Positions 1 to 64,000 of a DNA stretch of 64,000 nt are shown here, piece after piece (positions within the stretch are counted from its first letter, which is position 1; the number at the start of each line of letters is the position of its first letter). The notes beneath the pieces were generated by a model. The model was not told the DNA's origin. It ran no database searches and was given only the letters and a program-made list of their open reading frames with translations. This DNA comes from Desulforamulus putei DSM 12395. GTDB lineage: Bacteria; Bacillota; Desulfotomaculia; Desulfotomaculales; Desulfotomaculaceae. Where the stretch lies: the NCBI RefSeq assembly GCF_900129195.1, contig NZ_FQUY01000009.1, positions 1 to 64,000 of the forward strand, given 5' to 3'. The position numbers were made by a program, and so were the translations under genes.

Positions 1-226
1 ATTTCCCGCGCTCCAGGCGCCGGTAATATAGCCAGAACCCGTTGTGATCCCAGCGAAGTATTTTGAGTTTATCTCGTTGCCGGTTGCAAAAAACAAACAG
101 ACAGGGCGCAAAGGGATCTAGGGCGAAGCCCTCCTTTACCAGGGCGGCCAGACCATCAATGGACTTGCGTAAATCAGTGGCTCCGCAGGCCAGGTAAACC
201 CTATCAATACCGGCATCACTCAGCAT
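1..226 (-). CDS. tnpB: IS66-family accessory protein TnpB (Orf2), partial
   Basis: The reading frame begins at an ATG overlapping the end of tnpA and runs off the left edge. The visible protein opens MLSDAGIDRVYLACGATDLR and continues with a K-S-I-D-G stretch and an F-V-F-C-N-R-Q-R-D-K-L-K stretch, both typical of the IS66 Orf2/TnpB family. TnpB is an accessory factor needed for IS66 transposition; its biochemical role is unclear. The large DDE transposase TnpC would be expected beyond the window edge. The start codon and the tnpA stop share bases, which suggests translational coupling. Confidence 0.9.
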   Translation of the reverse strand, partial: MLSDAGIDRVYLACGATDLRKSIDGLAALVKEGFALDPFAPCLFVFCNRQRDKLKILRWDHNGFWLYYRRLERGK

Positions 227-549
227 ACGGCCACCAGGATACGAATTATTTCGGAGAGCATGGCCGGATCAAAGCCGGGGTTTACTTCGACGCTGGCCTG
301 TCCTATTCTGATCAGTACAGCATTGTTCTGGTTCCCGGGCATTTGTTCACTAACTTCCACCGGCAACCACTGGGGTGTTTTTGGCGTTTTTACGGGACTA
401 GCTGTCTGGTTTTTATTTCTCCGCAGCCAGTACCATAGCCGGTCGGGATTGACGCCGTGTGCGGCGCACCACTCTCTGACACTGAGGCCGCTGGCCTGAT
501 ATGCCGCTATTCTGTCTTCCCATTCTTTTTGTCGTTGGGCTTTAGTCAT
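220..549 (-). CDS. tnpA: IS66-family accessory protein TnpA (Orf1)
   Basis: A 109-residue protein with an N-terminal helix-turn-helix-like segment (around residues 20-45, containing S-G-L-S-V-R-E-W-C and a W-Y-W-L-R-R motif) typical of IS66 Orf1. It probably binds DNA for the element. A strong ribosome-binding site (GAGGAGG) lies upstream of the ATG. The 3' end overlaps tnpB, the usual IS66 arrangement. The element end is at about 634, where the minus strand begins GTAAGCGTC, a typical IS66 terminus. Confidence 0.85.
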   Translation of the reverse strand: MTKAQRQKEWEDRIAAYQASGLSVREWCAAHGVNPDRLWYWLRRNKNQTASPVKTPKTPQWLPVEVSEQMPGNQNNAVLIRIGQASVEVNPGFDPAMLSEIIRILVAVC

Positions 550-634
550 AAAAAAATCCTCCTCGTTTGTATCCTGAGGAAGATTATCCTACAAGCTAAA
601 ACATAAAGCTAGGTGGGTACGGTTTGACGCTTAC

Positions 635-1246
635 GTTGACGCGGAGTGGGCGGTACGTAAGAATAACCGGATGGCTCGGCTCATCAAAAAGGCCGATTAT
701 GCTATCAGTGGCGCGTGCGTCGAGGACATTGAGTACCACCCGGACCGAAAGCTTGACAAGGCACAGATAATCAGACTGGCTACCTGCAACTACATCCAGG
801 AATATCACAATGTAGTCATTCTCGGGGCGACAGGAAGTGGCAAAACCTACCTCTCTAATGCCTTCGGAATGGCGGCCAGCCGTAACTTCTACACCGTGAA
901 ATATGTGAGATTACCAGATCTGCTGAGCGAGTTGGCAATCGCCCGCGGCGAAGGAACCTACCGCAAGGTTATCAAGCAGTACAAGCAAGTGAAATTATTG
1001 ATTTTAGATGAGTGGCTGCTATTTCCTCTCAAAGAGAGTGAAGCGCGGGATCTGCTTGAAATCGTCGAGGCAAGGCATAAAAAAGCCTCCACCATTTTCT
1101 GCTCCCAATTTGATGTTGCCGGCTGGCATCTTAAAATCGGTGAGCCGACGCTTGCAGACGCTATCTGCGACAGAATAGTCCACGACTCTTACAGAATTAT
1201 GATTGAAGGAGACTCCATGCGCAAGAGAAAGGGTATTATGGAATAG
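635..1246 (+). pseudogene. istB: IS21-family ATPase IstB, 5'-truncated by IS66
   Basis: The reading frame is open from the IS66 boundary and reads D-A-E-W-A-V-R-K-N-N-R-M-A-R-L, the normal interior of IstB. It continues with a Walker A motif (GATGSGKTY) and a Walker B-like L-L-I-L-D-E-W, to a stop at 1246. An ATG at 671 would give 191 residues, shorter than the usual 240-260, so about 50 N-terminal residues are missing. IstB is the AAA+ helper ATPase that works with the IstA transposase. No intact istA is adjacent, so this copy should be inactive. Confidence 0.85.
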
Positions 1247-1375
1247 ATCTGTCTTTTGGGGAACTGGTGTCGGGGCAACCGGCACCAGGATTCCAAATTA
1301 AGATACTATCCTCTAGCTACCGTGATCAGTTGTAACGAAACCTATGCCCAATATCAGCGGAAGGTGTGCACAACG

Positions 1376-1768
1376 TCAAACGGTTAACGTGCACTCGCGC
1401 ACCGAAATATTCACCACGGTCTGATCCAAGTAGAACACGCTGGACACCACGTTGGCCGCCCGGAGCAGCTCTTCCTCGCTGTAGCGTACTACGTCGAAGA
1501 GGATGTAGGAGAAGTCCAGCAGGCGACCGGGGAACCGCTCGTGCCCCGACTGGTACTCCCTGAAGCTCCTGCGGGCCGTCCAGCCTCTCTCGCCGTTGTA
1601 GATGACGGCGGGGACGATGGCCGGCAGCCGGAAGCCCTTGCGCCTCCGCTCTTTCTCCGGGGTATTGTTGTAGACGTCCCGCCATATTTCCAGCATGTAT
1701 TGCAGCAAGCGGAAGGGCATGGTGTGGTCCACGGTGGGCTGCAGTTCCAGCAGGACGTAGAATTGCAC
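1376..1768 (-). pseudogene. Fragment of Rpn/YhgA-like PD-(D/E)XK nuclease-transposase
   Basis: The 130-residue translation contains Y-V-L-L-E-L-Q-P-T-V-D-H-T-M-P-F-R-L-L and I-V-P-A-V-I-Y-N-G segments characteristic of the Transposase_31 / Rpn recombination-promoting nuclease family. Family members are usually about 300 residues. Here the N-terminal part before the first methionine is missing in frame, and the C-terminus diverges after Y-L-D-Q-T-V. It is therefore a remnant truncated at both ends. Flanking palindromes at 1767-1795 and 1800-1905 suggest repeated rearrangement. Confidence 0.65.
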
Positions 1769-1905
1769 TTTAATTTAGTAAAATGCAAGTGTTTTTTGGT
1801 GCAATTTTCCCAATTTACCAGGGGCGGTGCCTGGTTCCGTCCGCCGGTAACTTTTTGTGCTCGTATACAACTTTCATGCGAGACGGTACCTGGCACCGCC
1901 TAGGT
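1767..1905. repeat. Palindromic repeat cluster (CACTTTA and GGTGCC types)
   Basis: A hairpin-forming stretch of the form CACTTTA-TTT-AGTAAA lies at about 1771-1787 and recurs at 1965-1982. After it, GGGGCGGTGCCTGG (about 1820) and its imperfect reverse complement ending GGCACCGCC (about 1898) form a second inverted repeat. No open gene covers the segment. The GGTGCC/GGCACC core resembles the GTGCCAGGCACC word seen at 1981 and 60915. Confidence 0.6.
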
Positions 1906-1964
1906 AGCCTTTCATTGAAACCACCAGACCCAAAAGGATGACCCGGAAAAGAAAAAGCGCCTTC

Positions 1965-2033
1965 ACTTTAGTTTAGTAAAGTGCCAGGCACCTTTTGGAA
2001 ATCCCTGGCAGAGGTTTTCTGCCAGGGATTTCC
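1965..2033. repeat. Double palindrome with GTGCCAGGCACC core
   Basis: Two hairpins lie side by side: CACTTTA...TAGTAAAGTG with GTGCCAGGCACC at 1965-1992, and a perfect 16-base inverted repeat with arms 1997-2012 (GGAAATCCCTGGCAGA) and 2018-2033. The same words, in shorter form, occur near 60914-60943. It abuts the truncated end of the istA fragment, so it may mark the junction of an insertion or deletion. Confidence 0.75.
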
Positions 2034-2039
2034 TCGAGC

Positions 2040-2141
2040 ACGAACTGTTTTTACGTTAATCTTCAATCGCCTGGCTACTTGGGCCTTATTTAAGCCCATG
2101 TTTTTAAGTTGATGAATTTCACTATACATTTTCCACCTCAT
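2040..2141 (-). pseudogene. istA: IS21-family transposase IstA, N-terminal fragment
   Basis: An ATG preceded by a good ribosome-binding site (GAAAGGAGAG) opens M-R-W-K-M-Y-S-E-I-H followed by a helix-turn-helix (G-L-N-K-A-Q-V-A-R-R-L-K-I-N-V-K-T-V-R), the typical IstA start. After 34 residues the frame runs into the palindrome at 1997-2033 and similarity ends. IstA is normally about 400-500 residues, so this is a dead fragment. It is on the opposite strand to the istB remnant at 635-1246 and need not come from the same element. Confidence 0.75.
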
Positions 2142-2405
2142 CAAGTTATCCTCTCCTTTCGTTATCTGAGTAAATATACAGTTAACGAAGAAGAGTTGAA
2201 CTGTGAACTGGAAAAAAGTGTCCATTTTTATTGGCCGAAATTCGTCCCTTTTATTTTACCGCTTACAACCCTCCTATAAATTCCCAGAAATAGGAACAGG
2301 GGGTGCTTCAAAAATTTACTTCCATTTGCTATTTTTTATCTTGCCGAATACACATGGACGGTTAATTTATTTAGTACCTTCCATGCTCTTTCCCTCTTCA
2401 TTCTT
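2142..2405. other. AT-rich intergenic segment
   Basis: Base composition drops sharply relative to the rest of the window and no convincing gene or strong hairpin is visible. It separates the IS graveyard from the surface-protein module. Confidence 0.5.
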
Positions 2406-3797
2406 TTACTCGGGTTCGCACTCACTACACTGGTAAAAACCTTTCCCTCTAGCTTCTAGGCTATTAGAAAACCAAATCTGGTTTTCAACATTCAAATTCT
2501 TTATTAAGGTGCAGTCGGGTTTGTGGTAAAAGTTGCTCTCATCGCTGGCTACAACTTCCCCCTTAACAGGAATGACATCAGAAGCCGGGTTGGTTACCGT
2601 CTCCATTTCCTTACCTTTTGATGTAACTACAGTGTAACTCTTGCCGTCCGTTGTTACAACGATATTTCCATTTAAATCCGTACGGTATACTTTTGCCCCG
2701 CTGTGCTGCAATCTTTCAATAACCTTTGATGATGGGAAACCATAGGAATTTTGCCCCACACTGATCACAGCAACGGCGGGTTTTACTCTTTCTATAAATT
2801 CATAAGAACTGGCATCATTGCTACCATGATGCCCAACCTTCAAGAATTGGGACTGAATGTTCCCTTTAATATCTTGCTCTACAGGTTGTTCAAAGTCGCC
2901 GGCAAAGAAGAACTTTATATCACCAATAGTCAGCTTTACCCCCAGTGAAGAATTATTATAATCAGCAAAATAATGTTCCGGAGGAACTATGGTTTCCAAA
3001 ACTGAATCTCCAAATCTCCAGATCTTGCCGATGTTAGGGTTTCGGTTTCGCAAAGACCAAACTGCCTGTTTATATTTTTGGTAGTAGGCGTGGGAGGTTA
3101 CTACCCCGTTATCAATTACTTCCTTAACTGGAAAGGCCTTAATAATCTCTGGAATGGCACCAATATGGTCCTCGTGGGGGTGCGTCGCAATAAGCAGTTC
3201 TATATCCTTTACTCCCTGATTTTTTAGGTAATTGATAACATCGCTAGATTTTTCAGCACTGCCGCCATCGATTAAAATATCGGCATCTCCTGGTAAATCG
3301 ATATATGTGCAATCCCCGTAACCTACATCAAGGTAATGTATTTTAGCTAGGTCGGCTTTGACCAGTATATTTTCCTGTTTTTTTGAATTGATAATCACTG
3401 ACCCACTTGTCTGATCAAAAAAAACCTGTGCCCCCAATGCCTCTGAAACAAATCGTAAGGGTACGTACGTACTTCCTTTGATAAACTGGGGCTCGAGTTC
3501 AAGAATATAGGGGTTCTCGTTTACAAAAGCTTTTGCGCTACCTAAGCACAAAGTAATGTGTTTATCTTCTTTTAATATGTCTATGGTCTGATTTGAAACC
3601 GTAAATCGGACTTCTGCTCCCAGAGCCGTCGAAATTGACCTGAGGGGGACAAGAATGCGGTTATACAGCATTACAGTAGATTGGTTCTGGCTAAGGACTT
3701 TGTTATCCACAATAATTTTTGATTCCCCCCAGGATATACCTGGCGTTAAAAAAAACACTAACAATACCATCAAGTATGCAATTCTTTTCACTTTCAT
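2406..3797 (-). CDS. Secreted ComEC-like metallo-beta-lactamase-fold protein with CuAO-like domain
   Basis: The 463-residue protein begins with a signal peptide (to about residue 24). A copper-amine-oxidase-like N-terminal domain follows (about 25-135), with two V-P-L-R motifs (I-L-V-P-L-R-S and T-Y-V-P-L-R-F). A metallo-beta-lactamase fold comes next (about 150-390), with the metal motif T-H-P-H-E-D-H, then A-G-D-F and G-H-H-G-S, as in the C-terminal hydrolase domain of ComEC/Rec2. The C-terminus carries H-K-P-D-C and C-S-E-C, a probable small metal-binding motif like that appended to some secreted nucleases. It probably hydrolyses a phosphoester outside the cell; the substrate is unknown. 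It is AT-richer than the neighbouring core genes. Confidence 0.8.
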   Translation of the reverse strand: MKVKRIAYLMVLLVFFLTPGISWGESKIIVDNKVLSQNQSTVMLYNRILVPLRSISTALGAEVRFTVSNQTIDILKEDKHITLCLGSAKAFVNENPYILELEPQFIKGSTYVPLRFVSEALGAQVFFDQTSGSVIINSKKQENILVKADLAKIHYLDVGYGDCTYIDLPGDADILIDGGSAEKSSDVINYLKNQGVKDIELLIATHPHEDHIGAIPEIIKAFPVKEVIDNGVVTSHAYYQKYKQAVWSLRNRNPNIGKIWRFGDSVLETIVPPEHYFADYNNSSLGVKLTIGDIKFFFAGDFEQPVEQDIKGNIQSQFLKVGHHGSNDASSYEFIERVKPAVAVISVGQNSYGFPSSKVIERLQHSGAKVYRTDLNGNIVVTTDGKSYTVVTSKGKEMETVTNPASDVIPVKGEVVASDESNFYHKPDCTLIKNLNVENQIWFSNSLEARGKGFYQCSECEPE

Positions 3798-4022
3798 CCC
3801 CTCCCTTTTTTATTTAATTTATATGCACAGAATAATATTCCAAGCTGCAATAACGGAAGTGTGTATTTAGCTATTTTTAAGGTATCTTATCATTAGCGTT
3901 ACATAAAATAAACTTGCATTTATGGCATTAAATGTGCTATTTTGGGTATGGATTAGAAATTGGTAGTGTGTTCAAACGCTTATTATGGTAATAATTCAAC
4001 ATTATATAATTTATTTTATTAC

Positions 4023-4073
4023 AAAACCAAGGAGCTCCCGCATTGGAGGCAACCCCTTGGTTTCTCCTGTTAT
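4023..4073 (-). terminator. Rho-independent terminator after the TolC-family gene
   Basis: On the minus strand AAACCAAGG pairs with CCTTGGTTT across a 22-base loop and is followed by TGTAATAAAAT. It lies just downstream of the TolC-family stop codon. The AT-rich stretch between it and 3797 shows no gene. Confidence 0.65.
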
Positions 4074-4095
4074 TTAATATCATAATTTTGTCCAG

Positions 4096-5196
4096 TTATT
4101 CTGAAGCGCTAATAGTATTATTGACCGTTCCAGAATTGCTCGACATCCCAGCTAAATATGGAAAAGAACTCATTGCCACATCGTGTTTATACAGGGACTG
4201 CTTCAAGGAGTTTTCAGCTTCTTTTAACTTAGTTTCAGAAGACAATACTTCAAGCCTTGTAACCATACCTAGTTCATATTGAACAACCATATTCCTTAAC
4301 GCTTCTTTACATGCCTTTACACTTTCTTCTTGAGTTTCGATGAGCTTTTCCAGATTAACAATATCGTTATACATTGAATGGACATCTCTTTCAACTTTAT
4401 CTTTTGTATCTTTATAGTCAAGTTTTGCGATACTTTCTTCTAATTCTCCAATCTTATAATTAGACGCATGCTCCTTTAACTTGGCTTTTACTGTGACTAA
4501 CTCTTTTGCTGCAAAAGCATCCGGTCTTTCTAGCATGACTTTATTAATCTCAGCTTGCATACTCTCAACTTTGATTTTGTCATAACCAGTTGGTTCTAAT
4601 AATTCGGGACGTGATTCACGAGGAATACCTATTAAGTCATTCAATTCATAGTAAGCTTTTTCTAATGCTGCTTCTGCATTCTTCAATGCGGTCTGGGCTG
4701 CTGCAAGTTCTGTTCTGGCTTGAAACTCATGTAATTCTGTAGCCATACCAACTTCTTTTTTAGCAAGTATCTGAGATAGGGATATTTGAGCTTTTTGATA
4801 TTCTAATTCCTTTAGCCTTAACGAGGCTTTTTTATTTAGAACATCATAGAACTTGTTTTTAGCATCTACAGTAACAACAATATTACTAAAATCTTTGTTT
4901 TTCTGGGCTAACCTTTGATTAAAATCGGCACCAATATACTGCGAATATGCTCCTGAGATTTCTCGAACATAATAGGGGCTAGTAGGAAGGTATTCCACTA
5001 CACTGTAGGCATCTTTTCTGCTTTCTTCTTTCTGTTCTAACACAGCCTTTTTCTTAGCTAATTCTAAGCTATTAGCCTTTGCCATAGCAATGACCTGTTC
5101 AATACTTAAGTTTATGGTATATTTATCAATAGCAAAGGCGTTGTTAGTAAATATTAATGATATTACTAGCAATGATATTAATATAATGCGGCGCAT
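4096..5196 (-). CDS. TolC-family (outer-membrane-efflux-like) coiled-coil protein
   Basis: A 366-residue protein with an N-terminal signal peptide (cleavage probably after N-N-A-F-A) and two long alpha-helical, heptad-rich repeats, the layout of PF02321 TolC-type proteins. Motifs include Y-Q-K-A-Q-I-S-L-S-Q, E-F-Q-A-R-T-E-L-A-A-A-Q and, in the second half, Y-E-L-G-M-V-T-R-L-E-V-L-S-S. TolC proteins form outer-membrane channels in diderm bacteria; in a Gram-positive spore former the role is unknown and may be structural or tied to the S-layer. It lies 84 bases downstream of the S-layer-like gene and has its own ribosome-binding site (GGTGGTG). No efflux pump partner is visible nearby. Confidence 0.75.
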   Translation of the reverse strand: MRRIILISLLVISLIFTNNAFAIDKYTINLSIEQVIAMAKANSLELAKKKAVLEQKEESRKDAYSVVEYLPTSPYYVREISGAYSQYIGADFNQRLAQKNKDFSNIVVTVDAKNKFYDVLNKKASLRLKELEYQKAQISLSQILAKKEVGMATELHEFQARTELAAAQTALKNAEAALEKAYYELNDLIGIPRESRPELLEPTGYDKIKVESMQAEINKVMLERPDAFAAKELVTVKAKLKEHASNYKIGELEESIAKLDYKDTKDKVERDVHSMYNDIVNLEKLIETQEESVKACKEALRNMVVQYELGMVTRLEVLSSETKLKEAENSLKQSLYKHDVAMSSFPYLAGMSSNSGTVNNTISASE

Positions 5197-5224
5197 ATTT
5201 TCACCACCATACTTGTTATAAGGA

Positions 5225-5260
5225 AGTGAGCCCAGGTTTTAAGAAACCTGGGCTCATCTT
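5225..5260 (-). terminator. Hairpin between S-layer gene and TolC-family gene
   Basis: A near-perfect inverted repeat, TGAGCCCAGGTTT pairing with AACCTGGGCTCA, lies just after the S-layer stop. The following minus-strand sequence is not a clean T run. It could be a partial terminator that lets some transcripts continue into the TolC-family gene and lowers its expression relative to the S-layer gene. Confidence 0.6.
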
Positions 5261-5280
5261 ATTTAGTTAAGCCTACTGAC

Positions 5281-7479
5281 TTACTGGTTGATTACAACCT
5301 GACCGTTAGCATAGCCAACAGTAGCACCGAGAGCTTCAGCTACGAAGCGAGCGGGCAACATGGTACGACCGTTGTTAGTTTCAGGAGCTACATCCATTGT
5401 AGAAGTAGTTCCGTTAACATCCATAGTCTTGCTACCAATAGTCAGTTTAACAACTTTGTCACCTTTGGTTAAGGTTACAACGCCGTTTTCATATTGTACG
5501 TTATCTTCACTTACACCCAGAGCATAAGCCAGGTAGCGAACAGGTACGTAGGTGCGGCCTTCCTTGATGTAAGGAGCAACATCCATAACTTGGGCTACAC
5601 CGTTAACAGTGTAGATACCGGAGCCGATGCTGAACACTGCAGATACGGAACCAGCGGGAGTTACAACGTTACCAGCTACGAACTTGATAGCGTTGTCTTC
5701 TACATCTTCATCAGTCTCAGAAACTTCATCAATTGCTCTGCCGTATACGCTGAACTTCATGGGACCAACAGCTACGGTACGGTCTACGTCAACTTTAACG
5801 TCCTTCAGAACAATGGTGGAAGGAGCCTTGGTGCTTTCTTCGTCAACAGTAATTTTCAGAACATCGTCGTCAGAGGTAGCAAACTTAATGGTGTCTACCT
5901 CGAAGTTGCCACTGGCAACTTCTACTTTGGGGACTTCGCTAAATTTAACGCCAGTAGGAGCTTTTACGTAGAGGTACTTGCCATCCTTAGTGATAGCACC
6001 GTCTACGGATTCAACAATTTGGATGTCACCGATAGTTTGGTTTTGAATACCAATCTTAACATCCTTATTAGCAGCCTTTACAGTAACAGGAGCTACAACT
6101 TTAGCAATAACTAATTCAGCCTTAATACCCAGAGTACCGGCAATTTCCAGTTTCAGATCTCCAGCGGGAGCATCTGCATCTACTGCGATTTCGATGCCAT
6201 CTAACTCGATGGTTTCAGCATCTTTACCAGCGTTGTCTTTAGCTCTCAGGGTAATCTTGCTGGGATACTTCTTGTCAGAACGGGAAGAATCTTTTGCAAG
6301 TTTGTCTAAGCTGTCATAGGAAACAGTGTAGGTGATACCGCCTTCGGTGTAAACTTTGCTCTCATCAGTCATATCAGTGGGCAGAGCAGTAAAGTGTGCA
6401 TAATCAGGCAATTCCAAAGTAATGGTGCGATTTTTCAGGAAGCTGTCTGCTACGGTTTCTTCGATGTTAATCTGGTCAATTTCGTTATCGAATACACCAG
6501 CTACAACAGTTTTAACATCATTGTCGTCAAGCTTAACCATTACATCATAGTCGGCAACCTTAGCGATAACTACGTCGGTAGAAGTAATGTTGTCGCCTTT
6601 AACAGTTGCTTCAACGTCACCAGCTTTGAAATCATCATCAGCATCGATAACAGGGGTGATGGTTACAAAACCAGGATACTTGGTGCTCTTGGTTTTAACT
6701 ACTAACTTTAAGGTGTCACCACTGAAGCTGCTAGCACTAGGAGTTTCAATTTCGAAACCTACAGCGCTGATGTTTTTCAGAGTTTCGGTTACATCCCAGT
6801 CAATATCCTTGGGAAGAACTACTTTGATCTCATCATTAACATCAAAGGTACCAACTGCATTTTCTTCAATTTTGATCTGTGCAGCTTTAGCACTGTCACG
6901 ACCGATGGTTTCAGGAGTTGCAACAGTTACAGTGGTGTCACCTTTGGAAGCACGACCCACTAAGAACTCGCCACTTTCGAAAGGAGTACCCTCAGCTTTA
7001 ACTTTTACCTTCAGATCGCCAGCCGCAGAGGAAGCAATGTCAACATCATATTTGCTTAAGTTGAACACAAAACCAGCTTTTCCACCAGAATCGCCAGTAG
7101 CACTCTTAACTTCAAAGGTTACATAGTTAGAACCTACTTGTTTAACTTCAACATCACCGGTAGCAAGAGCGTTCGGTTTATCTTTCACATTGGCAGGTAC
7201 TGTTACTAAAGAGCCATTTTTCTCAGCTACTACATCTGCTTTTTCAGAGAACTCAACGCCTGTGGGTAATTCAACAGTTAAAACAAAGTCACCGCCAGTA
7301 GAATAAGTGGTTCCTTGTACAGTTTCTACCAGCAACAGGTCACCCAGTCTTCTTTCGTCACCAGTTTTGACTTTCGGTACAGTTAAACCAGTAGTGTCGG
7401 CTGCGAATGCAGGAGCCATGATGCTCAACAGCATGCACAGTGTAACAAGAATAGATACAATCTTGTTAGCTTTTCTCAC
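5281..7479 (-). CDS. S-layer-like secreted protein with C-terminal CuAO-like domain
   Basis: A 732-residue secreted protein. The GTG start is set by AGGAGGG directly upstream. A signal peptide (ends A-P-A-F-A) is followed by long, acidic, beta-rich repeated modules containing V-x-L-P-x-x-V-x-F-type strands (residues about 30-610). The last ~110 residues form a copper-amine-oxidase-like domain (Y-V-P-V-R-Y-L-A-Y-A-L-G-V and M-L-P-A-R-F-V-A-E-A-L-G-A motifs). Few Cys and Trp, lysine and acid richness, and a leader of about 500 bases fit a highly expressed surface-layer protein. The same domain type occurs at the N-terminus of the neighbouring metallo-beta-lactamase protein, so it may anchor both to the wall; that is inference. 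No SLH domains are present. Confidence 0.75.
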   Translation of the reverse strand: MRKANKIVSILVTLCMLLSIMAPAFAADTTGLTVPKVKTGDERRLGDLLLVETVQGTTYSTGGDFVLTVELPTGVEFSEKADVVAEKNGSLVTVPANVKDKPNALATGDVEVKQVGSNYVTFEVKSATGDSGGKAGFVFNLSKYDVDIASSAAGDLKVKVKAEGTPFESGEFLVGRASKGDTTVTVATPETIGRDSAKAAQIKIEENAVGTFDVNDEIKVVLPKDIDWDVTETLKNISAVGFEIETPSASSFSGDTLKLVVKTKSTKYPGFVTITPVIDADDDFKAGDVEATVKGDNITSTDVVIAKVADYDVMVKLDDNDVKTVVAGVFDNEIDQINIEETVADSFLKNRTITLELPDYAHFTALPTDMTDESKVYTEGGITYTVSYDSLDKLAKDSSRSDKKYPSKITLRAKDNAGKDAETIELDGIEIAVDADAPAGDLKLEIAGTLGIKAELVIAKVVAPVTVKAANKDVKIGIQNQTIGDIQIVESVDGAITKDGKYLYVKAPTGVKFSEVPKVEVASGNFEVDTIKFATSDDDVLKITVDEESTKAPSTIVLKDVKVDVDRTVAVGPMKFSVYGRAIDEVSETDEDVEDNAIKFVAGNVVTPAGSVSAVFSIGSGIYTVNGVAQVMDVAPYIKEGRTYVPVRYLAYALGVSEDNVQYENGVVTLTKGDKVVKLTIGSKTMDVNGTTSTMDVAPETNNGRTMLPARFVAEALGATVGYANGQVVINQ

Positions 7480-7902
7480 CTTTTTCCCTCCTAAATGTTA
7501 TTCCAAGGATTCTTCATAATTTCCGGACTGAGCTATAAGAGCCTACCGGTTGGATCCCTTCCCTTGGAGAAGTTCGCCAAGCAGTTGATTAGTAAGTCGG
7601 ACGAACCATTCCCTTCGGGTTCGTCATCCCCCCTTTCAACAAATTCATAAGGTGCCTAGATTTTTGCCATTTCCTGCAAGGTGTCAGTTATGGCAGTTAC
7701 TTGCCAGAAATACGGGCACCAATGCTAGATTTGGTTAGTTCTACACTAACTGGCAAAAATCCTTTAAATCTGGGTTCTTTTTTCTCGGTAGGAGAGTTTT
7801 TACTCTCTGACCAACTCATTAACTTAGACGGGCTAGGTTTCTAAAAGGTTCCGTTAAGTTGAAAACTTTTAACTAAATCTAAAAACTTTGTTTCTTAGCA
7901 TC
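7480..7902 (-). promoter_or_regulatory. Long structured leader of the S-layer-like gene
   Basis: About 420 bases separate the mbl terminator from the GTG start. On the minus strand a candidate promoter (TTGATG, 17 bases, TAGATT) begins at the end of the mbl terminator. Within the leader, GACGAACC pairs with GGTTCGTC around a 10-base loop (about 7599-7625), and TGCCAT pairs with ATGGCA (about 7666-7696). I could not match it to a known riboswitch class. Long stable leaders are known to raise S-layer mRNA half-life; that role is inferred here. Confidence 0.5.
7697..7819 (-). CDS. Possible 40-residue small protein in the S-layer leader
   Basis: An ATG opens a 40-codon frame, MSWSESKNSPTEKKEPRF followed by K-G-F-L-P-V-S-V-E-L-T-K-S-S-I-G-A-R-I-S-G-K and a TAA stop. 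Codon use looks coherent, but there is no convincing ribosome-binding site. It is basic and has no membrane segment. It may be a genuine small protein, a leader peptide or chance. I do not recognise a family. Confidence 0.3.
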   Translation of the reverse strand: MSWSESKNSPTEKKEPRFKGFLPVSVELTKSSIGARISGK

Positions 7903-7952
7903 AAAAAAGGAAGCGACTGTTCTTCCCTCATGAACATAGACGCTTCCGCTAT
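7903..7952 (-). terminator. Rho-independent terminator of mbl
   Basis: On the minus strand GGAAGCG pairs with CGCTTCC across about 25 bases and is followed by TTTTTT. It lies about 35 bases downstream of the mbl stop codon and isolates mbl from the S-layer transcription unit. Confidence 0.8.
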
Positions 7953-7985
7953 ATACTTTGTTCCCAAATTTATGCTTGTTTTGTG

Positions 7986-9020
7986 TTATCCCACCACCTT
8001 CTTAAACAATTTACTGCTCTTTGGCTTCGGCAAAACATTCATCATAGCTAAAGCCTTGCCGGTGCCCTGGGCCACGCAGGAGATGGCGTCGTCCGCCACA
8101 TAGACCGGCAGGCCGGTTTCTTCGGACAGCAGCATGTCCAGGCCGTGCAGCAGGGAGCCGCCGCCGGTCATGACGATGCCTTTGTTGACGATGTCGGCCG
8201 CCAGTTCCGGGGGGGTGATTTCTAATACTTCCTTCACAGCGCCCACCACTGCTTCCAGGGGTTCCTCAATGGCGTGGTAGATCTGGTGGCTGCTGACGGT
8301 GACGGCTTTGGGCAGGCCGGTGATGAGGTCGCGGCCGCGGATCTGGGTGACCCGCTCGGGGGTTTTCTGGGGGAAGGCGGTGGCGATTTCTACTTTGATT
8401 TCTTCCCCGGTGCGTTCGCCGATCATGAGACTAAATTCTTTCCTTATATAACGTACGATGGCTTCGTCGAATTTATCGCCGCCGACCCGGATGGAGCGGC
8501 TGCAGACGATGCCGCCGAGGGAGAGAACAGCGACGTCGGAGGTGCCGCCACCGATGTCCACCACCATGGAACCGCTGGGTTCCGAGATGTCGATGCCGGC
8601 GCCTAGGGCGGCGGCCAGGGGTTCTTCGATGAGGTGGGCGCTGCGGGCGCCGGCGGAGATGGCGGCCTGGCGGACGGCCCGTTCCTCGACGCCGGTGACG
8701 CCGGAGGGGATGCAGACCATAACCCGGGGGCGGAAGAACCATTTTTTGCCCACGGCTTTATTAATGAAGTAGCGGAGCATTTTTTCGGTGACGTCGTAGT
8801 CGGCGATAACGCCCTCTCTTAACGGGCGGGTGGCGACGATGTTGCCGGGGGTGCGGCCCAGCATGCGGCGGGCTTCTTCGCCGACGGCGATGATGCGGCC
8901 GGTATCTTTGTTTATGGCTACCACCGAGGGTTCGCGGAGTACGATGCCTTTTCCTTTGACATAGACCAGGACGCTGGCGGTGCCGAGGTCGACGCCGATG
9001 TCGGAGCTGAATCCAAACAT
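7986..9020 (-). CDS. mbl: Rod-shape-determining MreB-like protein Mbl
   Basis: A 344-residue bacterial actin homologue that forms membrane-associated filaments guiding lateral cell-wall synthesis. Visible actin-fold motifs are the phosphate-1 loop D-I-G-V-D-L-G-T-A-S near the N-terminus, the phosphate-2 motif V-V-D-I-G-G-G-T-S-D and the adenosine motif M-T-G-G-G-S-L-L-H-G. Length and start match the MreB/Mbl family. Its position directly downstream of spoIIID in a spore former is the B. subtilis mbl arrangement, so Mbl is preferred over MreB. A hairpin terminator follows. Confidence 0.93.
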   Translation of the reverse strand: MFGFSSDIGVDLGTASVLVYVKGKGIVLREPSVVAINKDTGRIIAVGEEARRMLGRTPGNIVATRPLREGVIADYDVTEKMLRYFINKAVGKKWFFRPRVMVCIPSGVTGVEERAVRQAAISAGARSAHLIEEPLAAALGAGIDISEPSGSMVVDIGGGTSDVAVLSLGGIVCSRSIRVGGDKFDEAIVRYIRKEFSLMIGERTGEEIKVEIATAFPQKTPERVTQIRGRDLITGLPKAVTVSSHQIYHAIEEPLEAVVGAVKEVLEITPPELAADIVNKGIVMTGGGSLLHGLDMLLSEETGLPVYVADDAISCVAQGTGKALAMMNVLPKPKSSKLFKKVVG

Positions 9021-9070
9021 TTGTTTTCCTCCTAGCTTGTATGTATTCCATGTTAGTCGGGGTCATCGTC

Positions 9071-9151
9071 GTCGGGGTCAGGCACCTGCCGGTTGTAATG
9101 GCTTTTCTAAATGGGATGGGTTTGTTGCGGCAGGAGCCAGACCCCTGGGTT
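9071..9151. repeat. GGGGTCAGGCACCTGC palindromic repeat, copy 1
   Basis: The left arm GGGGTCAGGCACCTGCC (about 9074-9090) and the right arm GGCAGGAGCCAGACCCC (about 9130-9146) are imperfect reverse complements separated by about 39 bases. The element sits in the 400-base gap between mbl and spoIIID, which otherwise holds only copy 2 and no gene. Confidence 0.85.
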
Positions 9152-9183
9152 GTATGTGTCATCCTAGGTGTTAGTGACAATGT

Positions 9184-9261
9184 CGTCGGGGTCAGGCACC
9201 TGCCGGTGTAAGGGCTTGTCTAATGTGGCAGGTTTGTGGAGGCAGGAGCCAGACCCCTTTG
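9184..9261. repeat. GGGGTCAGGCACCTGC palindromic repeat, copy 2
   Basis: The arms are at about 9188-9204 and 9241-9257, with the same two arm sequences as copy 1 and a diverged spacer. Two copies within 200 bases suggest local duplication or repeated insertion. Confidence 0.85.
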
Positions 9262-9420
9262 GTTAGTTCTACTGATGGCCAAACTGCTTGTCCGCCATTC
9301 GGTGGGTGGTACACAGGGTATGTAAAAAGAAAAACAGGAATGGCAGATTGTCCTAAGGTGGTAGGATTCTCTCTTTCCTGCTAAAATTCCTCTCTATCTA
9401 CAAAATTTCACAGTAGAGTT

Positions 9421-9672
9421 TTAGATGATTTCTTTATACTTGCGGCGGGTGGCTTCGCCGCCTCTGAGGTGGCGTTCGGCTTTGTTTTCGTCCAGGATGG
9501 CTTTGACTTCCTGTGCCAGGTGTTTATTTAGGGACGGGAGCCGTTCGGTCATGTCTTTGTGTACTGTGCTTTTGCTGACCTGAAAGACCTGGGCAGCTTT
9601 CCGGACCGTTGCCCTGGTTTCCAGAATATAAGCACAGATGTCCAGCACCCGCTTTTGGATATAGTCCTGCAT
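9421..9672 (-). CDS. spoIIID: Sporulation transcription factor SpoIIID
   Basis: An 83-residue DNA-binding protein that adjusts mother-cell gene expression after sigma-E activation. The sequence opens MQDYIQKRVLDICAYILE, has a helix-turn-helix (T-V-R-K-A-A-Q-V-F-Q-V-S-K-S-T-V-H-K-D) and ends with a basic tail (R-R-K-Y-K-E-I-I), all as in SpoIIID. Length and neighbours (spoIIQ, spoIID upstream; mbl downstream) match the family. A CATACATG box at 9742-9749 resembles a sigma-E -10 element. Confidence 0.95.
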   Translation of the reverse strand: MQDYIQKRVLDICAYILETRATVRKAAQVFQVSKSTVHKDMTERLPSLNKHLAQEVKAILDENKAERHLRGGEATRRKYKEII

Positions 9673-9741
9673 TTCCCTACCTCCTGTTTCGGTCGTCGGA
9701 CGTCGGATAATTATGGTTGTCGCAAACCAATTAGCCGGTTA

Positions 9742-9749
9742 CATGTATG
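9742..9749 (-). promoter_or_regulatory. Possible sigma-E -10 box upstream of spoIIID
   Basis: The minus strand reads CATACATG about 70 bases upstream of the spoIIID start, close to the sigma-E -10 consensus CATACA-T. A matching -35 element at the expected spacing is not clear, so this is only suggestive. Known spoIIID genes are transcribed by sigma-E. Confidence 0.35.
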
Positions 9750-9867
9750 CTTTGGGATTTGTCCTTGAAATTTTATTAGTGCAGCAAATTAGTCCGAGGT
9801 TTAGTTGACGTTGCCGAGCTTACTTTTTACTTAAATATATGCGGGGGGGTGGGAGAAATGTCACAAA

Positions 9868-9905
9868 ATAAAAAGAAAATGGCCATTATTCGGCCATTTG
9901 GATGA
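9868..9905 (-). terminator. Rho-independent terminator of spoIIQ
   Basis: On the minus strand AAATGGCC pairs with GGCCATTT around a 7-base loop, followed by TCTTTTTATTTT. It lies about 20 bases after the spoIIQ stop. Confidence 0.8.
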
Positions 9906-9923
9906 GCAATGACAAGCTATTAT

Positions 9924-10655
9924 TTATTTCCAGTAAATATTGGGGTCTACGGGTTCGCCGTTCCTGGTTACTTTGAAGTACAGGTGGTTTTCCATGACCC
10001 CGTTGGTCCTGCTGTTGTTACCAAGGGTGCCGAGCGTTTCATTTTGTGCTACTTTTTGCCCGGCTTTGACGTGGACCCGATCCAGGCCGCTGTAGTAGGA
10101 TTCCCAGCCGCTGCCGTGGTTGATGCTGACGGTGCTGGTGCCGCTTTCTGCGGTGAAAATCAGGGATACCGTGCCGGCCATGGCGGTTTTTACTTCTGTG
10201 CCCGGTGCGGCGGCCAGGGCCACGCCGGTATTGTAGCGGTAGTCCTTAAACACTTCGGAGTAGGTCATGCCCACGCCGGTCAGTACGTGCCCCATGACGG
10301 GTTTCACCATTTCTTCGGGGTTTGCCGCGGGCGGGGCCTGGGTTGCTCCGGCTTCCTGGGGCTGACCGGTTGTTGCGGACCGGCTTTGACTGCTAACGGG
10401 CGGCGTTTTTTGGATGTCCTGATTGATTACCTGGTTGGTGTTTGACGGTGTAACGGCCCTTTGCTCGGCGGGGCCGTGAAACCAGGCGTAGAGGCCATAG
10501 GCGGATAAGATGCCTGCGGTTAATAGGATGCCCAGCAGTGTAAAGGGGTTGATTTTGTTTCCTTTGAAAAGCCATTTTCTCAGCCAGTCGCGGAATTTTT
10601 TAATGAGATCCTGGTTTCGCAGCTGGTTTCGCAGGGAGTTTTCGAAGGGCCACAT
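9924..10655 (-). CDS. spoIIQ: Forespore engulfment protein SpoIIQ (degenerate LytM/M23 domain)
   Basis: A 243-residue protein with one transmembrane helix (about residues 40-60), a Gln/Ala/Pro-rich linker and a C-terminal M23/LytM fold (about 130-243). SpoIIQ in the forespore membrane binds SpoIIIAH from the mother cell to form the engulfment zipper and channel. The M23 zinc ligands are largely lost: the first motif reads Y-N-T-G-V-A-L instead of H-x-G-x-D, and the last reads H-L-Y-F instead of H-L-H-F. It should thus be non-catalytic, as in B. subtilis SpoIIQ. Position between spoIID and spoIIID matches other spore formers. A sigma-F-like promoter lies upstream. Confidence 0.9.
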   Translation of the reverse strand: MWPFENSLRNQLRNQDLIKKFRDWLRKWLFKGNKINPFTLLGILLTAGILSAYGLYAWFHGPAEQRAVTPSNTNQVINQDIQKTPPVSSQSRSATTGQPQEAGATQAPPAANPEEMVKPVMGHVLTGVGMTYSEVFKDYRYNTGVALAAAPGTEVKTAMAGTVSLIFTAESGTSTVSINHGSGWESYYSGLDRVHVKAGQKVAQNETLGTLGNNSRTNGVMENHLYFKVTRNGEPVDPNIYWK

Positions 10656-10693
10656 GTTTATAACCTCGCTTCCGGTGGTAGTTCTTTAGTTAG

Positions 10694-10722
10694 AGTATTG
10701 CCATATTGCGAAGGTTTTATAC
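10694..10722 (-). promoter_or_regulatory. Sigma-F/sigma-G-type promoter of spoIIQ
   Basis: The minus strand reads GTATA, a 15-base spacer, then GGCAATACT, which fits the forespore sigma-F/G pattern GTATA and GG-NN-A-N-A-N-T. It ends about 40 bases before the spoIIQ ATG. spoIIQ is a known sigma-F target, so position and sequence agree. Confidence 0.65.
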
Positions 10723-10732
10723 ATGGTTCGGC

Positions 10733-10750
10733 GGGGTCAGGCACCTGCTG
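10733..10750. repeat. Single arm of the GGGGTCAGGCACCTGCTG repeat inside the spoIID 3' end
   Basis: The 18-base arm occurs once here without a visible partner. It supplies the last codons and the TGA stop of spoIID (ending P-P-A-G-A). Confidence 0.8.
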
Positions 10751-11690
10751 GTGGGATGGTCGTAATCTCCACGCCTGTGTAATAGTGCTTTAGTATCTGT
10801 TCGTAACTCTTGCCTTGTAATGCCATGCCTTTGGCGCCGTACTGGCAGAGGCCGACGCCGTGGCCGTAGCCGCGGGTGGTGAAGGTGATTTGGTCGCCCT
10901 CGATGCTCCAGCTAATGCGGGTGGAGCGGAGGTTCAGGAGTTCCCGGAGCATGGTGGCCGGGTAGGTTTTGTCGCCGATGCGTATTTCTTTGGGGCGGCC
11001 GGTGGCGGTTTCCTGAATGACGGCGAGGGCTTTGTTTTTGATGGTTGACACAGGCATGGCCGAGAGGTTTGTTTTTAGTTTCTTGTCCAGCTCGGCCAGG
11101 GTATATGTAACCTGCCTTTCCGGATCGGGGTCGGCGCAGTGGGGGCAGGGGACGCCTTTGAGGTAGGGGGCTGCCGTTACCCATACTTCTTCGGCGTTTT
11201 CGGTGCCGCCGCCGCAGGAGGCGTGGAAGGCCGGGAAGATGAGCTGGGATTTGTAGGTGATGACCTGGCCCCGGGTGCTGTCCACCGCCCATTTGATTTT
11301 ATAGTAGTATTCCAGGGATTTGATTTTGCCCCAGCGTTTTTGCATCTCTTCCCGGGAGATCCAGGCCTGTCCTTCTCTGGGGTCGCTGGACACATCGGCT
11401 GCCGGGCGGCGGGCGTTTTGAACGCCGCCGGGGGCCAGGCGCTGCATGATATAGGTGCGGGCCGCCACGGCCTGGGCCTTGAGGGCTTCCACCGGGAAGG
11501 AGGCCGGCATTTCGGCTGCCACCACGCCAATGAGGTACTCTTCCAGGGGGATGGGTTGAATTTGCCCTGTCAGGTGGTTGTACATTTTGACGATGGTGCC
11601 CTGGGATTGGATTTGTGTTTTTGGGGCTTTTGGGGGAAGCAGGTAGGCCAGGAGGGCTATCGCCAGCAAGGCCAGGAGGAGTTTGCGCAT
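10737..11690 (-). CDS. spoIID: Stage II sporulation protein D, peptidoglycan lytic transglycosylase
   Basis: A 317-residue membrane-anchored murein hydrolase that, with SpoIIM and SpoIIP, drives engulfment by removing septal peptidoglycan. It has an N-terminal transmembrane helix (about 4-20) and a SpoIID domain with E-Y-L-I-G-V-V-A-A-E-M-P-A-S-F-P, L-K-A-Q-A-V-A-A-R-T-Y and, near the end, G-Y-G-H-G-V-G-L-C-Q-Y-G-A-K. The glutamate in V-A-A-E-M-P matches the known catalytic residue. The final codons and stop lie within an intergenic-repeat arm, so the C-terminal tail may have been rewritten by repeat insertion. Confidence 0.95.
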   Translation of the reverse strand: MRKLLLALLAIALLAYLLPPKAPKTQIQSQGTIVKMYNHLTGQIQPIPLEEYLIGVVAAEMPASFPVEALKAQAVAARTYIMQRLAPGGVQNARRPAADVSSDPREGQAWISREEMQKRWGKIKSLEYYYKIKWAVDSTRGQVITYKSQLIFPAFHASCGGGTENAEEVWVTAAPYLKGVPCPHCADPDPERQVTYTLAELDKKLKTNLSAMPVSTIKNKALAVIQETATGRPKEIRIGDKTYPATMLRELLNLRSTRISWSIEGDQITFTTRGYGHGVGLCQYGAKGMALQGKSYEQILKHYYTGVEITTIPPAGA

Positions 11691-11729
11691 GGTGTGGGGC
11701 CTGCCTTTCTTTGGGTTTGGCTTGGTTCG

Positions 11730-11840
11730 GCGGGGTCAGGCACCTGCTGGTGGGGATTCGGTGGGTTGGTGGGTGCGGTGGTTGGTGTATGGTGCGTGTT
11801 GTTATGATGATTGTGGGCAGCAGGAGCCAGACCCCTTGGG
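11730..11840. repeat. GGGGTCAGGCACCTGCTG palindromic repeat, copy upstream of spoIID
   Basis: Arms at 11732-11749 (GGGGTCAGGCACCTGCTG) and 11818-11835 (CAGCAGGAGCCAGACCCC), separated by a GT-rich spacer of 68 bases. It lies about 40 bases upstream of the spoIID start and will be part of its leader or just before it. Confidence 0.88.
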
Positions 11841-11934
11841 TTTGGCTGTCAGCTTTTTTATTGCTAGATTCTAGCGTTTCTCATAGATCTTGCTTTTAAG
11901 GAAGCACATAGGCCGTTCCTTATTTAATACATAT

Positions 11935-11965
11935 GAAAGGGTGTGGAAATATATTCCACACCCGC
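11935..11965 (-). terminator. Hairpin terminator downstream of murA
   Basis: GGGTGTGGAA pairs with TTCCACACCC around a 5-base loop, followed on the minus strand by TTTCATATG. It lies about 160 bases past the murA stop, with a short-word repeat array (12001-12117) in between. Confidence 0.65.
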
Positions 11966-12000
11966 GTTGTTATTCTATAAGTTTTTTACCGCTCCTATAG

Positions 12001-12117
12001 AGCTAAAGGCTAAGGGCCAATGGCCAATGGCCAACTAGAGTCAATGGCTAAGGGCCAAAGGCCAAAAGCTGACGGCTGAGGGCTGACAGCTGATAGCTGA
12101 CAGCTGATAGCTTGACC
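12001..12117. repeat. Short-word repeat array (GGCCAAT / AGCTGAC type)
   Basis: Near-tandem 7-9 base words: GGCCAATGGCCAATGGCC, then AAGCTGACGGCTGAGGGC, then AGCTGATAGCTGACAGC. The array touches the murA stop region. Similar arrays recur in at least a dozen other gaps. The period is far too short for a CRISPR array and there are no unique spacers. Confidence 0.85.
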
Positions 12118-12125
12118 CGAAAGCC

Positions 12126-13400
12126 TTACCCCAGAGCCGGTACGCATTCCTCCACACGCCGGATGTTGGCTCCTATCCCTTGCAGCTTCTCAATCAGGTT
12201 TTCGTAGCCGCGGTCGATGTGGTGGATGTTGGAGATGGCTGTTTCGCCTTCGGCGGCCAGGCCGGCCAGGATCATGGCGGCGCCGGCCCGCAGGTCGGTG
12301 GCTTTGACTGCGGCGCCGGTCAGGTTTTTAACGCCCTGGACAACGGCGGTGCGGCCTTCGATTTTGATTTTGGCGCCCATGCGTTTGAGTTCGCTGACAT
12401 GCATGAAGCGGTTTTCAAAGACGGTTTCTGTGATGATGCTGGTGCCCTCCGCTACTGTCATAAGGGCCATGAATTGGGCCTGCATGTCGGTGGGAAAGCC
12501 GGGATAGGGGAGGGTTTTGATGTCGACTCCTTTGAGGACTTTGCCTGTGCAGTTGACCCGAACACCGGTTTCTTCTTCTGTCAGTTCCGCACCGGCTTCT
12601 ATGAGCTTGGCGGCCACCGGTTTCAGGTGGTCGGCAATGACGTTTTCCACCAGCAGGTTACCTCTGGTAATGGCTGCCGCCACTAGGTAGGTGCCCGCTT
12701 CTATGCGGTCCGGGATGACGGCGTGGGTGGCGCCGCCGAGACGGTCCACGCCGTCGATGCGTATCACCTTGGTGCCGGCCCCTTTGATGTTGGCCCCCAT
12801 GGAGTTGAGGAAATTGGCCAGATCCACGATTTCCGGTTCTTCGGCGGCATTTTCGATGGTAGTCTGGCCTTTGGCCAGGACCGCTGCCATCATGATGTTT
12901 TCGGTGGCCCCGACGCTGGGAAAGTCCAGGTAAATCCTGGCGCCTGTCAGCTGCCTGGCGGCGGCTTCGATGCAGCCGGCGCCGTAACGGATATCCGCCC
13001 CCAGGGCGGCAAAGCCTTTGAGGTGCAGGTCAATGGGCCTGGTGCCGATGGCACAGCCGCCGGGCAGGGAGATTCTGGCTTTTCCCGCCCGGGCCAGCAG
13101 GGGGCCCATGACAAGGAAGGAGGCCCTCATTTTACGGACATACTCGTAGGGCGCTTCCGTACCGGTGAGGCAGGGGACGGAGATGAGCAGTTCGCCGGGC
13201 TTTTTTTCTATTTTGGCGCCCAGTTCCTGCAGGACGGAGCTTATCACCTGAACGTCGGCCAGGTTGGGGACGTCCAGCAGTCTGGTTTGGGTTGTAGTTA
13301 ACAGGGAAGCGGCCAGTATGGGCAGGACAGCGTTTTTGGCGCCGCTGACTTTTATGGTTCCTTGTAAGGGTTTTCCGCCGGTGATGATGATTTTTCCCAT
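12126..13400 (-). CDS. murA: UDP-N-acetylglucosamine 1-carboxyvinyltransferase MurA
   Basis: A 424-residue enzyme transferring enolpyruvate from phosphoenolpyruvate to UDP-GlcNAc, the first committed step of peptidoglycan synthesis and the fosfomycin target. Visible motifs are the N-terminal [12 protein letters not shown] substrate motif and [15 protein letters not shown], which holds the catalytic cysteine. Full length. The atpC-murA-spoIID-spoIIQ order matches the murAA locus of other spore formers. Confidence 0.96.
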
Positions 13401-13416
13401 ATTTGCTCCTGTTTAG

Positions 13417-13660
13417 CTTATTTCGTCGGGGTCAGGCACCTGCTGTTGGGTTGCACCACTTTGTTGGGGTGGTGGTTGGTGTCGGGTTTAGGCAGCTGGA
13501 CAGTTGTGTGCAGCAGGAGCCAGACCCCTTGGGTTTTCTTATTTCGTCGGGGTCAGGCACCTGCTGTTGGGTTGCACCACTTTGTTGGGGTGGTGGTTGG
13601 TGTCGGCTTTAGGCAGCTGCGACAGTTGTGTGCAGCAGGAGCCAGACCCCTTGGGTTTTA
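13417..13660. repeat. Tandem duplication (121-base period) of the GGGGTCAGGCACCTGCTG palindrome
   Basis: Two head-to-tail copies, from about 13417 and 13538, are almost identical over their whole length including the spacer. Visible differences are a G/C change and a one-base insertion (GCAGCTGGACAG versus GCAGCTGCGACAG). Each copy has arms GGGGTCAGGCACCTGCTG and CAGCAGGAGCCAGACCCC (13428-13445 and 13511-13528 in copy 1). They fill the gap between murA and the atp terminator. Confidence 0.93.
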
Positions 13661-13717
13661 TTCTGCTTTTCTTTGGGGTCTTGTTATATTATTGCCAATG
13701 ATTGCTAATAAAATACT

Positions 13718-13752
13718 AAAACCCAGGATAGGTTGGCTATCCTGGGTTTTCT
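13718..13752 (-). terminator. Rho-independent terminator of the atp operon
   Basis: A perfect inverted repeat, AAAACCCAGGATA pairing with TATCCTGGGTTTT around a 6-base loop, lies just after atpC. T-rich sequence follows in both directions, so it could also stop plus-strand readthrough. Confidence 0.88.
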
Positions 13753-13756
13753 CTGC

Positions 13757-14155
13757 TTACTCGGCCGCTTTGATGCGGTTGAGGGCTTTTTGGAGGGCGA
13801 TTTCGGCCCGGGCGATGTCGATTTCGGGGCTTTTGCTGGCCAGGCGCTGTTCGGCGCGCTGCTTGGCAGCTCTGGCCCGCTCAACATCAATTTCATCGGC
13901 GCGTTCGGCGGTGTCAGCCAGAACAACGACCCGGCTGTTCTTGACTTCCATGAACCCACCGCTGACGGCCACTTTAAAGAACTTGCCGCCCTGCTGGACC
14001 CGCAAAACGCCAATTTTGAGGGCGGTGACCAGAGGAGCGTGTTCAGGCAAGATACCGAGTTCACCGTCGGCGCCGGGGGCCACGATGAATTCGATTTCCT
14101 CGCTGAAAACAACTTTTTCAGGAGTGACGATATCAAGGCGTTGGGTTTTAGCCAT
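13757..14155 (-). CDS. atpC: F1Fo ATP synthase epsilon subunit
   Basis: A 132-residue subunit of the central stalk that couples and inhibits rotation. It starts MAKTQRLDIVTPEKVVF and has the epsilon beta-sandwich motif G-E-L-G-I-L-P-E-H-A-P-L. A C-terminal helical hairpin begins around E-R-A-R-A-A-K-Q-R-A-E. I chose the ATG one base after the atpD stop rather than an upstream in-frame start inside atpD. It is the last gene of the operon and is followed by a strong terminator. Confidence 0.94.
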   Translation of the reverse strand: MAKTQRLDIVTPEKVVFSEEIEFIVAPGADGELGILPEHAPLVTALKIGVLRVQQGGKFFKVAVSGGFMEVKNSRVVVLADTAERADEIDVERARAAKQRAEQRLASKSPEIDIARAEIALQKALNRIKAAE

Positions 14156-14156
14156 A

Positions 14157-15614
<1,458 letters not shown>

Positions 15615-15617
15615 TTA

Positions 15618-16469
15618 TTATTCGAGCGCCGCAGCGCCGCCAACGATTTCGGAGATTTCCTTGGTAATGGCAGCCTGACGGGCGCGGTTCAAGGACAGGG
15701 TTAACTTGTAAATCAATTCTTTGGCGTTCTTGGTGGCGGAATCCATGGCGGTCATCCGGGCGCCTTGTTCGCCGGCCTTGGCTTCCAGCATAGCCCTGAA
15801 TACGGTGGTTTCCACGTAGGTGGGCAGCAGGCTGGCCAAAACCGATTCGGCAGAGGGCTCGAAGATGTATTCCACCTTGGGACCCTTGTTCTCTTCGGCC
15901 GGGGTTTCCACCGGCAGCAGTTTGACTTTAACGGGACGCTGTGTCAGCACGTTAACAAACTCGCTGAAGATCAGGTATACCTCATCAACCTCGCCGGCCA
16001 TGTATTTATCCATGACAAACTTGGCGATTTCTTTGGCCTGGGAGAACTGGATGGTCTCGCCTAAACGCACGTAAGATGCCGCCACATCAAAGCCACGGCG
16101 GGTAAAATAATCGCGGGACTTGCGGCCCACGGCAATGATGGCCGGGTTGGGCACATCCCTTACCTCGGCGGCGGCACGCCGCAGGACGTTGGCGTTAAAG
16201 CCGCCGCACAGGCCGCGGTCGGCGGTAATGACGATATAGGCCGTTCTTTTAACTTCCCGTACCTCTAACAGGGGGTGGCTGGCACCGCCGCTGGCAGCAG
16301 CCACACGGCTTAAAACATCTTTAATTTTCAGGGCAAAGGGACGGGCAGACTCTGCCGCCTCCTGGGCCCGGCGCAGTTTTGCAGCAGCCACCATCTTCAT
16401 GGCTTTGGTGATTTGTTGGGTACTTTTAATACTCTTAATCCGGCGCCTTAAGTCACGGGCACTGGGCAT
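15618..16469 (-). CDS. atpG: F1Fo ATP synthase gamma subunit
   Basis: The 283-residue rotor shaft. The start [28 protein letters not shown], the internal [11 protein letters not shown] and the C-terminal [16 protein letters not shown] helix are diagnostic. Full length, between atpA and atpD as in the standard operon. Confidence 0.97.
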
Positions 16470-16571
16470 TTACTAAATCACCACCTTTTCTCGATGTTCG
16501 GTGTTCGATGTCCGAGGCACGAATCATTTTATGAAGTCAACCTGCGAACAACGATGGCGAACCTCGATTCT
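16470..16571. repeat. atpA-atpG spacer with TCGAACACCGAACATCGA words
   Basis: The 100-base gap between atpA and atpG carries near-repeated words of the form TCGAACA/CCGAACA on the minus strand. Such a long, repeat-bearing gap inside an otherwise tightly packed atp operon is unusual. The ribosome-binding site GGTGGTG before atpG is intact. Confidence 0.5.
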
Positions 16572-18095
<1,524 letters not shown>

Positions 18096-18098
18096 CTA

Positions 18099-18644
18099 TT
18101 AACTGGTTTTGGACATGAGGCGTGATTTCAGGGTAGCAAGGCGGGTCTTGATGCTGCCGTCGATAACCTTACTACCGATTTTTACAACAACGCCGCCGAT
18201 AAGGGAAGGATCCACCGTAAAAGTCGGTTCCACTTCTTTACCGGCCAAGCGGGAGGCTACTTGCACCAATTGTTGTTTTTGTTCCTCGCTAAGTTCAATG
18301 GCGGAGGTTACTTCGGCGGCCACTTTACCGCGGGCTTCGTTGGCCAAGGCCGAAAACTCGGCGGCAATGCCTGCGATATAGTTCTCTCTGCGCTTATCTA
18401 CAACAAGACCAAGGAAGTTCATGGTCTCGGCGGAAATTTTGTCGGCAAAGAGCGCCTTGAGAAGGTTTTTCTTCTCGCTGGGTAACACCTGCGGGTGGTA
18501 TAATACCTTTTGGAGTTCCCTGGTCCCTTCGATTGCCTCGGCAATGCCCTTCAGTTCCTGTTCCATGGTTTCCAGGGCGTTTTTGTCCCGGGCAATTTCA
18601 TACAGGGCCTGGGCATAACGTCTTGCCACAGCCCCTTTTAACAT
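18099..18644 (-). CDS. atpH: F1Fo ATP synthase delta subunit
   Basis: The 181-residue peripheral stalk subunit linking F1 to the b-subunit dimer. It starts MLKGAVARRYAQALYEIA and has the C-terminal V-D-P-S-L-I-G-G-V-V-V-K-I-G motif typical of delta/OSCP. Its start overlaps the end of atpF by a few bases. Confidence 0.96.
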   Translation of the reverse strand: MLKGAVARRYAQALYEIARDKNALETMEQELKGIAEAIEGTRELQKVLYHPQVLPSEKKNLLKALFADKISAETMNFLGLVVDKRRENYIAGIAAEFSALANEARGKVAAEVTSAIELSEEQKQQLVQVASRLAGKEVEPTFTVDPSLIGGVVVKIGSKVIDGSIKTRLATLKSRLMSKTS

Positions 18645-19132
18645 GGCAGATCGCCTGCCTCTTTAACAAATTTGTTAACCAGATCCTTATGAATGTCACC
18701 ATTGAGTTTCTGGTCGATAATTTTGCCAGCCACCAAAATGGAGAGTGTAGCAACCTGGTCCCTGAGTTCGGCCACGGCCTTTTCCTTTTCACGCTGGATT
18801 TCGGCTAGGGCGCTGTCTTTCACACGGGCAGCTTCCGCTTTGGCTGCCTCGATGATCTGCTGGGCCTGTTCTTCAGCATTCTTGGTAGCCCGGGCCATCA
18901 TTTCAGCGGCCTGTTCACGGGAACGCTGCAGTTCGGCCTGTAAAGCGGCGCGCATTTGTTCTGCCTGCTTTTTATCTTCTTCGGCCGCAGCAATGCTGCT
19001 TTCGATCAGTTCCCTGCGTTTTTCCAGCATGTTCATAAACGGCTTGTAGGCCACCGCCCGGAGCAGGATTAATAAGACCAGGAAGTTGAACATCTGGGCT
19101 AATAACGTAGCATTAAAACCTAAGCTCTCCAC
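18638..19132 (-). CDS. atpF: F1Fo ATP synthase b subunit
   Basis: A 164-residue b subunit with one N-terminal transmembrane helix (F-N-F-L-V-L-L-I-L-L-R) and a long Ala/Glu/Lys coiled coil. I place the start at the GTG reading (M)ESLGFNATLLAQ, because GGAAGGAGGG sits about 5 bases upstream. A longer frame from a TTG at 19207 would add 25 residues that run through this ribosome-binding site. The b dimer is the peripheral stator. Confidence 0.93.
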   Translation of the reverse strand: MESLGFNATLLAQMFNFLVLLILLRAVAYKPFMNMLEKRRELIESSIAAAEEDKKQAEQMRAALQAELQRSREQAAEMMARATKNAEEQAQQIIEAAKAEAARVKDSALAEIQREKEKAVAELRDQVATLSILVAGKIIDQKLNGDIHKDLVNKFVKEAGDLPC

Positions 19133-19247
19133 AAATTCCCCTCCTTCCGTCTGGGCGGACAATAAGGAAGGCGACTGCGGGCTTGGAGACAGCGTTAAGC
19201 CCGCCAAATCGCCCCCGTCCTTAAAAAAACTAGACTATCCTTCAAAA

Positions 19248-19487
19248 TTAACCAATCTTACCAAACAGCATGAAGGCAAGAACTACGGCGATAATGGGGA
19301 TAGATTCGATCAGACCTACGGAAATAAACATGGTGGTTTGAATGGTACCTTTAGCTTCGGGCTGACGGGCAATGCTTTCGATGGCTTTGCCGGTGCAGAT
19401 ACCGTCACCAACAGCGGCACCCAGAGCGCCTAAACCTACGGCCAGGCCGGTAGCGATGGCAGCAGCAGCAGTTACTTCCATTTCCAT
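19248..19487 (-). CDS. atpE: F1Fo ATP synthase c subunit
   Basis: The 79-residue proteolipid forming the membrane rotor ring: two transmembrane helices joined by the polar loop A-R-Q-P-E-A-K-G. The ion-carrying carboxylate is Glu61 in G-L-I-E-S-I-P-I-I. Ser62 follows as in sodium-type rings, but the helix-1 glutamine of sodium enzymes is replaced by Asp28 (A-V-G-D-G). I therefore infer proton coupling. Strong ribosome-binding site upstream. Confidence 0.96.
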   Translation of the reverse strand: MEMEVTAAAAIATGLAVGLGALGAAVGDGICTGKAIESIARQPEAKGTIQTTMFISVGLIESIPIIAVVLAFMLFGKIG

Positions 19488-19523
19488 TTCCCCTCCTTTC
19501 GTAAGATGTTCATCACTTAAAAC

Positions 19524-20321
19524 CTAGTGGTGGTCAGCAGCATCGTGATGAGCGGCGAACTGTGATACGTAGGCGATGGTCAGCATCGAGAAAACGAATG
19601 CTTGCACAAAACCGACAAACACCGAGAACGCCAACCAAATAACCGACGGGATAAATCCGCCGAATACATAGGCGTTTATGTTGATCAGACCTAACAGTAC
19701 AGCGATCAGCACTTCACCGGCAAAGATGTTGCCGTAAAGACGGAAGGCCAGCGTCACCGGTCTGGCCACTTCTTCGATCAGGTGCAGAACCACGAAGGGT
19801 TTAAAGGGTTGGAAGTAGTGGCCGATGTGACCGCCGAGACCGTTGGATTTGATGCCGTGGTAATGAATTAAAAAGACAACGATTAAAGCTAAACCAAAGG
19901 TTGTGTTTTTATCTGCCGTGGGTGAACTTAACGTGGGTATCAGACCCAGCAGGTTGGCAAAGGCGATATAGGTAAAGAATGTTACGATGATGGGCAGCAT
20001 AGCATTACCCAGCTTGTTTTTACCCAGGTTGGCAAACACCTGCCCGCCCAGGAATTCCCACAGCAATTCAAAGGTAGCCTGTCCTTTACCGGGGCTTCTG
20101 ACGTTCAGATTTCTCGTGCAGGCCCAGGCAAAGAGCAATACAATGGCCATGGTGATCCAGGTCATGATCATGGTCCTGGGGCTGATGCTGAGGCCCATGA
20201 TGTGCCAGTACTTGTCGTACTCCGAGAACAGCGGAATTCCCCAGTAGTTCAGGGCCACTTCCACCTGGTGCAGCATATCATGATGCTCTGCTGCATGCGC
20301 AGCTCCCGCCGCAGCGCTCAT
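19524..20321 (-). CDS. atpB: F1Fo ATP synthase a subunit
   Basis: The 265-residue membrane stator with five to six transmembrane segments. The essential arginine is in R-P-V-T-L-A-F-R-L-Y-G-N-I-F-A-G-E. The N- and C-terminal His-rich tails (H-A-A-E-H-H-D, H-H-D-A-A-D-H-H) are unusual but outside the conserved core. The start overlaps the atpI stop by 4 bases. Confidence 0.96.
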   Translation of the reverse strand: MSAAAGAAHAAEHHDMLHQVEVALNYWGIPLFSEYDKYWHIMGLSISPRTMIMTWITMAIVLLFAWACTRNLNVRSPGKGQATFELLWEFLGGQVFANLGKNKLGNAMLPIIVTFFTYIAFANLLGLIPTLSSPTADKNTTFGLALIVVFLIHYHGIKSNGLGGHIGHYFQPFKPFVVLHLIEEVARPVTLAFRLYGNIFAGEVLIAVLLGLININAYVFGGFIPSVIWLAFSVFVGFVQAFVFSMLTIAYVSQFAAHHDAADHH

Positions 20322-20776
20322 GCGTTTTCACCCCCTTCACGTTGAAATGAATTAACTTTATTTGCGAGGGCGTCTTTATTGAGGACGCTCTCTTTAAGCA
20401 ACGTGATCAGAAAATCGGATATCGACAGGACCGGGGCAACAAACAAGCCTACCGCTGCGGCATGCACGCTGACACTGGGAATTCTGACAGACAGCCACAG
20501 GGTGGCCATAATAAGGATCAGGCGGATAAAAAAGCCCCTGCGCATGTATGCAATTGCTTTACCCACATCTTTGATGGTGGAAGCCTTTTTAATTCTCTTG
20601 CTGAGAAGGATGGCGTTTTGCAAGCTGACCAGGGAACCGATCAAAAAGCCCTTATAAACGGCGTTTTGATAATCCACCACAACCGCCAGCGCCATCAAGG
20701 CCACCACAATGGCCGTGCATTTGACGGTGCGTTTCAGTTGCACTTCCAGACTCGGTATGGTAGTGGATCCCAGCAT
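20318..20776 (-). CDS. atpI: ATP synthase subunit I (AtpI)
   Basis: A 152-residue membrane protein with about four hydrophobic segments. AtpI proteins aid c-ring assembly. I start at MLGSTTIPSLEVQLKRTVKC; the upstream in-frame extension is an out-of-frame reading of atpZ and is rejected. The gene follows atpZ with a 4-base gap and overlaps atpB. Confidence 0.85.
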   Translation of the reverse strand: MLGSTTIPSLEVQLKRTVKCTAIVVALMALAVVVDYQNAVYKGFLIGSLVSLQNAILLSKRIKKASTIKDVGKAIAYMRRGFFIRLILIMATLWLSVRIPSVSVHAAAVGLFVAPVLSISDFLITLLKESVLNKDALANKVNSFQREGGENA

Positions 20777-20780
20777 CGAC

Positions 20781-21011
20781 TCACCCCTTGTCTTTCTTGC
20801 GGAAGGTTTCCAGCGTATGGTAGACCCCCCACATCCCCCCGGCCATACCCAGCAGCAGCCCTGCCAGCATGAACCAGGGAGCGGTATCCAGCTTGCTGTC
20901 CAGCCACCGCCCTCCCATGAAGCCGGCAACCGTAGCGGCCGCGATCTCCACGCTGATGGACGATGCCAGCGCCAGTGCTCTAAGCGGGTCTCCTTTACCT
21001 TTTCCACTCAT
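20781..21011 (-). CDS. atpZ: AtpZ/AtpI-family small membrane protein
   Basis: A 76-residue protein with two transmembrane helices (A-A-A-T-V-A-G-F-M-G-G-R-W-L-D and P-W-F-M-L-A-G-L-L-L-G-M-A-G-G), the pattern of the AtpZ family encoded first in many atp operons and proposed to help Fo assembly or magnesium entry. It opens the operon here. Confidence 0.85.
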   Translation of the reverse strand: MSGKGKGDPLRALALASSISVEIAAATVAGFMGGRWLDSKLDTAPWFMLAGLLLGMAGGMWGVYHTLETFRKKDKG

Positions 21012-21330
21012 GGCTTTTGGGTATTCCTTTCGGGTCCAGTTGCCAGCCTTGCGGGTATTGCTTTTGGGTCCCGCTGTTGGCTGTTGCTAGCATTTGGCTT
21101 TTGTCATTACCCCGGGTCGCGGAAACGGACCATGTTAATTCCATTATTCACAATATGTGCCACCAGTTGGGAGTATAACTTTGTCAGCCAGACGCCAATC
21201 TTGTGAGGTTTGATATATAACTTCTACAAGATTTTCATTATTCCTCCAGCCGGTTAGGGATTTTAGGCAATTTTTTAAATTATTTTTTAATCTGACAACT
21301 TTCATGCAACTCCGACAGGCCGATTTTGCC
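21012..21330. repeat. atp upstream gap with GGGTATTCCTTT and short-word repeats
   Basis: Next to the atpZ start lies GGGTATTCCTTTCGGGTCC, a GGGTATTGCTTTTGGGTCCC copy and the words TGTTGGCTGTTGCTAGC. The remaining AT-rich part (about 21130-21300) should hold the atp promoter, but I could not pick a convincing -35/-10 pair. Confidence 0.6.
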
Positions 21331-22485
21331 TTATTTTTTGGGCAAAAATTCCTCCGGCCGGCCTTCTGTTAAATGAAATTTGTAACAAAGGAAATCCGCA
21401 ATCCGCTTGGCAGCCAGACCGTCCCCGTAGGGGTTAACCGCCTCGGCCATGGCTTTGTAGGCCTCGGGGTTATTCAACAATTCTTTTGTGACAGACAGAA
21501 CAACCTCCCGGTCGGTGCCGACCAGTTTTACGGTGCCTGCCTCAACGGCCTCCGGCCGCTCGGTGGTGCTGCGCAGGACTAAGACGGGCTTGCCCAGGGA
21601 AGGCGCTTCTTCCTGCAGGCCCCCCGAATCCGTCAGCACCAGGTAGCAGCGCTGCATCAGGTTGATAAAGGGCTCGTACTGGAGGGGCTCGATGAGGTGC
21701 ACCCTGGGTATGTTGCCCAGGATTTCGTTGACCACTCGGCGGACGGCGGGATTCCTGTGTACCGGGAAGACAATTTCGACATCCGGGTAAGTTTCGACAA
21801 TTTCTTTAAGGGCCCGGTAGATGTCGCGCATGGGCTGGCCCAGGTTTTCCCTGCGGTGGGTGGTTACCAGCAGGACACGCTGTCTGCCAAAATCTATATT
21901 ATTCAAAAGGGGATCGGAAAATACATAGTTTTCTTTGACGGTTGCCTTTAAGGCATCAATGACGGTGTTGCCGGTGACGAAAATGTTGTCCGGATTGACG
22001 TTTTCCTTAATCAGATTTTGCATGGCCCTTTCGGTGGGCGCAAAATGGTATTCGGCCAGGGCCCCGGTAAGGTGACGGTTCATTTCCTCCGGAAAGGGGG
22101 AGTATTTGTTATGGGTGCGCAGGCCGGCCTCCACGTGGCCCACGGGAATTTGCCGGTAGTAGGCCGCCAGGGCCGCCGCAAAGGTGGTGGTGGTGTCGCC
22201 ATGCACCAGCACCAGGTCCGGGTTGCTGTCTATGAGGACGTCTTTCAGCCCCTCCAGGGCGCGGACGGTGACGTCGTAGAGGGTCTGTCCCTCCTGCATG
22301 ATATTGAGGTCGTAGTCCGGGACGATATCAAACAGTTCCAGGACCTGGTCCAGCATTTCTCTATGCTGCGCGGTTACAGCAACCAGGGACCGGATTTTAT
22401 CGGGCCTGCTGTTGAGTTCTTTTACTAATGGGGCCATTTTGATGGCCTCGGGGCGGGTGCCGAAAACGGTGAGAATTTTGAGCAT
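21331..22485 (-). CDS. wecB: UDP-N-acetylglucosamine 2-epimerase (non-hydrolysing)
   Basis: A 384-residue enzyme interconverting UDP-GlcNAc and UDP-ManNAc for wall teichoic or other surface polymers (MnaA in B. subtilis). It shows [22 protein letters not shown] and [17 protein letters not shown], the catalytic and UDP-binding motifs of the family. The gene directly precedes the atp operon, a position conserved in many Firmicutes. Confidence 0.95.
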
Positions 22486-22519
22486 ATTTAGCCTCCTGGG
22501 TAATGCTTTTGGCCATTGG

Positions 22520-22840
22520 CTATTGGCCGTTGGTTTTTAGGTATCCTTTTTTAACAAGCTTGCTGATATGCTGTTCCCGGGCCTTTTCTATGTTTACGCC
22601 GTAGTGTTCCTCCAAAACGAACATCATGCTGACGGCGGTTTGGGCTACGTCCAGCAGTTCTTTGGTGATCAGTTCCATAACTTCTTTTTCCTCCCACCTT
22701 GCCTGCTCCCCGCTCATGCCTCTGAGCTTGCCGATGGCCTGGGCCAGCTCGCCGGCCTCTTCCATGAGTTTCAGGGCGGTGGACTCCATGGTGGGCGAGA
22801 GGTTATTCAGTTTTGGCAGGGCAATGGTTTTCGTAAGCAT
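22520..22840 (-). CDS. MazG-like nucleotide pyrophosphohydrolase family protein
   Basis: A 106-residue, all-helical protein with a MazG-type [12 protein letters not shown] motif and a distal E-L-L-D-V-A-Q-T motif, the magnesium-binding E-x-x-E and E-x-x-D pattern. Such enzymes hydrolyse non-canonical or surplus NTPs. I start at [14 protein letters not shown] because GAGAGGAGG lies 6-7 bases upstream. Substrate unknown. Confidence 0.75.
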
Positions 22841-22865
22841 AGCTTGCCTCCTCTCCCCCAGCAGG

Positions 22866-22898
22866 GAATTCAAGTTGGGGACGGTTCTTAACTTGAAA
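22866..22898. repeat. Palindrome with GGGGACGGTTCTT core
   Basis: GAATTCAAGTTGGGGACGG and TTCTTAACTTGAA form a small imperfect hairpin whose loop is the GGGGACGGTTCT word found also at 38228, 45953 and 60948. It lies between the MazG-like gene and comEB. Confidence 0.8.
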
Positions 22899-22913
22899 AG
22901 GGGGCTGACCCCT

Positions 22914-23357
22914 CTACGAGGGGAGTTTTATGAGTTCCACTTTGGCTTCTTGAAAGATTTTCAGGGACAGTTCGTCGGGGTAGTCGCCGGCAAAAATGAC
23001 TTTTTTGATCCCGGCGTTGACGATCATTTTACTGCACATGACGCAAGGCTGGTTGGTGACGTAGATGATACTGCCCCGGATGGCGGTGCCGTGGACCGCT
23101 GCCTGGATAATGGCATTTTGCTCCGCATGCAGGCCACGGCATAGTTCGTGGCGCTGGCCGGAGGGGATGCTCATTTGTTCCCGCAGGCAGCCGATTTCCA
23201 GGCAGTGGGCCAATCCGGCGGGAGCGCCGTTGTAGCCGGTGGCCAGGATGCGGTTGTCCTTCACAATGACAGCTCCCACTTTGCGGCGCAAACAAGTAGA
23301 ACGGGCGGCAACCACCCGGGTAATTTCCATAAAATATTCATCCCAGGAAGGGCGCAT
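22914..23357 (-). CDS. comEB: Deoxycytidylate deaminase (ComEB-like)
   Basis: A 147-residue zinc-dependent dCMP deaminase making dUMP for thymidylate synthesis. Zinc and catalytic motifs are [11 protein letters not shown] and [10 protein letters not shown] start at [18 protein letters not shown], which has GACAGGAGG upstream; a longer frame would translate the adjacent repeat cluster and is rejected. Confidence 0.92.
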
Positions 23358-23384
23358 GGCTCGAACCTCCTGTCGTTCTTTGGG

Positions 23385-23552
23385 GTCATGTCTGGGCTTA
23401 TGCTGCTTTTCTCTTGGGTCCTGCCCAAAAATACAGGACCCAAAAGTTCTACCCCAAAGCCCAGACCAGAACCCCAAAGTACTACCCAATAGCCCAGACA
23501 GGACCCTTGAGGAATGCTTCTCCGGCCCAGACTAGACCCGTAAGGAATACCC

Positions 23553-23555
<3 letters not shown>
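23385..23555. repeat. Imperfect palindrome cluster (CCCAGAC / GGACCC / AAGGAATACCC)
   Basis: The gap contains TTTGGGGTCATGTCTGGGC, several CCCAGAC-AGGACCC units and ends with GACCCGTAAGGAATACCCC flush with the TAG stop of glyA. It belongs to the GGGTATTCCTTTGGGGTC family described at 37186-37296. Confidence 0.75.
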
Positions 23556-24794
<1,239 letters not shown>

Positions 24795-24832
24795 AAGTGT
24801 CCTCTCCTTACAAAATTATAGTGGAAAAGCTT

Positions 24833-24866
24833 TTAGCCATCAGCCTTCAGCCGTCAGCCATCAGCT
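24833..24866. repeat. Short-word repeat array upstream of glyA
   Basis: AGCCATCAGCCTTCAGCC followed by GTCAGCCATCAGC: near-tandem copies of a (T/C)CAGCC word between rpiB and glyA. Confidence 0.8.
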
Positions 24867-24899
24867 TTTTTGATTGCATTTCTTTTTGGTCATAATTTT

Positions 24900-25358
24900 C
24901 TATAAGCTATACTTTTTCTCAATCTCAGAAATTTTGTTAACCCGTCTGGCGTGGCGGTCGCCGGCGAAGTCGGTGGTCATGAATTTTTCTACGATTTCTC
25001 TGGCTTTTTCCAGGTCGATAAACCGGGAGCCCAGGGTGACGACGTTGGCGTCGTTGTGTTCCCGGGCCAGGACCGCAATGGCGGGGTCGAAGACGTTGGC
25101 GGCGCGGACGCCGGGAACTTTATTGACGGCAATGGCCATGCCTACGCCGGTGCCGCAGATGAGGATGCCCCGCTGGCATTCGCCGGAACGGATCTTTTCT
25201 CCCACTGCCAGTGCAAAGTCGGGATAATCGCAGGACTCTGTGCCCTGGCAGCCCATATCCTGAACAAAGTAGCCCCTGCCTTGCAGGTACTGGCGAATTT
25301 GTTCCTTCATCTCAAAACCGGCATGGTCACTGCCAAGAACCACTGAAATTTTATTCAT
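24900..25358 (-). CDS. rpiB: Ribose-5-phosphate isomerase B
   Basis: A 152-residue RpiB/LacAB-family isomerase linking ribose-5-phosphate and ribulose-5-phosphate. Motifs: G-S-D-H-A-G-F-E-M-K near the N-terminus, the active-site loop C-G-T-G-V-G-M-A-I-A-V-N-K and D-Y-P-D-F-A. Position beside the ywlE and glyA homologues matches B. subtilis ywlF. Confidence 0.95.
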   Translation of the reverse strand: MNKISVVLGSDHAGFEMKEQIRQYLQGRGYFVQDMGCQGTESCDYPDFALAVGEKIRSGECQRGILICGTGVGMAIAVNKVPGVRAANVFDPAIAVLAREHNDANVVTLGSRFIDLEKAREIVEKFMTTDFAGDRHARRVNKISEIEKKYSL

Positions 25359-25435
25359 CTTATAAAACCTCCATATCTGTCGATATTTGTTTCTTCGTCG
25401 AAGAGGGTAATTCCTTTGTTTTTTGAAAATATGTT

Positions 25436-25906
25436 TTAAGGTTTGTTTTGTTCATTGTTCAGTTTCTGCAATACCTTGCGGATCAAGGCTTTTATCTCCT
25501 CGGCGCAGCGGCGGTAGTTGTCCACCGGGCTGCCGTAAGGATCGGCAATATCGCCCGGAACGCCCGCAAATTCTCCCAGGGTAAAGACTTTTCCTTGGGC
25601 ATCCGGCAGCAGGTTCAGTACTTGCCTGCGGTGACTCTCGGTCATGGTCAGCACCAGGTCGGCCTCCTCCACCAGTTGGGGGGTTAATAAAGTGGCCCGG
25701 TGCCGGGAAAGTTCGATTCCCTGTTCCGCCAGGGCTTCTACGGCCTGGTCGGACGCTTTGTCCCCGGGCCAGGCCAGGGTGCCGGCCGAAAGAAACTGTA
25801 ATCCCGTAATCCCCATTTCCGATGCCACGGCCCGGGCCAGCGCCTCGGCCATGCTGCTGCGACAGGTATTTCCTGTACATACAAAAAGGACTTTCTTTGC
25901 CATCAT
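25436..25906 (-). CDS. ywlE: Protein-arginine phosphatase YwlE-type
   Basis: A 156-residue low-molecular-weight phosphatase. The P-loop reads V-C-T-G-N-T-C-R-S-S (Cys10, Arg16 in this numbering) and the general-acid loop is D-P-Y-G-S-P. Threonine after the catalytic cysteine is the residue that makes B. subtilis YwlE specific for phosphoarginine; tyrosine phosphatases have a bulkier residue there. The start is the ATG 7 bases after GGAGG. No McsB kinase is in view. Confidence 0.88.
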   Translation of the reverse strand: MMAKKVLFVCTGNTCRSSMAEALARAVASEMGITGLQFLSAGTLAWPGDKASDQAVEALAEQGIELSRHRATLLTPQLVEEADLVLTMTESHRRQVLNLLPDAQGKVFTLGEFAGVPGDIADPYGSPVDNYRRCAEEIKALIRKVLQKLNNEQNKP

Positions 25907-26015
25907 TTGCATTCCTCCGCTGGTAGTATTTCCGACGCCGGTAAGTACAATAAGAAAAAACTGTCCAAAATTGCCGTGGACAGTTGATTTTTATGTATGA
26001 TTTCTGCAATATCCC

Positions 26016-26555
26016 CTAAAAAAACAACTTAATACCTATCCCGGTCAGTATGACTCCTCCCGCCAACTGTGCCTTGTCGCCGATCCAACCGCCGACAAAT
26101 TTGCCCAGGGTGAGTCCGGCCAGAGTCATGGCCCCCGCCACCATACCGATGACTCCTGCAGCCAGGGCCAGAGAAACCTGCCGGGTTCCCAGGGTAAAGC
26201 CTACGCTGAGAGCATCCATGCTGACACTGGCAGACAGCAGAAGCAGTCCTCCGGTGTTGGTGATGACAAACCGGGGTTCTTCAAGGCCGGGTTTTAAGGC
26301 ATCCCAAATCATTTTCGCCCCCAGGTAGACCAGCAGCAGGGCCCCGGCAATGGAGGCCGCCTGACCCACTTTGCTTCCCAGAAAACCTCCCACATACCAG
26401 CCCAGCAGGGGCATGAAGATATGAAAAACCAGCACTGTCAGGCTGATAATGGCAATTTGCCGGCGGGTGACACCGGCCATGCCAATACCGACACATAAAG
26501 AAAAAGCATCCGACCCCAACGCAACGGCCAGGGCCAGCAGAGTAAAAAGATCCAA
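26016..26555 (-). CDS. mntP: Putative manganese efflux pump MntP
   Basis: A 179-residue, six-helix membrane protein of the DUF204/MntP family (ywlD position). Characteristic acidic residues lie in helix 1 (A-L-G-S-D-A-F-S-L) and in S-V-S-M-D-A-L-S-V-G-F-T-L-G, a duplicated D-A-(F/L)-S motif. I place the start at a TTG about 8 bases after AAGGA; the longer upstream frame would run through repeats. Manganese export is inferred from the family. Confidence 0.8.
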   Translation of the reverse strand: MDLFTLLALAVALGSDAFSLCVGIGMAGVTRRQIAIISLTVLVFHIFMPLLGWYVGGFLGSKVGQAASIAGALLLVYLGAKMIWDALKPGLEEPRFVITNTGGLLLLSASVSMDALSVGFTLGTRQVSLALAAGVIGMVAGAMTLAGLTLGKFVGGWIGDKAQLAGGVILTGIGIKLFF

Positions 26556-26576
26556 AGTAACACCGTCCTTGTCTTT

Positions 26577-26811
26577 GGGGGAATTCTTTGGGGTCAGGCC
26601 GTCGGCCTTTGGCCTTTGGCTGTGGGCCATCAGGGCTAATTTCTTCCGGGTTGATTATTCAAGCCATCGGCCATAGCTTTTTTCGTTAAGACTATTATCG
26701 GGTTATCTCAAATAGTGTTTCCCTAGCTACTATATGTATGTTTGAAGAAATAAAAAAATTATGCGCAGCGTCTAAAAGCCAATGGCCAGACCCCAAAGGA
26801 ATACCCCAAAG
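26577..26811. repeat. Composite repeat bounded by TTTGGGGTC and GACCCCAAAGGAATACCCC
   Basis: The gap between tsaC and mntP starts with TCTTTGGGGTCAGGCCGTC, contains GGCCTTTGGCCTTTGGC words, an AT-rich middle, then GCCAATGGCCAGACCCC and AAAGGAATACCCC next to the tsaC 3' end. The ends are inverted relative to each other. Confidence 0.7.
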
Positions 26812-26814
26812 CCC

Positions 26815-27879
26815 TCAGCACTTTACGATTTCCGAGGCGGCGCGGCGCAGGCGGTTCATGACCGCAAGGCCGATTCCCCGGGTTTCCATGCCTTCGGCCA
26901 GGATTACATCAACCTGCAGTTGATCAAACTGCCTCAACCGGCCAAAGAGTAACGCTGCGGCATCGGCAGGGTTTTTTCTGCGGCCCATGGTGAGTATCTT
27001 GGCTCCCCCGGCATACCCGGCAGCGGTTTCTTCGGTGGCCAGGATGCCCACCCGCTTGCCCCTGGCGGAAAGTTCCGCCGCGCGGCGGCTCAGGGCTTGC
27101 CGTACCTTTTCCGGCTCCCCTTCAAAAAGGATGACCGGAGCTGCCGGGGCATAGTGAATATATTTCATACCGGGGGAGCGGGGAACCTGGTCTTTGGATA
27201 ACTTTTCTCCCAACACCGACCGGTCAATGGCCACCTCTTTGAGAACCCCGGCCAGTTGTTCATAGGTGACCCCGCCGGGACGCAAGATGATCGGGCAAGG
27301 GCCGGTTAAGTCGAGGACCGTAGATTCCAAACCAAGGCCGGCAGGTCCGCCGTCCAGGATGGCATCCACCCGTCCCTCCAAATCGGCCAGGACATGGTCC
27401 GCGGTGGTGGGACTGGGGCGGCCGGACCGGTTGGCGCTGGGGGCTGCGATGGGTACACCAGCAGCCTTAATTAGGGCCAACGCCACCGGGTGACCGGGCA
27501 TCCGTACGGCCACGGTGTCCAGGCCCCCGGTCACTTGCTGCGGGATACCCCCGGCTTTGGGAACCACCAGGGTTAACGGCCCGGGCCAGAATTTTTCCAT
27601 CAAAAGCGGTGCCTGCGGCGGCAGGTTGCGGCTGAGGCGGTTGGCCATATCCAGGTCGGCCACGTGTAAAATTAATGGGTTGTCCGAGGGTCTGCCCTTG
27701 GCCCGGTAGATACCGGCCACAGCCTCACCGTCCAGGCCGTTGGCGCCCAGGCCATAGACCGTTTCCGTGGGAAAGGCCACCAGGCCTCCTTTTTTTATGA
27801 TCTCCGCCGCCCGGGAAATAATTTCCGGATCAGGTCTGTCGGGGTCCAGTTGCCACACCCGGGTACCGGTGTTTTTCAT
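26815..27879 (-). CDS. tsaC: Threonylcarbamoyl-AMP synthase (TsaC/Sua5)
   Basis: A 354-residue enzyme making threonylcarbamoyl-AMP for the t6A37 modification of ANN-decoding tRNAs. The N-terminal YrdC domain has G-G-L-V-A-F-P-T-E-T-V-Y-G-L-G, K-G-R-P-S-D-N-P-L and a C-terminal Sua5 domain (about 215-354), so it is the long Sua5 form. It corresponds to ywlC. Confidence 0.94.
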   Translation of the reverse strand: MKNTGTRVWQLDPDRPDPEIISRAAEIIKKGGLVAFPTETVYGLGANGLDGEAVAGIYRAKGRPSDNPLILHVADLDMANRLSRNLPPQAPLLMEKFWPGPLTLVVPKAGGIPQQVTGGLDTVAVRMPGHPVALALIKAAGVPIAAPSANRSGRPSPTTADHVLADLEGRVDAILDGGPAGLGLESTVLDLTGPCPIILRPGGVTYEQLAGVLKEVAIDRSVLGEKLSKDQVPRSPGMKYIHYAPAAPVILFEGEPEKVRQALSRRAAELSARGKRVGILATEETAAGYAGGAKILTMGRRKNPADAAALLFGRLRQFDQLQVDVILAEGMETRGIGLAVMNRLRRAASEIVKC

Positions 27880-27928
27880 TAGGCATCTCCGTCCTTACGG
27901 TGGAAATTATATCATGTTTTTGAGCTCT

Positions 27929-28012
27929 GCGCCATTGGCTGTTGGTTGTTGGTTGTTGGCCTTTGGCCTTTACCTGTTGGTCATTGGTTCTTGGTTGTTG
28001 GCTGTTGGACAC
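27929..28012. repeat. Short-word repeat array (TTGGCTGTTGG type)
   Basis: CATTGGCTGTTGGTTGTTGG is followed by GGCCTTTGGCC and TTGGTTGTTGGCTGTTGG, i.e. a long run of 7-8 base words. It sits between tsaC and the divergent nicO-type gene. Confidence 0.85.
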
Positions 28013-28106
28013 AGTTTTTTTAGAGAGGCGTGAATGCAGGCATTATTTGGCATAAATTGGTTTGACTCTTGAATACAATTTGGTAAAAACCGTTTCCTTA
28101 AGGGGC

Positions 28107-28192
28107 CAGGGCTAATAACTAATAGCCAAAGGCTAACGGCCAACAGTCAATGGCTAACGGCCAATGGCCGACCCCAAAGGAATACCCTTAAG
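28107..28192. repeat. Short-word array ending in GACCCCAAAGGAATACCC
   Basis: GCTAATAACTAATAGCC, AGGCTAACGGCCAACAG, TGGCTAACGGCCAATGGCC, then GACCCCAAAGGAATACCCTT. It ends just upstream of the plus-strand NicO-type gene ribosome-binding site. Confidence 0.85.
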
Positions 28193-28218
28193 CAAGCGCT
28201 GCACAGGAGGAATGAGCC

Positions 28219-28923
28219 GTGGATTTTTGGTTGTATTTCTGGTCGGCTCTGGGTATCGGGGCTTTGCACGCGTTGGAGCCGGGCCACGGCAAGAGCATCA
28301 TGGGAGCCTATTTAATGATGTCCCGGGGAAGGTCAAGGGATGCCGTTCTGCTGGGCCTGACTTCGGCCGTTACGCACACATTGGTGATCGTGATGATGGC
28401 CGTCATGGCCCACTCGGCTGCAGCGCTGGCCATGTCCGGCGCTGTTTTGCCGCAGGACCGTATGGAAATCTGGCTGAAGCTGATTTCCGGTGTTATTATC
28501 GTACTGGTGGGGCTGCGCATGATGCTGCGAAAAAATGATGCCTGCAGCTGCGGCTGCGGGGGTTCCCGCCATCCACGCAAGTTCTCGGTCAAGAATGACA
28601 GCCCGCCCAAAGGCAATCTGTTGGATGTGCTGATGCTGGGATTTACCAACGGCCTGATGCCCTGCCCCAGCGCCCTGGCCGTGCTGCTGCTTTCTGTCAG
28701 CAGCGGGGCGATGCTGACCGGCCTCGCCCTAGTTGTTGCCTTTGGCATCGGCGGGGCCGTCGCCCTGGTGGCTGTGGGGCTGGTCTTCGTGAAGCTGTCC
28801 TCCTTTGCGGGAACGCTGCTAGAGCGCGGCCCTTGCCGCCTGCTGCCCCGGCTCAGCGGCTTGCTGATAACCGTCATCGGGGGACTCACTTCCTACAACG
28901 CTTTAACCAAAATGATGTCCTAA
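28219..28923 (+). CDS. NicO-family (RcnA-like) nickel/cobalt transporter
   Basis: A 234-residue membrane protein with about six helices. The signature H-A-L-E-P-G-H-G-K-S in helix 1-2 matches NicO/RcnA proteins. A cytosolic loop rich in metal ligands (D-A-C-S-C-G-C-G-G-S-R-H) lies near residue 112, and a second conserved helix has N-G-L-M-P-C-P-S-A. It could export nickel or cobalt, or be an accessory importer; direction is unknown. The GTG start follows AGGAGG. It is the only intact plus-strand gene in its neighbourhood and is flanked by repeats, so it may be a later insertion. Confidence 0.8.
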   Translation: MDFWLYFWSALGIGALHALEPGHGKSIMGAYLMMSRGRSRDAVLLGLTSAVTHTLVIVMMAVMAHSAAALAMSGAVLPQDRMEIWLKLISGVIIVLVGLRMMLRKNDACSCGCGGSRHPRKFSVKNDSPPKGNLLDVLMLGFTNGLMPCPSALAVLLLSVSSGAMLTGLALVVAFGIGGAVALVAVGLVFVKLSSFAGTLLERGPCRLLPRLSGLLITVIGGLTSYNALTKMMS

Positions 28924-28969
28924 TAAGGCGCCCGGTACCCAAGTTATTAACATAATTTGTATACCACGA

Positions 28970-29002
28970 CAAAATCCCCAGGGTTACCCCGGGGATTTTC
29001 TG
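28970..29002. terminator. Bidirectional terminator between nicO-type gene and prmC
   Basis: AAAATCCCC and GGGGATTTT form a strong stem with an A/T run on each side, between the converging plus-strand NicO gene and minus-strand prmC. Confidence 0.85.
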
Positions 29003-29043
29003 CTATGGCTGCTTCTACGCCCAGAATTACTCATTAATATGGA

Positions 29044-29901
29044 TCATTTCTTTTTCGCCGCCACCAGCCGCTGACGGCCGGCGAGGTCAAGCTTTATTTC
29101 TGAATGCCACCGGTCGGCAGGCAAAATCCTACGAGCTGGTTCGCCCTGTCCCGGGCCGATTTCCATCAGCAGCAGCCCGCCCGGCTGCAGGAAACGGCAG
29201 GCCCCGGGAATCAGGAGGCGGTAAAGGTCTAAACCGTCCAGGCCGCCGTCTAGGGCCAGGTGGGGTTCGAAGTCCTTGACGTCAGGCATGAGTCCGGGGA
29301 TGTCGCCGCTGGGGATGTAGGGAAGGTTCGCGGTTATTACGTCGATGCTTCCCTTCATTTCCGGAGGCATCGGTTCCAGCAGGTTTCCCTGCATGAAGTC
29401 TATCCGGCCCTCCACCCGGTGCAGCCGGGCGTTTTGTCTGGCTATTGCCAGGGCCTCAGCTGAGAGGTCTATGGCCAAGACCCGCAGCTCGGGAACCAGG
29501 CAGGCCAGGCTTATGGCGATGGCGCCGCTGCCCGTCCCCACATCCACGGCCAGAGGATTTTTCTTGTGGGTTTTTTTTAGGTATTCCAGGGCGGTTTCCA
29601 CCAGCAGTTCGGTGTCCGGGCGGGGTATTAGCACAGCGGGCGTAACCACAAAGTCCAGGCCCATAAATTCCTTAAACCCGGTTAAATAGGCCACCGGTTC
29701 CCCCCAGGCCCGTCTGTCCAGGAGACTCCTGTATTGCTGCTGCTGCTCGGCTGTAAGGTCTCGTTCCCCCTGCAGAAATAAACCTGTCCGATCCAGCCCC
29801 GTCACCTTGGACAACAGCACCTGGGCATCCAGGTTGGCGGACTGGATGTTATGTAAATTTAAAAATTCCCGTCCCATGATAAGGGCCTCTCGAATTTGCA
29901 T
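29044..29901 (-). CDS. prmC: Release-factor glutamine methyltransferase PrmC
   Basis: A 285-residue SAM-dependent methyltransferase that methylates the GGQ glutamine of release factors; the substrate gene prfA lies just upstream. Motif I is V-D-V-G-T-G-S-G-A-I-A. The usual N-P-P-Y substrate motif reads N-L-P-Y-I here. The start at ATG 29901 is preceded by GGTGAGG. Confidence 0.92.
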   Translation of the reverse strand: MQIREALIMGREFLNLHNIQSANLDAQVLLSKVTGLDRTGLFLQGERDLTAEQQQQYRSLLDRRAWGEPVAYLTGFKEFMGLDFVVTPAVLIPRPDTELLVETALEYLKKTHKKNPLAVDVGTGSGAIAISLACLVPELRVLAIDLSAEALAIARQNARLHRVEGRIDFMQGNLLEPMPPEMKGSIDVITANLPYIPSGDIPGLMPDVKDFEPHLALDGGLDGLDLYRLLIPGACRFLQPGGLLLMEIGPGQGEPARRILPADRWHSEIKLDLAGRQRLVAAKKK

Positions 29902-29918
29902 GGTAAACCTCACCTTAC

Positions 29919-29967
29919 GGGGGTCAGACCCCTTTTGGAAAAAAATCCCAAAAGGGGTCTGACCCCC
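29919..29967. repeat. Perfect 20-base inverted repeat between prfA and prmC
   Basis: GGGGGTCAGACCCCTTTTGG at 29919-29938 is matched by its exact reverse complement at 29948-29967 across 9 bases. The first half is itself palindromic (GGGGTCAGACCCC). It lies in the 71-base gap between prfA and prmC. Confidence 0.93.
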
Positions 29968-29972
29968 CGATG

Positions 29973-31046
29973 TTAGTCGGTTTGCTCGGCTTTGAGGCGT
30001 TCGGCCTGGTCGGTGGTGATGAGGGCTTCGATGATTTCGTCCAAATCGCCCTGCAGCACGCTTTCCAGGCGGTGTACCGTGAGGCCGATGCGGTGGTCGG
30101 TGACGCGGTTTTGGGGGAAGTTATAGGTGCGGATGCGCTCGCTGCGGTCACCGCTGCCCACCATGGACTTCCGCGCGCCGGCGATGGCCTTTTGCTGTTC
30201 CTCCTGGGCTTTATCCAGCAGGCGGGCCCTCAATACGCGCATGGCCTTCTCTTTATTCTTATGCTGGGATTTTTCATCCTGGCAGGACACCACTGTGCCG
30301 GTGGGGATGTGGGTAATCCGCACCGCGGACTGGGTGGTGTTTACGCACTGGCCGCCGGGGCCGCTGGCACAAAACAGGTCGATGCGGAGGTCATTGGGAT
30401 TGATTTCAATATCAACCTCTTCCGCTTCCGGCAAAACTGCCACGGTGGCGGCAGAGGTGTGGATGCGGCCGCCGCTTTCGGTGGCGGGCACCCGCTGCAC
30501 CCGGTGCACACCGCTCTCGAATTTCAGGGTGCTGTAGGCGCCCTTCCCCTCGATGACAAAGGTGACTTCCTTGAAGCCTCCCAGGTCGGTCTCGTTGGCG
30601 TCGAGAATTTCGGTGCGCCAGCCCTTCTTTTCGGCGTAGCGGGAATACATTCTGAACAGGTCGCCGGCAAACAAAGCGGCCTCTTCGCCGCCGGTACCGC
30701 CGCGGATCTCCATAATTACGTTTTTCTCATCGTTGGGGTCCTTGGGCAGCAGCAAAATTTTGAGTTTCTTCTCCAGCTCTTCGATTTTGCCTTCCAGTTC
30801 TTCAATTTCTAATTCTACCATTTCCCGAAAGTCCGGCTCCAGCTTCTCTTCCAGCATTTGCTTGTTTTCCTGGAGATCGTTGCGGGCTTTTTTGTACTGG
30901 CGGAAAACATCCACTACTTCCCCCAGGTCCGAGTGGGCTTTTACCAGTTGCTGCCACCTGGCCCGGTCGGCCATGACTTCCGGATCGCTGATTTGGTTTT
31001 CCAGTTGTACGTATTTATCCTCCAGCGCCTGGAGTTTAGCGAACAT
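29973..31046 (-). CDS. prfA: Peptide chain release factor 1
   Basis: A 357-residue factor recognising UAA and UAG. It has the class I GGQ motif in [10 protein letters not shown] and the RF1 codon-reading P-A-T motif ([13 protein letters not shown]). The ATG at 31046 ([16 protein letters not shown]) is chosen over upstream in-frame codons that overlap the preceding gene; GGAAGGTG is upstream. It overlaps the DUF1385 gene end by about 11 bases. Confidence 0.97.
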
Positions 31047-31914
31047 TGATGTCACCTTCCTTACGGACTGCATTAAAGGCTTTAATGGCCACTTCTACTT
31101 GGCTGTCATCGGGTTCTCTGGTGGTCAGCTTTTGCAGCCAGAGGCCCGGGGCGATAAAGATGCGGCAGAGGCCCCTGTCCTGGTACTTCCCCGACAGCTT
31201 GAGAAGTTCATAGGCTACCCCGGCCACCACCGGGAGCAGCAGGATGCGAAAGAAAATTTGACCGAACAACCCCGAAGCGGTGACTCCGGAGAAAATAACC
31301 ACCTTGATAAGGATAACAATGAGCAGGAAGCTGGTGCCGCAGCGGGGGTGCAGGGTGGAAAATTTCTGTACTTCCTCCACGGTCAGCTCTTTGCCTGCTT
31401 CATAGGCGTTAATAACCTTGTGTTCCGCACCGTGATACATGAATACCCGTTGAATATCCTTCATCCGGGAGACCCCTGCCACGTACCCGAGAAAGACGAC
31501 CAGTCGAATGGCCCCCTCCACAAGGTTGCGGACGAAGTTGTCCTGGATGGCAGAAGCCGTATAGTATGTCAACGTGGTGGGAATCACGATAAACAGCACG
31601 ATGGCCAAACCCAGAGAAACGGCAATGGTTAAAAACATTTCCCACTTGCTCAGTTTTTCCTCTTCCTCTTCCCCCATGGCCTGCTCGGCCGAAAAGGCCA
31701 AGGCTTCAATCCCCATGATGAGGGATTCAAACAACATGACCACGCCGCGAATAAAGGGAAGCTTGAGAAATGTGAGCCTCCGGGTAATGGAACCCACGGG
31801 CTTTTCGTTAATAATGATGGTTTCATCAGGCCGGCGCACCGCAATGGCCCGGCTGTCTGGTCCCCGCATCATGACGCCTTCGATGACCGCCTGGCCTCCG
31901 TATTGAAAAGACAT
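31036..31914 (-). CDS. DUF1385 (YqhQ-like) membrane protein
   Basis: A 292-residue protein starting [20 protein letters not shown], the conserved DUF1385 signature [13 protein letters not shown]. It has four to five transmembrane helices and a [13 protein letters not shown] motif that looks like a metal or active site. The function is unknown. In Firmicutes it is often next to prfA and rpmE, as here. Confidence 0.88.
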
Positions 31915-31975
31915 GTATTTTACCTCCGACTGGGCGGCTTTTTTCCCAATATTCCTTAAAGGTTTCCAATAAGGA

Positions 31976-32002
31976 AAAAGCAGAGCCACCGCTCTGCTAA
32001 CT
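31976..32002 (-). terminator. Rho-independent terminator of rpmE
   Basis: AGCAGAGC pairs with GCTCTGCT around GGTG, followed on the minus strand by TTTTCC, immediately after the rpmE stop. Confidence 0.85.
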
Positions 32003-32005
32003 AAG

Positions 32006-32206
32006 CTATTTCAAGCCGTATTTCTTACGGAACTTCTCGGCCCGGCCACCGACTTCAATTTGACGCTGGGCCCCGGTGAAGAAGGGATGGCAGTTGGAGC
32101 AAATTTCAACTTTGATCTCCTTCTTGGTGGAACCGGTTTTAAAGGTGTTTCCACATACACACTTAACTTCTACTTCATTATAATTGGGATGAATTTTTTC
32201 TTTCAC
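32006..32206 (-). CDS. rpmE: Ribosomal protein L31, zinc-binding type
   Basis: A 66-residue 50S protein. The four cysteines Cys16, Cys18, Cys36 and Cys39 (V-K-C-V-C-G and I-C-S-N-C-H-P-F-F) identify the C+ type that carries zinc, as opposed to the cysteine-free type made in zinc shortage. An extended -10 promoter lies upstream. Confidence 0.97.
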
Positions 32207-32276
32207 TTACACTCACCTTCTTTCTCCAGCAAATGCAAATGCCTGCGGCATTAACTACTTATAAACACACGACGAT

Positions 32277-32305
32277 ATTATAGCATAGAAAAAAACAGCA
32301 GACAA
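32277..32305 (-). promoter_or_regulatory. Sigma-A promoter of rpmE
   Basis: The minus strand reads TTGTCT, 17 bases, TATAAT, with a TGC extension before the -10 box. It lies about 70 bases upstream of the rpmE ATG, and the leader contains a small ATGCC-GGCAT hairpin. Confidence 0.8.
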
Positions 32306-32317
32306 GAGCGGGTTTTG

Positions 32318-32402
32318 GGCTTTGGGGTATTTCTTTGGGGAGAGTGCTTTGGGCCTTTGGTGGCTAATGGCCAATGGCCAGACCCCTAAGGAATACCTCT
32401 TA
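32318..32402. repeat. Inverted repeat element GGGGTATTTCTTTGGGG ... CCCCTAAGGAATACC
   Basis: Left end GGGGTATTTCTTTGGGG, centre GGCTAATGGCCAATGGCC, right end GACCCCTAAGGAATACC. The overall plan matches the elements at 37186-37296 and 41447-41787. Confidence 0.8.
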
Positions 32403-32466
32403 GTCTAATATTTTTTTAAAATTATAATTTCCAAAAAAAGGTATTTTGCAAACATTGGCGTATAAT

Positions 32467-32499
32467 AATCTTAGATACCATAAAATGGTATCTAAGATA
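32467..32499. repeat. Perfect 14-base hairpin ATCTTAGATACCAT
   Basis: ATCTTAGATACCAT is followed by AAA and its exact reverse complement. It lies directly after a TATAAT word on the plus strand. It could be an operator or an RNA hairpin at the start of the plus-strand transcript reading through 32656-33300. Confidence 0.7.
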
Positions 32500-32655
32500 A
32501 TTCCTGCCTATCGAAGCCTTGCGGGTTGCGGGGATGGGACATACCCCCGCCGGGAGCAGGTAGCTCCACCACCGGCTCTATTGTTTTGCAGGAATTCTAC
32601 AATTAAATATGGATGGTCCTTTAACAGAACCTGCATGTTGAGGGAGGCGATTTGG

Positions 32656-32916
32656 ATGTGTTCAGTGAAATACTCCCCTGAGCCCATCAGGACCATGATA
32701 GCCTGGCCATCAGGCCCGCCCGGCAGACTGTTCAAAGAAGAAGGGGTACAACCACCGCCTGAGAATGCAGGACCACCGGGAAGAACGTCGGTCCCCGCAC
32801 GGGTTGGTGGAAAGTCAGGGGACCCGGACAACCCCAGGCCACCAACCCGGGAAGAATTTATAAAACTATTGAAAGGATGTGATACCCCGGGTGGTAACAA
32901 TTACCACCTGTCTTGA
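32656..32916 (+). CDS. Orphan proline/glycine-rich small protein (hypothetical)
   Basis: The ATG is preceded by GGGAGG at good spacing and opens an 86-residue frame, MCSVKYSPEPIRTMIAWPSG, continuing with P-P-P-E-N-A-G-P-P-G-R and ending G-G-N-N-Y-H-L-S. The N-terminal third is ordinary; the rest is Pro/Gly/Arg-rich and probably disordered, apart from a short helix (R-E-E-F-I-K-L-L-K-G). I recognise no family. The last codons contain a hairpin (GGTGGTAA / TTACCACC). A plus-strand terminator at 33276-33308 supports transcription on this strand. Confidence 0.35.
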   Translation: MCSVKYSPEPIRTMIAWPSGPPGRLFKEEGVQPPPENAGPPGRTSVPARVGGKSGDPDNPRPPTREEFIKLLKGCDTPGGNNYHLS

Positions 32917-33049
32917 AAAATTTTTCATTTACCTTTGAATGGTATAAATGCCGGCATTTACGACAAGCCTCTGATCTGATTAAACTTTTCCCTTCCTTTT
33001 TCTGATCATTTTTTTCTTGAACTTCCAAAGCCATTAACGGTACTGCATA

Positions 33050-33235
33050 GCCCAAGTAGCCAAGTCGCGGGAACCATGCAGGTCCGGTTGAATTTTAAGA
33101 AGAAGAGACGCCCCCAACCCTGCATACACATAAGGCAAAGGCCTTTTCCCTAGTTCTCCGGCGCATGAAGCGGGCCGCTTTCCGGAGAGCGGCCCCACAG
33201 CGAAGATATGAAACAGCAATAAAGATGATGGGAAA
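33050..33235 (-). ncRNA. Candidate structured RNA (possibly HEARO/omega-RNA-like)
   Basis: No convincing gene covers this stretch, yet it is dense in pairing. GGGCCGCT (33172-33179) pairs with AGCGGCCC (33188-33195). The loop of that stem (33182-33188, CCGGAGA) is complementary to TCTCCGG at 33155-33161, forming a potential pseudoknot. ATGCAGG (33076-33082) plus GGTTG pairs with CAAC-CCTGCAT (33115-33125). This architecture and the compact size suggest a conserved ncRNA. The strand is uncertain: the plus-strand terminator at 33276-33308 favours plus, my family guess favours minus. No nuclease gene is adjacent. Confidence 0.3.
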
Positions 33236-33275
33236 ATCAGGGACGGCGTTACGGAAAATTTCATAGGGCAATCAA

Positions 33276-33308
33276 TTACCCCTATCCAACGGATAGGGGT
33301 TTTTTTTA
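33276..33308 (+). terminator. Strong plus-strand rho-independent terminator
   Basis: ACCCCTATCC pairs with GGATAGGGGT around a three-base loop and runs into TTTTTTT on the plus strand. The minus-strand gene ending at 33306 has no T run after the hairpin. The terminator therefore serves a plus-strand transcript ending here, although no known plus-strand gene is nearby. Confidence 0.8.
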
Positions 33309-34232
33309 GACAAAGAGTCTTTCTTTCAGGAACATCAGGGGGTCCAGGGGAACTCCCTGCCGCAGAATTTCCATATGCAGGTGAGGTCCTGTGGACCGGC
33401 CGGTATTCCCCACTGCGGCAATGGGCTGGTTTCTATCCACCTGTTGGCCTTCCCGAACCAGCAGTTTTGAGCAGTGGGCATACAGGGAGCGGATGCCGTT
33501 GCCATGATCCAGGATGACGGTGAGGCCATAGGTTCCCCTGGGAGCGGACCAGACAACCCGCCCCTTCTCCGGGGCCACAATGGTGGCCCCCTCAACAGCC
33601 CCGATGTCCACCCCTTCATGGGGTCGGTCTCCCCGGATGCCAAAGAGAGAGGTCACCTCGCCGGCCACCGGCCAGGCCCAGCCGCCGATTTGAATTTTGC
33701 CGGTTTGTCCAGCAGAGGCGGCTGTCGCCGGTTCGGCCGCTTCTACGGGGATGGTAAGCCTGAGCCCGATCCTGATCAGGTCAGGATTTGTAATATCATT
33801 GGCCTTCATTAGTTCTTGCAGGGAAATGCCATACTGACCGGCGATATGGGAAAGGGTTTCCCCGCCGGCCACCAGGTGGTAACAAACCTCTCTACCGGGA
33901 ATGGTGAGGGTGCGGCCCACCGCAAGCACATCTTCCTGACTTAACCGGTTGACAGCGGCCAGCTCGCCCACGGAAATACCGGACCGTTCGGCAATACTCC
34001 ATAATGTGTCGCCGGGACGCACCCGGTATTCCATCTGTACGCCGGAGCCCCTGGCCGGTTGTTCCGGGTGTTTTATCACTGCCGCTTTCCGGGCAATGGG
34101 CGGGGTATAGTCTCCCTCCGACATCACTTCATCCAGACCGGCGCTGGCAGGCCAGGCGCCCAGGGCCGTGCCGGCAATGACAGCGGCCATGATAACCGCC
34201 AGAAAACGTTTTTTATTTATGGAAATTCTCAT
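33306..34232 (-). CDS. Secreted M23 peptidoglycan endopeptidase with two LysM domains
   Basis: A 308-residue wall enzyme with signal peptide (about 1-31), two LysM modules (Y-R-V-R-P-G-D-T-L-W-S-I-A about residue 69, and H-L-V-A-G-G-E-T-L-S-H-I-A about residue 119), and a C-terminal M23 domain. The zinc and catalytic motifs are intact: H-E-G-V-D-I-G and H-L-H-M-E. In contrast to SpoIIQ in this window, it should be active, cutting peptide cross-links. It may act in vegetative growth or sporulation. It lies downstream of rho. Confidence 0.9.
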   Translation of the reverse strand: MRISINKKRFLAVIMAAVIAGTALGAWPASAGLDEVMSEGDYTPPIARKAAVIKHPEQPARGSGVQMEYRVRPGDTLWSIAERSGISVGELAAVNRLSQEDVLAVGRTLTIPGREVCYHLVAGGETLSHIAGQYGISLQELMKANDITNPDLIRIGLRLTIPVEAAEPATAASAGQTGKIQIGGWAWPVAGEVTSLFGIRGDRPHEGVDIGAVEGATIVAPEKGRVVWSAPRGTYGLTVILDHGNGIRSLYAHCSKLLVREGQQVDRNQPIAAVGNTGRSTGPHLHMEILRQGVPLDPLMFLKERLFV

Positions 34233-34333
34233 AAAAAATCACCTCGAAATAAGCAAACTGTTAGTAGTTTATCCGAGGTGACGGAAAAATATACATGAAT
34301 TAGCTATTGGCCATTGGTCGTTGGCCAATACTT

Positions 34334-35704
34334 TTATACCCTCGTTTGTTCCTCTGCATTTTTTCGCCTGTATGGCCGTTTCTGCGGCGGTGCAGCTTCC
34401 GGTTCAGTCAGCTCGGCGGTTGCCGGCTGGACCCTGGCCCTGGGCTTAAAGTCGCCCAGTATTTCCAGGTTGGCTTTGGTATTTCTCATGCGCTCCAAAA
34501 GATTCTCCAGGGCTTCAATGGATGTCATGCCGGCAATGGCTTTACGCAGGCTCCAGACGTATTCCAGTTCCTCTTTCGATAAAAGCAAGTCCTCCCGCCG
34601 GGTGCCGGAGCGCTGGATATCAATGGCAGGGAACAGCCTGCGGTCCGCCAGCTTGCGGTCCAGAATCAGCTCCATATTGCCGGTGCCTTTAAATTCTTCG
34701 AAAATCACATCATCCATTCTGCTGCCGGTCTCAACCAGAGCGGTGGCGAGGATGGTAAGACTGCCCCCTTCTTCCACGTTACGGGCGGCGCCGAAGAAAC
34801 GCTTGGGCTTATGCAGGGCCGCCGGGTCCACACCCCCTGACAGAGTCCTGCCGCTGGGGGGAATAATCAGGTTGTGGGCCCTGGCCAGACGGGTGATGCT
34901 GTCTAACAAAATCACCACATGGCGGCCGCTTTCAACCAGTCTTTTGGCCCGCTCTAACACCATGTCGGAAGCCTTCACATGGTTTTCCGGCGGCTCATCA
35001 AAGGTTGAGCTGATGACCTCGGCCTTTACCGACCGTTCAATGTCGGTAACTTCTTCGGGCCTCTCATCAATTAACAGGATAAATAATTCGATTTCCGGGT
35101 GATTGACGGTGATGCTGTTGGCAATTTCTTTGATCAGAATGGTTTTGCCTGCTTTGGGTGGGGCAACAATCAGACCTCTTTGCCCTTTGCCGATGGGCGC
35201 AATGAGGTCAATGACGCGGGCTGAAATCCTTTCGGGGCCGGTTTCCAGCCGGATGCGTTCCTGGGGGTAAAGGGGTGTGAGGCCGGCGAAGTGCATCCGT
35301 TCCGCTGCCAGTTCGGGTCTGCCGCCGTTAACCTGTTCTACCCGTAAGAGTCCGTAGTATCGCTCGTTATCCTTTGGCTTTCTGACCTGACCGTACACCA
35401 GATCGCCGGTCCGCAAGTCAAACCTGCGTATTTGGGACACCGAAACATAGATGTCGTCGTTGCTGGGCACATAGGTAGAAGGCCTTAAAAAACCGTAGCC
35501 GTCGGGCAAAATCTCCAGAACCCCGCCGGCATAGGATACGCCGCTTTGTTTTGACTGCAGTTTGGAGATCTCAAAAACCAGTTCTTTCTTTCTTAATTTA
35601 TAATAGCCGGGAATTTCAAGCTCGCGGGCGATGCCATACAATTCCCGCATGGTCTTTGCTTCTAATTCAGCCTGTATGTTAACAGGCACATCGTTCTCAG
35701 GCAA
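34334..35704 (-). CDS. rho: Transcription termination factor Rho
   Basis: The 456-residue hexameric RNA helicase. It has an N-terminal Rho-N SAP-like domain, an OSB/cold-shock RNA-binding domain (G-Y-G-F-L-R and Y-V-S-V-S-Q-I), the Walker A P-P-K-A-G-K-T and the Q-loop region. I put the start at a TTG (protein [11 protein letters not shown]) because GGTGGAG precedes it; a farther upstream TTG at 35761 has no ribosome-binding site. Neighbours rpmE, fsa and fba match B. subtilis. Confidence 0.94.
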
Positions 35705-35767
35705 GTACACTCCACCTTTAATTCTGTATTTATTTTTTATGAACTTTATATCCAGGGCCAAATGGTT

Positions 35768-36277
35768 TTATTCACAGCAGCGGCTGCCCTCAGGTTTTTT
35801 TTTAATGGCCCTTTGACGGGCCTCTAAGAATTTAACGGCAATGAAGTAGACTAAAAGGCCGGCCCAGAGGGCGTTGGTGACACTGCCAACCAAAAAGGGA
35901 AAACCCAGAGCTTTGATTTTTAAAAGGGCTTTGGTAAGGATGGGAACGCCGTGCGCAAGTTCATCGGTAATGGGCGAAGGGGCCGTACCAACCAGGAGTT
36001 TGCCTACAAAGATATTCAAGGTGAAAAACAGAGGAACAACAGGTTTAAACAGACAAACCGTAAGGGTGGCCGCCACCGCATGCACCCGCACCAGTTTTGC
36101 CACCAGAAAGGAAAGGGGGATGCTGATAAAAGGAACAGGCAAAAAGTCAAAGGCAATGCCGAGGGCAATTCCCTGTGCCACCTTCTGAGGCGCTTCCGGG
36201 AGGTTTAAGAGCCGGTGGTACGAGTCCATGCAGGCGTCCTTGCATTTGTTGAAAAGCTTACTGATGATATTTGCCAC
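35768..36277 (-). CDS. DUF2062 family membrane protein
   Basis: A 169-residue protein with three to four hydrophobic helices and the DUF2062 core (A-Q-G-I-A-L-G-I-A-F-D-F-L-P-V-P-F). Function unknown; relatives are common in Gram-negative bacteria and clostridia. It is probably co-transcribed with rho. A sigma-A promoter and an attenuator-like hairpin lie upstream. Confidence 0.78.
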   Translation of the reverse strand: MANIISKLFNKCKDACMDSYHRLLNLPEAPQKVAQGIALGIAFDFLPVPFISIPLSFLVAKLVRVHAVAATLTVCLFKPVVPLFFTLNIFVGKLLVGTAPSPITDELAHGVPILTKALLKIKALGFPFLVGSVTNALWAGLLVYFIAVKFLEARQRAIKKKPEGSRCCE

Positions 36278-36300
36278 CTCAAAAATCCTCCTAAAAAGTC

Positions 36301-36345
36301 AGAAAAAGCCTGGCGTGGCTGTGCCCCTGGGGTACGCCAAGCTTT
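36301..36345 (-). terminator. Terminator-like hairpin in the DUF2062-rho leader
   Basis: On the minus strand AGCTTGGCGT pairs with ACGCCAGGCT and is followed by TTTTTCTGACTTTTT, only about 25-60 bases upstream of the DUF2062 start and downstream of the promoter at 36434-36462. It may therefore attenuate the rho operon. Confidence 0.7.
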
Positions 36346-36433
36346 TATGCACAGAAGCCTTAGCTTTTCTTATGCTTCTTTGAGTGAGACAACCCTTTTA
36401 CGGGTCAGGCGAACTGTGTGATGCGCCATTTTC

Positions 36434-36462
36434 AGTATAGCGCAGGGAGGAGGATTGGTCAA
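36434..36462 (-). promoter_or_regulatory. Sigma-A promoter of the DUF2062-rho operon
   Basis: TTGACC, 17 bases, TATACT on the minus strand. The predicted transcript start lies near 36427, giving a leader of about 150 bases that contains the hairpin at 36301-36345. Confidence 0.78.
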
Positions 36463-36514
36463 CTGTTTGGCTTTGGGCTTGCCCAGACTGGACCCATGAG
36501 CCCCACCCCTAAGT

Positions 36515-37159
36515 CTAGCCCTTCAGCTTCGCCCAGTCTGCCAGGAAGGCGTCGATGCCTTTGTCTGTCAGCGGGTGTTTGATCATCTGCATGAGGACTT
36601 TATAGGGAACGGTGGCAATATGGGCGCCGGCCTTGGCGGACTGCAGCACATGGAGCGGGTGGCGTATGCTGGCTGAGATGATTTGTGTCTCCAGGCTGTA
36701 GTTATCAAATATTTCTACGATGTCGTAAATTAACCCGATGCCGTCGTGTCCGATGTCGTCCAGTCGGCCCACAAAGGGACTGACGTAGGTGGCCCCGGCC
36801 CGGGCGGCCAGCAGGGCCTGGTTGGCCGAGAATACCAGAGTCACGTTGGTTTTAATGCCCTTTTCGGCACAGGCCCTAGTGGCCTTTAAGCCTTCGGCGG
36901 TCATGGGAATCTTAATGACAATGTTAGGATGGATGGCAGCCAGTTCCACCGCTTCTTTCATCATTCCCTCGGCCTCCAGGCTGATGACTTCTGCGCTGAT
37001 AGGGCCATCGACGATGGAGGTTATTTCCTTGACCACTTCCGCAAAATCCCGCCCTTCCCTGGCAATCAGAGAGGGGTTGGTGGTGACACCCGAGATGACT
37101 CCCAGGGAATTGGCGGCACGAATTTCATCAACATTGGCGGTGTCTATGAAGAGAAGCAT
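36515..37159 (-). CDS. fsa: Fructose-6-phosphate aldolase / transaldolase-like protein
   Basis: A 214-residue TalC/MipB-type class I enzyme. The Schiff-base lysine is in [11 protein letters not shown]; the N-terminus [17 protein letters not shown] is canonical. It either cleaves fructose-6-phosphate or acts as transaldolase in the non-oxidative pentose phosphate path; length alone does not decide. GGAGG precedes the ATG. The fba-fsa-rho neighbourhood matches B. subtilis ywjH. Confidence 0.93.
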
Positions 37160-37185
37160 AGTTGTACCTCCTGGATTTAGCCTGT

Positions 37186-37296
37186 TTTTCTTTGGGGTCA
37201 AGCCTTCAGCCCTCAGCTGTCAGCCATCAGCCTTAGGGAGAAAAGCTGAGAGCTGATGGCCGATGGCTGACGGCTAGACCCATAAGGAATACCCTT
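37186..37296. repeat. Inverted repeat element between fsa and fba
   Basis: TTCTTTGGGGTCAAGCC at the left and ACCCATAAGGAATACCC at the right are inverted copies of a core GGGTATTCCTTTGGGGTC. The middle holds AGCTGTCAGCCATCAGCC and its near reverse complement GGCTGATGGCTGACGGCT. The right end is flush with the TAA stop of fba (CCCTTAAGC). Confidence 0.88.
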
Positions 37297-38149
37297 AAGC
37301 TTTTCCTGCGCTGCCAAAGACCCGGATCTTCTCCCTGATCACCTGGGTGGCGGCTTCCCGGGCAGGGCCGAGGACTTTGCGGGGGTCGATTTCTTTGGGA
37401 TTGTTGTCCAGCACCCGGCGGCAGGCGGCGGTGAAAGCTTCCCGGATGTTGGTGTCAATGTTCACCTTCCGCACACCCAGTCGGATGGCCTCTTGAACCG
37501 CTTCGTCGGGAACGCCGGAGGAACCGTGCAGTACAATGGGGATCTTGACCAGGCTGACGATTTTCTCCAAACGGGGGAAATCCAATTGAGGTACCCCTTT
37601 ATACTGGCCATGGGCGGTACCTATGGCGACGGCCAGAGAATCTACGCCGGTCTTCTCCACAAAATATCTGGCTTCTTCGGGATCGGTAAAGAAAGCGTCT
37701 CTTTCGTCCACATGAATATCGTCTTCGGTGCCGCCGATTTTACCCAGTTCTGCTTCCACGGACACACCGGTGGCCCGGGCAACTTCCAATACCCTGTTGG
37801 TGAGGGCAATGTTTTCCTCCAGGGGAAGTTTAGAACCGTCAATCATCACTGAAGTAAAGCCCACCCGGATGCACTTCATGCACTGTTCAAAACTGGTGCC
37901 GTGGTCCAGGTGCAGGGCCACCGGCACAGTGGCCTGGCTGGCTGCCAAACTGGCCAGGGCATAGATATACTCAATGCCTGCATATTTAATGGCACCCTGG
38001 CTGGCCTGCATGATAACCGGCGCCCTTTCGGCTTCGGCGGCCGCTAAAATAGCTTGTACAATCTCCATGTTGTTGACGTTAAAGGCCCCTACGGCGTATT
38101 TACCTTCTTCCGCCCTTTGTAACAGTTCTTTTACAGGAACAAGTGGCAT
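37295..38149 (-). CDS. fba: Class II fructose-1,6-bisphosphate aldolase
   Basis: A 284-residue zinc aldolase of glycolysis and gluconeogenesis. Zinc and catalytic motifs are L-H-L-D-H-G-T-S-F, E-A-E-L-G-K-I-G-G and H-G-S-S-G-V-P-D-E. Length and start M-P-L-V-P-V-K-E-L-L fit. The stop codon lies in the repeat element described at 37186-37296. Confidence 0.96.
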   Translation of the reverse strand: MPLVPVKELLQRAEEGKYAVGAFNVNNMEIVQAILAAAEAERAPVIMQASQGAIKYAGIEYIYALASLAASQATVPVALHLDHGTSFEQCMKCIRVGFTSVMIDGSKLPLEENIALTNRVLEVARATGVSVEAELGKIGGTEDDIHVDERDAFFTDPEEARYFVEKTGVDSLAVAIGTAHGQYKGVPQLDFPRLEKIVSLVKIPIVLHGSSGVPDEAVQEAIRLGVRKVNIDTNIREAFTAACRRVLDNNPKEIDPRKVLGPAREAATQVIREKIRVFGSAGKA

Positions 38150-38227
38150 TTAAAAACCCTCCTCATTTTTACTGTGTAGGTGCGCCCGGATAAAACAATA
38201 CGGCGCAGCCTCCTGCCTATTGCTAGG

Positions 38228-38262
38228 CAATTCAAGTCAAGAACCGTCCCCGACTTGAATTG
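38228..38262. repeat. Palindrome CAATTCAAGTC-AAGAACCGTCCCC-GACTTGAATTG
   Basis: Eleven-base perfect arms, CAATTCAAGTC and GACTTGAATTG, enclose the loop AAGAACCGTCCCC. The loop word recurs in three other repeats of this window. It sits between the zinc-ribbon gene and fba. Confidence 0.92.
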
Positions 38263-38269
38263 GGACAAA

Positions 38270-38302
38270 ATAAAAAGCCCGGACCGCGTCCGAGCCGGCG
38301 AA
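38270..38302 (-). terminator. Rho-independent terminator of the zinc-ribbon gene
   Basis: On the minus strand GCTCGGAC pairs with GTCCGGGC and is followed by TTTTTATTTT. It lies about 110 bases past the stop. Confidence 0.7.
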
Positions 38303-38411
38303 ACTGGTACTGCTTTATCTTCTGGGACCATATTCCGGCGGGAGCTTGTCGGTCTACCCCCGGTTGAAGGGGTCAAAAACAGTATGACCATAGTTACCCG
38401 GAATTATGTTT

Positions 38412-39101
38412 CTAGGATTGTTTATTCCGCTTGCGCCGGGTCTTTTTTGTCAGTTTAGGGGTATTGGAAAAACTGTCAAGGCACTTGAAGCCATGTTTAG
38501 TCAACTCAATGGTTTCCACCTGCTGAATGACCTTCAGGTCTTCCTCTGTTTCAGCGTATACGATGTTAATGCTGTCGCATTCTTGGCAGTGCAGTTCCAA
38601 CCGGTCCAGGAAAACTTCCACTTCAATGTGGTTATTGCCGCACTGGCAGTACAGGCCCCCGTTGTCGGCAATCTCCTGAAGGCATTCCATTACCTGATGC
38701 ATCACCTCAGGGTTGGTAAAGTAGTCGTCGTACCCTAATTCGTCCATGAGGGTCTCCAGGCCTGTATCCAGGGACTCCGCCAGCAGCTTAACTTCTTCCG
38801 GCCGTCCGATAAACCCCAGCTCCAGTCCGGATTCCGGACAGGTGAGGTAAATGGTTTCCTTTCCCCAGAGCCGCATACCGGATATTTCCCGGATGTGTTT
38901 GGTCTCGCAAAAAACACAGGGTATTTGCAGCCAGTAACTGCCGGGAGGTCTGCTGACAACACCCAGCAGGAAAGCACCACAGGAACAGCTAATTTGCAGC
39001 TTGCCCCGGCCTGAAAGGGCGAAGCGTGAGAGGTTATGAAATTCTAGAGCGCCGCACTCCGGACAGCGAATGGCCAATGTGGTGACTGTGGTTATAAGCA
39101 C
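38412..39101 (-). CDS. Cysteine-rich zinc-ribbon-type protein of unknown function
   Basis: A 229-residue protein with at least five CxC or CxxC knuckles: C-P-E-C near the start, C-S-C-G, C-V-F-C, C-Q-C-G and C-Q-E-C. The C-terminus is very basic (K-K-T-R-R-K-R-N-K-Q-S). I start at a GTG 8 bases after GAGGAGG; the longer frame overlapping spo0F is unlikely. I do not recognise a named family; zinc binding and nucleic-acid contact are suggested but unproven. It lies between spo0F and fba, where B. subtilis has no such gene. Confidence 0.65.
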   Translation of the reverse strand: MLITTVTTLAIRCPECGALEFHNLSRFALSGRGKLQISCSCGAFLLGVVSRPPGSYWLQIPCVFCETKHIREISGMRLWGKETIYLTCPESGLELGFIGRPEEVKLLAESLDTGLETLMDELGYDDYFTNPEVMHQVMECLQEIADNGGLYCQCGNNHIEVEVFLDRLELHCQECDSINIVYAETEEDLKVIQQVETIELTKHGFKCLDSFSNTPKLTKKTRRKRNKQS

Positions 39102-39180
39102 CTCTATAACCTCCTCTTTGCCATTAAGAGTTCGCCGCCGGCGGGTAAATTCCTTTTTTTCATAATGATGAAATAGCCGG

Positions 39181-39597
39181 TTACAGGGTGCTGGCTGATA
39201 CCGGCTTGAAGTTGCCTGTGTTTCTGCTTTCAGCCAGGATAGCCCTGACCAAAACCCGTACCTCCTCCAAATCAAAAGGCTTGCTGAGATAATCTTTTAC
39301 ACCTAAACTTTTGGTTTGGTCAATGATCTCCATGTCGCCATAGGCTGTCATCATCACCACCGGTAATTGGCCGTAAAGCCTGCGAATTTCCTGCAGGGTT
39401 TCAATCCCGTTCATCCCCGGCATTTTCATGTCCAGCAGCACCAGGGAGGGTTGGGTACCGGAGAGAATCTTCAAAGCCTCTAATCCGCCGCCCGCCATTT
39501 TTACGATGTATCCTTCGTCAGCCAACGCTTCAAATAACAACCGCCTTACTCCCATCTGGTCATCCACAATGAGAACATCGATGTTGTCATTATTCAT
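39181..39597 (-). CDS. spo0F: Sporulation phosphorelay response regulator Spo0F
   Basis: A stand-alone receiver domain, 138 residues. Acidic pocket Asp12-Asp13, phospho-acceptor Asp56 (L-L-D-M-K-M-P-G), switch Thr84 and Lys106 (S-K-P-F-D) are all present. The ATG is preferred over an upstream GTG that overlaps the GGGGG ribosome-binding site. In B. subtilis Spo0F carries phosphate from sporulation kinases to Spo0B; many clostridia lack the phosphorelay. The link with fba and pyrG supports orthology, but it could act as a generic CheY-like regulator. Confidence 0.85.
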   Translation of the reverse strand: MNNDNIDVLIVDDQMGVRRLLFEALADEGYIVKMAGGGLEALKILSGTQPSLVLLDMKMPGMNGIETLQEIRRLYGQLPVVMMTAYGDMEIIDQTKSLGVKDYLSKPFDLEEVRVLVRAILAESRNTGNFKPVSASTL

Positions 39598-39713
39598 TTT
39601 ATTCTGCACCCCCTAGGTTCATACAGCGCGCGTTTGATAAGTTTTCGACACCAGGGGTGCAATACCTGCTGTGATACCCGGATCTTTCATTATTTTTCCA
39701 AAGATATGACATG

Positions 39714-40478
39714 TTACCATGCCGGGGGCATAAAGGCAGACATAGCCGATACCAGGACAACCACGGTGATCAGGGCCAGCACGATAACCGCCAGCACCGG
39801 TGTAAAAATAACGGCCAGGGCCCGCCCGGTGCTGAGACGGTGGGCCTCCCGCAGGCCAATGGTTAATAAAACAACTCCCCAAATCAGCGCCACAATGCCC
39901 CCCAGGGTGTTGACCGTTGTGGCCATGGCGGGTGAGATCAGGGTGGTTAATACGTTCAGGGGAATCAAAAAGACTTCCGGCAGCCCGGCCAGGCCGTAGA
40001 CCACAAAGACCGTCCGGGCCTCGCCCCGCCCGCCGTAAAAATCCGCCAGCAGGTGCAGCAGGGCGCTGTAGAAAAACCATTTAACGAAGTAAAAAACGGC
40101 GCCCAGCATGGCCAAAACAGGGGCCGCCGCCCGCAGGGCCCGCGAGAAAAACATGGCGTGATGTAAGGGTAGGCCCATTTCCAGCCCTAAATCGGACGGT
40201 CCACTCCGGGCATAGATATACAGACTGGTCAGCAAACCTGCCAGCGCCAAAAGGATGACAATGATGAGGGTAGTTCCTAGGGGAGGTTTTTGTACAACCC
40301 GTTTCATGGTCTGCACCGGGTCAAACAAAACCCCGTAAATAATTTCATAGTATTTGAGGGGCGGCTGTTGCGGTTCCGGTTGGATGCCTTCCGTTACCGC
40401 CGGTGGAACAGCCGGTCCCGGTGTTACAGGCAGGTCACCGCTCACGTCTCTCGTCAGATCATCTTTGAATTCACTCAT
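39714..40478 (-). CDS. Yip1-domain membrane protein
   Basis: A 254-residue protein with a Pro-rich cytosolic N-terminus (about 1-45) and five to six transmembrane helices, matching the Yip1/YIF1 domain pattern (Y-Y-E-I-I-Y-G-V-L-F-D-P-V-Q-T-M). The function in bacteria is unknown. It starts 14 bases after sppA and is probably in the same operon. Confidence 0.75.
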   Translation of the reverse strand: MSEFKDDLTRDVSGDLPVTPGPAVPPAVTEGIQPEPQQPPLKYYEIIYGVLFDPVQTMKRVVQKPPLGTTLIIVILLALAGLLTSLYIYARSGPSDLGLEMGLPLHHAMFFSRALRAAAPVLAMLGAVFYFVKWFFYSALLHLLADFYGGRGEARTVFVVYGLAGLPEVFLIPLNVLTTLISPAMATTVNTLGGIVALIWGVVLLTIGLREAHRLSTGRALAVIFTPVLAVIVLALITVVVLVSAMSAFMPPAW

Positions 40479-40492
40479 AGGTGTTTCCCTCC

Positions 40493-41440
40493 CTATTTTA
40501 CTTCTGCCTTCAGAGGCAGTACGGAGGGGTCCGGCACCAGGAGTAGTCCTTCCGGGGGTAAAGACAGAATGCCGCCCCTGCCCTGCATGCTGCTAAAAAA
40601 TTGCTGCCAGAAGGGTTGTTCGCCGGTCATATCTACCAGTTCCGGCTCTCCCTTAATGCCGGCTAATTGGGCGGTCATTTTTACCGCCTCGGTGAAATCC
40701 CCCAGCTCATCCACCAGCCCCAGGGCTTTCGCCTGTTTTCCGGTATAGATTCTTCCGTCGGCCAATTGTCTCACCCTGGCAGGATCCATTTTTCTGCCTT
40801 CGGCCACCACTTTAATAAAGTCTTCATAGGTGTCGTTGACCAGGCTTTGGAAGATCCGGCGTTGTTCCGGCGTAAGTTCCCTGTAGGTGGCGCCCATGTC
40901 TTTATTGGGGCCGGTTTTAAAGTTGTCGAATTCTATGCCTAATTTATTGTACAGGTTCTGCAGGTTGGTGAGTTCCATAATCACACCGATGCTGCCGGTG
41001 AAGGTGCCGGGGTTGGCCACAATTTTATCCGCTTTGCAGGAAATCCAGTACCCCCCGGAGGCCGCCATCTCACCCATGGCGGCCACCACCTTTTTGCCGG
41101 ACCGGCGGACTCTCTCCACCTCCCGCCCGATCTCATCGGAGCCCACCACTGTGCCACCCCCGGTGTTTAATTTTAGAATGACTGCTTTAATGTCCGGATT
41201 CTCCCTAGCTTTTTTCAGGTCGCTCACAATTCTGTCGGCGGCTGCCACTCCGGAGGAGCCAAAGCCACCCGGGGCGGATGAAACGATCATCCCTTCAATA
41301 TGTACCACGGCAATTTTTTCTCCTGTCCCTTCACGGCCGGGCGCCCCGGCTTTGCTTTTAAAAGCTATGGCAGCCGCCAGTGAGAAAAGGACGATGCCGA
41401 TGATGATACCGGCGATCAGTTTTTTACGCAAAGGTATCAC
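40493..41440 (-). CDS. sppA: Signal peptide peptidase SppA
   Basis: A 315-residue membrane serine-lysine protease that degrades leftover signal peptides. N-terminal transmembrane helix, nucleophile Ser in M-G-E-M-A-A-S-G-G-Y-W-I and general-base Lys in G-P-N-K-D-M-G. Single-domain form as in Bacillus. Confidence 0.93.
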   Translation of the reverse strand: MIPLRKKLIAGIIIGIVLFSLAAAIAFKSKAGAPGREGTGEKIAVVHIEGMIVSSAPGGFGSSGVAAADRIVSDLKKARENPDIKAVILKLNTGGGTVVGSDEIGREVERVRRSGKKVVAAMGEMAASGGYWISCKADKIVANPGTFTGSIGVIMELTNLQNLYNKLGIEFDNFKTGPNKDMGATYRELTPEQRRIFQSLVNDTYEDFIKVVAEGRKMDPARVRQLADGRIYTGKQAKALGLVDELGDFTEAVKMTAQLAGIKGEPELVDMTGEQPFWQQFFSSMQGRGGILSLPPEGLLLVPDPSVLPLKAEVK

Positions 41441-41446
41441 TCCTTA

Positions 41447-41784
41447 ATTTGGGGTATTTCTTTGGGGACGGGCCTTCAGCTGTCAGCCATCAGCCCTCAG
41501 CTTTAAGGGTTTGTTGTATTCCTTTTGGGTAGGGGCCAGCGGCCATCGGTTTTTAGTTGTTAGAGTATTTCTTTTGGGCTTTGTGTTAAGCTTTGGGTTT
41601 TGGTGATTGTTGTACTGCCATTTGTTATCTTACGCCTGTGGAACAAAAACATACCTCGGGATAAGAAGAAAGCTTTGGCAAAAAACCAAAGCTGAAAGTG
41701 TTTTATGCTGCTGTTATGATGCTGTATGAAAAAAGCAATGGCTGAAGGCTGAGGGCTGATGGCCGGACCCAAAAGGAATACCCG

Positions 41785-41787
<3 letters not shown>
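41447..41787. repeat. Long inverted-repeat element between pyrG and sppA
   Basis: The left end TTTGGGGTATTTCTTTGGGG is followed by GGCCTTCAGCTGTCAGCC. The right end is TGAAGGCTGAGGGCTGATGG then GGACCCAAAAGGAATACCC, ending at the stop codon of pyrG. The middle holds more TTTGGG words and a terminator-like AGCTTTGG / CCAAAGCT hairpin with a T-rich tail on the minus strand (about 41660-41700). No gene fills the gap. Confidence 0.8.
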
Positions 41788-43404
<1,617 letters not shown>

Positions 43405-43468
43405 TCAAAATCAGTTGAATTTTGGCTGCCTATCCCATTCTAACGACCGGGACATGTCATGTCAATAG

Positions 43469-43630
43469 TTAACGCACCCCAAAGCGCATTGCCAGCATAT
43501 AACCTAAAAACATGCCAACGATGCCCATCACCCCGGCCAGGGTAGGCGGCGCCGGGACCGGCAATTTTAACTTGGCAAAAAGGAGGCCCACCGCAAAGCC
43601 GCTTACGGTGGACAATAAAATTTCTTTCAT
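43469..43630 (-). CDS. XapX-domain (DUF1427) small membrane protein
   Basis: A 53-residue protein with two hydrophobic segments, reading MKEILLSTVSGFAVGLLFAK and continuing L-K-L-P-V-P-A-P-P-T-L-A-G-V-M-G-I-V-G. The P-x-P-A-P-P-T-L-A-G-V core is the XapX signature. The ribosome-binding site GTAGGAG is upstream and the gene sits 12 bases after argS. Function unknown. Confidence 0.85.
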   Translation of the reverse strand: MKEILLSTVSGFAVGLLFAKLKLPVPAPPTLAGVMGIVGMFLGYMLAMRFGVR

Positions 43631-43642
43631 AGCTACCTACTC

Positions 43643-45328
43643 CTACATTTTTTCCGGCGCCGTAAGCCCCAACAGACCCAGGGCGTTCCTCAATACAATG
43701 CGGACGCAGTCCACCAGCACCAGGCGGGCCTGGGAAAGGGTTTCGTCATCGGTAATGACCCGGTGACTGTTGTAGAAGCTGTGGAACAGGCCTGCCAGGT
43801 CATGGAGATAGCGGGCAATCCGGTGGGGGGCCATGAGCTCCGCAGCGGCGGCGATCTCGGTGGGGAAGTCTGCCAGCTTTCTTAACAAGTCCAGTTCTGC
43901 CTGCTCGGTCAGCACGTTCACATTAATTTCGCTGACGTTAGGCAGCCGGCGTCCCTGCTCCTGCAGCTGCCGCAGGATGCTGCAGATGCGGGCATGGGCG
44001 TATTGAATATAAAAGACCGGGTTGTCGTTGGTCTGGGATTTTGCCAGGTCAAGGTCAAATTCCAGGTGGCTGTCCGGGCTGCGCATGACAAAGAAGTACC
44101 GGGCGGCGTCCCGGCCCACTTCTTCCACCAGTTCTTCCAGGGTCACGAACTGGCCGGTGCGCTTGGACATGCGAACAATCTCGCCGCCACGGTACAGGCG
44201 GACCAACTGCATGAGGATGATTTGCAGAGCATCCCTGTCATAACCCAGGGCTTCCATGGAACCTTTCATGCGGTTGACATGGCCGTGGTGGTCGGCGCCC
44301 CAGATGTCGATGACTTTGTCAAAGCCCCGTTCAAATTTGTTTTTATGATAGGCAATGTCGGCGGCAAAATAGGTGGGTATGCCGTTGGAGCGGACCACCA
44401 CTTCGTCCTTTTCGTCGCCAAATTCGGTGGCTTTAAACCAGAGGGCGTTTTCATGTTCGTATATGTAGCCTTTTTCCCTCAGCTCATCCAGGGTCCTTTG
44501 GATGGCCCCGCTGTCATGCAGGGACTGCTCGGAGAACCACTCATCGTAGACCACCCCGAAGTCCAGCAGGGTATTGCGAATATGGGTGAGTTTTTCCTGC
44601 AGGGCGTATTCCGCCAGGGTCTTTCTGCGGGTCACTGCATCGGCTTCGGCCAGACCGGTGCCGTATTTACGAATGTATCCCTTTACTGTGTCGATAATAT
44701 CTTCCCCGTGATAACCCTCTTCGGGCATGGGGATGTCCTGGCCAAGCTGCTGCAGGAAACGGACCTCCAGGGAGCGGCCGAAGTTTTCAATTTGGTTTCC
44801 GGCATCGTTGATGTAATACTCCCGGCTCACCCGGTAACCGGCAAAATCCAAGATGGAAGCCAAGCTGTCGCCCAGGGCGGCGCCCCGGGCATTGCCCATA
44901 TGCAGCAGGCCTGTGGGGTTGGCGCTGACAAATTCCACCTGCACCCTTTGGCCCTCGCCAATTTCCAGCCGGCCATAGTTTCTGTCCTGCTCAATGATTA
45001 AAGGAATGACACCGTAAACCCAGCCGGGCTGCAGGTAGAAATTAATAAAGCCCGGGCCGGCAATCTCCACACGTTCTACGGGAGTTCCTGCCAGGTCCAG
45101 GTTTTCCGCCACAGCTTCGGCAATTTTTCTGGGCGCCATTTTAGCTGAGCGAGCCAGCTGCATGGCTAAATTGGTGGCAAAATCCCCATGTCCCTTTTCC
45201 CGGGGAACCTCAATGGTAATTTCCGGTACCTCCACCGGGTTTATCAAACCTTTGTCCACTGCCCCGGCAATGGCCTTTTGCAATGCAGCGGCCAAACCGG
45301 TTTTTATTTGTTCAACCAATCCTTGCAA
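43643..45328 (-). CDS. argS: Arginyl-tRNA synthetase
   Basis: A 561-residue class Ia synthetase. The HIGH motif reads L-L-H-M-G-N-A-R-G (HMGN) and the KMSKS loop reads V-R-M-S-K-R-T-G-Q, both within the normal ArgRS range. The C-terminal anticodon-binding domain is complete. Confidence 0.97.
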   Translation of the reverse strand: MQGLVEQIKTGLAAALQKAIAGAVDKGLINPVEVPEITIEVPREKGHGDFATNLAMQLARSAKMAPRKIAEAVAENLDLAGTPVERVEIAGPGFINFYLQPGWVYGVIPLIIEQDRNYGRLEIGEGQRVQVEFVSANPTGLLHMGNARGAALGDSLASILDFAGYRVSREYYINDAGNQIENFGRSLEVRFLQQLGQDIPMPEEGYHGEDIIDTVKGYIRKYGTGLAEADAVTRRKTLAEYALQEKLTHIRNTLLDFGVVYDEWFSEQSLHDSGAIQRTLDELREKGYIYEHENALWFKATEFGDEKDEVVVRSNGIPTYFAADIAYHKNKFERGFDKVIDIWGADHHGHVNRMKGSMEALGYDRDALQIILMQLVRLYRGGEIVRMSKRTGQFVTLEELVEEVGRDAARYFFVMRSPDSHLEFDLDLAKSQTNDNPVFYIQYAHARICSILRQLQEQGRRLPNVSEINVNVLTEQAELDLLRKLADFPTEIAAAAELMAPHRIARYLHDLAGLFHSFYNSHRVITDDETLSQARLVLVDCVRIVLRNALGLLGLTAPEKM

Positions 45329-45482
45329 GGGGAAGTACCCTCCTATCTTTCAAACTTAGATTCATGTTTCAACACATATCCTTAATCTCTTTAGGATGAC
45401 TTGCATCACGGCCATCAGCCATCGGCCCTCAGCCTTCATCTTTTTGATAATTCCTGAAGCCGCGGGCCAGAACATGCTGTAG

Positions 45483-45905
45483 CTAGACTTCTTTGACTAC
45501 AATCTCCAAGCTGTTATAACCTACCGGCGCGCCGCTTAGTTCCAACTCATATTCTAGCTTAATACTTCCCCCAAGCTCTGTCAAGTCAACCTCAATATTC
45601 CAGGGCTTAACAACCATTTCCATACTGCTGAAGCCGGTTTGGTAGACGGACCTGTGCAGCTTGCCTTTTTCAAAGACTTGTCTCATGCTGACACTGCCGT
45701 TGCGCAGGATGGTCACGGAGTTACCTTCGGCCTTGATGGTAGTGGTTGCATTTTCCATGCCTGTGAGGGCGGTCTCTTTGTAGATAATGTAATAGGTATT
45801 GTTTTTGAAGTAGTAAGTACCCGGGGATACCAACTCGATGACTTCTGTTTCATTGTCCTGGTCCCTGCGGGCGCCTTTTACTGTTACCAATACATCTTTG
45901 CCCAT
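45483..45905 (-). CDS. DUF1934 (YwiB-like) beta-barrel protein
   Basis: A 140-residue protein with the DUF1934 plan: early V-S-P-G-T-Y-Y-F-K-N-N and late G-S-I-K-L-E-Y-E-L beta strands. YwiB is next to argS in B. subtilis; its structure is a lipocalin-like barrel of unknown ligand. Confidence 0.85.
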   Translation of the reverse strand: MGKDVLVTVKGARRDQDNETEVIELVSPGTYYFKNNTYYIIYKETALTGMENATTTIKAEGNSVTILRNGSVSMRQVFEKGKLHRSVYQTGFSSMEMVVKPWNIEVDLTELGGSIKLEYELELSGAPVGYNSLEIVVKEV

Positions 45906-45952
45906 ACTGAGCCCTCCGCAACTATTTTAACCCAACAAAAACATCCAGATGC

Positions 45953-46029
45953 AATTCAAGTTGGGGACGGTTCTTGACTTGAATTCCATTTGCTGGAATT
46001 CAAGTCAAGAACCGTCCCCAACTTGAATT
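45953..46029. repeat. Perfect 36-base inverted repeat upstream of the DUF1934 gene
   Basis: Arms 45953-45988 and 45994-46029 are exact reverse complements, each holding the AACCGTCCCC/GGGGACGGTT word between AATTCAAGT and ACTTGAATTC palindromes, with a 5-base centre. It lies between dsrD and the DUF1934 gene, next to the dsrD terminator. Confidence 0.95.
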
Positions 46030-46030
46030 T

Positions 46031-46062
46031 AAAAAGAGCGGAGAATGATCCGCTCTTTTTGG
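46031..46062 (-). terminator. Rho-independent terminator of dsrD
   Basis: AAAAAGAGCGGA pairs with TCCGCTCTTTTT around six bases; the T run continues on both strands. It closes the dsrABD unit. Confidence 0.9.
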
Positions 46063-46071
46063 GGTATAAGT

Positions 46072-46290
46072 TTATTCTTCCTTAATTTTGCCAGGTGTGT
46101 GGTCTTTACCGGCCAGGGTCACATAGGAGGTACCTATATAGAGATACTCAATTTTACCCTCTTTGGCCAGCTCGGAGCAAGCCTTGTCAACATCTTTTTT
46201 CTTAGCACCAATCTTTTCGGCAATTACACGAGGCTTTTCTTTGCTTACGCCTTCCAGGTAAGCGAGAATTTGAGCTTTTAATTCTTCCAT
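46072..46290 (-). CDS. dsrD: Dissimilatory sulfite reductase accessory protein DsrD
   Basis: A 72-residue winged-helix protein (E-E-L-K-A-Q-I-L-A-Y-L-E, then A-E-K-I-G-A-K-K-K-D-V-D-K-A-C). DsrD is an activator of DsrAB in sulfite reducers and is a marker of the reductive type of the pathway. It follows dsrA and dsrB in the usual order. Confidence 0.93.
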   Translation of the reverse strand: MEELKAQILAYLEGVSKEKPRVIAEKIGAKKKDVDKACSELAKEGKIEYLYIGTSYVTLAGKDHTPGKIKEE

Positions 46291-46334
46291 TTATTACACC
46301 ACCGTTTCCTACCATCCTCACGGGTGGTAAAATG

Positions 46335-46372
46335 TTGAGATGCCGCCGCCTTACGGCAGCGGCTCTTTAAAT
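46335..46372 (-). other. GC-rich hairpin between dsrB and dsrD
   Basis: On the minus strand GCCGCTGCC pairs with GGCGGCGGC around GTAA. No T run follows, so it is more likely a processing or stability element than a terminator; it could set the dsrD to dsrAB ratio. Confidence 0.55.
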
Positions 46373-46401
46373 ATTATACTCAGAGTCAAGCAGCTATATT
46401 C

Positions 46402-47466
46402 TTACCACTTGAACTGAGTAGTGCATCTGAAGGTTGTTTGAGCAAGGGTGAAGTCGTCGATGTGCTTGTCTGTGAAGGGCAGACCGGTAATTTCGAAGAA
46501 CTTCTCCCAGCTGATGCGGTCGATCCACTCGGCCATACGCTCGCCGGGTTGAGCATTGGCAGCCCATACCTCAACCAGTTTCTTAACTGCGTCAACAACT
46601 TCCGGCCAGCGCGGCGGGTTGTTGGGCAGGAAAGGAATAGCCAAGCGAGAGAATCTGGGACCGATACGGCTGTTGGAAATCTTGCCACCTACCCAGATGG
46701 ACACAGCATCGTTCTTGGGGTCGATGATGTGTACGGACGGGCACATGGTGTAGCAGTTACCGCAGTACATGCAGCGCTCGGCTTTAATGTCAATAGACTT
46801 CAGTTTGGGGTTGGGACGGATCGCTGCGGTGGGGCAGCTGGCAGTCAGAGTCGGGATTTCGCAAACCTTGTGCAGGTTTTCATGGTCGATTCTGGGCACG
46901 GTTCTGTGGATACCCAGAATAGCGATGTCAGAGCAGTGTACAGCACCGCACATGTTCAGGCAGCAAGCCAGAGCAATTCTCAGCTTGGCAGGCAGTTTCA
47001 TGGTGGTGAAGTACTCGAACAGCTCATCCATGACGGCTTTCACGATACCGGAAGCATCGGTAGCCGGAGTATGGCAGTGTACCCAACCCTGGGTGTGAAC
47101 GATGTTGGTAATGGAGTTACCGGTACCGCCAACGGGAACACCCATTGCATTCAGGTCAGCAATCAGGGGATCAATTTTGGTTTCATCGCTTAACAGGAAC
47201 TCGATGTTGTGGCGGCTGGTAAATCTCAGGTAACCATCGCAGTATTTGTCTGCCAGATCACAGATTTCACGAATGAAGTAGATAGAGATCAGACGCGGAG
47301 AACCAGCGCGTACGGTGTACAGCTTGGCTCCGGTTTCAGATACGTGTACGAGCACGCCGGGCTTTAAGATTTCATGATAACGCCACTTGCCGTAGTTTTC
47401 TTTGATAATAGGCGGTAACATGTCTTTATAGAGCGGCGGTCCGATATCAGTTCTTGCTTGTGCCAA
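46402..47466 (-). CDS. dsrB: Dissimilatory sulfite reductase beta subunit
   Basis: A 354-residue sirohaem-iron-sulfur subunit that with DsrA reduces sulfite, releasing sulfide through the DsrC trisulfide. Sirohaem and [4Fe-4S] ligation region: [16 protein letters not shown]; ferredoxin-type cluster [12 protein letters not shown]. Full length. Confidence 0.97.
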
Positions 47467-47526
47467 TGTGGTTCACCTCTCCCCGTTTCATTATTTTATG
47501 CGGCATCAGCCTGCATGTTTTTCCAA

Positions 47527-48723
47527 TTAGTCTTGAACAACTTCTTCAGGCCACCAGAAGAAGAAGGGGTTTGCACGCGGAGCCAGGACCATTTGCGGAA
47601 CGGGCTCGAGGTCAACAGCGCGCAGAAAGTTGCGCATACCCAGACGGAGGATCAGCTCACCAACACGCTCACGGGTCTTACCGTTTTCATCCCACCATTC
47701 CCAAACTTTTTCGAGGAACTCTTTGAGTTCTTCGTAGGGAGGTTCAAGCTTCATGAAGGGGATGATTACCCAACCCATCATAGCGCCTTGGAGAATAGGA
47801 GCTTTACCACCGATCAGGATGGTAGCGCCGCGGTCGTCACCAGGGCGCAGGGCTTTGCACATCTTGTTGATGCAGTGCATGCAACGGGTGCAGTTGGCGT
47901 TGTCAATGGTCAGTTCGTTGCCGTCCCAGCTCATGCACTTGGTGGGGCACTTGGAAATGACCAAGCCTTCAATATCAAAGCCTTCTGCAACATACTGGCG
48001 AACAGCTTCCTGGTCAATCTTGATATCGTCTCTCCAGGTACCCTGGATGGAGATGTCGGAACGAGCGATAGAAGCTACGCAGTCGTTGGGGCAACCGGAG
48101 ATCTTAATTTTGCACTTGTAAGGCCACATGGGGCGGTGCAGGTAATCCTGGAACTCGTTAGTCAGGTCGTGGCAGAGATCCAGGGTGTCGATCATGGAAA
48201 ATTCGCAACGAGCGGGACCGGCACAGCAGCTGGGGGTACGAAGGTTGGAACCGGAACCGCCTAAATCGAAAGGATGCTCTTCGAAGTTGGAAACTTCATC
48301 AAAGATGGTTTGGAGCTTATCGGTTTGGGTGCCCAGCAGTACCAGGTCACCGGTGGAACCGTGCAGGTTGGTCAGACCAGAACCATACTTTTCCCAAACG
48401 TCACAAACCTGACGCAGGGCCTTGGTGGTGTAGTACCAACCGGAGGGCTGGTTCAGGCGGATGGTGTGGAACATTTCCACGTTGGGGAATTGCTCAGGAA
48501 CGTCAGAGTAGCGACCGATTACACCGCCGCCATAACCCATAACACCTACCAGGCCGCCGTGCTTCCAGTGAGCTTTCTTGTCAACATAGGAAAGCTCCAG
48601 CTGGCCAAGCAGGTCCTGAGCAGACGGGCTGTTAGCGGCAGCTCTCTTGATTTCTTTTACGAAACTGGGCCAGGGGCCTTTCTCGAGTTCGTCCAAGAGA
48701 GGAGTCTTCTTGGCTTCGGTCAT
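47527..48723 (-). CDS. dsrA: Dissimilatory sulfite reductase alpha subunit
   Basis: A 398-residue subunit. Cluster and sirohaem motifs: [12 protein letters not shown] and [11 protein letters not shown]; ferredoxin domain [13 protein letters not shown]. The ATG after GGAGGTGAACTTA is chosen over an upstream GTG that overlaps the ribosome-binding site. With dsrB and dsrD it marks dissimilatory sulfate or sulfite respiration. Confidence 0.98.
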
Positions 48724-48732
48724 TAAGTTCAC

Positions 48733-49357
48733 CTCCGTTTTTTTGTGAAAAAGGATAGAGTTACCCTACCCCGCCATAAATGGCACAGCCGCTCTTCCAG
48801 CGCAGATCGTTAGTTTAGTAACTAATAAAAGCAGTTACACACGATCCACAGCTAGTTAGACAAAAAAAGACAAACTTGTCCAACCTGGAAAAGCAGGCAA
48901 TATTGTCTCAAATTGCACAATCCAGAAACCAATATACAAGTGTACTCCACAAAAATATTAACACCTGTCCCATCAATCTGTCAACAGATATTCAGCTGAC
49001 GGCAATGTGGAGTTTTTCACTAAATCTGAATAGTGCCAAAATTTTCCGGGGCAGCCTTTTGTACAGCTTTGGCGCCAAAAATCAAGCAGCCGGCTGTCAT
49101 TTGGTCTGTTCAGTTATGAAAATAATTGTACCACAGGCGGCAGGACATGTCTTGTAGGTTTTTCTGTGTGAGCAGGAAGAAAAATACTGATGCTGTTCCG
49201 GAATGCAAAGGGTTTGTTTTAAGTTGGTTCCGCAATGTAATACATATGCATTTATGCAATGTCTTTAAAATAGGTACTTGCTTATTATTTAATATACGCC
49301 GTATTCTTCAAAGGGGCAAGACTAAATTCGCTAAAAATTTCGACAATTATATATAAA
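48733..49357. promoter_or_regulatory. dsrA upstream region, with Rex-like palindrome
   Basis: This 620-base gap has no gene. It contains TTGTCTCAAATTGCACAA at 48903-48920, an 18-base dyad close to the Rex consensus TTGTGA-N6-TCACAA (four to five of six bases in each half). A weak promoter (TGGACA, 16 bases, TCTAAC) lies nearer dsrA at about 48855-48885. The rest, 49000-49350, shows nothing I can name. Confidence 0.4.
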
Positions 49358-49386
49358 AATATGCTCTCAGTCAGAGAGCATATCCT
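49358..49386 (-). terminator. Terminator overlapping the iorB stop codon
   Basis: ATATGCTCTC pairs with GAGAGCATAT around TGACT, which contains the iorB TGA stop, and is followed on the minus strand by TTTTATAT. Confidence 0.85.
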
Positions 49387-49946
49387 TTCTCAAAGGCTTT
49401 GAGGTTTACGTCTAAAAATTTTTCCGGTACACGGGCCTGAAGGGCTTGCAACCAGGTGTCTTTGGCAATGGGCAGCCGCCTGGCCAGCAGGCCGATGAGG
49501 ACCACGTTGGCAGCCCTGGGGTTGCCGCAGCCGATGGCAATGTTTAAAGCATCTACTACGATGGTGTGGGTCGCGGCCTGTTTGACTCTGGCCAGGCAAT
49601 CTGTTGGATAGACCGCCGCTCCGGTCAGCACCGGTACCGGCGGAATGGCCTGGTCATTAACAATCATATGACCGTCGGGTTTCAAGTAGGACAGCCAGCG
49701 CAGGGCTTCCATTTTTTCAAAGGCTAAAATAACATCGGCGCCGCCCTGGGAAATGATCGGTGAGTAGACCTTTTCCCCTAAGCGCACCTGGGTGACGACG
49801 CTACCGCCCCGCTGGGCCATACCTTTGATCTCGGAAACTTTAATGTCATAGCCGGCGTCCTGGGCCGCTTTGGCCAGGACCCGGGTGGCCAGAATGGTTC
49901 CCTGCCCGCCGACACCCACCAGCAAGATGTTGATTGGCTTAAGCAT
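49371..49946 (-). CDS. iorB: Indolepyruvate ferredoxin oxidoreductase beta subunit
   Basis: A 191-residue gamma-type subunit (V-G-V-G-G-Q-G-T-I-L-A-T-R-V-L nucleotide-type motif). With IorA it oxidatively decarboxylates arylpyruvates to arylacetyl-CoA and reduces ferredoxin. The exact start is uncertain among three closely spaced codons; the ATG with GGGGTGA upstream is used. Overlaps iorA. Confidence 0.92.
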   Translation of the reverse strand: MLKPINILLVGVGGQGTILATRVLAKAAQDAGYDIKVSEIKGMAQRGGSVVTQVRLGEKVYSPIISQGGADVILAFEKMEALRWLSYLKPDGHMIVNDQAIPPVPVLTGAAVYPTDCLARVKQAATHTIVVDALNIAIGCGNPRAANVVLIGLLARRLPIAKDTWLQALQARVPEKFLDVNLKAFEKGYAL

Positions 49947-51714
49947 TTTCATCACCCCGCTTTGTGAGAGCGCCTTTTTTACAAACCTGGATGCACAGCC
50001 CGCAGCCGTTGCACTGGATAGCCGTGATATGGGCCTTTCCCTCCCGGCGGGAAATGGCCGGACAGCCTAATTGTAAACACATGCCGCAGTTTACACAGGT
50101 CTCTTTGTCTACTGCCACCGGTTGGGCTGCTGTATTTTTCTTAAGCAGCATACAGGGGCGCCTTACAATAATGACGGAAGGCTCCGGCGCCGCCACCTCT
50201 TCTTTGACGGCCCGTTCAAGTTCAGCTAAATTCATGGGGTCCACGGTCCGGACCCGGTTCACGCCGACGGCTCTGGCAACGGCGGCCAGGTCCACCTCGG
50301 GCGCCGGCTTGCCTAAGAGCGTTGTCCCGGTGGCGGGGTTTTCCTGGTGCCCCGTCATGGCGGTGGTCCGGTTGTCCAGAATCAGCACGGTGGAGGTGCC
50401 GCCGTTATAGACCACATCCATCAGGCCGGTCACGCCGGAATGCAGGAAAGTGCTGTCGCCGATGACGGCCACGGTGCGGCGGGCCAGTTCCGGATTGGCC
50501 TTTTCCATGCCCAGGGCGGCCCCGATGCTAGCGCCCATACAGATACAGGTATCCATGGCGCTGAGCGGACTGAGGCTACCCAGGGTGTAGCAGCCGATAT
50601 CGCCGCTGACGATTAATTTCAGTTTCTTTAAGGTATAAAACACACCCCGGTGGGGGCAGCCGGCACACATCACCGGCGGCCGGCCGGGTAAGGGCTCACC
50701 GGCGGCTTCTTGTCCGGCCGCCGCTGCCGCCAGGTATTCCCGGGCCACCGGAAAGCCGGCTTTGGATAAGCGGTCTGCCATGAGGGCCGGACTGAGTTCT
50801 CCGTAGGAGGGCAGCAGTTCCTTTCCTTTTGCTGCAATGCCCAGGGCACGGATTTGCAGTTCCAAAAAGGGTTCCAGTTCCTCAATCACCAGGATTTGCG
50901 CGACCCCGGCAGCAAATGCTCTGATGAGTTTTTCCGGCAGCGGATTGGTCAGTCCCAATTTGAGAACCGATGCCCGGGGAAGAACCTCCTTGACATAGTG
51001 GTAACTGATGCCGCTGGTAATAACACCCAGACTGCGGTCGCCCCACTCGATAAAGTTAACGGGGCAGTTCTCACTGTATTCTTTTAGCCGGGCGGTGCGT
51101 TCTTCCAGGAAAACACGGCGCAGACGGCCGTGGGCGGGTACCATGACATACTTGAGAGGGTCTTTGCTGTAGGGACGCAGGGTTCGCGGGCCTGGTTCCT
51201 TTAGCTCCACAAAGCTCTGGGAATGGGAGACCCTGGTGGTAAGCCGCAGCATGACCGGCGTATCAAATTGTTCGCTGATATCCAGGCCCAGACCCACCAT
51301 ATCTTTGGCTTCCTGGCTGTCAGCCGGTTCCAGGCAGGGGATTTTGTTCATCAGCGCATAGAAGCGGTTGTCCTGTTCGTTTTGCGAGCTGTGCATGCCC
51401 GGATCGTCGGCGGACACCAGGAGCAGCCCGCCGTTAACGCCGGTATAGGCCAGTGTAAAAAGCGGGTCGGCAGCCACGTTGACTCCTACATGTTTCATGG
51501 TCACCAGCACCCTGGCCCCGGCGATGGAGGCACCGGCTCCCACTTCCAGGGCCACTTTTTCATTGGGTGACCACTGGGCATAAATATCCGGATATTTGGC
51601 AAAGTTCTCCAGAATTTCGGTGCTGGGGGTACCCGGGTAACCGGCGCCGACGGTAACCCCGGCCTCGTAGGCCCCGCGGGCAATGGCAGCGTTGCCGGAA
51701 AGGAGTTCTTTCAT
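49939..51714 (-). CDS. iorA: Indolepyruvate ferredoxin oxidoreductase alpha subunit
   Basis: A 591-residue subunit with pyruvate-ferredoxin-oxidoreductase-like domain (G-Y-P-G-T-P-S-T-E-I), thiamine diphosphate-binding motif (G-D-I-G-C-Y-T and G-D-S-T-F) and two C-terminal [4Fe-4S] clusters (C-V-N-C-G-M-C-L-Q-L-G-C-P and C-N-G-C-G-L-C-I-Q-V-C). Substrates would be indolepyruvate, phenylpyruvate or p-hydroxyphenylpyruvate. Confidence 0.95.
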   Translation of the reverse strand: MKELLSGNAAIARGAYEAGVTVGAGYPGTPSTEILENFAKYPDIYAQWSPNEKVALEVGAGASIAGARVLVTMKHVGVNVAADPLFTLAYTGVNGGLLLVSADDPGMHSSQNEQDNRFYALMNKIPCLEPADSQEAKDMVGLGLDISEQFDTPVMLRLTTRVSHSQSFVELKEPGPRTLRPYSKDPLKYVMVPAHGRLRRVFLEERTARLKEYSENCPVNFIEWGDRSLGVITSGISYHYVKEVLPRASVLKLGLTNPLPEKLIRAFAAGVAQILVIEELEPFLELQIRALGIAAKGKELLPSYGELSPALMADRLSKAGFPVAREYLAAAAAGQEAAGEPLPGRPPVMCAGCPHRGVFYTLKKLKLIVSGDIGCYTLGSLSPLSAMDTCICMGASIGAALGMEKANPELARRTVAVIGDSTFLHSGVTGLMDVVYNGGTSTVLILDNRTTAMTGHQENPATGTTLLGKPAPEVDLAAVARAVGVNRVRTVDPMNLAELERAVKEEVAAPEPSVIIVRRPCMLLKKNTAAQPVAVDKETCVNCGMCLQLGCPAISRREGKAHITAIQCNGCGLCIQVCKKGALTKRGDENA

Positions 51715-51719
51715 AAGTT

Positions 51720-51952
51720 TTGCCTCCTAGATAGTGAATAGGGTCGCGTCCTGGGCTGTTGGGTGTTTCTATGGGGTCACGTTTGGGCTATTGGGTATTT
51801 CTATGGGGTCTTGTCTGGGCTAATACTGCATTTCTTTAAGGTCCCGCCTTTATGAATACGTGAGACCCTAAAGAAATGCATCCGGCCCAGACTCGACCCA
51901 AAAGAAATGCTTCCCGGCCCAGACTGGACCCCAGAGGACTACCCTTAAGCCT
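51720..51952. repeat. Imperfect inverted repeat (GGGGTC / GGAATACCC family) between paaK and iorA
   Basis: TGGGTATTTCTATGGGGTC and GTCTGGGC words at the left face GGCCCAGACTGGACC and CCAGAGGACTACCC at the right. CTGCATTTCTTTAAGGTC and GACCCTAAAGAAATGCA form a near-perfect inner hairpin. The right end reaches almost to the paaK stop. Confidence 0.8.
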
Positions 51953-51956
51953 AGAC

Positions 51957-53255
51957 TTATTTATTTCTCAAGTCAATGACTCTCTTAGCCTTTCCTACAC
52001 TCCGTTCCAAAGAACGGGGTTCCAGCAGTTTTACTTTGGGGCTGATGGAGAGAACCGCCAGCAGCCGCGCCCTGACTTTTGCTTCCAGTTCTTCGAGATC
52101 CCGCCAGTTGCCGGTGAAAGCATCCTCGTTCATTTCCACCTGAACTTCCAGGGCATCCAGATATCCTTTCTTGGTGACAATGATCTGGTAATGGGGCGCC
52201 ACCCCTGCGATCTGCAGTAACACATCTTCGATCTGGGAGGGGAATACATTGACGCCGCTGACGATGAGCATGTCATCGGTTCTGCCGGTGACCTTGCGTA
52301 TACGGGCAGTGGTTCTGCCGCAGGGGCAGGGTTCGCTGGTTTTCACGGTAATATCCCTGGTACGGTAGCGGATAATGGGCAGCGCCTCTTTGGTCAGGCT
52401 GGTAATGACCAGTTCCCCTTCTTGCCCGTCGGGTACCGGCTCTCCGGTGTCGGGGTTGATCACTTCAACCAGGAAGTGGTCCTCAGAAATATGCATGCCT
52501 TTGCGTTCCCGGCATTCCCCCGCCACTCCCGGCCCGATGATTTCGCTGAGGCCGTAGTTATCGGTGGCAAACAGCCCCCAAACTCTCTCAATTTCGTCCC
52601 TCATGCTTTCGGTCCAGGCCTCGGAACCAAAAAGGCCCACTTTTACCCCCAGGGATCTGGGATCAATGCCCATGCCCCTGGCCACTTCCGCCATGTGCAG
52701 GGCATAGGTGGGTGTGCCGATCAATGCGGTGGTGCCAAAATCCTGTATCAGCATGATTTGTTTTTCTGTGTTGCCGGTGGAAGAGGGAACCACGGTGGCT
52801 CCTACCTTCTCCAAACCATAGTGCAACCCGAATGCTCCGGTAAACAAACCGTAACCAAAGCTTACCTGGGCCACATCCTCCTCGGTCACCCCGGCGGCGG
52901 TCACCATGCGAGCCACCAACTCCGACCAGGTTTCAATGTCCTGGCGGGTATAGCCAACCACGGTGGGTTTTCCGGTGGTACCGGAGGAAGCGTGCAGTCG
53001 CACCACCTTTTTCATCGGCACGGCAAACATATTAAAGGGATAGTTGTCCCGCAGGGCTGTCTTGGTAGTAAAGGGCAGCTTGGTAACATCTGCAACGGTT
53101 TTTATGTCCTGGGGTTTTACCCCGTGCCGGTCAAACAGTTCTTTGTAGAAAGGAACCTTTTGATAAACATTGGCTACGGTTTGTTGAAGCCGGGAGGCCT
53201 GCAACTGATGCAGGGCTTCCCGGTCCATGGTTTCATATTGTTTGTTCCAGATCAT
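51957..53255 (-). CDS. paaK: Phenylacetate/arylacetate-CoA ligase
   Basis: A 432-residue adenylate-forming enzyme of the PaaK type: [15 protein letters not shown] and [10 protein letters not shown] motifs. Beside iorAB it may run toward ATP formation, releasing arylacetate from arylacetyl-CoA. The start overlaps the symporter stop by 4 bases. Confidence 0.93.
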
Positions 53256-54766
53256 AGCTGCTCCACCTTCTTGTTTTTCACTAACATGGTACATCTGGGC
53301 GCACTGTCACCAAATACCTTACACAGGTGATCCTCGGGCAGCGGCTCGGTTACCAGACTGACCAGGGGCATCACCGCCAGCGGCACCAGCATGGCCAGGG
53401 AGCCCACCAGGGGGATTTTGCCGGCGTCCAATTTAAAGTAGAAGGAAAAGATCACCGAGATGGTTAAACCGGTAAGGGCGCCGATCCAGGCCCCTTTGGT
53501 AGTGGCGCCGCGCCAGTATAAGCCCAGGAGGTAAGGAGCCAGAAAGGCGCCGGCCACCGTTCCCCAGGAAATGGCCATGAGGCTCAGGATAATGGTGGGT
53601 TTGGCCAGGGCCAGGCCCACCGAAAGGGCGATGAACAGCGCACAGAAAACTCTCATCAGCCGGACATTTTGTTTCTCGCTCAGGGTCGGGCAAATTCCCT
53701 GGATGAGGTCGATGGTTACGGATGAACTGGAAACCAGCACCAGGGAAGCCAGGGTCGACATGGAGGCGGAAAGCACCAGCAGCAGGATCAAGGTTACGGC
53801 CCATTCCGGCAGGTTGTTCATCATAATTTGGGGAATCATCAGATCGGGGTTCGGTTTGCCGGTAACCGCATCAACGGGTACTTTCTCAAAGAACAGCCGG
53901 GTCAGGCTGCCGGTAAAGTAGGCACCGGTGGTGATGACAAGGGCAAACAGGGTTGCCACAACGGCCGCCGGTTTAATGGCCGCCTCATCTTTAATGGCGT
54001 AAAATTTTTGCACCATCTGGGGCAGGCCCCAGGTTCCCAGGCTGGTCAGGATCACCAAAGAAGCGATGGGAATGAAGCCGGGAGGCCCAACCGGCGCAAC
54101 AAGCCGGGGATCGACGGCCGCCAGCTTGCTGATGGCAGGCATGAAACCGCCAACCTGCGGCGCTCCCAGCACATAGTAAATTAATGTGAAGACCCCGAAA
54201 ATCATAACGGTTCCCTGCACCACATCCGTCAGGGCCACCGCGCGGTAGCCGCCGGTGACCAGGTACATGGCCGTTAACACCGCCATGGCGACGGCCGCAT
54301 AGGTATAGGGAATTTCAAAGACCCGCTCAAACAGGTAGCTTAAACCCATATAAACTGATGCCGAGTAAGGGATCATAAAGACGAAGATAATGAGTGCGGC
54401 AAAGATCTTGAGGCTCGGTGATTGGTAACGGGCCCCCAGGAACTGCGGCATGGTCATGGTGTTTAACCGCACGGTCATTTGCCGGGTCCGCTTGGCCAGC
54501 ACCCACCAGGCCAGCAGGCTGCCCAGCAGGGTATTGCCGACAACAATCCAGAGGGCGGACAGGCCGAAGCCCCAGCCCACTTTGCCGGCATAGCCGATGA
54601 AGATAACCGCCGAAAAATAGGTAGTGCCGTAGGCAAAGGCGGAAAGCCAGGGTCCTACGGTTCTGCCCCCCAGGAAAAAGTCGTTCAGGGTTTTGGCCCG
54701 GCGCATGCAGTAAAGCCCGCTAAATAAAAGAAACCCTATAAAAAGGGTTAGAAAGATCCCTTTCAT
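53252..54766 (-). CDS. Sodium:solute symporter (SSS family)
   Basis: A 504-residue transporter with about 13 transmembrane helices and the SSS signature region ([14 protein letters not shown]). It is coupled to paaK by a 4-base overlap, so the solute may be an aryl acid or a related organic anion; this is inference from position. Sodium-coupled pantothenate or proline carriers are alternatives. Confidence 0.88.
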
Positions 54767-54789
54767 TCTACCGTCCTCCTGTTCTACTA

Positions 54790-55099
54790 TGTGGTATTCC
54801 TTTGAGGTCGGCCGTTGGCTCTAGCCATTGGCCCTTTAGGGTGATTCTTTGGGAACAGCTTTTGCTGTTCGTCGCTCGCTATTAGCCTTAAGGGTGGGGG
54901 GTTGGGGTCCCACCATTCTTCCGTCCTGCGATCACCTCCGAACATGCAAATTGTAGTTCCTATTCTATATAACTATGTCAATTCCTGCACAAAATTACAT
55001 ATTATTTTGGGTATTTCTTTGGGGTTCCGCCTTTAGCTGTCAGCCGTCAGCTTTTGTGTTATTTAAGCTGACGGCTGAGGGCTGATAGCTGACAGCTAA
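54790..55099. repeat. Gap with two repeat elements between the aminotransferase and symporter genes
   Basis: Left part: GGTATTCCTTTGAGGTC, GCCGTTGGCTCTAGCCATTG. Right part (55010-55099): GGGTATTTCTTTGGGGTT, then AGCTGTCAGCCGTCAGCTT and its inverted copy AAGCTGACGGCTGAGGGC with CTGATAGCTGACAGCT, forming a hairpin that touches the aminotransferase stop. Confidence 0.8.
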
Positions 55100-56295
55100 A
55101 TATATACGACCCTGGATTTACTCAAGCCCTTGCGCTTGATAAACCTGCCCATGCGGTTAATGGCCTCGGTTAAATCTTCCACCGAGGAAGCATAGGAGCA
55201 GCGGATGCAGTGTTCGCCGCCGGGGCCGAAGACATCGCCGGGGATGACGGCCACCTTTTCCTCCAGCAGCAGGTTCTCGGCAAACTCCGAGGCGGTCAGG
55301 CCGGTGTGCCCGATGTAAGGAAAGGCGTAAAAGGCGCCGCCGGGTTCAAAACAGGGCAGTCCTATTTCCTTAAATCCCTGGAGCACTAAACGCCGGCGGC
55401 GGTTATAATGGGCCACCATCTTTTCCATGGCGCTTTTTCCATTCTGCAAGGCCTCCAAGGCGGCAACCTGTGCGGTAATGGGAGCGCACAACATGGTATA
55501 CTGGTGTATTTTGGTCATGGCGGCAATAAAATCTTCGTGGGCTGCCGCGTAGCCCAACCGCCAGCCGGTCATGGCGTAGGCCTTGGAAAACCCGTTTAAG
55601 AGAATGGTGCGCTCCCGCATGCCGGGCAGGGAGGCAAAGCAGGTGTGCTGACCGGTATAGGTCAGGCGGTCGTAAATTTCATCGGAGATTACCAGCAGGT
55701 CGTGTTTTTGCACCACTTCTGCAATTTGCAGCAGACTTTCCCGGTCCATGACCGCCCCGGTGGGGTTGTTGGGGAAACAGAGCAGCAGCGCCTTTGATCT
55801 GGGCGTAATGACGGCCTCCAGTTTATCGGCGGTCAACCTGAACCTGTCTTCCATGCTTGTGGCCACGGTCACCGGAACGCCGCCGGCCAGACTGGTGCAG
55901 GGAATATAGGAGACGTAGCAGGGGGTCGGTATAATCACCTCATCGCCGGGGCTGACCACCGTCCTGAGCGCCAGGTCCAGCGCTTCGCTGACCCCCACCG
56001 TAACCAGGATTTCCTTCCGGGGATCATACCGAACCCCCTGGCCGGCCAGGTAACCGGCTATTTCTTCCCTGAGCTCCAGCAGGCCGTGGTTGCTGGTGTA
56101 GGAGGTTCTCCCCCTGTGCAGGGAATATATGCAGGACTCCCGGATATGCCAGGGTGTAACAAAATCCGGTTCTCCCACGCCCAGGGAGATGACCCCTTCC
56201 ATCTCGGCTGCCAGGTCGAAAAAGCGGCGGATGCCGGAGGGAGGAATATTCCTTACGGCAGGATTGATGTAGTCTGTCCATTTGCCTGTACTCAC
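55096..56295 (-). CDS. Class I/II aminotransferase
   Basis: A 399-residue PLP enzyme of the aspartate/aromatic aminotransferase group. The PLP lysine is in L-N-G-F-S-K-A-Y-A-M-T-G-W-R; other motifs are Y-T-S-N-H-G-L-L-E-L-R and N-N-P-T-G-A-V. Placed beside iorAB and the aryl-CoA ligase it would supply arylpyruvates from aromatic amino acids. Substrate not provable from sequence. Confidence 0.9.
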   Translation of the reverse strand: MSTGKWTDYINPAVRNIPPSGIRRFFDLAAEMEGVISLGVGEPDFVTPWHIRESCIYSLHRGRTSYTSNHGLLELREEIAGYLAGQGVRYDPRKEILVTVGVSEALDLALRTVVSPGDEVIIPTPCYVSYIPCTSLAGGVPVTVATSMEDRFRLTADKLEAVITPRSKALLLCFPNNPTGAVMDRESLLQIAEVVQKHDLLVISDEIYDRLTYTGQHTCFASLPGMRERTILLNGFSKAYAMTGWRLGYAAAHEDFIAAMTKIHQYTMLCAPITAQVAALEALQNGKSAMEKMVAHYNRRRRLVLQGFKEIGLPCFEPGGAFYAFPYIGHTGLTASEFAENLLLEEKVAVIPGDVFGPGGEHCIRCSYASSVEDLTEAINRMGRFIKRKGLSKSRVVYI

Positions 56296-56771
56296 GGGGT
56301 AATCACCAACCTTTTATCAGTTTCCCGGTCTTCAAAGATAAACCCGTCCTGTTTATATGTCTTGAGGACAAAATGAGTGGCCGTGCTCAGCACGTTCTCA
56401 ATGGTGGCCAGCTTGGTGGCCACAAACAGCGCCACTTCCTTCATGGTAACTCCCTCCACAAAAACCGCCAGGTCGTAGGCCCCGGACATCAGGTGGACGG
56501 TCTTGACCTCCGGAAAACGGTAAATGCGCTCCGCCACCGCATCAAAACCCACGTCCCTCTGGGGGCTTATTTTTACCTCAATCAAGGCGGACACTTTTTC
56601 CACGCCTGCTTTTTCCCAGTTGATCAATGTAAAATACTTAATGATGGTCTTGTCTGCTTCCAGTCGTTCAATGATCTGCCGGACTTCCTTCTCTTCCCGC
56701 CCGGTCATGGTGGCGATTTGCTTGGCCGTCAGTCTGCTGTTGTTTTGTAGGAGCTCCAGAATCTCGAGCAT
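56292..56771 (-). CDS. Lrp/AsnC-family transcriptional regulator
   Basis: A 159-residue regulator with an N-terminal winged helix-turn-helix (L-T-A-K-Q-I-A-T-M-T-G-R-E-E-K-E-V-R-Q-I) and a C-terminal RAM ligand domain. It overlaps the aminotransferase start by 4 bases and probably senses an amino acid and controls the cluster. It is the first gene after a T-box leader. Confidence 0.92.
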   Translation of the reverse strand: MLEILELLQNNSRLTAKQIATMTGREEKEVRQIIERLEADKTIIKYFTLINWEKAGVEKVSALIEVKISPQRDVGFDAVAERIYRFPEVKTVHLMSGAYDLAVFVEGVTMKEVALFVATKLATIENVLSTATHFVLKTYKQDGFIFEDRETDKRLVITP

Positions 56772-56816
56772 GCTTGCACCTCCGTATTCTTAGCCATCAG
56801 CTTTCAGCTTTTTGAT

Positions 56817-56845
56817 TTGGTATTTCTTTGGGGGGTGACCCCAAA
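56817..56845. repeat. GGTATTTCTTTGGGG repeat after the T-box terminator
   Basis: GGTATTTCTTTGGGGGGTG is followed by ACCCC, a single end of the GGGTATTCCTTTGGGGTC family, placed between the T-box terminator and the regulator gene. Confidence 0.7.
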
Positions 56846-56846
56846 G

Positions 56847-57080
56847 CAAAAAACTCCGTCCCGTAAAGGGACGGAGTTTTAGTATCCGTGGTACCACCCT
56901 CATTGGCTGCCGGTACATGACGGCGGCAACCCACTCGGACTTCTGTAACGGTGAAGAACCGGCAAAGCTTACTGTTGTTTCGGCTTGCACTCCGGGGCGG
57001 CCCGGCTGTTTCCTTGGCCGGGCTTGCACCGTCCCCCGGCTCGCTGAGCAATTCCCACAACCTTCTTCCCCGTCATCGTT
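56847..57080 (-). promoter_or_regulatory. T-box riboswitch leader
   Basis: On the minus strand the T-box sequence AGGGTGGTACCACGG (56886-56900) is followed by a terminator (CTCCGTCCC pairing with GGGACGGAG, then TTTTTT, 56847-56880). Upstream a Stem I-like region has AGCGAG and GGTGCAAGCC. T-boxes read uncharged tRNA and switch a terminator. The specifier codon could not be assigned with confidence. The promoter is at 57104-57132, so the leader controls the Lrp-type regulator and the aminotransferase. Confidence 0.9.
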
Positions 57081-57103
57081 TTTTGTATGGAGTATTGATT
57101 TAC

Positions 57104-57132
57104 AGTTTACCATCTGTTTATTAAACTGTCAA
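57104..57132 (-). promoter_or_regulatory. Sigma-A promoter of the T-box operon
   Basis: TTGACA, 17 bases, TAAACT on the minus strand. The -35 box lies immediately next to the ypeB stop codon. Confidence 0.8.
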
Positions 57133-57133
57133 T

Positions 57134-58489
57134 TTACATGGTTAGGGTTCCGTTGGGTGTCTGAATTAATTTTAAGACCTGATCGGTCTTGCCGGTCATG
57201 GCATTGACATAGACCAGGAATGTTTCACCGTTTATGCGGCCGGTAACTTCATAGGAAAATCTCTCTTGGCCGGAGTCGGTGGGGATTATAACCAACCGGG
57301 TGCTGATCACTTCCATGCGCGGGTTTACTTTGCTTCTGGCCCGGTCGGCAGAAATTTTGGGAGTGGGGATGTCTCTTTGCTTGTGAGCCATCAGGTAGCC
57401 CCTGGCATCAAAACCCACCACCTGGCCGTTGTCGAGGGCAACGTTTACTTTAACCTGGTCAGGGTAGAGAATAACCCCCTTTTCTTCCGGCGCAAAGTTG
57501 ATAATGACAAAGCCGTTCTGTACCTGGTGATAAATATTAACCATGTTTTTATAGCCCCGGGAGTCCAGGAATTGTTTGGCCCTGGCAATGGCTTGCTCCA
57601 CCGTCACTCTGGGGGCGCCGACGGCCCGGCTGTCCAGGTACCACACCACATGGCCGCCCTTTTCGCTGACACTGCCGGAAATGCGTCTATCCCCGCCCCG
57701 TCGGGGCAAAAGTTCCACCTGGTAACCGGGTATTTTCTCCCTGATACGGCCGGTTACCTGGGCCCGGTAGTCTATGTCTTCTTTGATGTCAACAAACAGC
57801 CGCAGGATGTTTCTGGCCTCATCGGCGCCGGTGGGTTCATCTTTTAAGCCTGCCGGTTGTGCCCTGTCCAGGTGATCTGAGAAGGGACCGTCATAGATAA
57901 GGGTGGGGAAGCCCTGCATATCCCTGTCAATGCTTTGAAAGTCAACTGCCCCGGCGGTAGGACTGCCTTTTTTCAGTTCTTCCCGCCCGGCCCTAGCCAG
58001 TTCACTGACACTCAGCCTCCCGTCGGCAACCTTTACCTCCATGGTATGCAGTTCTTTGTTCAGTTGTTCGGCCTGCCGGTAAAGAGTATTCAAGGTTCGA
58101 TAGTCCTCTTCGGACATTATTTCGCCGTTATTAATTTCCCTGGCCTTGACCCGGGCGAAGTCCCCGGCCTGGGTTAAAAACTTGGCGGTCCTGGCCACCA
58201 CATTGGATGTTAAGGGCAGCTGGGTCAGGCTTTCCCTGGCCCCCTCGGACTGCAACCATATTTCGGAAAAGATCAGCGTATCATCCGGTTGGCCGGACAC
58301 AGCCAGGGTTTTAGCCAGTAAAACTTCCATGCTCTGAACACGGCTGATCAGATTGTAAAAGGACATTTGGTATCTGTTGTTCATATAGGTTTCCAGCAGA
58401 ATTCTGTCCCTGTATTCTTTAAACCCCCAAACCCCTGCGGCTGTCAGGATTAAAACACCAATGAGGGCCGGTAATCCCCATTTTTTCAT
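57134..58489 (-). CDS. ypeB: Spore germination protein YpeB
   Basis: A 451-residue protein with an N-terminal transmembrane helix (G-L-P-A-L-I-G-V-L-I-L) and a long ectodomain ending in PepSY-like repeats. It starts M-K-K-W-G-L and has the YpeB pattern N-R-Y-Q-M-S-F-Y-N-L. YpeB is needed to localise and stabilise the cortex-lytic enzyme SleB, encoded 18 bases upstream. Confidence 0.92.
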   Translation of the reverse strand: MKKWGLPALIGVLILTAAGVWGFKEYRDRILLETYMNNRYQMSFYNLISRVQSMEVLLAKTLAVSGQPDDTLIFSEIWLQSEGARESLTQLPLTSNVVARTAKFLTQAGDFARVKAREINNGEIMSEEDYRTLNTLYRQAEQLNKELHTMEVKVADGRLSVSELARAGREELKKGSPTAGAVDFQSIDRDMQGFPTLIYDGPFSDHLDRAQPAGLKDEPTGADEARNILRLFVDIKEDIDYRAQVTGRIREKIPGYQVELLPRRGGDRRISGSVSEKGGHVVWYLDSRAVGAPRVTVEQAIARAKQFLDSRGYKNMVNIYHQVQNGFVIINFAPEEKGVILYPDQVKVNVALDNGQVVGFDARGYLMAHKQRDIPTPKISADRARSKVNPRMEVISTRLVIIPTDSGQERFSYEVTGRINGETFLVYVNAMTGKTDQVLKLIQTPNGTLTM

Positions 58490-58507
58490 TGCGGTATCCC
58501 CTTCCGA

Positions 58508-59224
58508 TTAGTGTGCGAAAACATGGTTGCCTATTTGTGATATGATCCTGCGCGACCAGATCCAGCGGCTGACGGGCTTGCTGGGATTCCAGAAAAACAG
58601 CGCCCCCCCGGTGGGGTCATATCCTGCCAGGGCGTCCTGGGCCGCCCGGATGGCCTCCGGGCTTAGCGGCCTGTTATACTGACCGTTGGCTACTGATTCA
58701 AAGGCTAAGGGCTGGTAAACCACTCCTGCCAGTGTATTGGGGAATTGTGAGTTTCTCACCCTGTTCAACAGGACTGCTCCCACCGCCACCTTACCTATGT
58801 AGGGTTCGTCCGCAGCCTCCCCCATGATCACCCTCGCCAGGAGGTTTACAGCGTCCCGGTTGGATATAAACCCCCTGGATGTAGTGGTATAGGTGGTCCT
58901 TTGGGGCGGAGTATACAATCCCAGGGCCTGGTATGTTTGGGGGCCCACCACACCGTCCACCCGCAGACCGTTGCGGGCCTGAAATTTTCTTACCGCAGCG
59001 GCTGTCTGCCCGCTGTAGTACCCGTCAACCGGCCCTGTGTAATAACCCCAGTCCTTTAATCTCTGCTGTACCGCCCTCACTTTGCTGCCGCTCCTTCCCC
59101 AGTAGAGAGTATCCTGGGCAAAGGCCTTGCTGTAAACCAATAAGCCCCCCAGGACAAAGCAGCAAAGGCTCACTATGGAAACCCATATTTTCCATCTGGA
59201 TTTGATTCCGTTTCCCCATTGCAT
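58508..59224 (-). CDS. sleB: Spore cortex-lytic enzyme SleB
   Basis: A 238-residue lytic transglycosylase. Signal/membrane segment about residues 9-35, a peptidoglycan-binding_1 domain (V-R-A-V-Q-Q-R-L-K-D-W-G-Y), and the C-terminal Hydrolase_2 domain (R-V-I-M-G-E-A-A-D-E-P-Y-I-G-K-V-A-V), where the glutamate is catalytic. It degrades cortex during germination. The ATG after GGGGTGA is chosen over an upstream GTG. Operon with ypeB. Confidence 0.95.
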   Translation of the reverse strand: MQWGNGIKSRWKIWVSIVSLCCFVLGGLLVYSKAFAQDTLYWGRSGSKVRAVQQRLKDWGYYTGPVDGYYSGQTAAAVRKFQARNGLRVDGVVGPQTYQALGLYTPPQRTTYTTTSRGFISNRDAVNLLARVIMGEAADEPYIGKVAVGAVLLNRVRNSQFPNTLAGVVYQPLAFESVANGQYNRPLSPEAIRAAQDALAGYDPTGGALFFWNPSKPVSRWIWSRRIISQIGNHVFAH

Positions 59225-59297
59225 AAAAATCACCCCGTCTTTTTTTTGGTATTTTTGCCTGGGGAACCTTAAATTATGTAATTTGCCAGACCCTGAA

Positions 59298-59331
59298 AAA
59301 ATAAAAACTCCGGGAAGTTCCCGAAGTTTTT
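59298..59331 (-). terminator. Rho-independent terminator of the dsrN-like gene
   Basis: AAAAACTTCGGGAA pairs with TTCCCGGAGTTTTT on the minus strand and is followed by ATTTTTTC. Confidence 0.88.
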
Positions 59332-59332
59332 G

Positions 59333-60766
59333 CTAATCCGGTTGACGCGTTTTTCGCCAGCTGCGGGCCAGCCTTACAAAATAACGGGCCCAGTCCGGCT
59401 CTGACACCGCATGAATATGATTGTACAGCGCCAGTACGTTCTTGTACCTCAGGCCGTCATATTCCCCGTTGATGCCGTGCCCCCGGAGAACCCGGAAGGC
59501 AAATTGGCAGCGGGAAGGTTCCAGACCAATGACCCGGGAGTTGTGAAACTCGTGCCCCCGGATTACTTTGCCTGCGGGAAAATACGGCGTCCCCTCCAAC
59601 ACTTCCAGGTGCATGTAGCCATGGCCCTGGGGTTTCTTTACCATTTCCACTTCCAAAGGCAGCGCCCCCACCATTTCATAGGACTTGTCCGCCCAGTGGA
59701 TGCGACGGCCCAGATACATCAACCCGCCGCATTCAGCATATACCGGCAGCCCCTGCTCGATCATTTGCCGTAAATTATCCCGGAAGGAACGGTTGTTCTC
59801 CAACTCCCGGGCCAGCACCTCCGGAAAACCGCCGCCGATGTACAGACCGTCTATATCCGGCAAGGCGGGGTCGTCAATGGCGCTGATCTCCACCAAACTT
59901 GCGCCGGCTTCCACCAGGGCTTCCAGGTTTTCGGGATAATAAAAAGAGAAGGAGCGGTCCCGAATGACGCCGATCACCGTCTCCGGCCTTGCGGCCTGCA
60001 GTTGGCGGGGTTCCAGCCAGTTGATTTCTACCGCTGGGGGGATGTCCCGGTCTCCTGCCAGCCCCGGCCATGACCGGGCCAATTTAAGAATGCCGTCAAT
60101 GTCCAGGTAATGTGCCGCGGCTTCCCCGATTTGCCGTACTGCATTCATAAGGGCCTCGTTTTCGCCGGCGGGAATCAGGCCCAGGTGCCGGTCGGGAATG
60201 GTAAATTGGGTTCCCTTGGGCATAGCCCCCAGTACCGGCACGTCACAGTACTCTGCGATGGCGGACCGGAGCATTTTTTCATGGCGGCTGCGGGCCACCT
60301 GGTTTAAAATGACCCCGCCGATCTTAACCTCCGGGTCAAAGTTGGCAAAACCGTTTACCATGGCAGCCACGCTGCGGGTCATCCGTGTGCAGTTGACCAC
60401 CAGCAGGACAGGGGCCTGTACAATCTTGGCAACCTCCGCGGAACTGCCGCTGCCCTGCAGATCCACCCCGTCAAACAGCCCCATGGCTCCCTCGATAACG
60501 GCAATATCGGCCCTTTGGGCATGTCTGATAAAGGTGTGCCGGATGGACTGCCTTGCCATGAGATAACTGTCCAGGTTACGGCAGGTACGCCCGGCAACCC
60601 TGGTTAACCAACTGGGGTCGATAAAATCCAGCCCCTTTTTAAAGGGCTGTACCTTTAACCCCCGGGCAGTTAAAGCAGCCAGCAACCCCAAGGTAATGGT
60701 GGTTTTTCCGGACCGGCCCTGGGGAGCGCCCACCAGCAACCGGGGAATATGATAGGTGTGGGACAA
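59333..60766 (-). CDS. dsrN: CbiA/CobB-type a,c-diamide synthase, probable DsrN
   Basis: A 477-residue enzyme with an N-terminal P-loop ATPase domain (G-A-P-Q-G-R-S-G-K-T-T) and a C-terminal class I glutaminase domain with the catalytic cysteine in Y-A-E-C-G-G-L-M. Sequence alone says cobyrinic acid a,c-diamide synthase. Position next to dsrC, dsrK and dsrM, with no other cobalamin gene in view, points to DsrN, the enzyme that amidates sirohaem for DsrAB. A TTG start about 5 bases after TGAGGTGA is used. A B12 role cannot be excluded. Confidence 0.75.
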   Translation of the reverse strand: MSHTYHIPRLLVGAPQGRSGKTTITLGLLAALTARGLKVQPFKKGLDFIDPSWLTRVAGRTCRNLDSYLMARQSIRHTFIRHAQRADIAVIEGAMGLFDGVDLQGSGSSAEVAKIVQAPVLLVVNCTRMTRSVAAMVNGFANFDPEVKIGGVILNQVARSRHEKMLRSAIAEYCDVPVLGAMPKGTQFTIPDRHLGLIPAGENEALMNAVRQIGEAAAHYLDIDGILKLARSWPGLAGDRDIPPAVEINWLEPRQLQAARPETVIGVIRDRSFSFYYPENLEALVEAGASLVEISAIDDPALPDIDGLYIGGGFPEVLARELENNRSFRDNLRQMIEQGLPVYAECGGLMYLGRRIHWADKSYEMVGALPLEVEMVKKPQGHGYMHLEVLEGTPYFPAGKVIRGHEFHNSRVIGLEPSRCQFAFRVLRGHGINGEYDGLRYKNVLALYNHIHAVSEPDWARYFVRLARSWRKTRQPD

Positions 60767-60913
60767 TGTATTCACCTCATTTTTTGGATGTTGGCCGTTA
60801 GCCATTGGCTTTTGACTTTTATATGTCTGGTAAAGAACATCCCAAATTTACAGTTGTTCCCTAAAGCTTATCATCCCTTATTCTCATTTTATTATTCGAA
60901 GGATGTTATAAGA

Positions 60914-61012
60914 AGTGCCAGGCACCTTTCGGAAATTCCTGGCAAAAGACTCAAGAGAACCGTCCCCCTGAGTCCCTGGCAAAAGACTCAAGAGAACCGT
61001 CCCCCTGAGTCT
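60914..61012. repeat. Tandem GACTCA-AGAGAACCGTCCCC-TGAGTC palindromes
   Basis: GTGCCAGGCACCTTTCGG and TTCCTGGC come first, then two hairpins at 60948-60974 and 60985-61011, each GACTCA...AACCGTCCCCC...TGAGTC, with a 37-base period. They lie in the gap between dsrC and the dsrN-like gene, which also has a short TTAGCCATTGGC array near 60790. Confidence 0.9.
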
Positions 61013-61037
61013 TGGCTAATGGCCAACGGCCAGATAA

Positions 61038-61074
61038 GAACACCCCCACCCGGAAGTTTCCAGGTGAGGGTGAA
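61038..61074 (-). terminator. Rho-independent terminator of dsrC
   Basis: ACCCTCACCTGGAA pairs with TTCCGGGTGGGGGT and is followed by a T-rich minus strand (GTTCTTATC). Confidence 0.65.
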
Positions 61075-61088
61075 CGAAAAGTCGGTTA

Positions 61089-61406
61089 TTATACGCAACC
61101 GGTGGGCTTGGGAAGACCAGCCAGTTTGCAGGCGCCTTTGGCAGGGCCGGTGGGGAACAGTTCGTAGATGCCCTTCAGGCTAAAGCCGGTGTCTTTGCAC
61201 AGCTTGCGTACCATGGGAGCAATACCAAACTGGAAGAAGTAGTCACGCAGGTATTTGATTACTTTCCAGTGGTCTTCGGTTAATTCATCAATACCTTCTT
61301 CTTTGGCGAAGTATCTAGCTACGTCTTCGCTCCAGGTGTCGGGGTTTAATAAGAAACCGTCCTCATCAACTTCAATTTGCTGGCCATTAACTTCAATAAA
61401 TGCCAT
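61089..61406 (-). CDS. dsrC: Sulfur-carrier protein DsrC
   Basis: A 105-residue protein ending G-A-C-K-L-A-G-L-P-K-P-T-G-C-V. The two conserved redox cysteines, Cys93 and the penultimate Cys104, are both present, so this is a true DsrC and not a TusE-like relative. It receives sulfur from sulfite on DsrAB as a trisulfide that DsrMK reduces. A good ribosome-binding site and a TATAAT promoter box (61481-61486) precede it. Confidence 0.97.
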   Translation of the reverse strand: MAFIEVNGQQIEVDEDGFLLNPDTWSEDVARYFAKEEGIDELTEDHWKVIKYLRDYFFQFGIAPMVRKLCKDTGFSLKGIYELFPTGPAKGACKLAGLPKPTGCV

Positions 61407-61480
61407 TTGGAAAGAGCACCTCCAGGAATTTTTTTATTTTTTAAACGTACCGCAATGGCGGAACATTATTACCAGTTTAT

Positions 61481-61486
61481 ATTATA
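61481..61486 (-). promoter_or_regulatory. Likely -10 box of a dsrC promoter
   Basis: The minus strand reads TATAAT about 75 bases upstream of the dsrC ATG. The -35 element is weak (CTACAA, 18-base spacing). dsrC is separated from dsrK by 145 bases, so its own promoter is plausible. Confidence 0.4.
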
Positions 61487-61551
61487 TACGCTTTAGCATT
61501 TTTTTTGTAGTACTCTAGCACATATTTTTTAGAAAAGCAATACAATATAGT

Positions 61552-62943
61552 TTACTTGTTAAGCGGCGGGTAGAGCGCCAAGCCAACCAGGTCGATAAGA
61601 CCCTTTACTTCTACGCCCAGTTCGTGTTCTTCCACCATCGGGTAAAGCTGGGCTTTACAGATGGAACAGGGGGCACAAAGGATGCCGTCGCCGTTTTTAC
61701 CAACCCCGGTTTCCCGCACCTGCTCTGCTTTCTTAGCAGAGAATTTAATGCGCAGGTCGTACATTTCGGGATCGTCAAACAGAATAGCGGAACCACCGCC
61801 GCAGCAGAAGTTGCGCTCGCGGTTGGGGGTCATTTCAACAAAGTTGGTCACACAGGCGTTCATAACCACCCGCAGGGTGTCGCACATGTTGCAGGCCCGG
61901 CCAAAGTTGCAGGGATCGTGCAGTGTAACCGGTCTGGAGTTAACTTCCTTGTGCAGCTTGAGGGCGCCCTTTTCAATGTAGTAGCGTACCTCATCGTGGA
62001 TGTGCACAATGGGAATACGTCCAGGACGGTCCAACATACCGGGCAGGTACATCTTACCGGCACGCCAGCCGTGACCGCACTCGCCCCACACAATCTTCTT
62101 AACGCCCAGCTTCAGGGCCTCGTCGATAACGCGCATGCAGTTGGCCCGCAGGGTAGCCCGCTGGTCAAACAGCAAACCAAAGTTGCCGGCCTCTGTGATC
62201 TCACTGCTGATAGTCCACTTAACGCCCAGGTAGTGGAAGAACTTGGCGGCGCCGGTCATGGTGTTGGGGTTCAGCAGGAAGTCCGCCGAGGAAGGAATAT
62301 ACAGGATGTCCGCCGGCTGGTCAACAGGGATTTTAATTTCGACGCCGGTTTCATCCATGATTTCCTCTTCCAGGAACTCGCAGGTGTCCACAATACCAGC
62401 CTTGGTTAAGCCGGTGTGGTTACCGGTTTTGGCCATGGCAGCGCCTACGGCCGCATGCAGTTTGGGTACCATGCCCAGCCAGTGCAGCAGCTGGCGGCCA
62501 GCCATGGTAACTTCACAGGTGTCCAAACCGAAGGGGCAGACCAGAGCACAGCGGCGGCACTCGTTGCACTGGTAGAAGTAGGAGAACATTTTCTCCAGGT
62601 CTTCCAGCTCGAGGTCTTTGGCACCGATCAGGCGCGGGAAAAATCTGCCCTCCGGTGTAAAATACCGCTTGTAAACCTTACGCAGCAGGTCGGCACGGTT
62701 GGCGGGAATGTTGTAAGGGTCTCTGGTACCAAGATAGGTATGGCAGTTTTCCGCACAGGCGCCGCACTTGACACAGGACTCAAAAGTAAGCATTAAGGAG
62801 CGGAACTTCTGGCCCAGTTCGTTCAGGTGCTTAATGGCGGCTTCCACCTTTTGATCGTCGGGAACGGGATTGATGTTAATTTTCAGCATATCCGCAGCGC
62901 TGGCTTTCACAGGCTGCTTTAAACCGGTTTCAGTTAATGGCAT
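61552..62943 (-). CDS. dsrK: DsrK, HdrD-like subunit of the DsrMK(JOP) complex
   Basis: A 463-residue iron-sulfur protein. A [4Fe-4S] motif, Cys57-x2-Cys60-x2-Cys63-x3-Cys67, and a second, C-N-E-C-R-R-C-A-L-V-C, are followed by the HdrD-type cysteine-rich segments (C-N-M-C, F-C-C-G-G-G, C-A-P-C-S-I-C). The special [4Fe-4S] site is thought to reduce the DsrC trisulfide. It starts right after the dsrM stop. Confidence 0.95.
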   Translation of the reverse strand: MPLTETGLKQPVKASAADMLKININPVPDDQKVEAAIKHLNELGQKFRSLMLTFESCVKCGACAENCHTYLGTRDPYNIPANRADLLRKVYKRYFTPEGRFFPRLIGAKDLELEDLEKMFSYFYQCNECRRCALVCPFGLDTCEVTMAGRQLLHWLGMVPKLHAAVGAAMAKTGNHTGLTKAGIVDTCEFLEEEIMDETGVEIKIPVDQPADILYIPSSADFLLNPNTMTGAAKFFHYLGVKWTISSEITEAGNFGLLFDQRATLRANCMRVIDEALKLGVKKIVWGECGHGWRAGKMYLPGMLDRPGRIPIVHIHDEVRYYIEKGALKLHKEVNSRPVTLHDPCNFGRACNMCDTLRVVMNACVTNFVEMTPNRERNFCCGGGSAILFDDPEMYDLRIKFSAKKAEQVRETGVGKNGDGILCAPCSICKAQLYPMVEEHELGVEVKGLIDLVGLALYPPLNK

Positions 62944-63759
62944 TTACTGCACCCCCCCTGAAGCGGATTGGCCGCCGGAAACGGCATGACCGGTGCCTCC
63001 TACGGCTACGCCGGGCATTCCCGGTGCAGGTTCAACATAGGGCCGGTTGATGATCCAGCGGTGGGCAAACATGCCGGGAATATGCAGCAGTTTGCTGAAG
63101 GGTAAATAAATCATCAGAATTTGCACCAGCAGCAAGTGTAACACAAACAGCGGCTTGTGCATCACTTCCATATCCGGTGTTATAGGAGTAAAGGTCAGCA
63201 GGTTGGCAACGTAGTCCCGCACGGGCTCATAGTGAATGCCCCACTCGGGAACAAAGCGCATAATGTTGCCGACAGTCACGATGGCAATGAGCATGAGCAG
63301 GTGCAAGTAGTCGCTGGGAGCAGAAAGCTGCTTCACTTCGTTAATGGCCATCCTGCGGTACAGCAGGTACAACAGGGCCAGCAGTACCACCACGCCGAAG
63401 GAAGTGCCCAGCAGGTTGGACAGGTATTCACTGGTATGCTCGGAAGTAAGGCCAATGTAATAGAACTGTAAGCCCAGTAAGCCAATACCCATGATATGCC
63501 CGCCTAAAATAGAGAACAGAGCCACGTGCATAATCCAGCCGCCGCTCCAGAGGCTCTTGTCAGCCTTGTAGAGGCTCTTGAAGAAAACAACCTCTGCAGC
63601 AATGTCCAGCAGGGCGCCGGCCTGGGTAGTGGGCGCAGGGGTCAGGGTAATGTTGTGAACAATACGTCCGCTGGCCCATCTGCCCATTCTGTAAAGGAGA
63701 CCAATGATTAAAACGCTCACGGAAATATAAGGAAGGATTTGTAAAATAAAATAGGTCAC
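62944..63759 (-). CDS. dsrM: DsrM, membrane cytochrome b subunit
   Basis: A 271-residue NarI-like membrane protein with five to six helices and histidines in helices that could bind haems (H-V-A-L-F-S-I-L-G-G-H, L-H-L-L-M-L). It passes menaquinol electrons to DsrK. It starts at a GTG about 7 bases after GGAGG, next to a CTTTGG-TAAAA-CCAAAG hairpin. DsrJ, O and P are not in view, so the minimal DsrMK form is likely. Confidence 0.93.
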   Translation of the reverse strand: MTYFILQILPYISVSVLIIGLLYRMGRWASGRIVHNITLTPAPTTQAGALLDIAAEVVFFKSLYKADKSLWSGGWIMHVALFSILGGHIMGIGLLGLQFYYIGLTSEHTSEYLSNLLGTSFGVVVLLALLYLLYRRMAINEVKQLSAPSDYLHLLMLIAIVTVGNIMRFVPEWGIHYEPVRDYVANLLTFTPITPDMEVMHKPLFVLHLLLVQILMIYLPFSKLLHIPGMFAHRWIINRPYVEPAPGMPGVAVGGTGHAVSGGQSASGGVQ

Positions 63760-63903
63760 TGCTACACCTCCTTTGGTTTTACCAAAGCTGCTTATCGAAG
63801 TTCATTGCGTAATTAGTGAATAAATTCTGGTTTGTAAAATTGTAACCTCGCATCCGCAAACCACTTCCCAACCCAACGCCAAACCGAATATGGCACCTGC
63901 CTA

Positions 63904-64000
63904 TTATACTTCCTGCAGGGAACAGGCTTCGTTCGGACAGGTTACCACACAGGTTTCACACCCCATGCAGTCTGTCTCTGCCCCTGTTACCTCCGCTTTG
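63904..64000 (-). CDS. 4Fe-4S ferredoxin-domain protein, partial
   Basis: The last 31 residues of a protein running off the right edge: it contains C-M-G-C-E-T-C-V-V-T-C-P, a CxxCxxCxxxCP [4Fe-4S] motif, then N-E-A-C-S-L-Q-E-V and TAA. It sits directly upstream of dsrMK and may deliver electrons in the same pathway. The N-terminal part is outside the window. Confidence 0.85.
   Translation of the reverse strand, partial: KAEVTGAETDCMGCETCVVTCPNEACSLQEV

Follow-up and report, generated by a model that had tools for sequence, protein, structure and literature searches.

A structured RNA domain absent from Rfam and held at one locus beside a small open reading frame in Desulforamulus

The RNA domain, its extent and its distribution

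The question raised by this locus is what kind of molecule, if any, is encoded between positions 33050 and 33235 of a 64,000-nucleotide stretch of Desulforamulus putei DSM 12395 DNA (referred to here as the window), for which the original prediction had proposed a compact structured RNA without a gene, possibly of the HEARO/omega-RNA class. The segment is a genuine, previously uncatalogued folded RNA, held at one chromosomal spot in every Desulforamulus examined, and its structured nature is borne out by orthologues, covariation and a terminator. RNA does lie at the predicted coordinates, but its true extent is about 33037-33257 on the plus strand, with a covariance-model match at 33042-33257, and the 5' strand of its first hairpin, P1, had been missed. 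This region is called the 3' domain below. In the window, the neighbours of the element are rpmE, a small ORF, an M23 peptidase gene and rho, and every orthologue adjoins the M23/LysM peptidase-rho genes and has rpmE on its opposite side, the sister-genus contig stopping short of rpmE so that this flank is unread there. As predicted, the segment contains no gene: the 3' domain holds no plus-strand ORF of at least 60 aa, and a 76-aa minus-strand ORF over the segment was rejected since it is broken by stop codons in 9/9 relatives. The domain is followed by an intrinsic terminator on the plus strand, formed by the hairpin ACCCCTATCC-AAC-GGATAGGGGT and a T run (33278-33307), which occupies the same site in all relatives. 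A cis-acting riboswitch or leader was also considered and rejected, given that this terminator comes next and that the following gene is encoded by the other strand.

When 100 related genomes were searched at the DNA level, clear orthologues were returned in Desulforamulus and one sister genus. Two covariance models were built, R1 from eight sequences and R2 from all ten, and the window element scores 217 bits with R1 and 208 bits with R2. Model R1 recovers all ten members at 95-217 bits and places the element, in one copy each, in all ten genomes of the family (nine Desulforamulus and the sister genus), in agreement with R2. The remaining 103 genomes of the order (113 in total) gave no credible covariance-model match, a match in genome G108 being discarded as a homologue as it consisted of the P1 hairpin alone. 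Similarly, a 398-genome sample of the phylum searched with the covariance model yielded nothing beyond two weak matches of 22-25 bits (in genomes G462 and G293), which were rejected as distant homologues, both being located within protein-coding genes. Scanning 84,980 species genomes for a sequence pattern retrieved 96 stretches, among which R1 passes only those of Desulforamulus aquiferis, of D. aeronauticus and of a Bacillota MAG belonging to the sister genus, in a collection from which genomes very close to that of the window may be missing. No copy of the element was found in viral, phage and plasmid collections. At the gathering score, the 4227 families of Rfam 15 gave no match to the element, in the window or in its orthologues, and a literature search restricted to open-licence papers retrieved no description of it. 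The family is thus absent from Rfam, an orphan structured RNA that is unusually arranged with respect to a small ORF. All members examined of this genus, whose species are sulfate reducers that form spores, have kept it, along with a small protein specific to the genus and another structured domain.

Secondary structure of the 3' domain

The supported layout of the domain, all on the plus strand, comprises P1, a variable linker, P2 and P3, which close a junction, P3b, P4, P5, P6 and a UUACGGA tail. The P1 hairpin (33043-33081) is formed by CTGCAT (33043-33048) and ATGCAG (33076-33081) together with CCC/GGG, and its pairing is kept in relatives as CTGCAC/GTGCAG, TGTACC/GGTACA or GCTGC/GCAGC, while its loop carries the invariant, single-stranded motif AGCCAAGU (33058-33065). 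P2 (33107-33250), which joins GACGCC (33107-33112) to GGCGTT (33245-33250), is 100% paired, C-G having changed to U-G in places, and P3, joining CCCTG (33118-33122) to CAGGG (33238-33242), shows two-sided changes and closes the junction with P2. Inside the junction, P3b (AAGGC/GCCTT, 33132-33145) is a hairpin of 3-5 bp in 10/10 sequences. P4 (TTCCC/GGGAA, 33146-33234) is backed by covariation and by literal stem strings and encloses P5, a pairing of CGC (33162-33164) with GCG (33200-33202). Finally, the P6 hairpin (GGGCCGCT/AGCGGCCC, 33172-33195) has five pairs with two-sided change and occurs in relatives as GGTTGCT/AGCAACC, GGTCACT/AGTGACC, ACTGC/GCAGT and others. The long invariant motifs of the domain are AGCCAAGU, ACAU and UUACGG.

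Two-sided change was observed in 14 of the 41 pairs of alignment A3, a count inflated by relatedness because the ten sequences come from one family, and 0/500 shuffles scored as high on the main measures. When pairing partners were slid by 1-3 columns in the same alignment, pairing fell from 86.8% to at most 51%; since A3 had been fitted to the covariance model, the stems were also listed as literal strings for each species. The minimum-energy fold of the window sequence alone gives P1-P2-P3-P3b-P4-P6. Folding energies compared with dinucleotide shuffles are unremarkable for the 186-nt segment (z -0.88) and give z values of -0.90 for the full 222-nt domain and -1.98 for 281 nt including the terminator. 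Single-sequence features of the domain are ordinary (z of about -0.9), so one sequence could not establish a structured RNA, and it is the comparison among relatives that decides the matter.

The covariation-supported architecture differs partly from that of the original prediction, which had described an 8-bp GC stem, a loop pseudoknot and an 11-bp bulged helix. The GC stem (33172-33179 with 33188-33195, GGGCCGCT/AGCGGCCC) is P6 and has strong covariation. The pseudoknot, TCTCCGG (33155-33161) with CCGGAGA (33182-33188), can form, with 7 bp each, in the window sequence and, of its nine relatives, in L003 and L004 alone, so that it is at best clade-specific; a 7-bp complement of the loop arises in about 5% of shuffles, and by chance in about 5-8% for each of these three sequences. 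The bulged helix, taken here as ATGCAG-gtcc-GGTTG (33076-33090) with CAACCCTGCAT (33115-33125), which is a reading of the earlier description, is likewise present in the window sequence but not conserved among relatives, and it competes with P1 and P3 for the same bases. This alternative pairing came about because the earlier start coordinate excluded the 5' strand of P1. For the 3' domain, conservation, secondary structure, synteny, the terminator and absence from Rfam are all demonstrated.

Upstream elements and the proposed transcript

Several further elements lie upstream of the domain, in a region that is readable in nine genomes, and all upstream counts are consequently given as 9/9. A promoter-like block, a hairpin (H0), a leader domain and the small ORF are on the same strand as the RNA domain and are conserved in all nine. 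The block (AAAAGG-N15-GGCGTATA, 32436-32464, plus strand) has near-constant spacing in 9/9 Desulforamulus loci, reads AAAAGGAAAT...GTCGTATA in relatives, and is AT-rich, its AAAAGG and G(T/G)CGTA strings lying an almost fixed distance apart; nowhere else does this genome match the pattern AAAAGGNNWTN{10,12}GNCGWATA. Its sequence suggests an alternative-sigma or sigmaH-like promoter. H0 (32464-32502, plus strand) is an inverted repeat with 18-nt arms, AATAATCTTAGATACCAT and ATGGTATCTAAGATAATT, and a hairpin with changed pairs is found at its position in 9/9 loci.

The leader (32499-32596, plus strand) is a second structured domain, in which the closing stem Pa (AATTCCTGC/GCAGGAATT; CCTGC/GCAGG in most relatives) closes a multi-branch fold. 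Its 28-nt core motif CGGGGANGNGNNATNCCNCCGCCGGGAG (32529-32556, plus strand) is almost invariant, and the exact motif is found once per genome in the nine Desulforamulus and in none of the order's remaining 104 genomes. A 146-nt leader stretch including H0 has a folding z of -4.45, with 0/200 shuffles folding as well. Four leader pairs, including some in Pa, show two-sided change when one relative (L007) is left out of the count, the core being mostly invariant and thus saying nothing for or against pairing. A pairing of leader 32620-32637 with RNA 33075-33092, judged by eye, was rejected as the complement is absent in L004 and L007, and the complementarity is read as a by-product because both stretches carry CTGCAT.

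Next comes the small ORF of 86 aa (32656-32916, plus strand), which is preceded by a strong ribosome-binding site (GAGGGAGGCG, 32640-32649) and encodes a proline-rich protein with the C-terminal motif SGDPxNPRPPTREExIKLLKGCD. It is intact in 9/9 Desulforamulus loci at 54-112 aa, all length changes being in frame, and third codon positions are the most variable in most pairwise comparisons. The ORF is found only in the genus Desulforamulus, and searches against Pfam and NCBIfam gave no family match. Its stop lies roughly 80-155 nt upstream of the P1 loop motif of the RNA domain. The very end of the ORF carries a GGTGGT...ACCACC hairpin (32891-32909), which recurs in several relatives with altered pairs.

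The reading preferred here, held at a probability of about 0.65, is that 33037-33257 is the 3' structured domain of a lineage-specific Desulforamulus RNA, which would be made as one unit with the upstream elements and act in trans, and whose P6 loop may pair with its counterpart in a second molecule. Transcription would run on the plus strand from the block at 32436-32464 and produce a single unit of about 840 nt, which begins with hairpin H0, continues through the leader domain and the small ORF, and closes with the 3' domain and the terminator. Within this unit, the 3' domain would work in trans as a folded RNA, either as an sRNA or as an RNP scaffold, because no same-strand gene follows it and the transcript stops just beyond it. 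It could be processed from the transcript, or be made from an unrecognised promoter of its own.

The alternative that survives best is a separate sRNA gene, about 270 nt long and unrelated to the small ORF, which would have a promoter of its own shortly before 33037 and act by base-pairing via the P1 loop AGCCAAGU. An invariant single-stranded loop is indeed the kind of seed expected of an antisense RNA. Between the ORF and the RNA the sequence is unconserved, so two separate units are possible, and an extended -10-like string, TGGTATAAA, occurs at 32940-32948 in the window. However, this gap is variable and has no promoter common to the relatives, nor any sigma-70-like match in the window, and the ORF and the RNA are adjacent in every genome where both are readable, all of which makes a separate gene unlikely. 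Less probable still is a 3'-UTR structure whose sole role is to stabilise or regulate the mRNA of the small protein, as a decay barrier or as the target of an RNA-binding protein, with no action in trans. Such a role would fit the position of the domain, which comes last in the predicted transcript that also holds the conserved ORF, just before the terminator, but a junction architecture of about 220 nt with long invariant motifs far exceeds the needs of a decay barrier.

The single-transcript reading can be carried further, to the whole 32465-33307 unit being one dual-function, "ornate" RNA that forms a homodimer through kissing of its P6 loops and may have the encoded protein as a partner; this is put forward tentatively, as a combination that is rather doubtful in its entirety. 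If true, it would be a dual-function unit in which a conserved gene for a small protein lies between two folded domains that are unrelated to each other. RNAIII of Staphylococcus aureus is a dual-function RNA that joins structured RNA domains and a small ORF in a single transcript; the Desulforamulus unit has no homology to it, and its dual function is suggested by anatomy only.

The P6 loop and the relation to known RNA classes

The loop of P6 (33181-33186) is a palindrome, UCCGGA in nine of the ten sequences and UUUAAA in the remaining one (L006), in which four changes relative to UCCGGA have left the palindrome in place. About 2% of 6-mers at the same distance from UCCGGA are palindromic, the switch being seen in one lineage only. 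The loop is a candidate kissing-loop site, where it would pair with the P6 loop of a second molecule to give a homodimer. Dimerisation is kept as a hypothesis because the palindrome switch occurred in a single lineage and a duplex of UUUAAA loops, at -1.4 kcal/mol, would be weak. The loops of OLE and GOLLD RNAs swap palindromes, which has been taken as evidence of intermolecular kissing loops (PMC12286853). OLE, GOLLD and ROOL resemble the present RNA in being multi-domain bacterial RNAs, and the change from UCCGGA to UUUAAA is evidence of the kind used for OLE and GOLLD (PMC12286853). Here, in contrast, the 3' domain is no longer than about 220 nt, the structured parts are separated by a conserved ORF, and an oligomer is a prediction. 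The Rfam scan, which included described families of the OLE/GOLLD/ROOL kind, gave neither a sequence nor a model match to them. The small single-copy locus is suited to direct tests of RNA dimerisation through palindromic loops and of a partnership between a small protein and an RNA.

Two known functions of compact bacterial RNAs fare worse than the readings above. A sponge RNA of the CsrB/RsmZ kind, sequestering CsrA, might be suggested by several conserved GGA motifs, which in most sequences are present in the P6 loop and the 3' tail, but the GGA counts (2-6, and only 2-3 in L004 and L006) are not consistently above the composition-shuffled expectation and several sites lie within paired stems, so this reading is very improbable. 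The weakest is that the element guides an IscB/IsrB nuclease as a HEARO/omega-RNA, or is what remains of such a guide as a stand-alone copy: the genome does hold a HEARO with a truncated IscB-like gene, but it lies elsewhere, and the segment, which has no nuclease gene nearby, gives no match on either strand to the Rfam HEARO model or to any other Rfam covariance model even at E up to 10, leaving this class assignment with next to no probability. The HEARO model also finds no match in the nine orthologous loci. The element shares with HEARO (RF02033) a compact structure of about 200 nt and, elsewhere in the same genome, an actual example of that class, but differs in having no adjacent IscB/IsrB gene, in not being mobile and in its junction layout. 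With one copy per genome, a syntenic position and no occurrence in the phage and plasmid collections, it is unlike a mobile-element guide.

The original prediction had proposed, as a check, to look for an isrB/iscB gene elsewhere in the genome, and a truncated iscB-like gene does lie beside a HEARO on contig C36. The Rfam HEARO model matches exactly one place in the genome (G000:C36:16074-16285, 127.8 bits), followed by a 130-aa fragment that matches NCBIfam guided_IscB and Pfam RRXRR. This IscB-like ORF comprises the N-terminal RRXRR part only, and the C36 HEARO, which together with the ORF occupies L024 1071-1712, is a candidate decaying or stand-alone omega-RNA. 6S RNA (RF00013), which is also a lineage-conserved structured RNA of about 200 nt, was rejected as an identity for the element, with no match at the locus and both 6S RNAs of the genome lying elsewhere. 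These two genes are located on contigs C37 and C34 (L022 and L023), with scores of 89.6 and 81.4 bits. In the window, the only Rfam match at gathering score is a T-box leader (RF00230) at 56864-57085 on the minus strand, with 111.8 bits.
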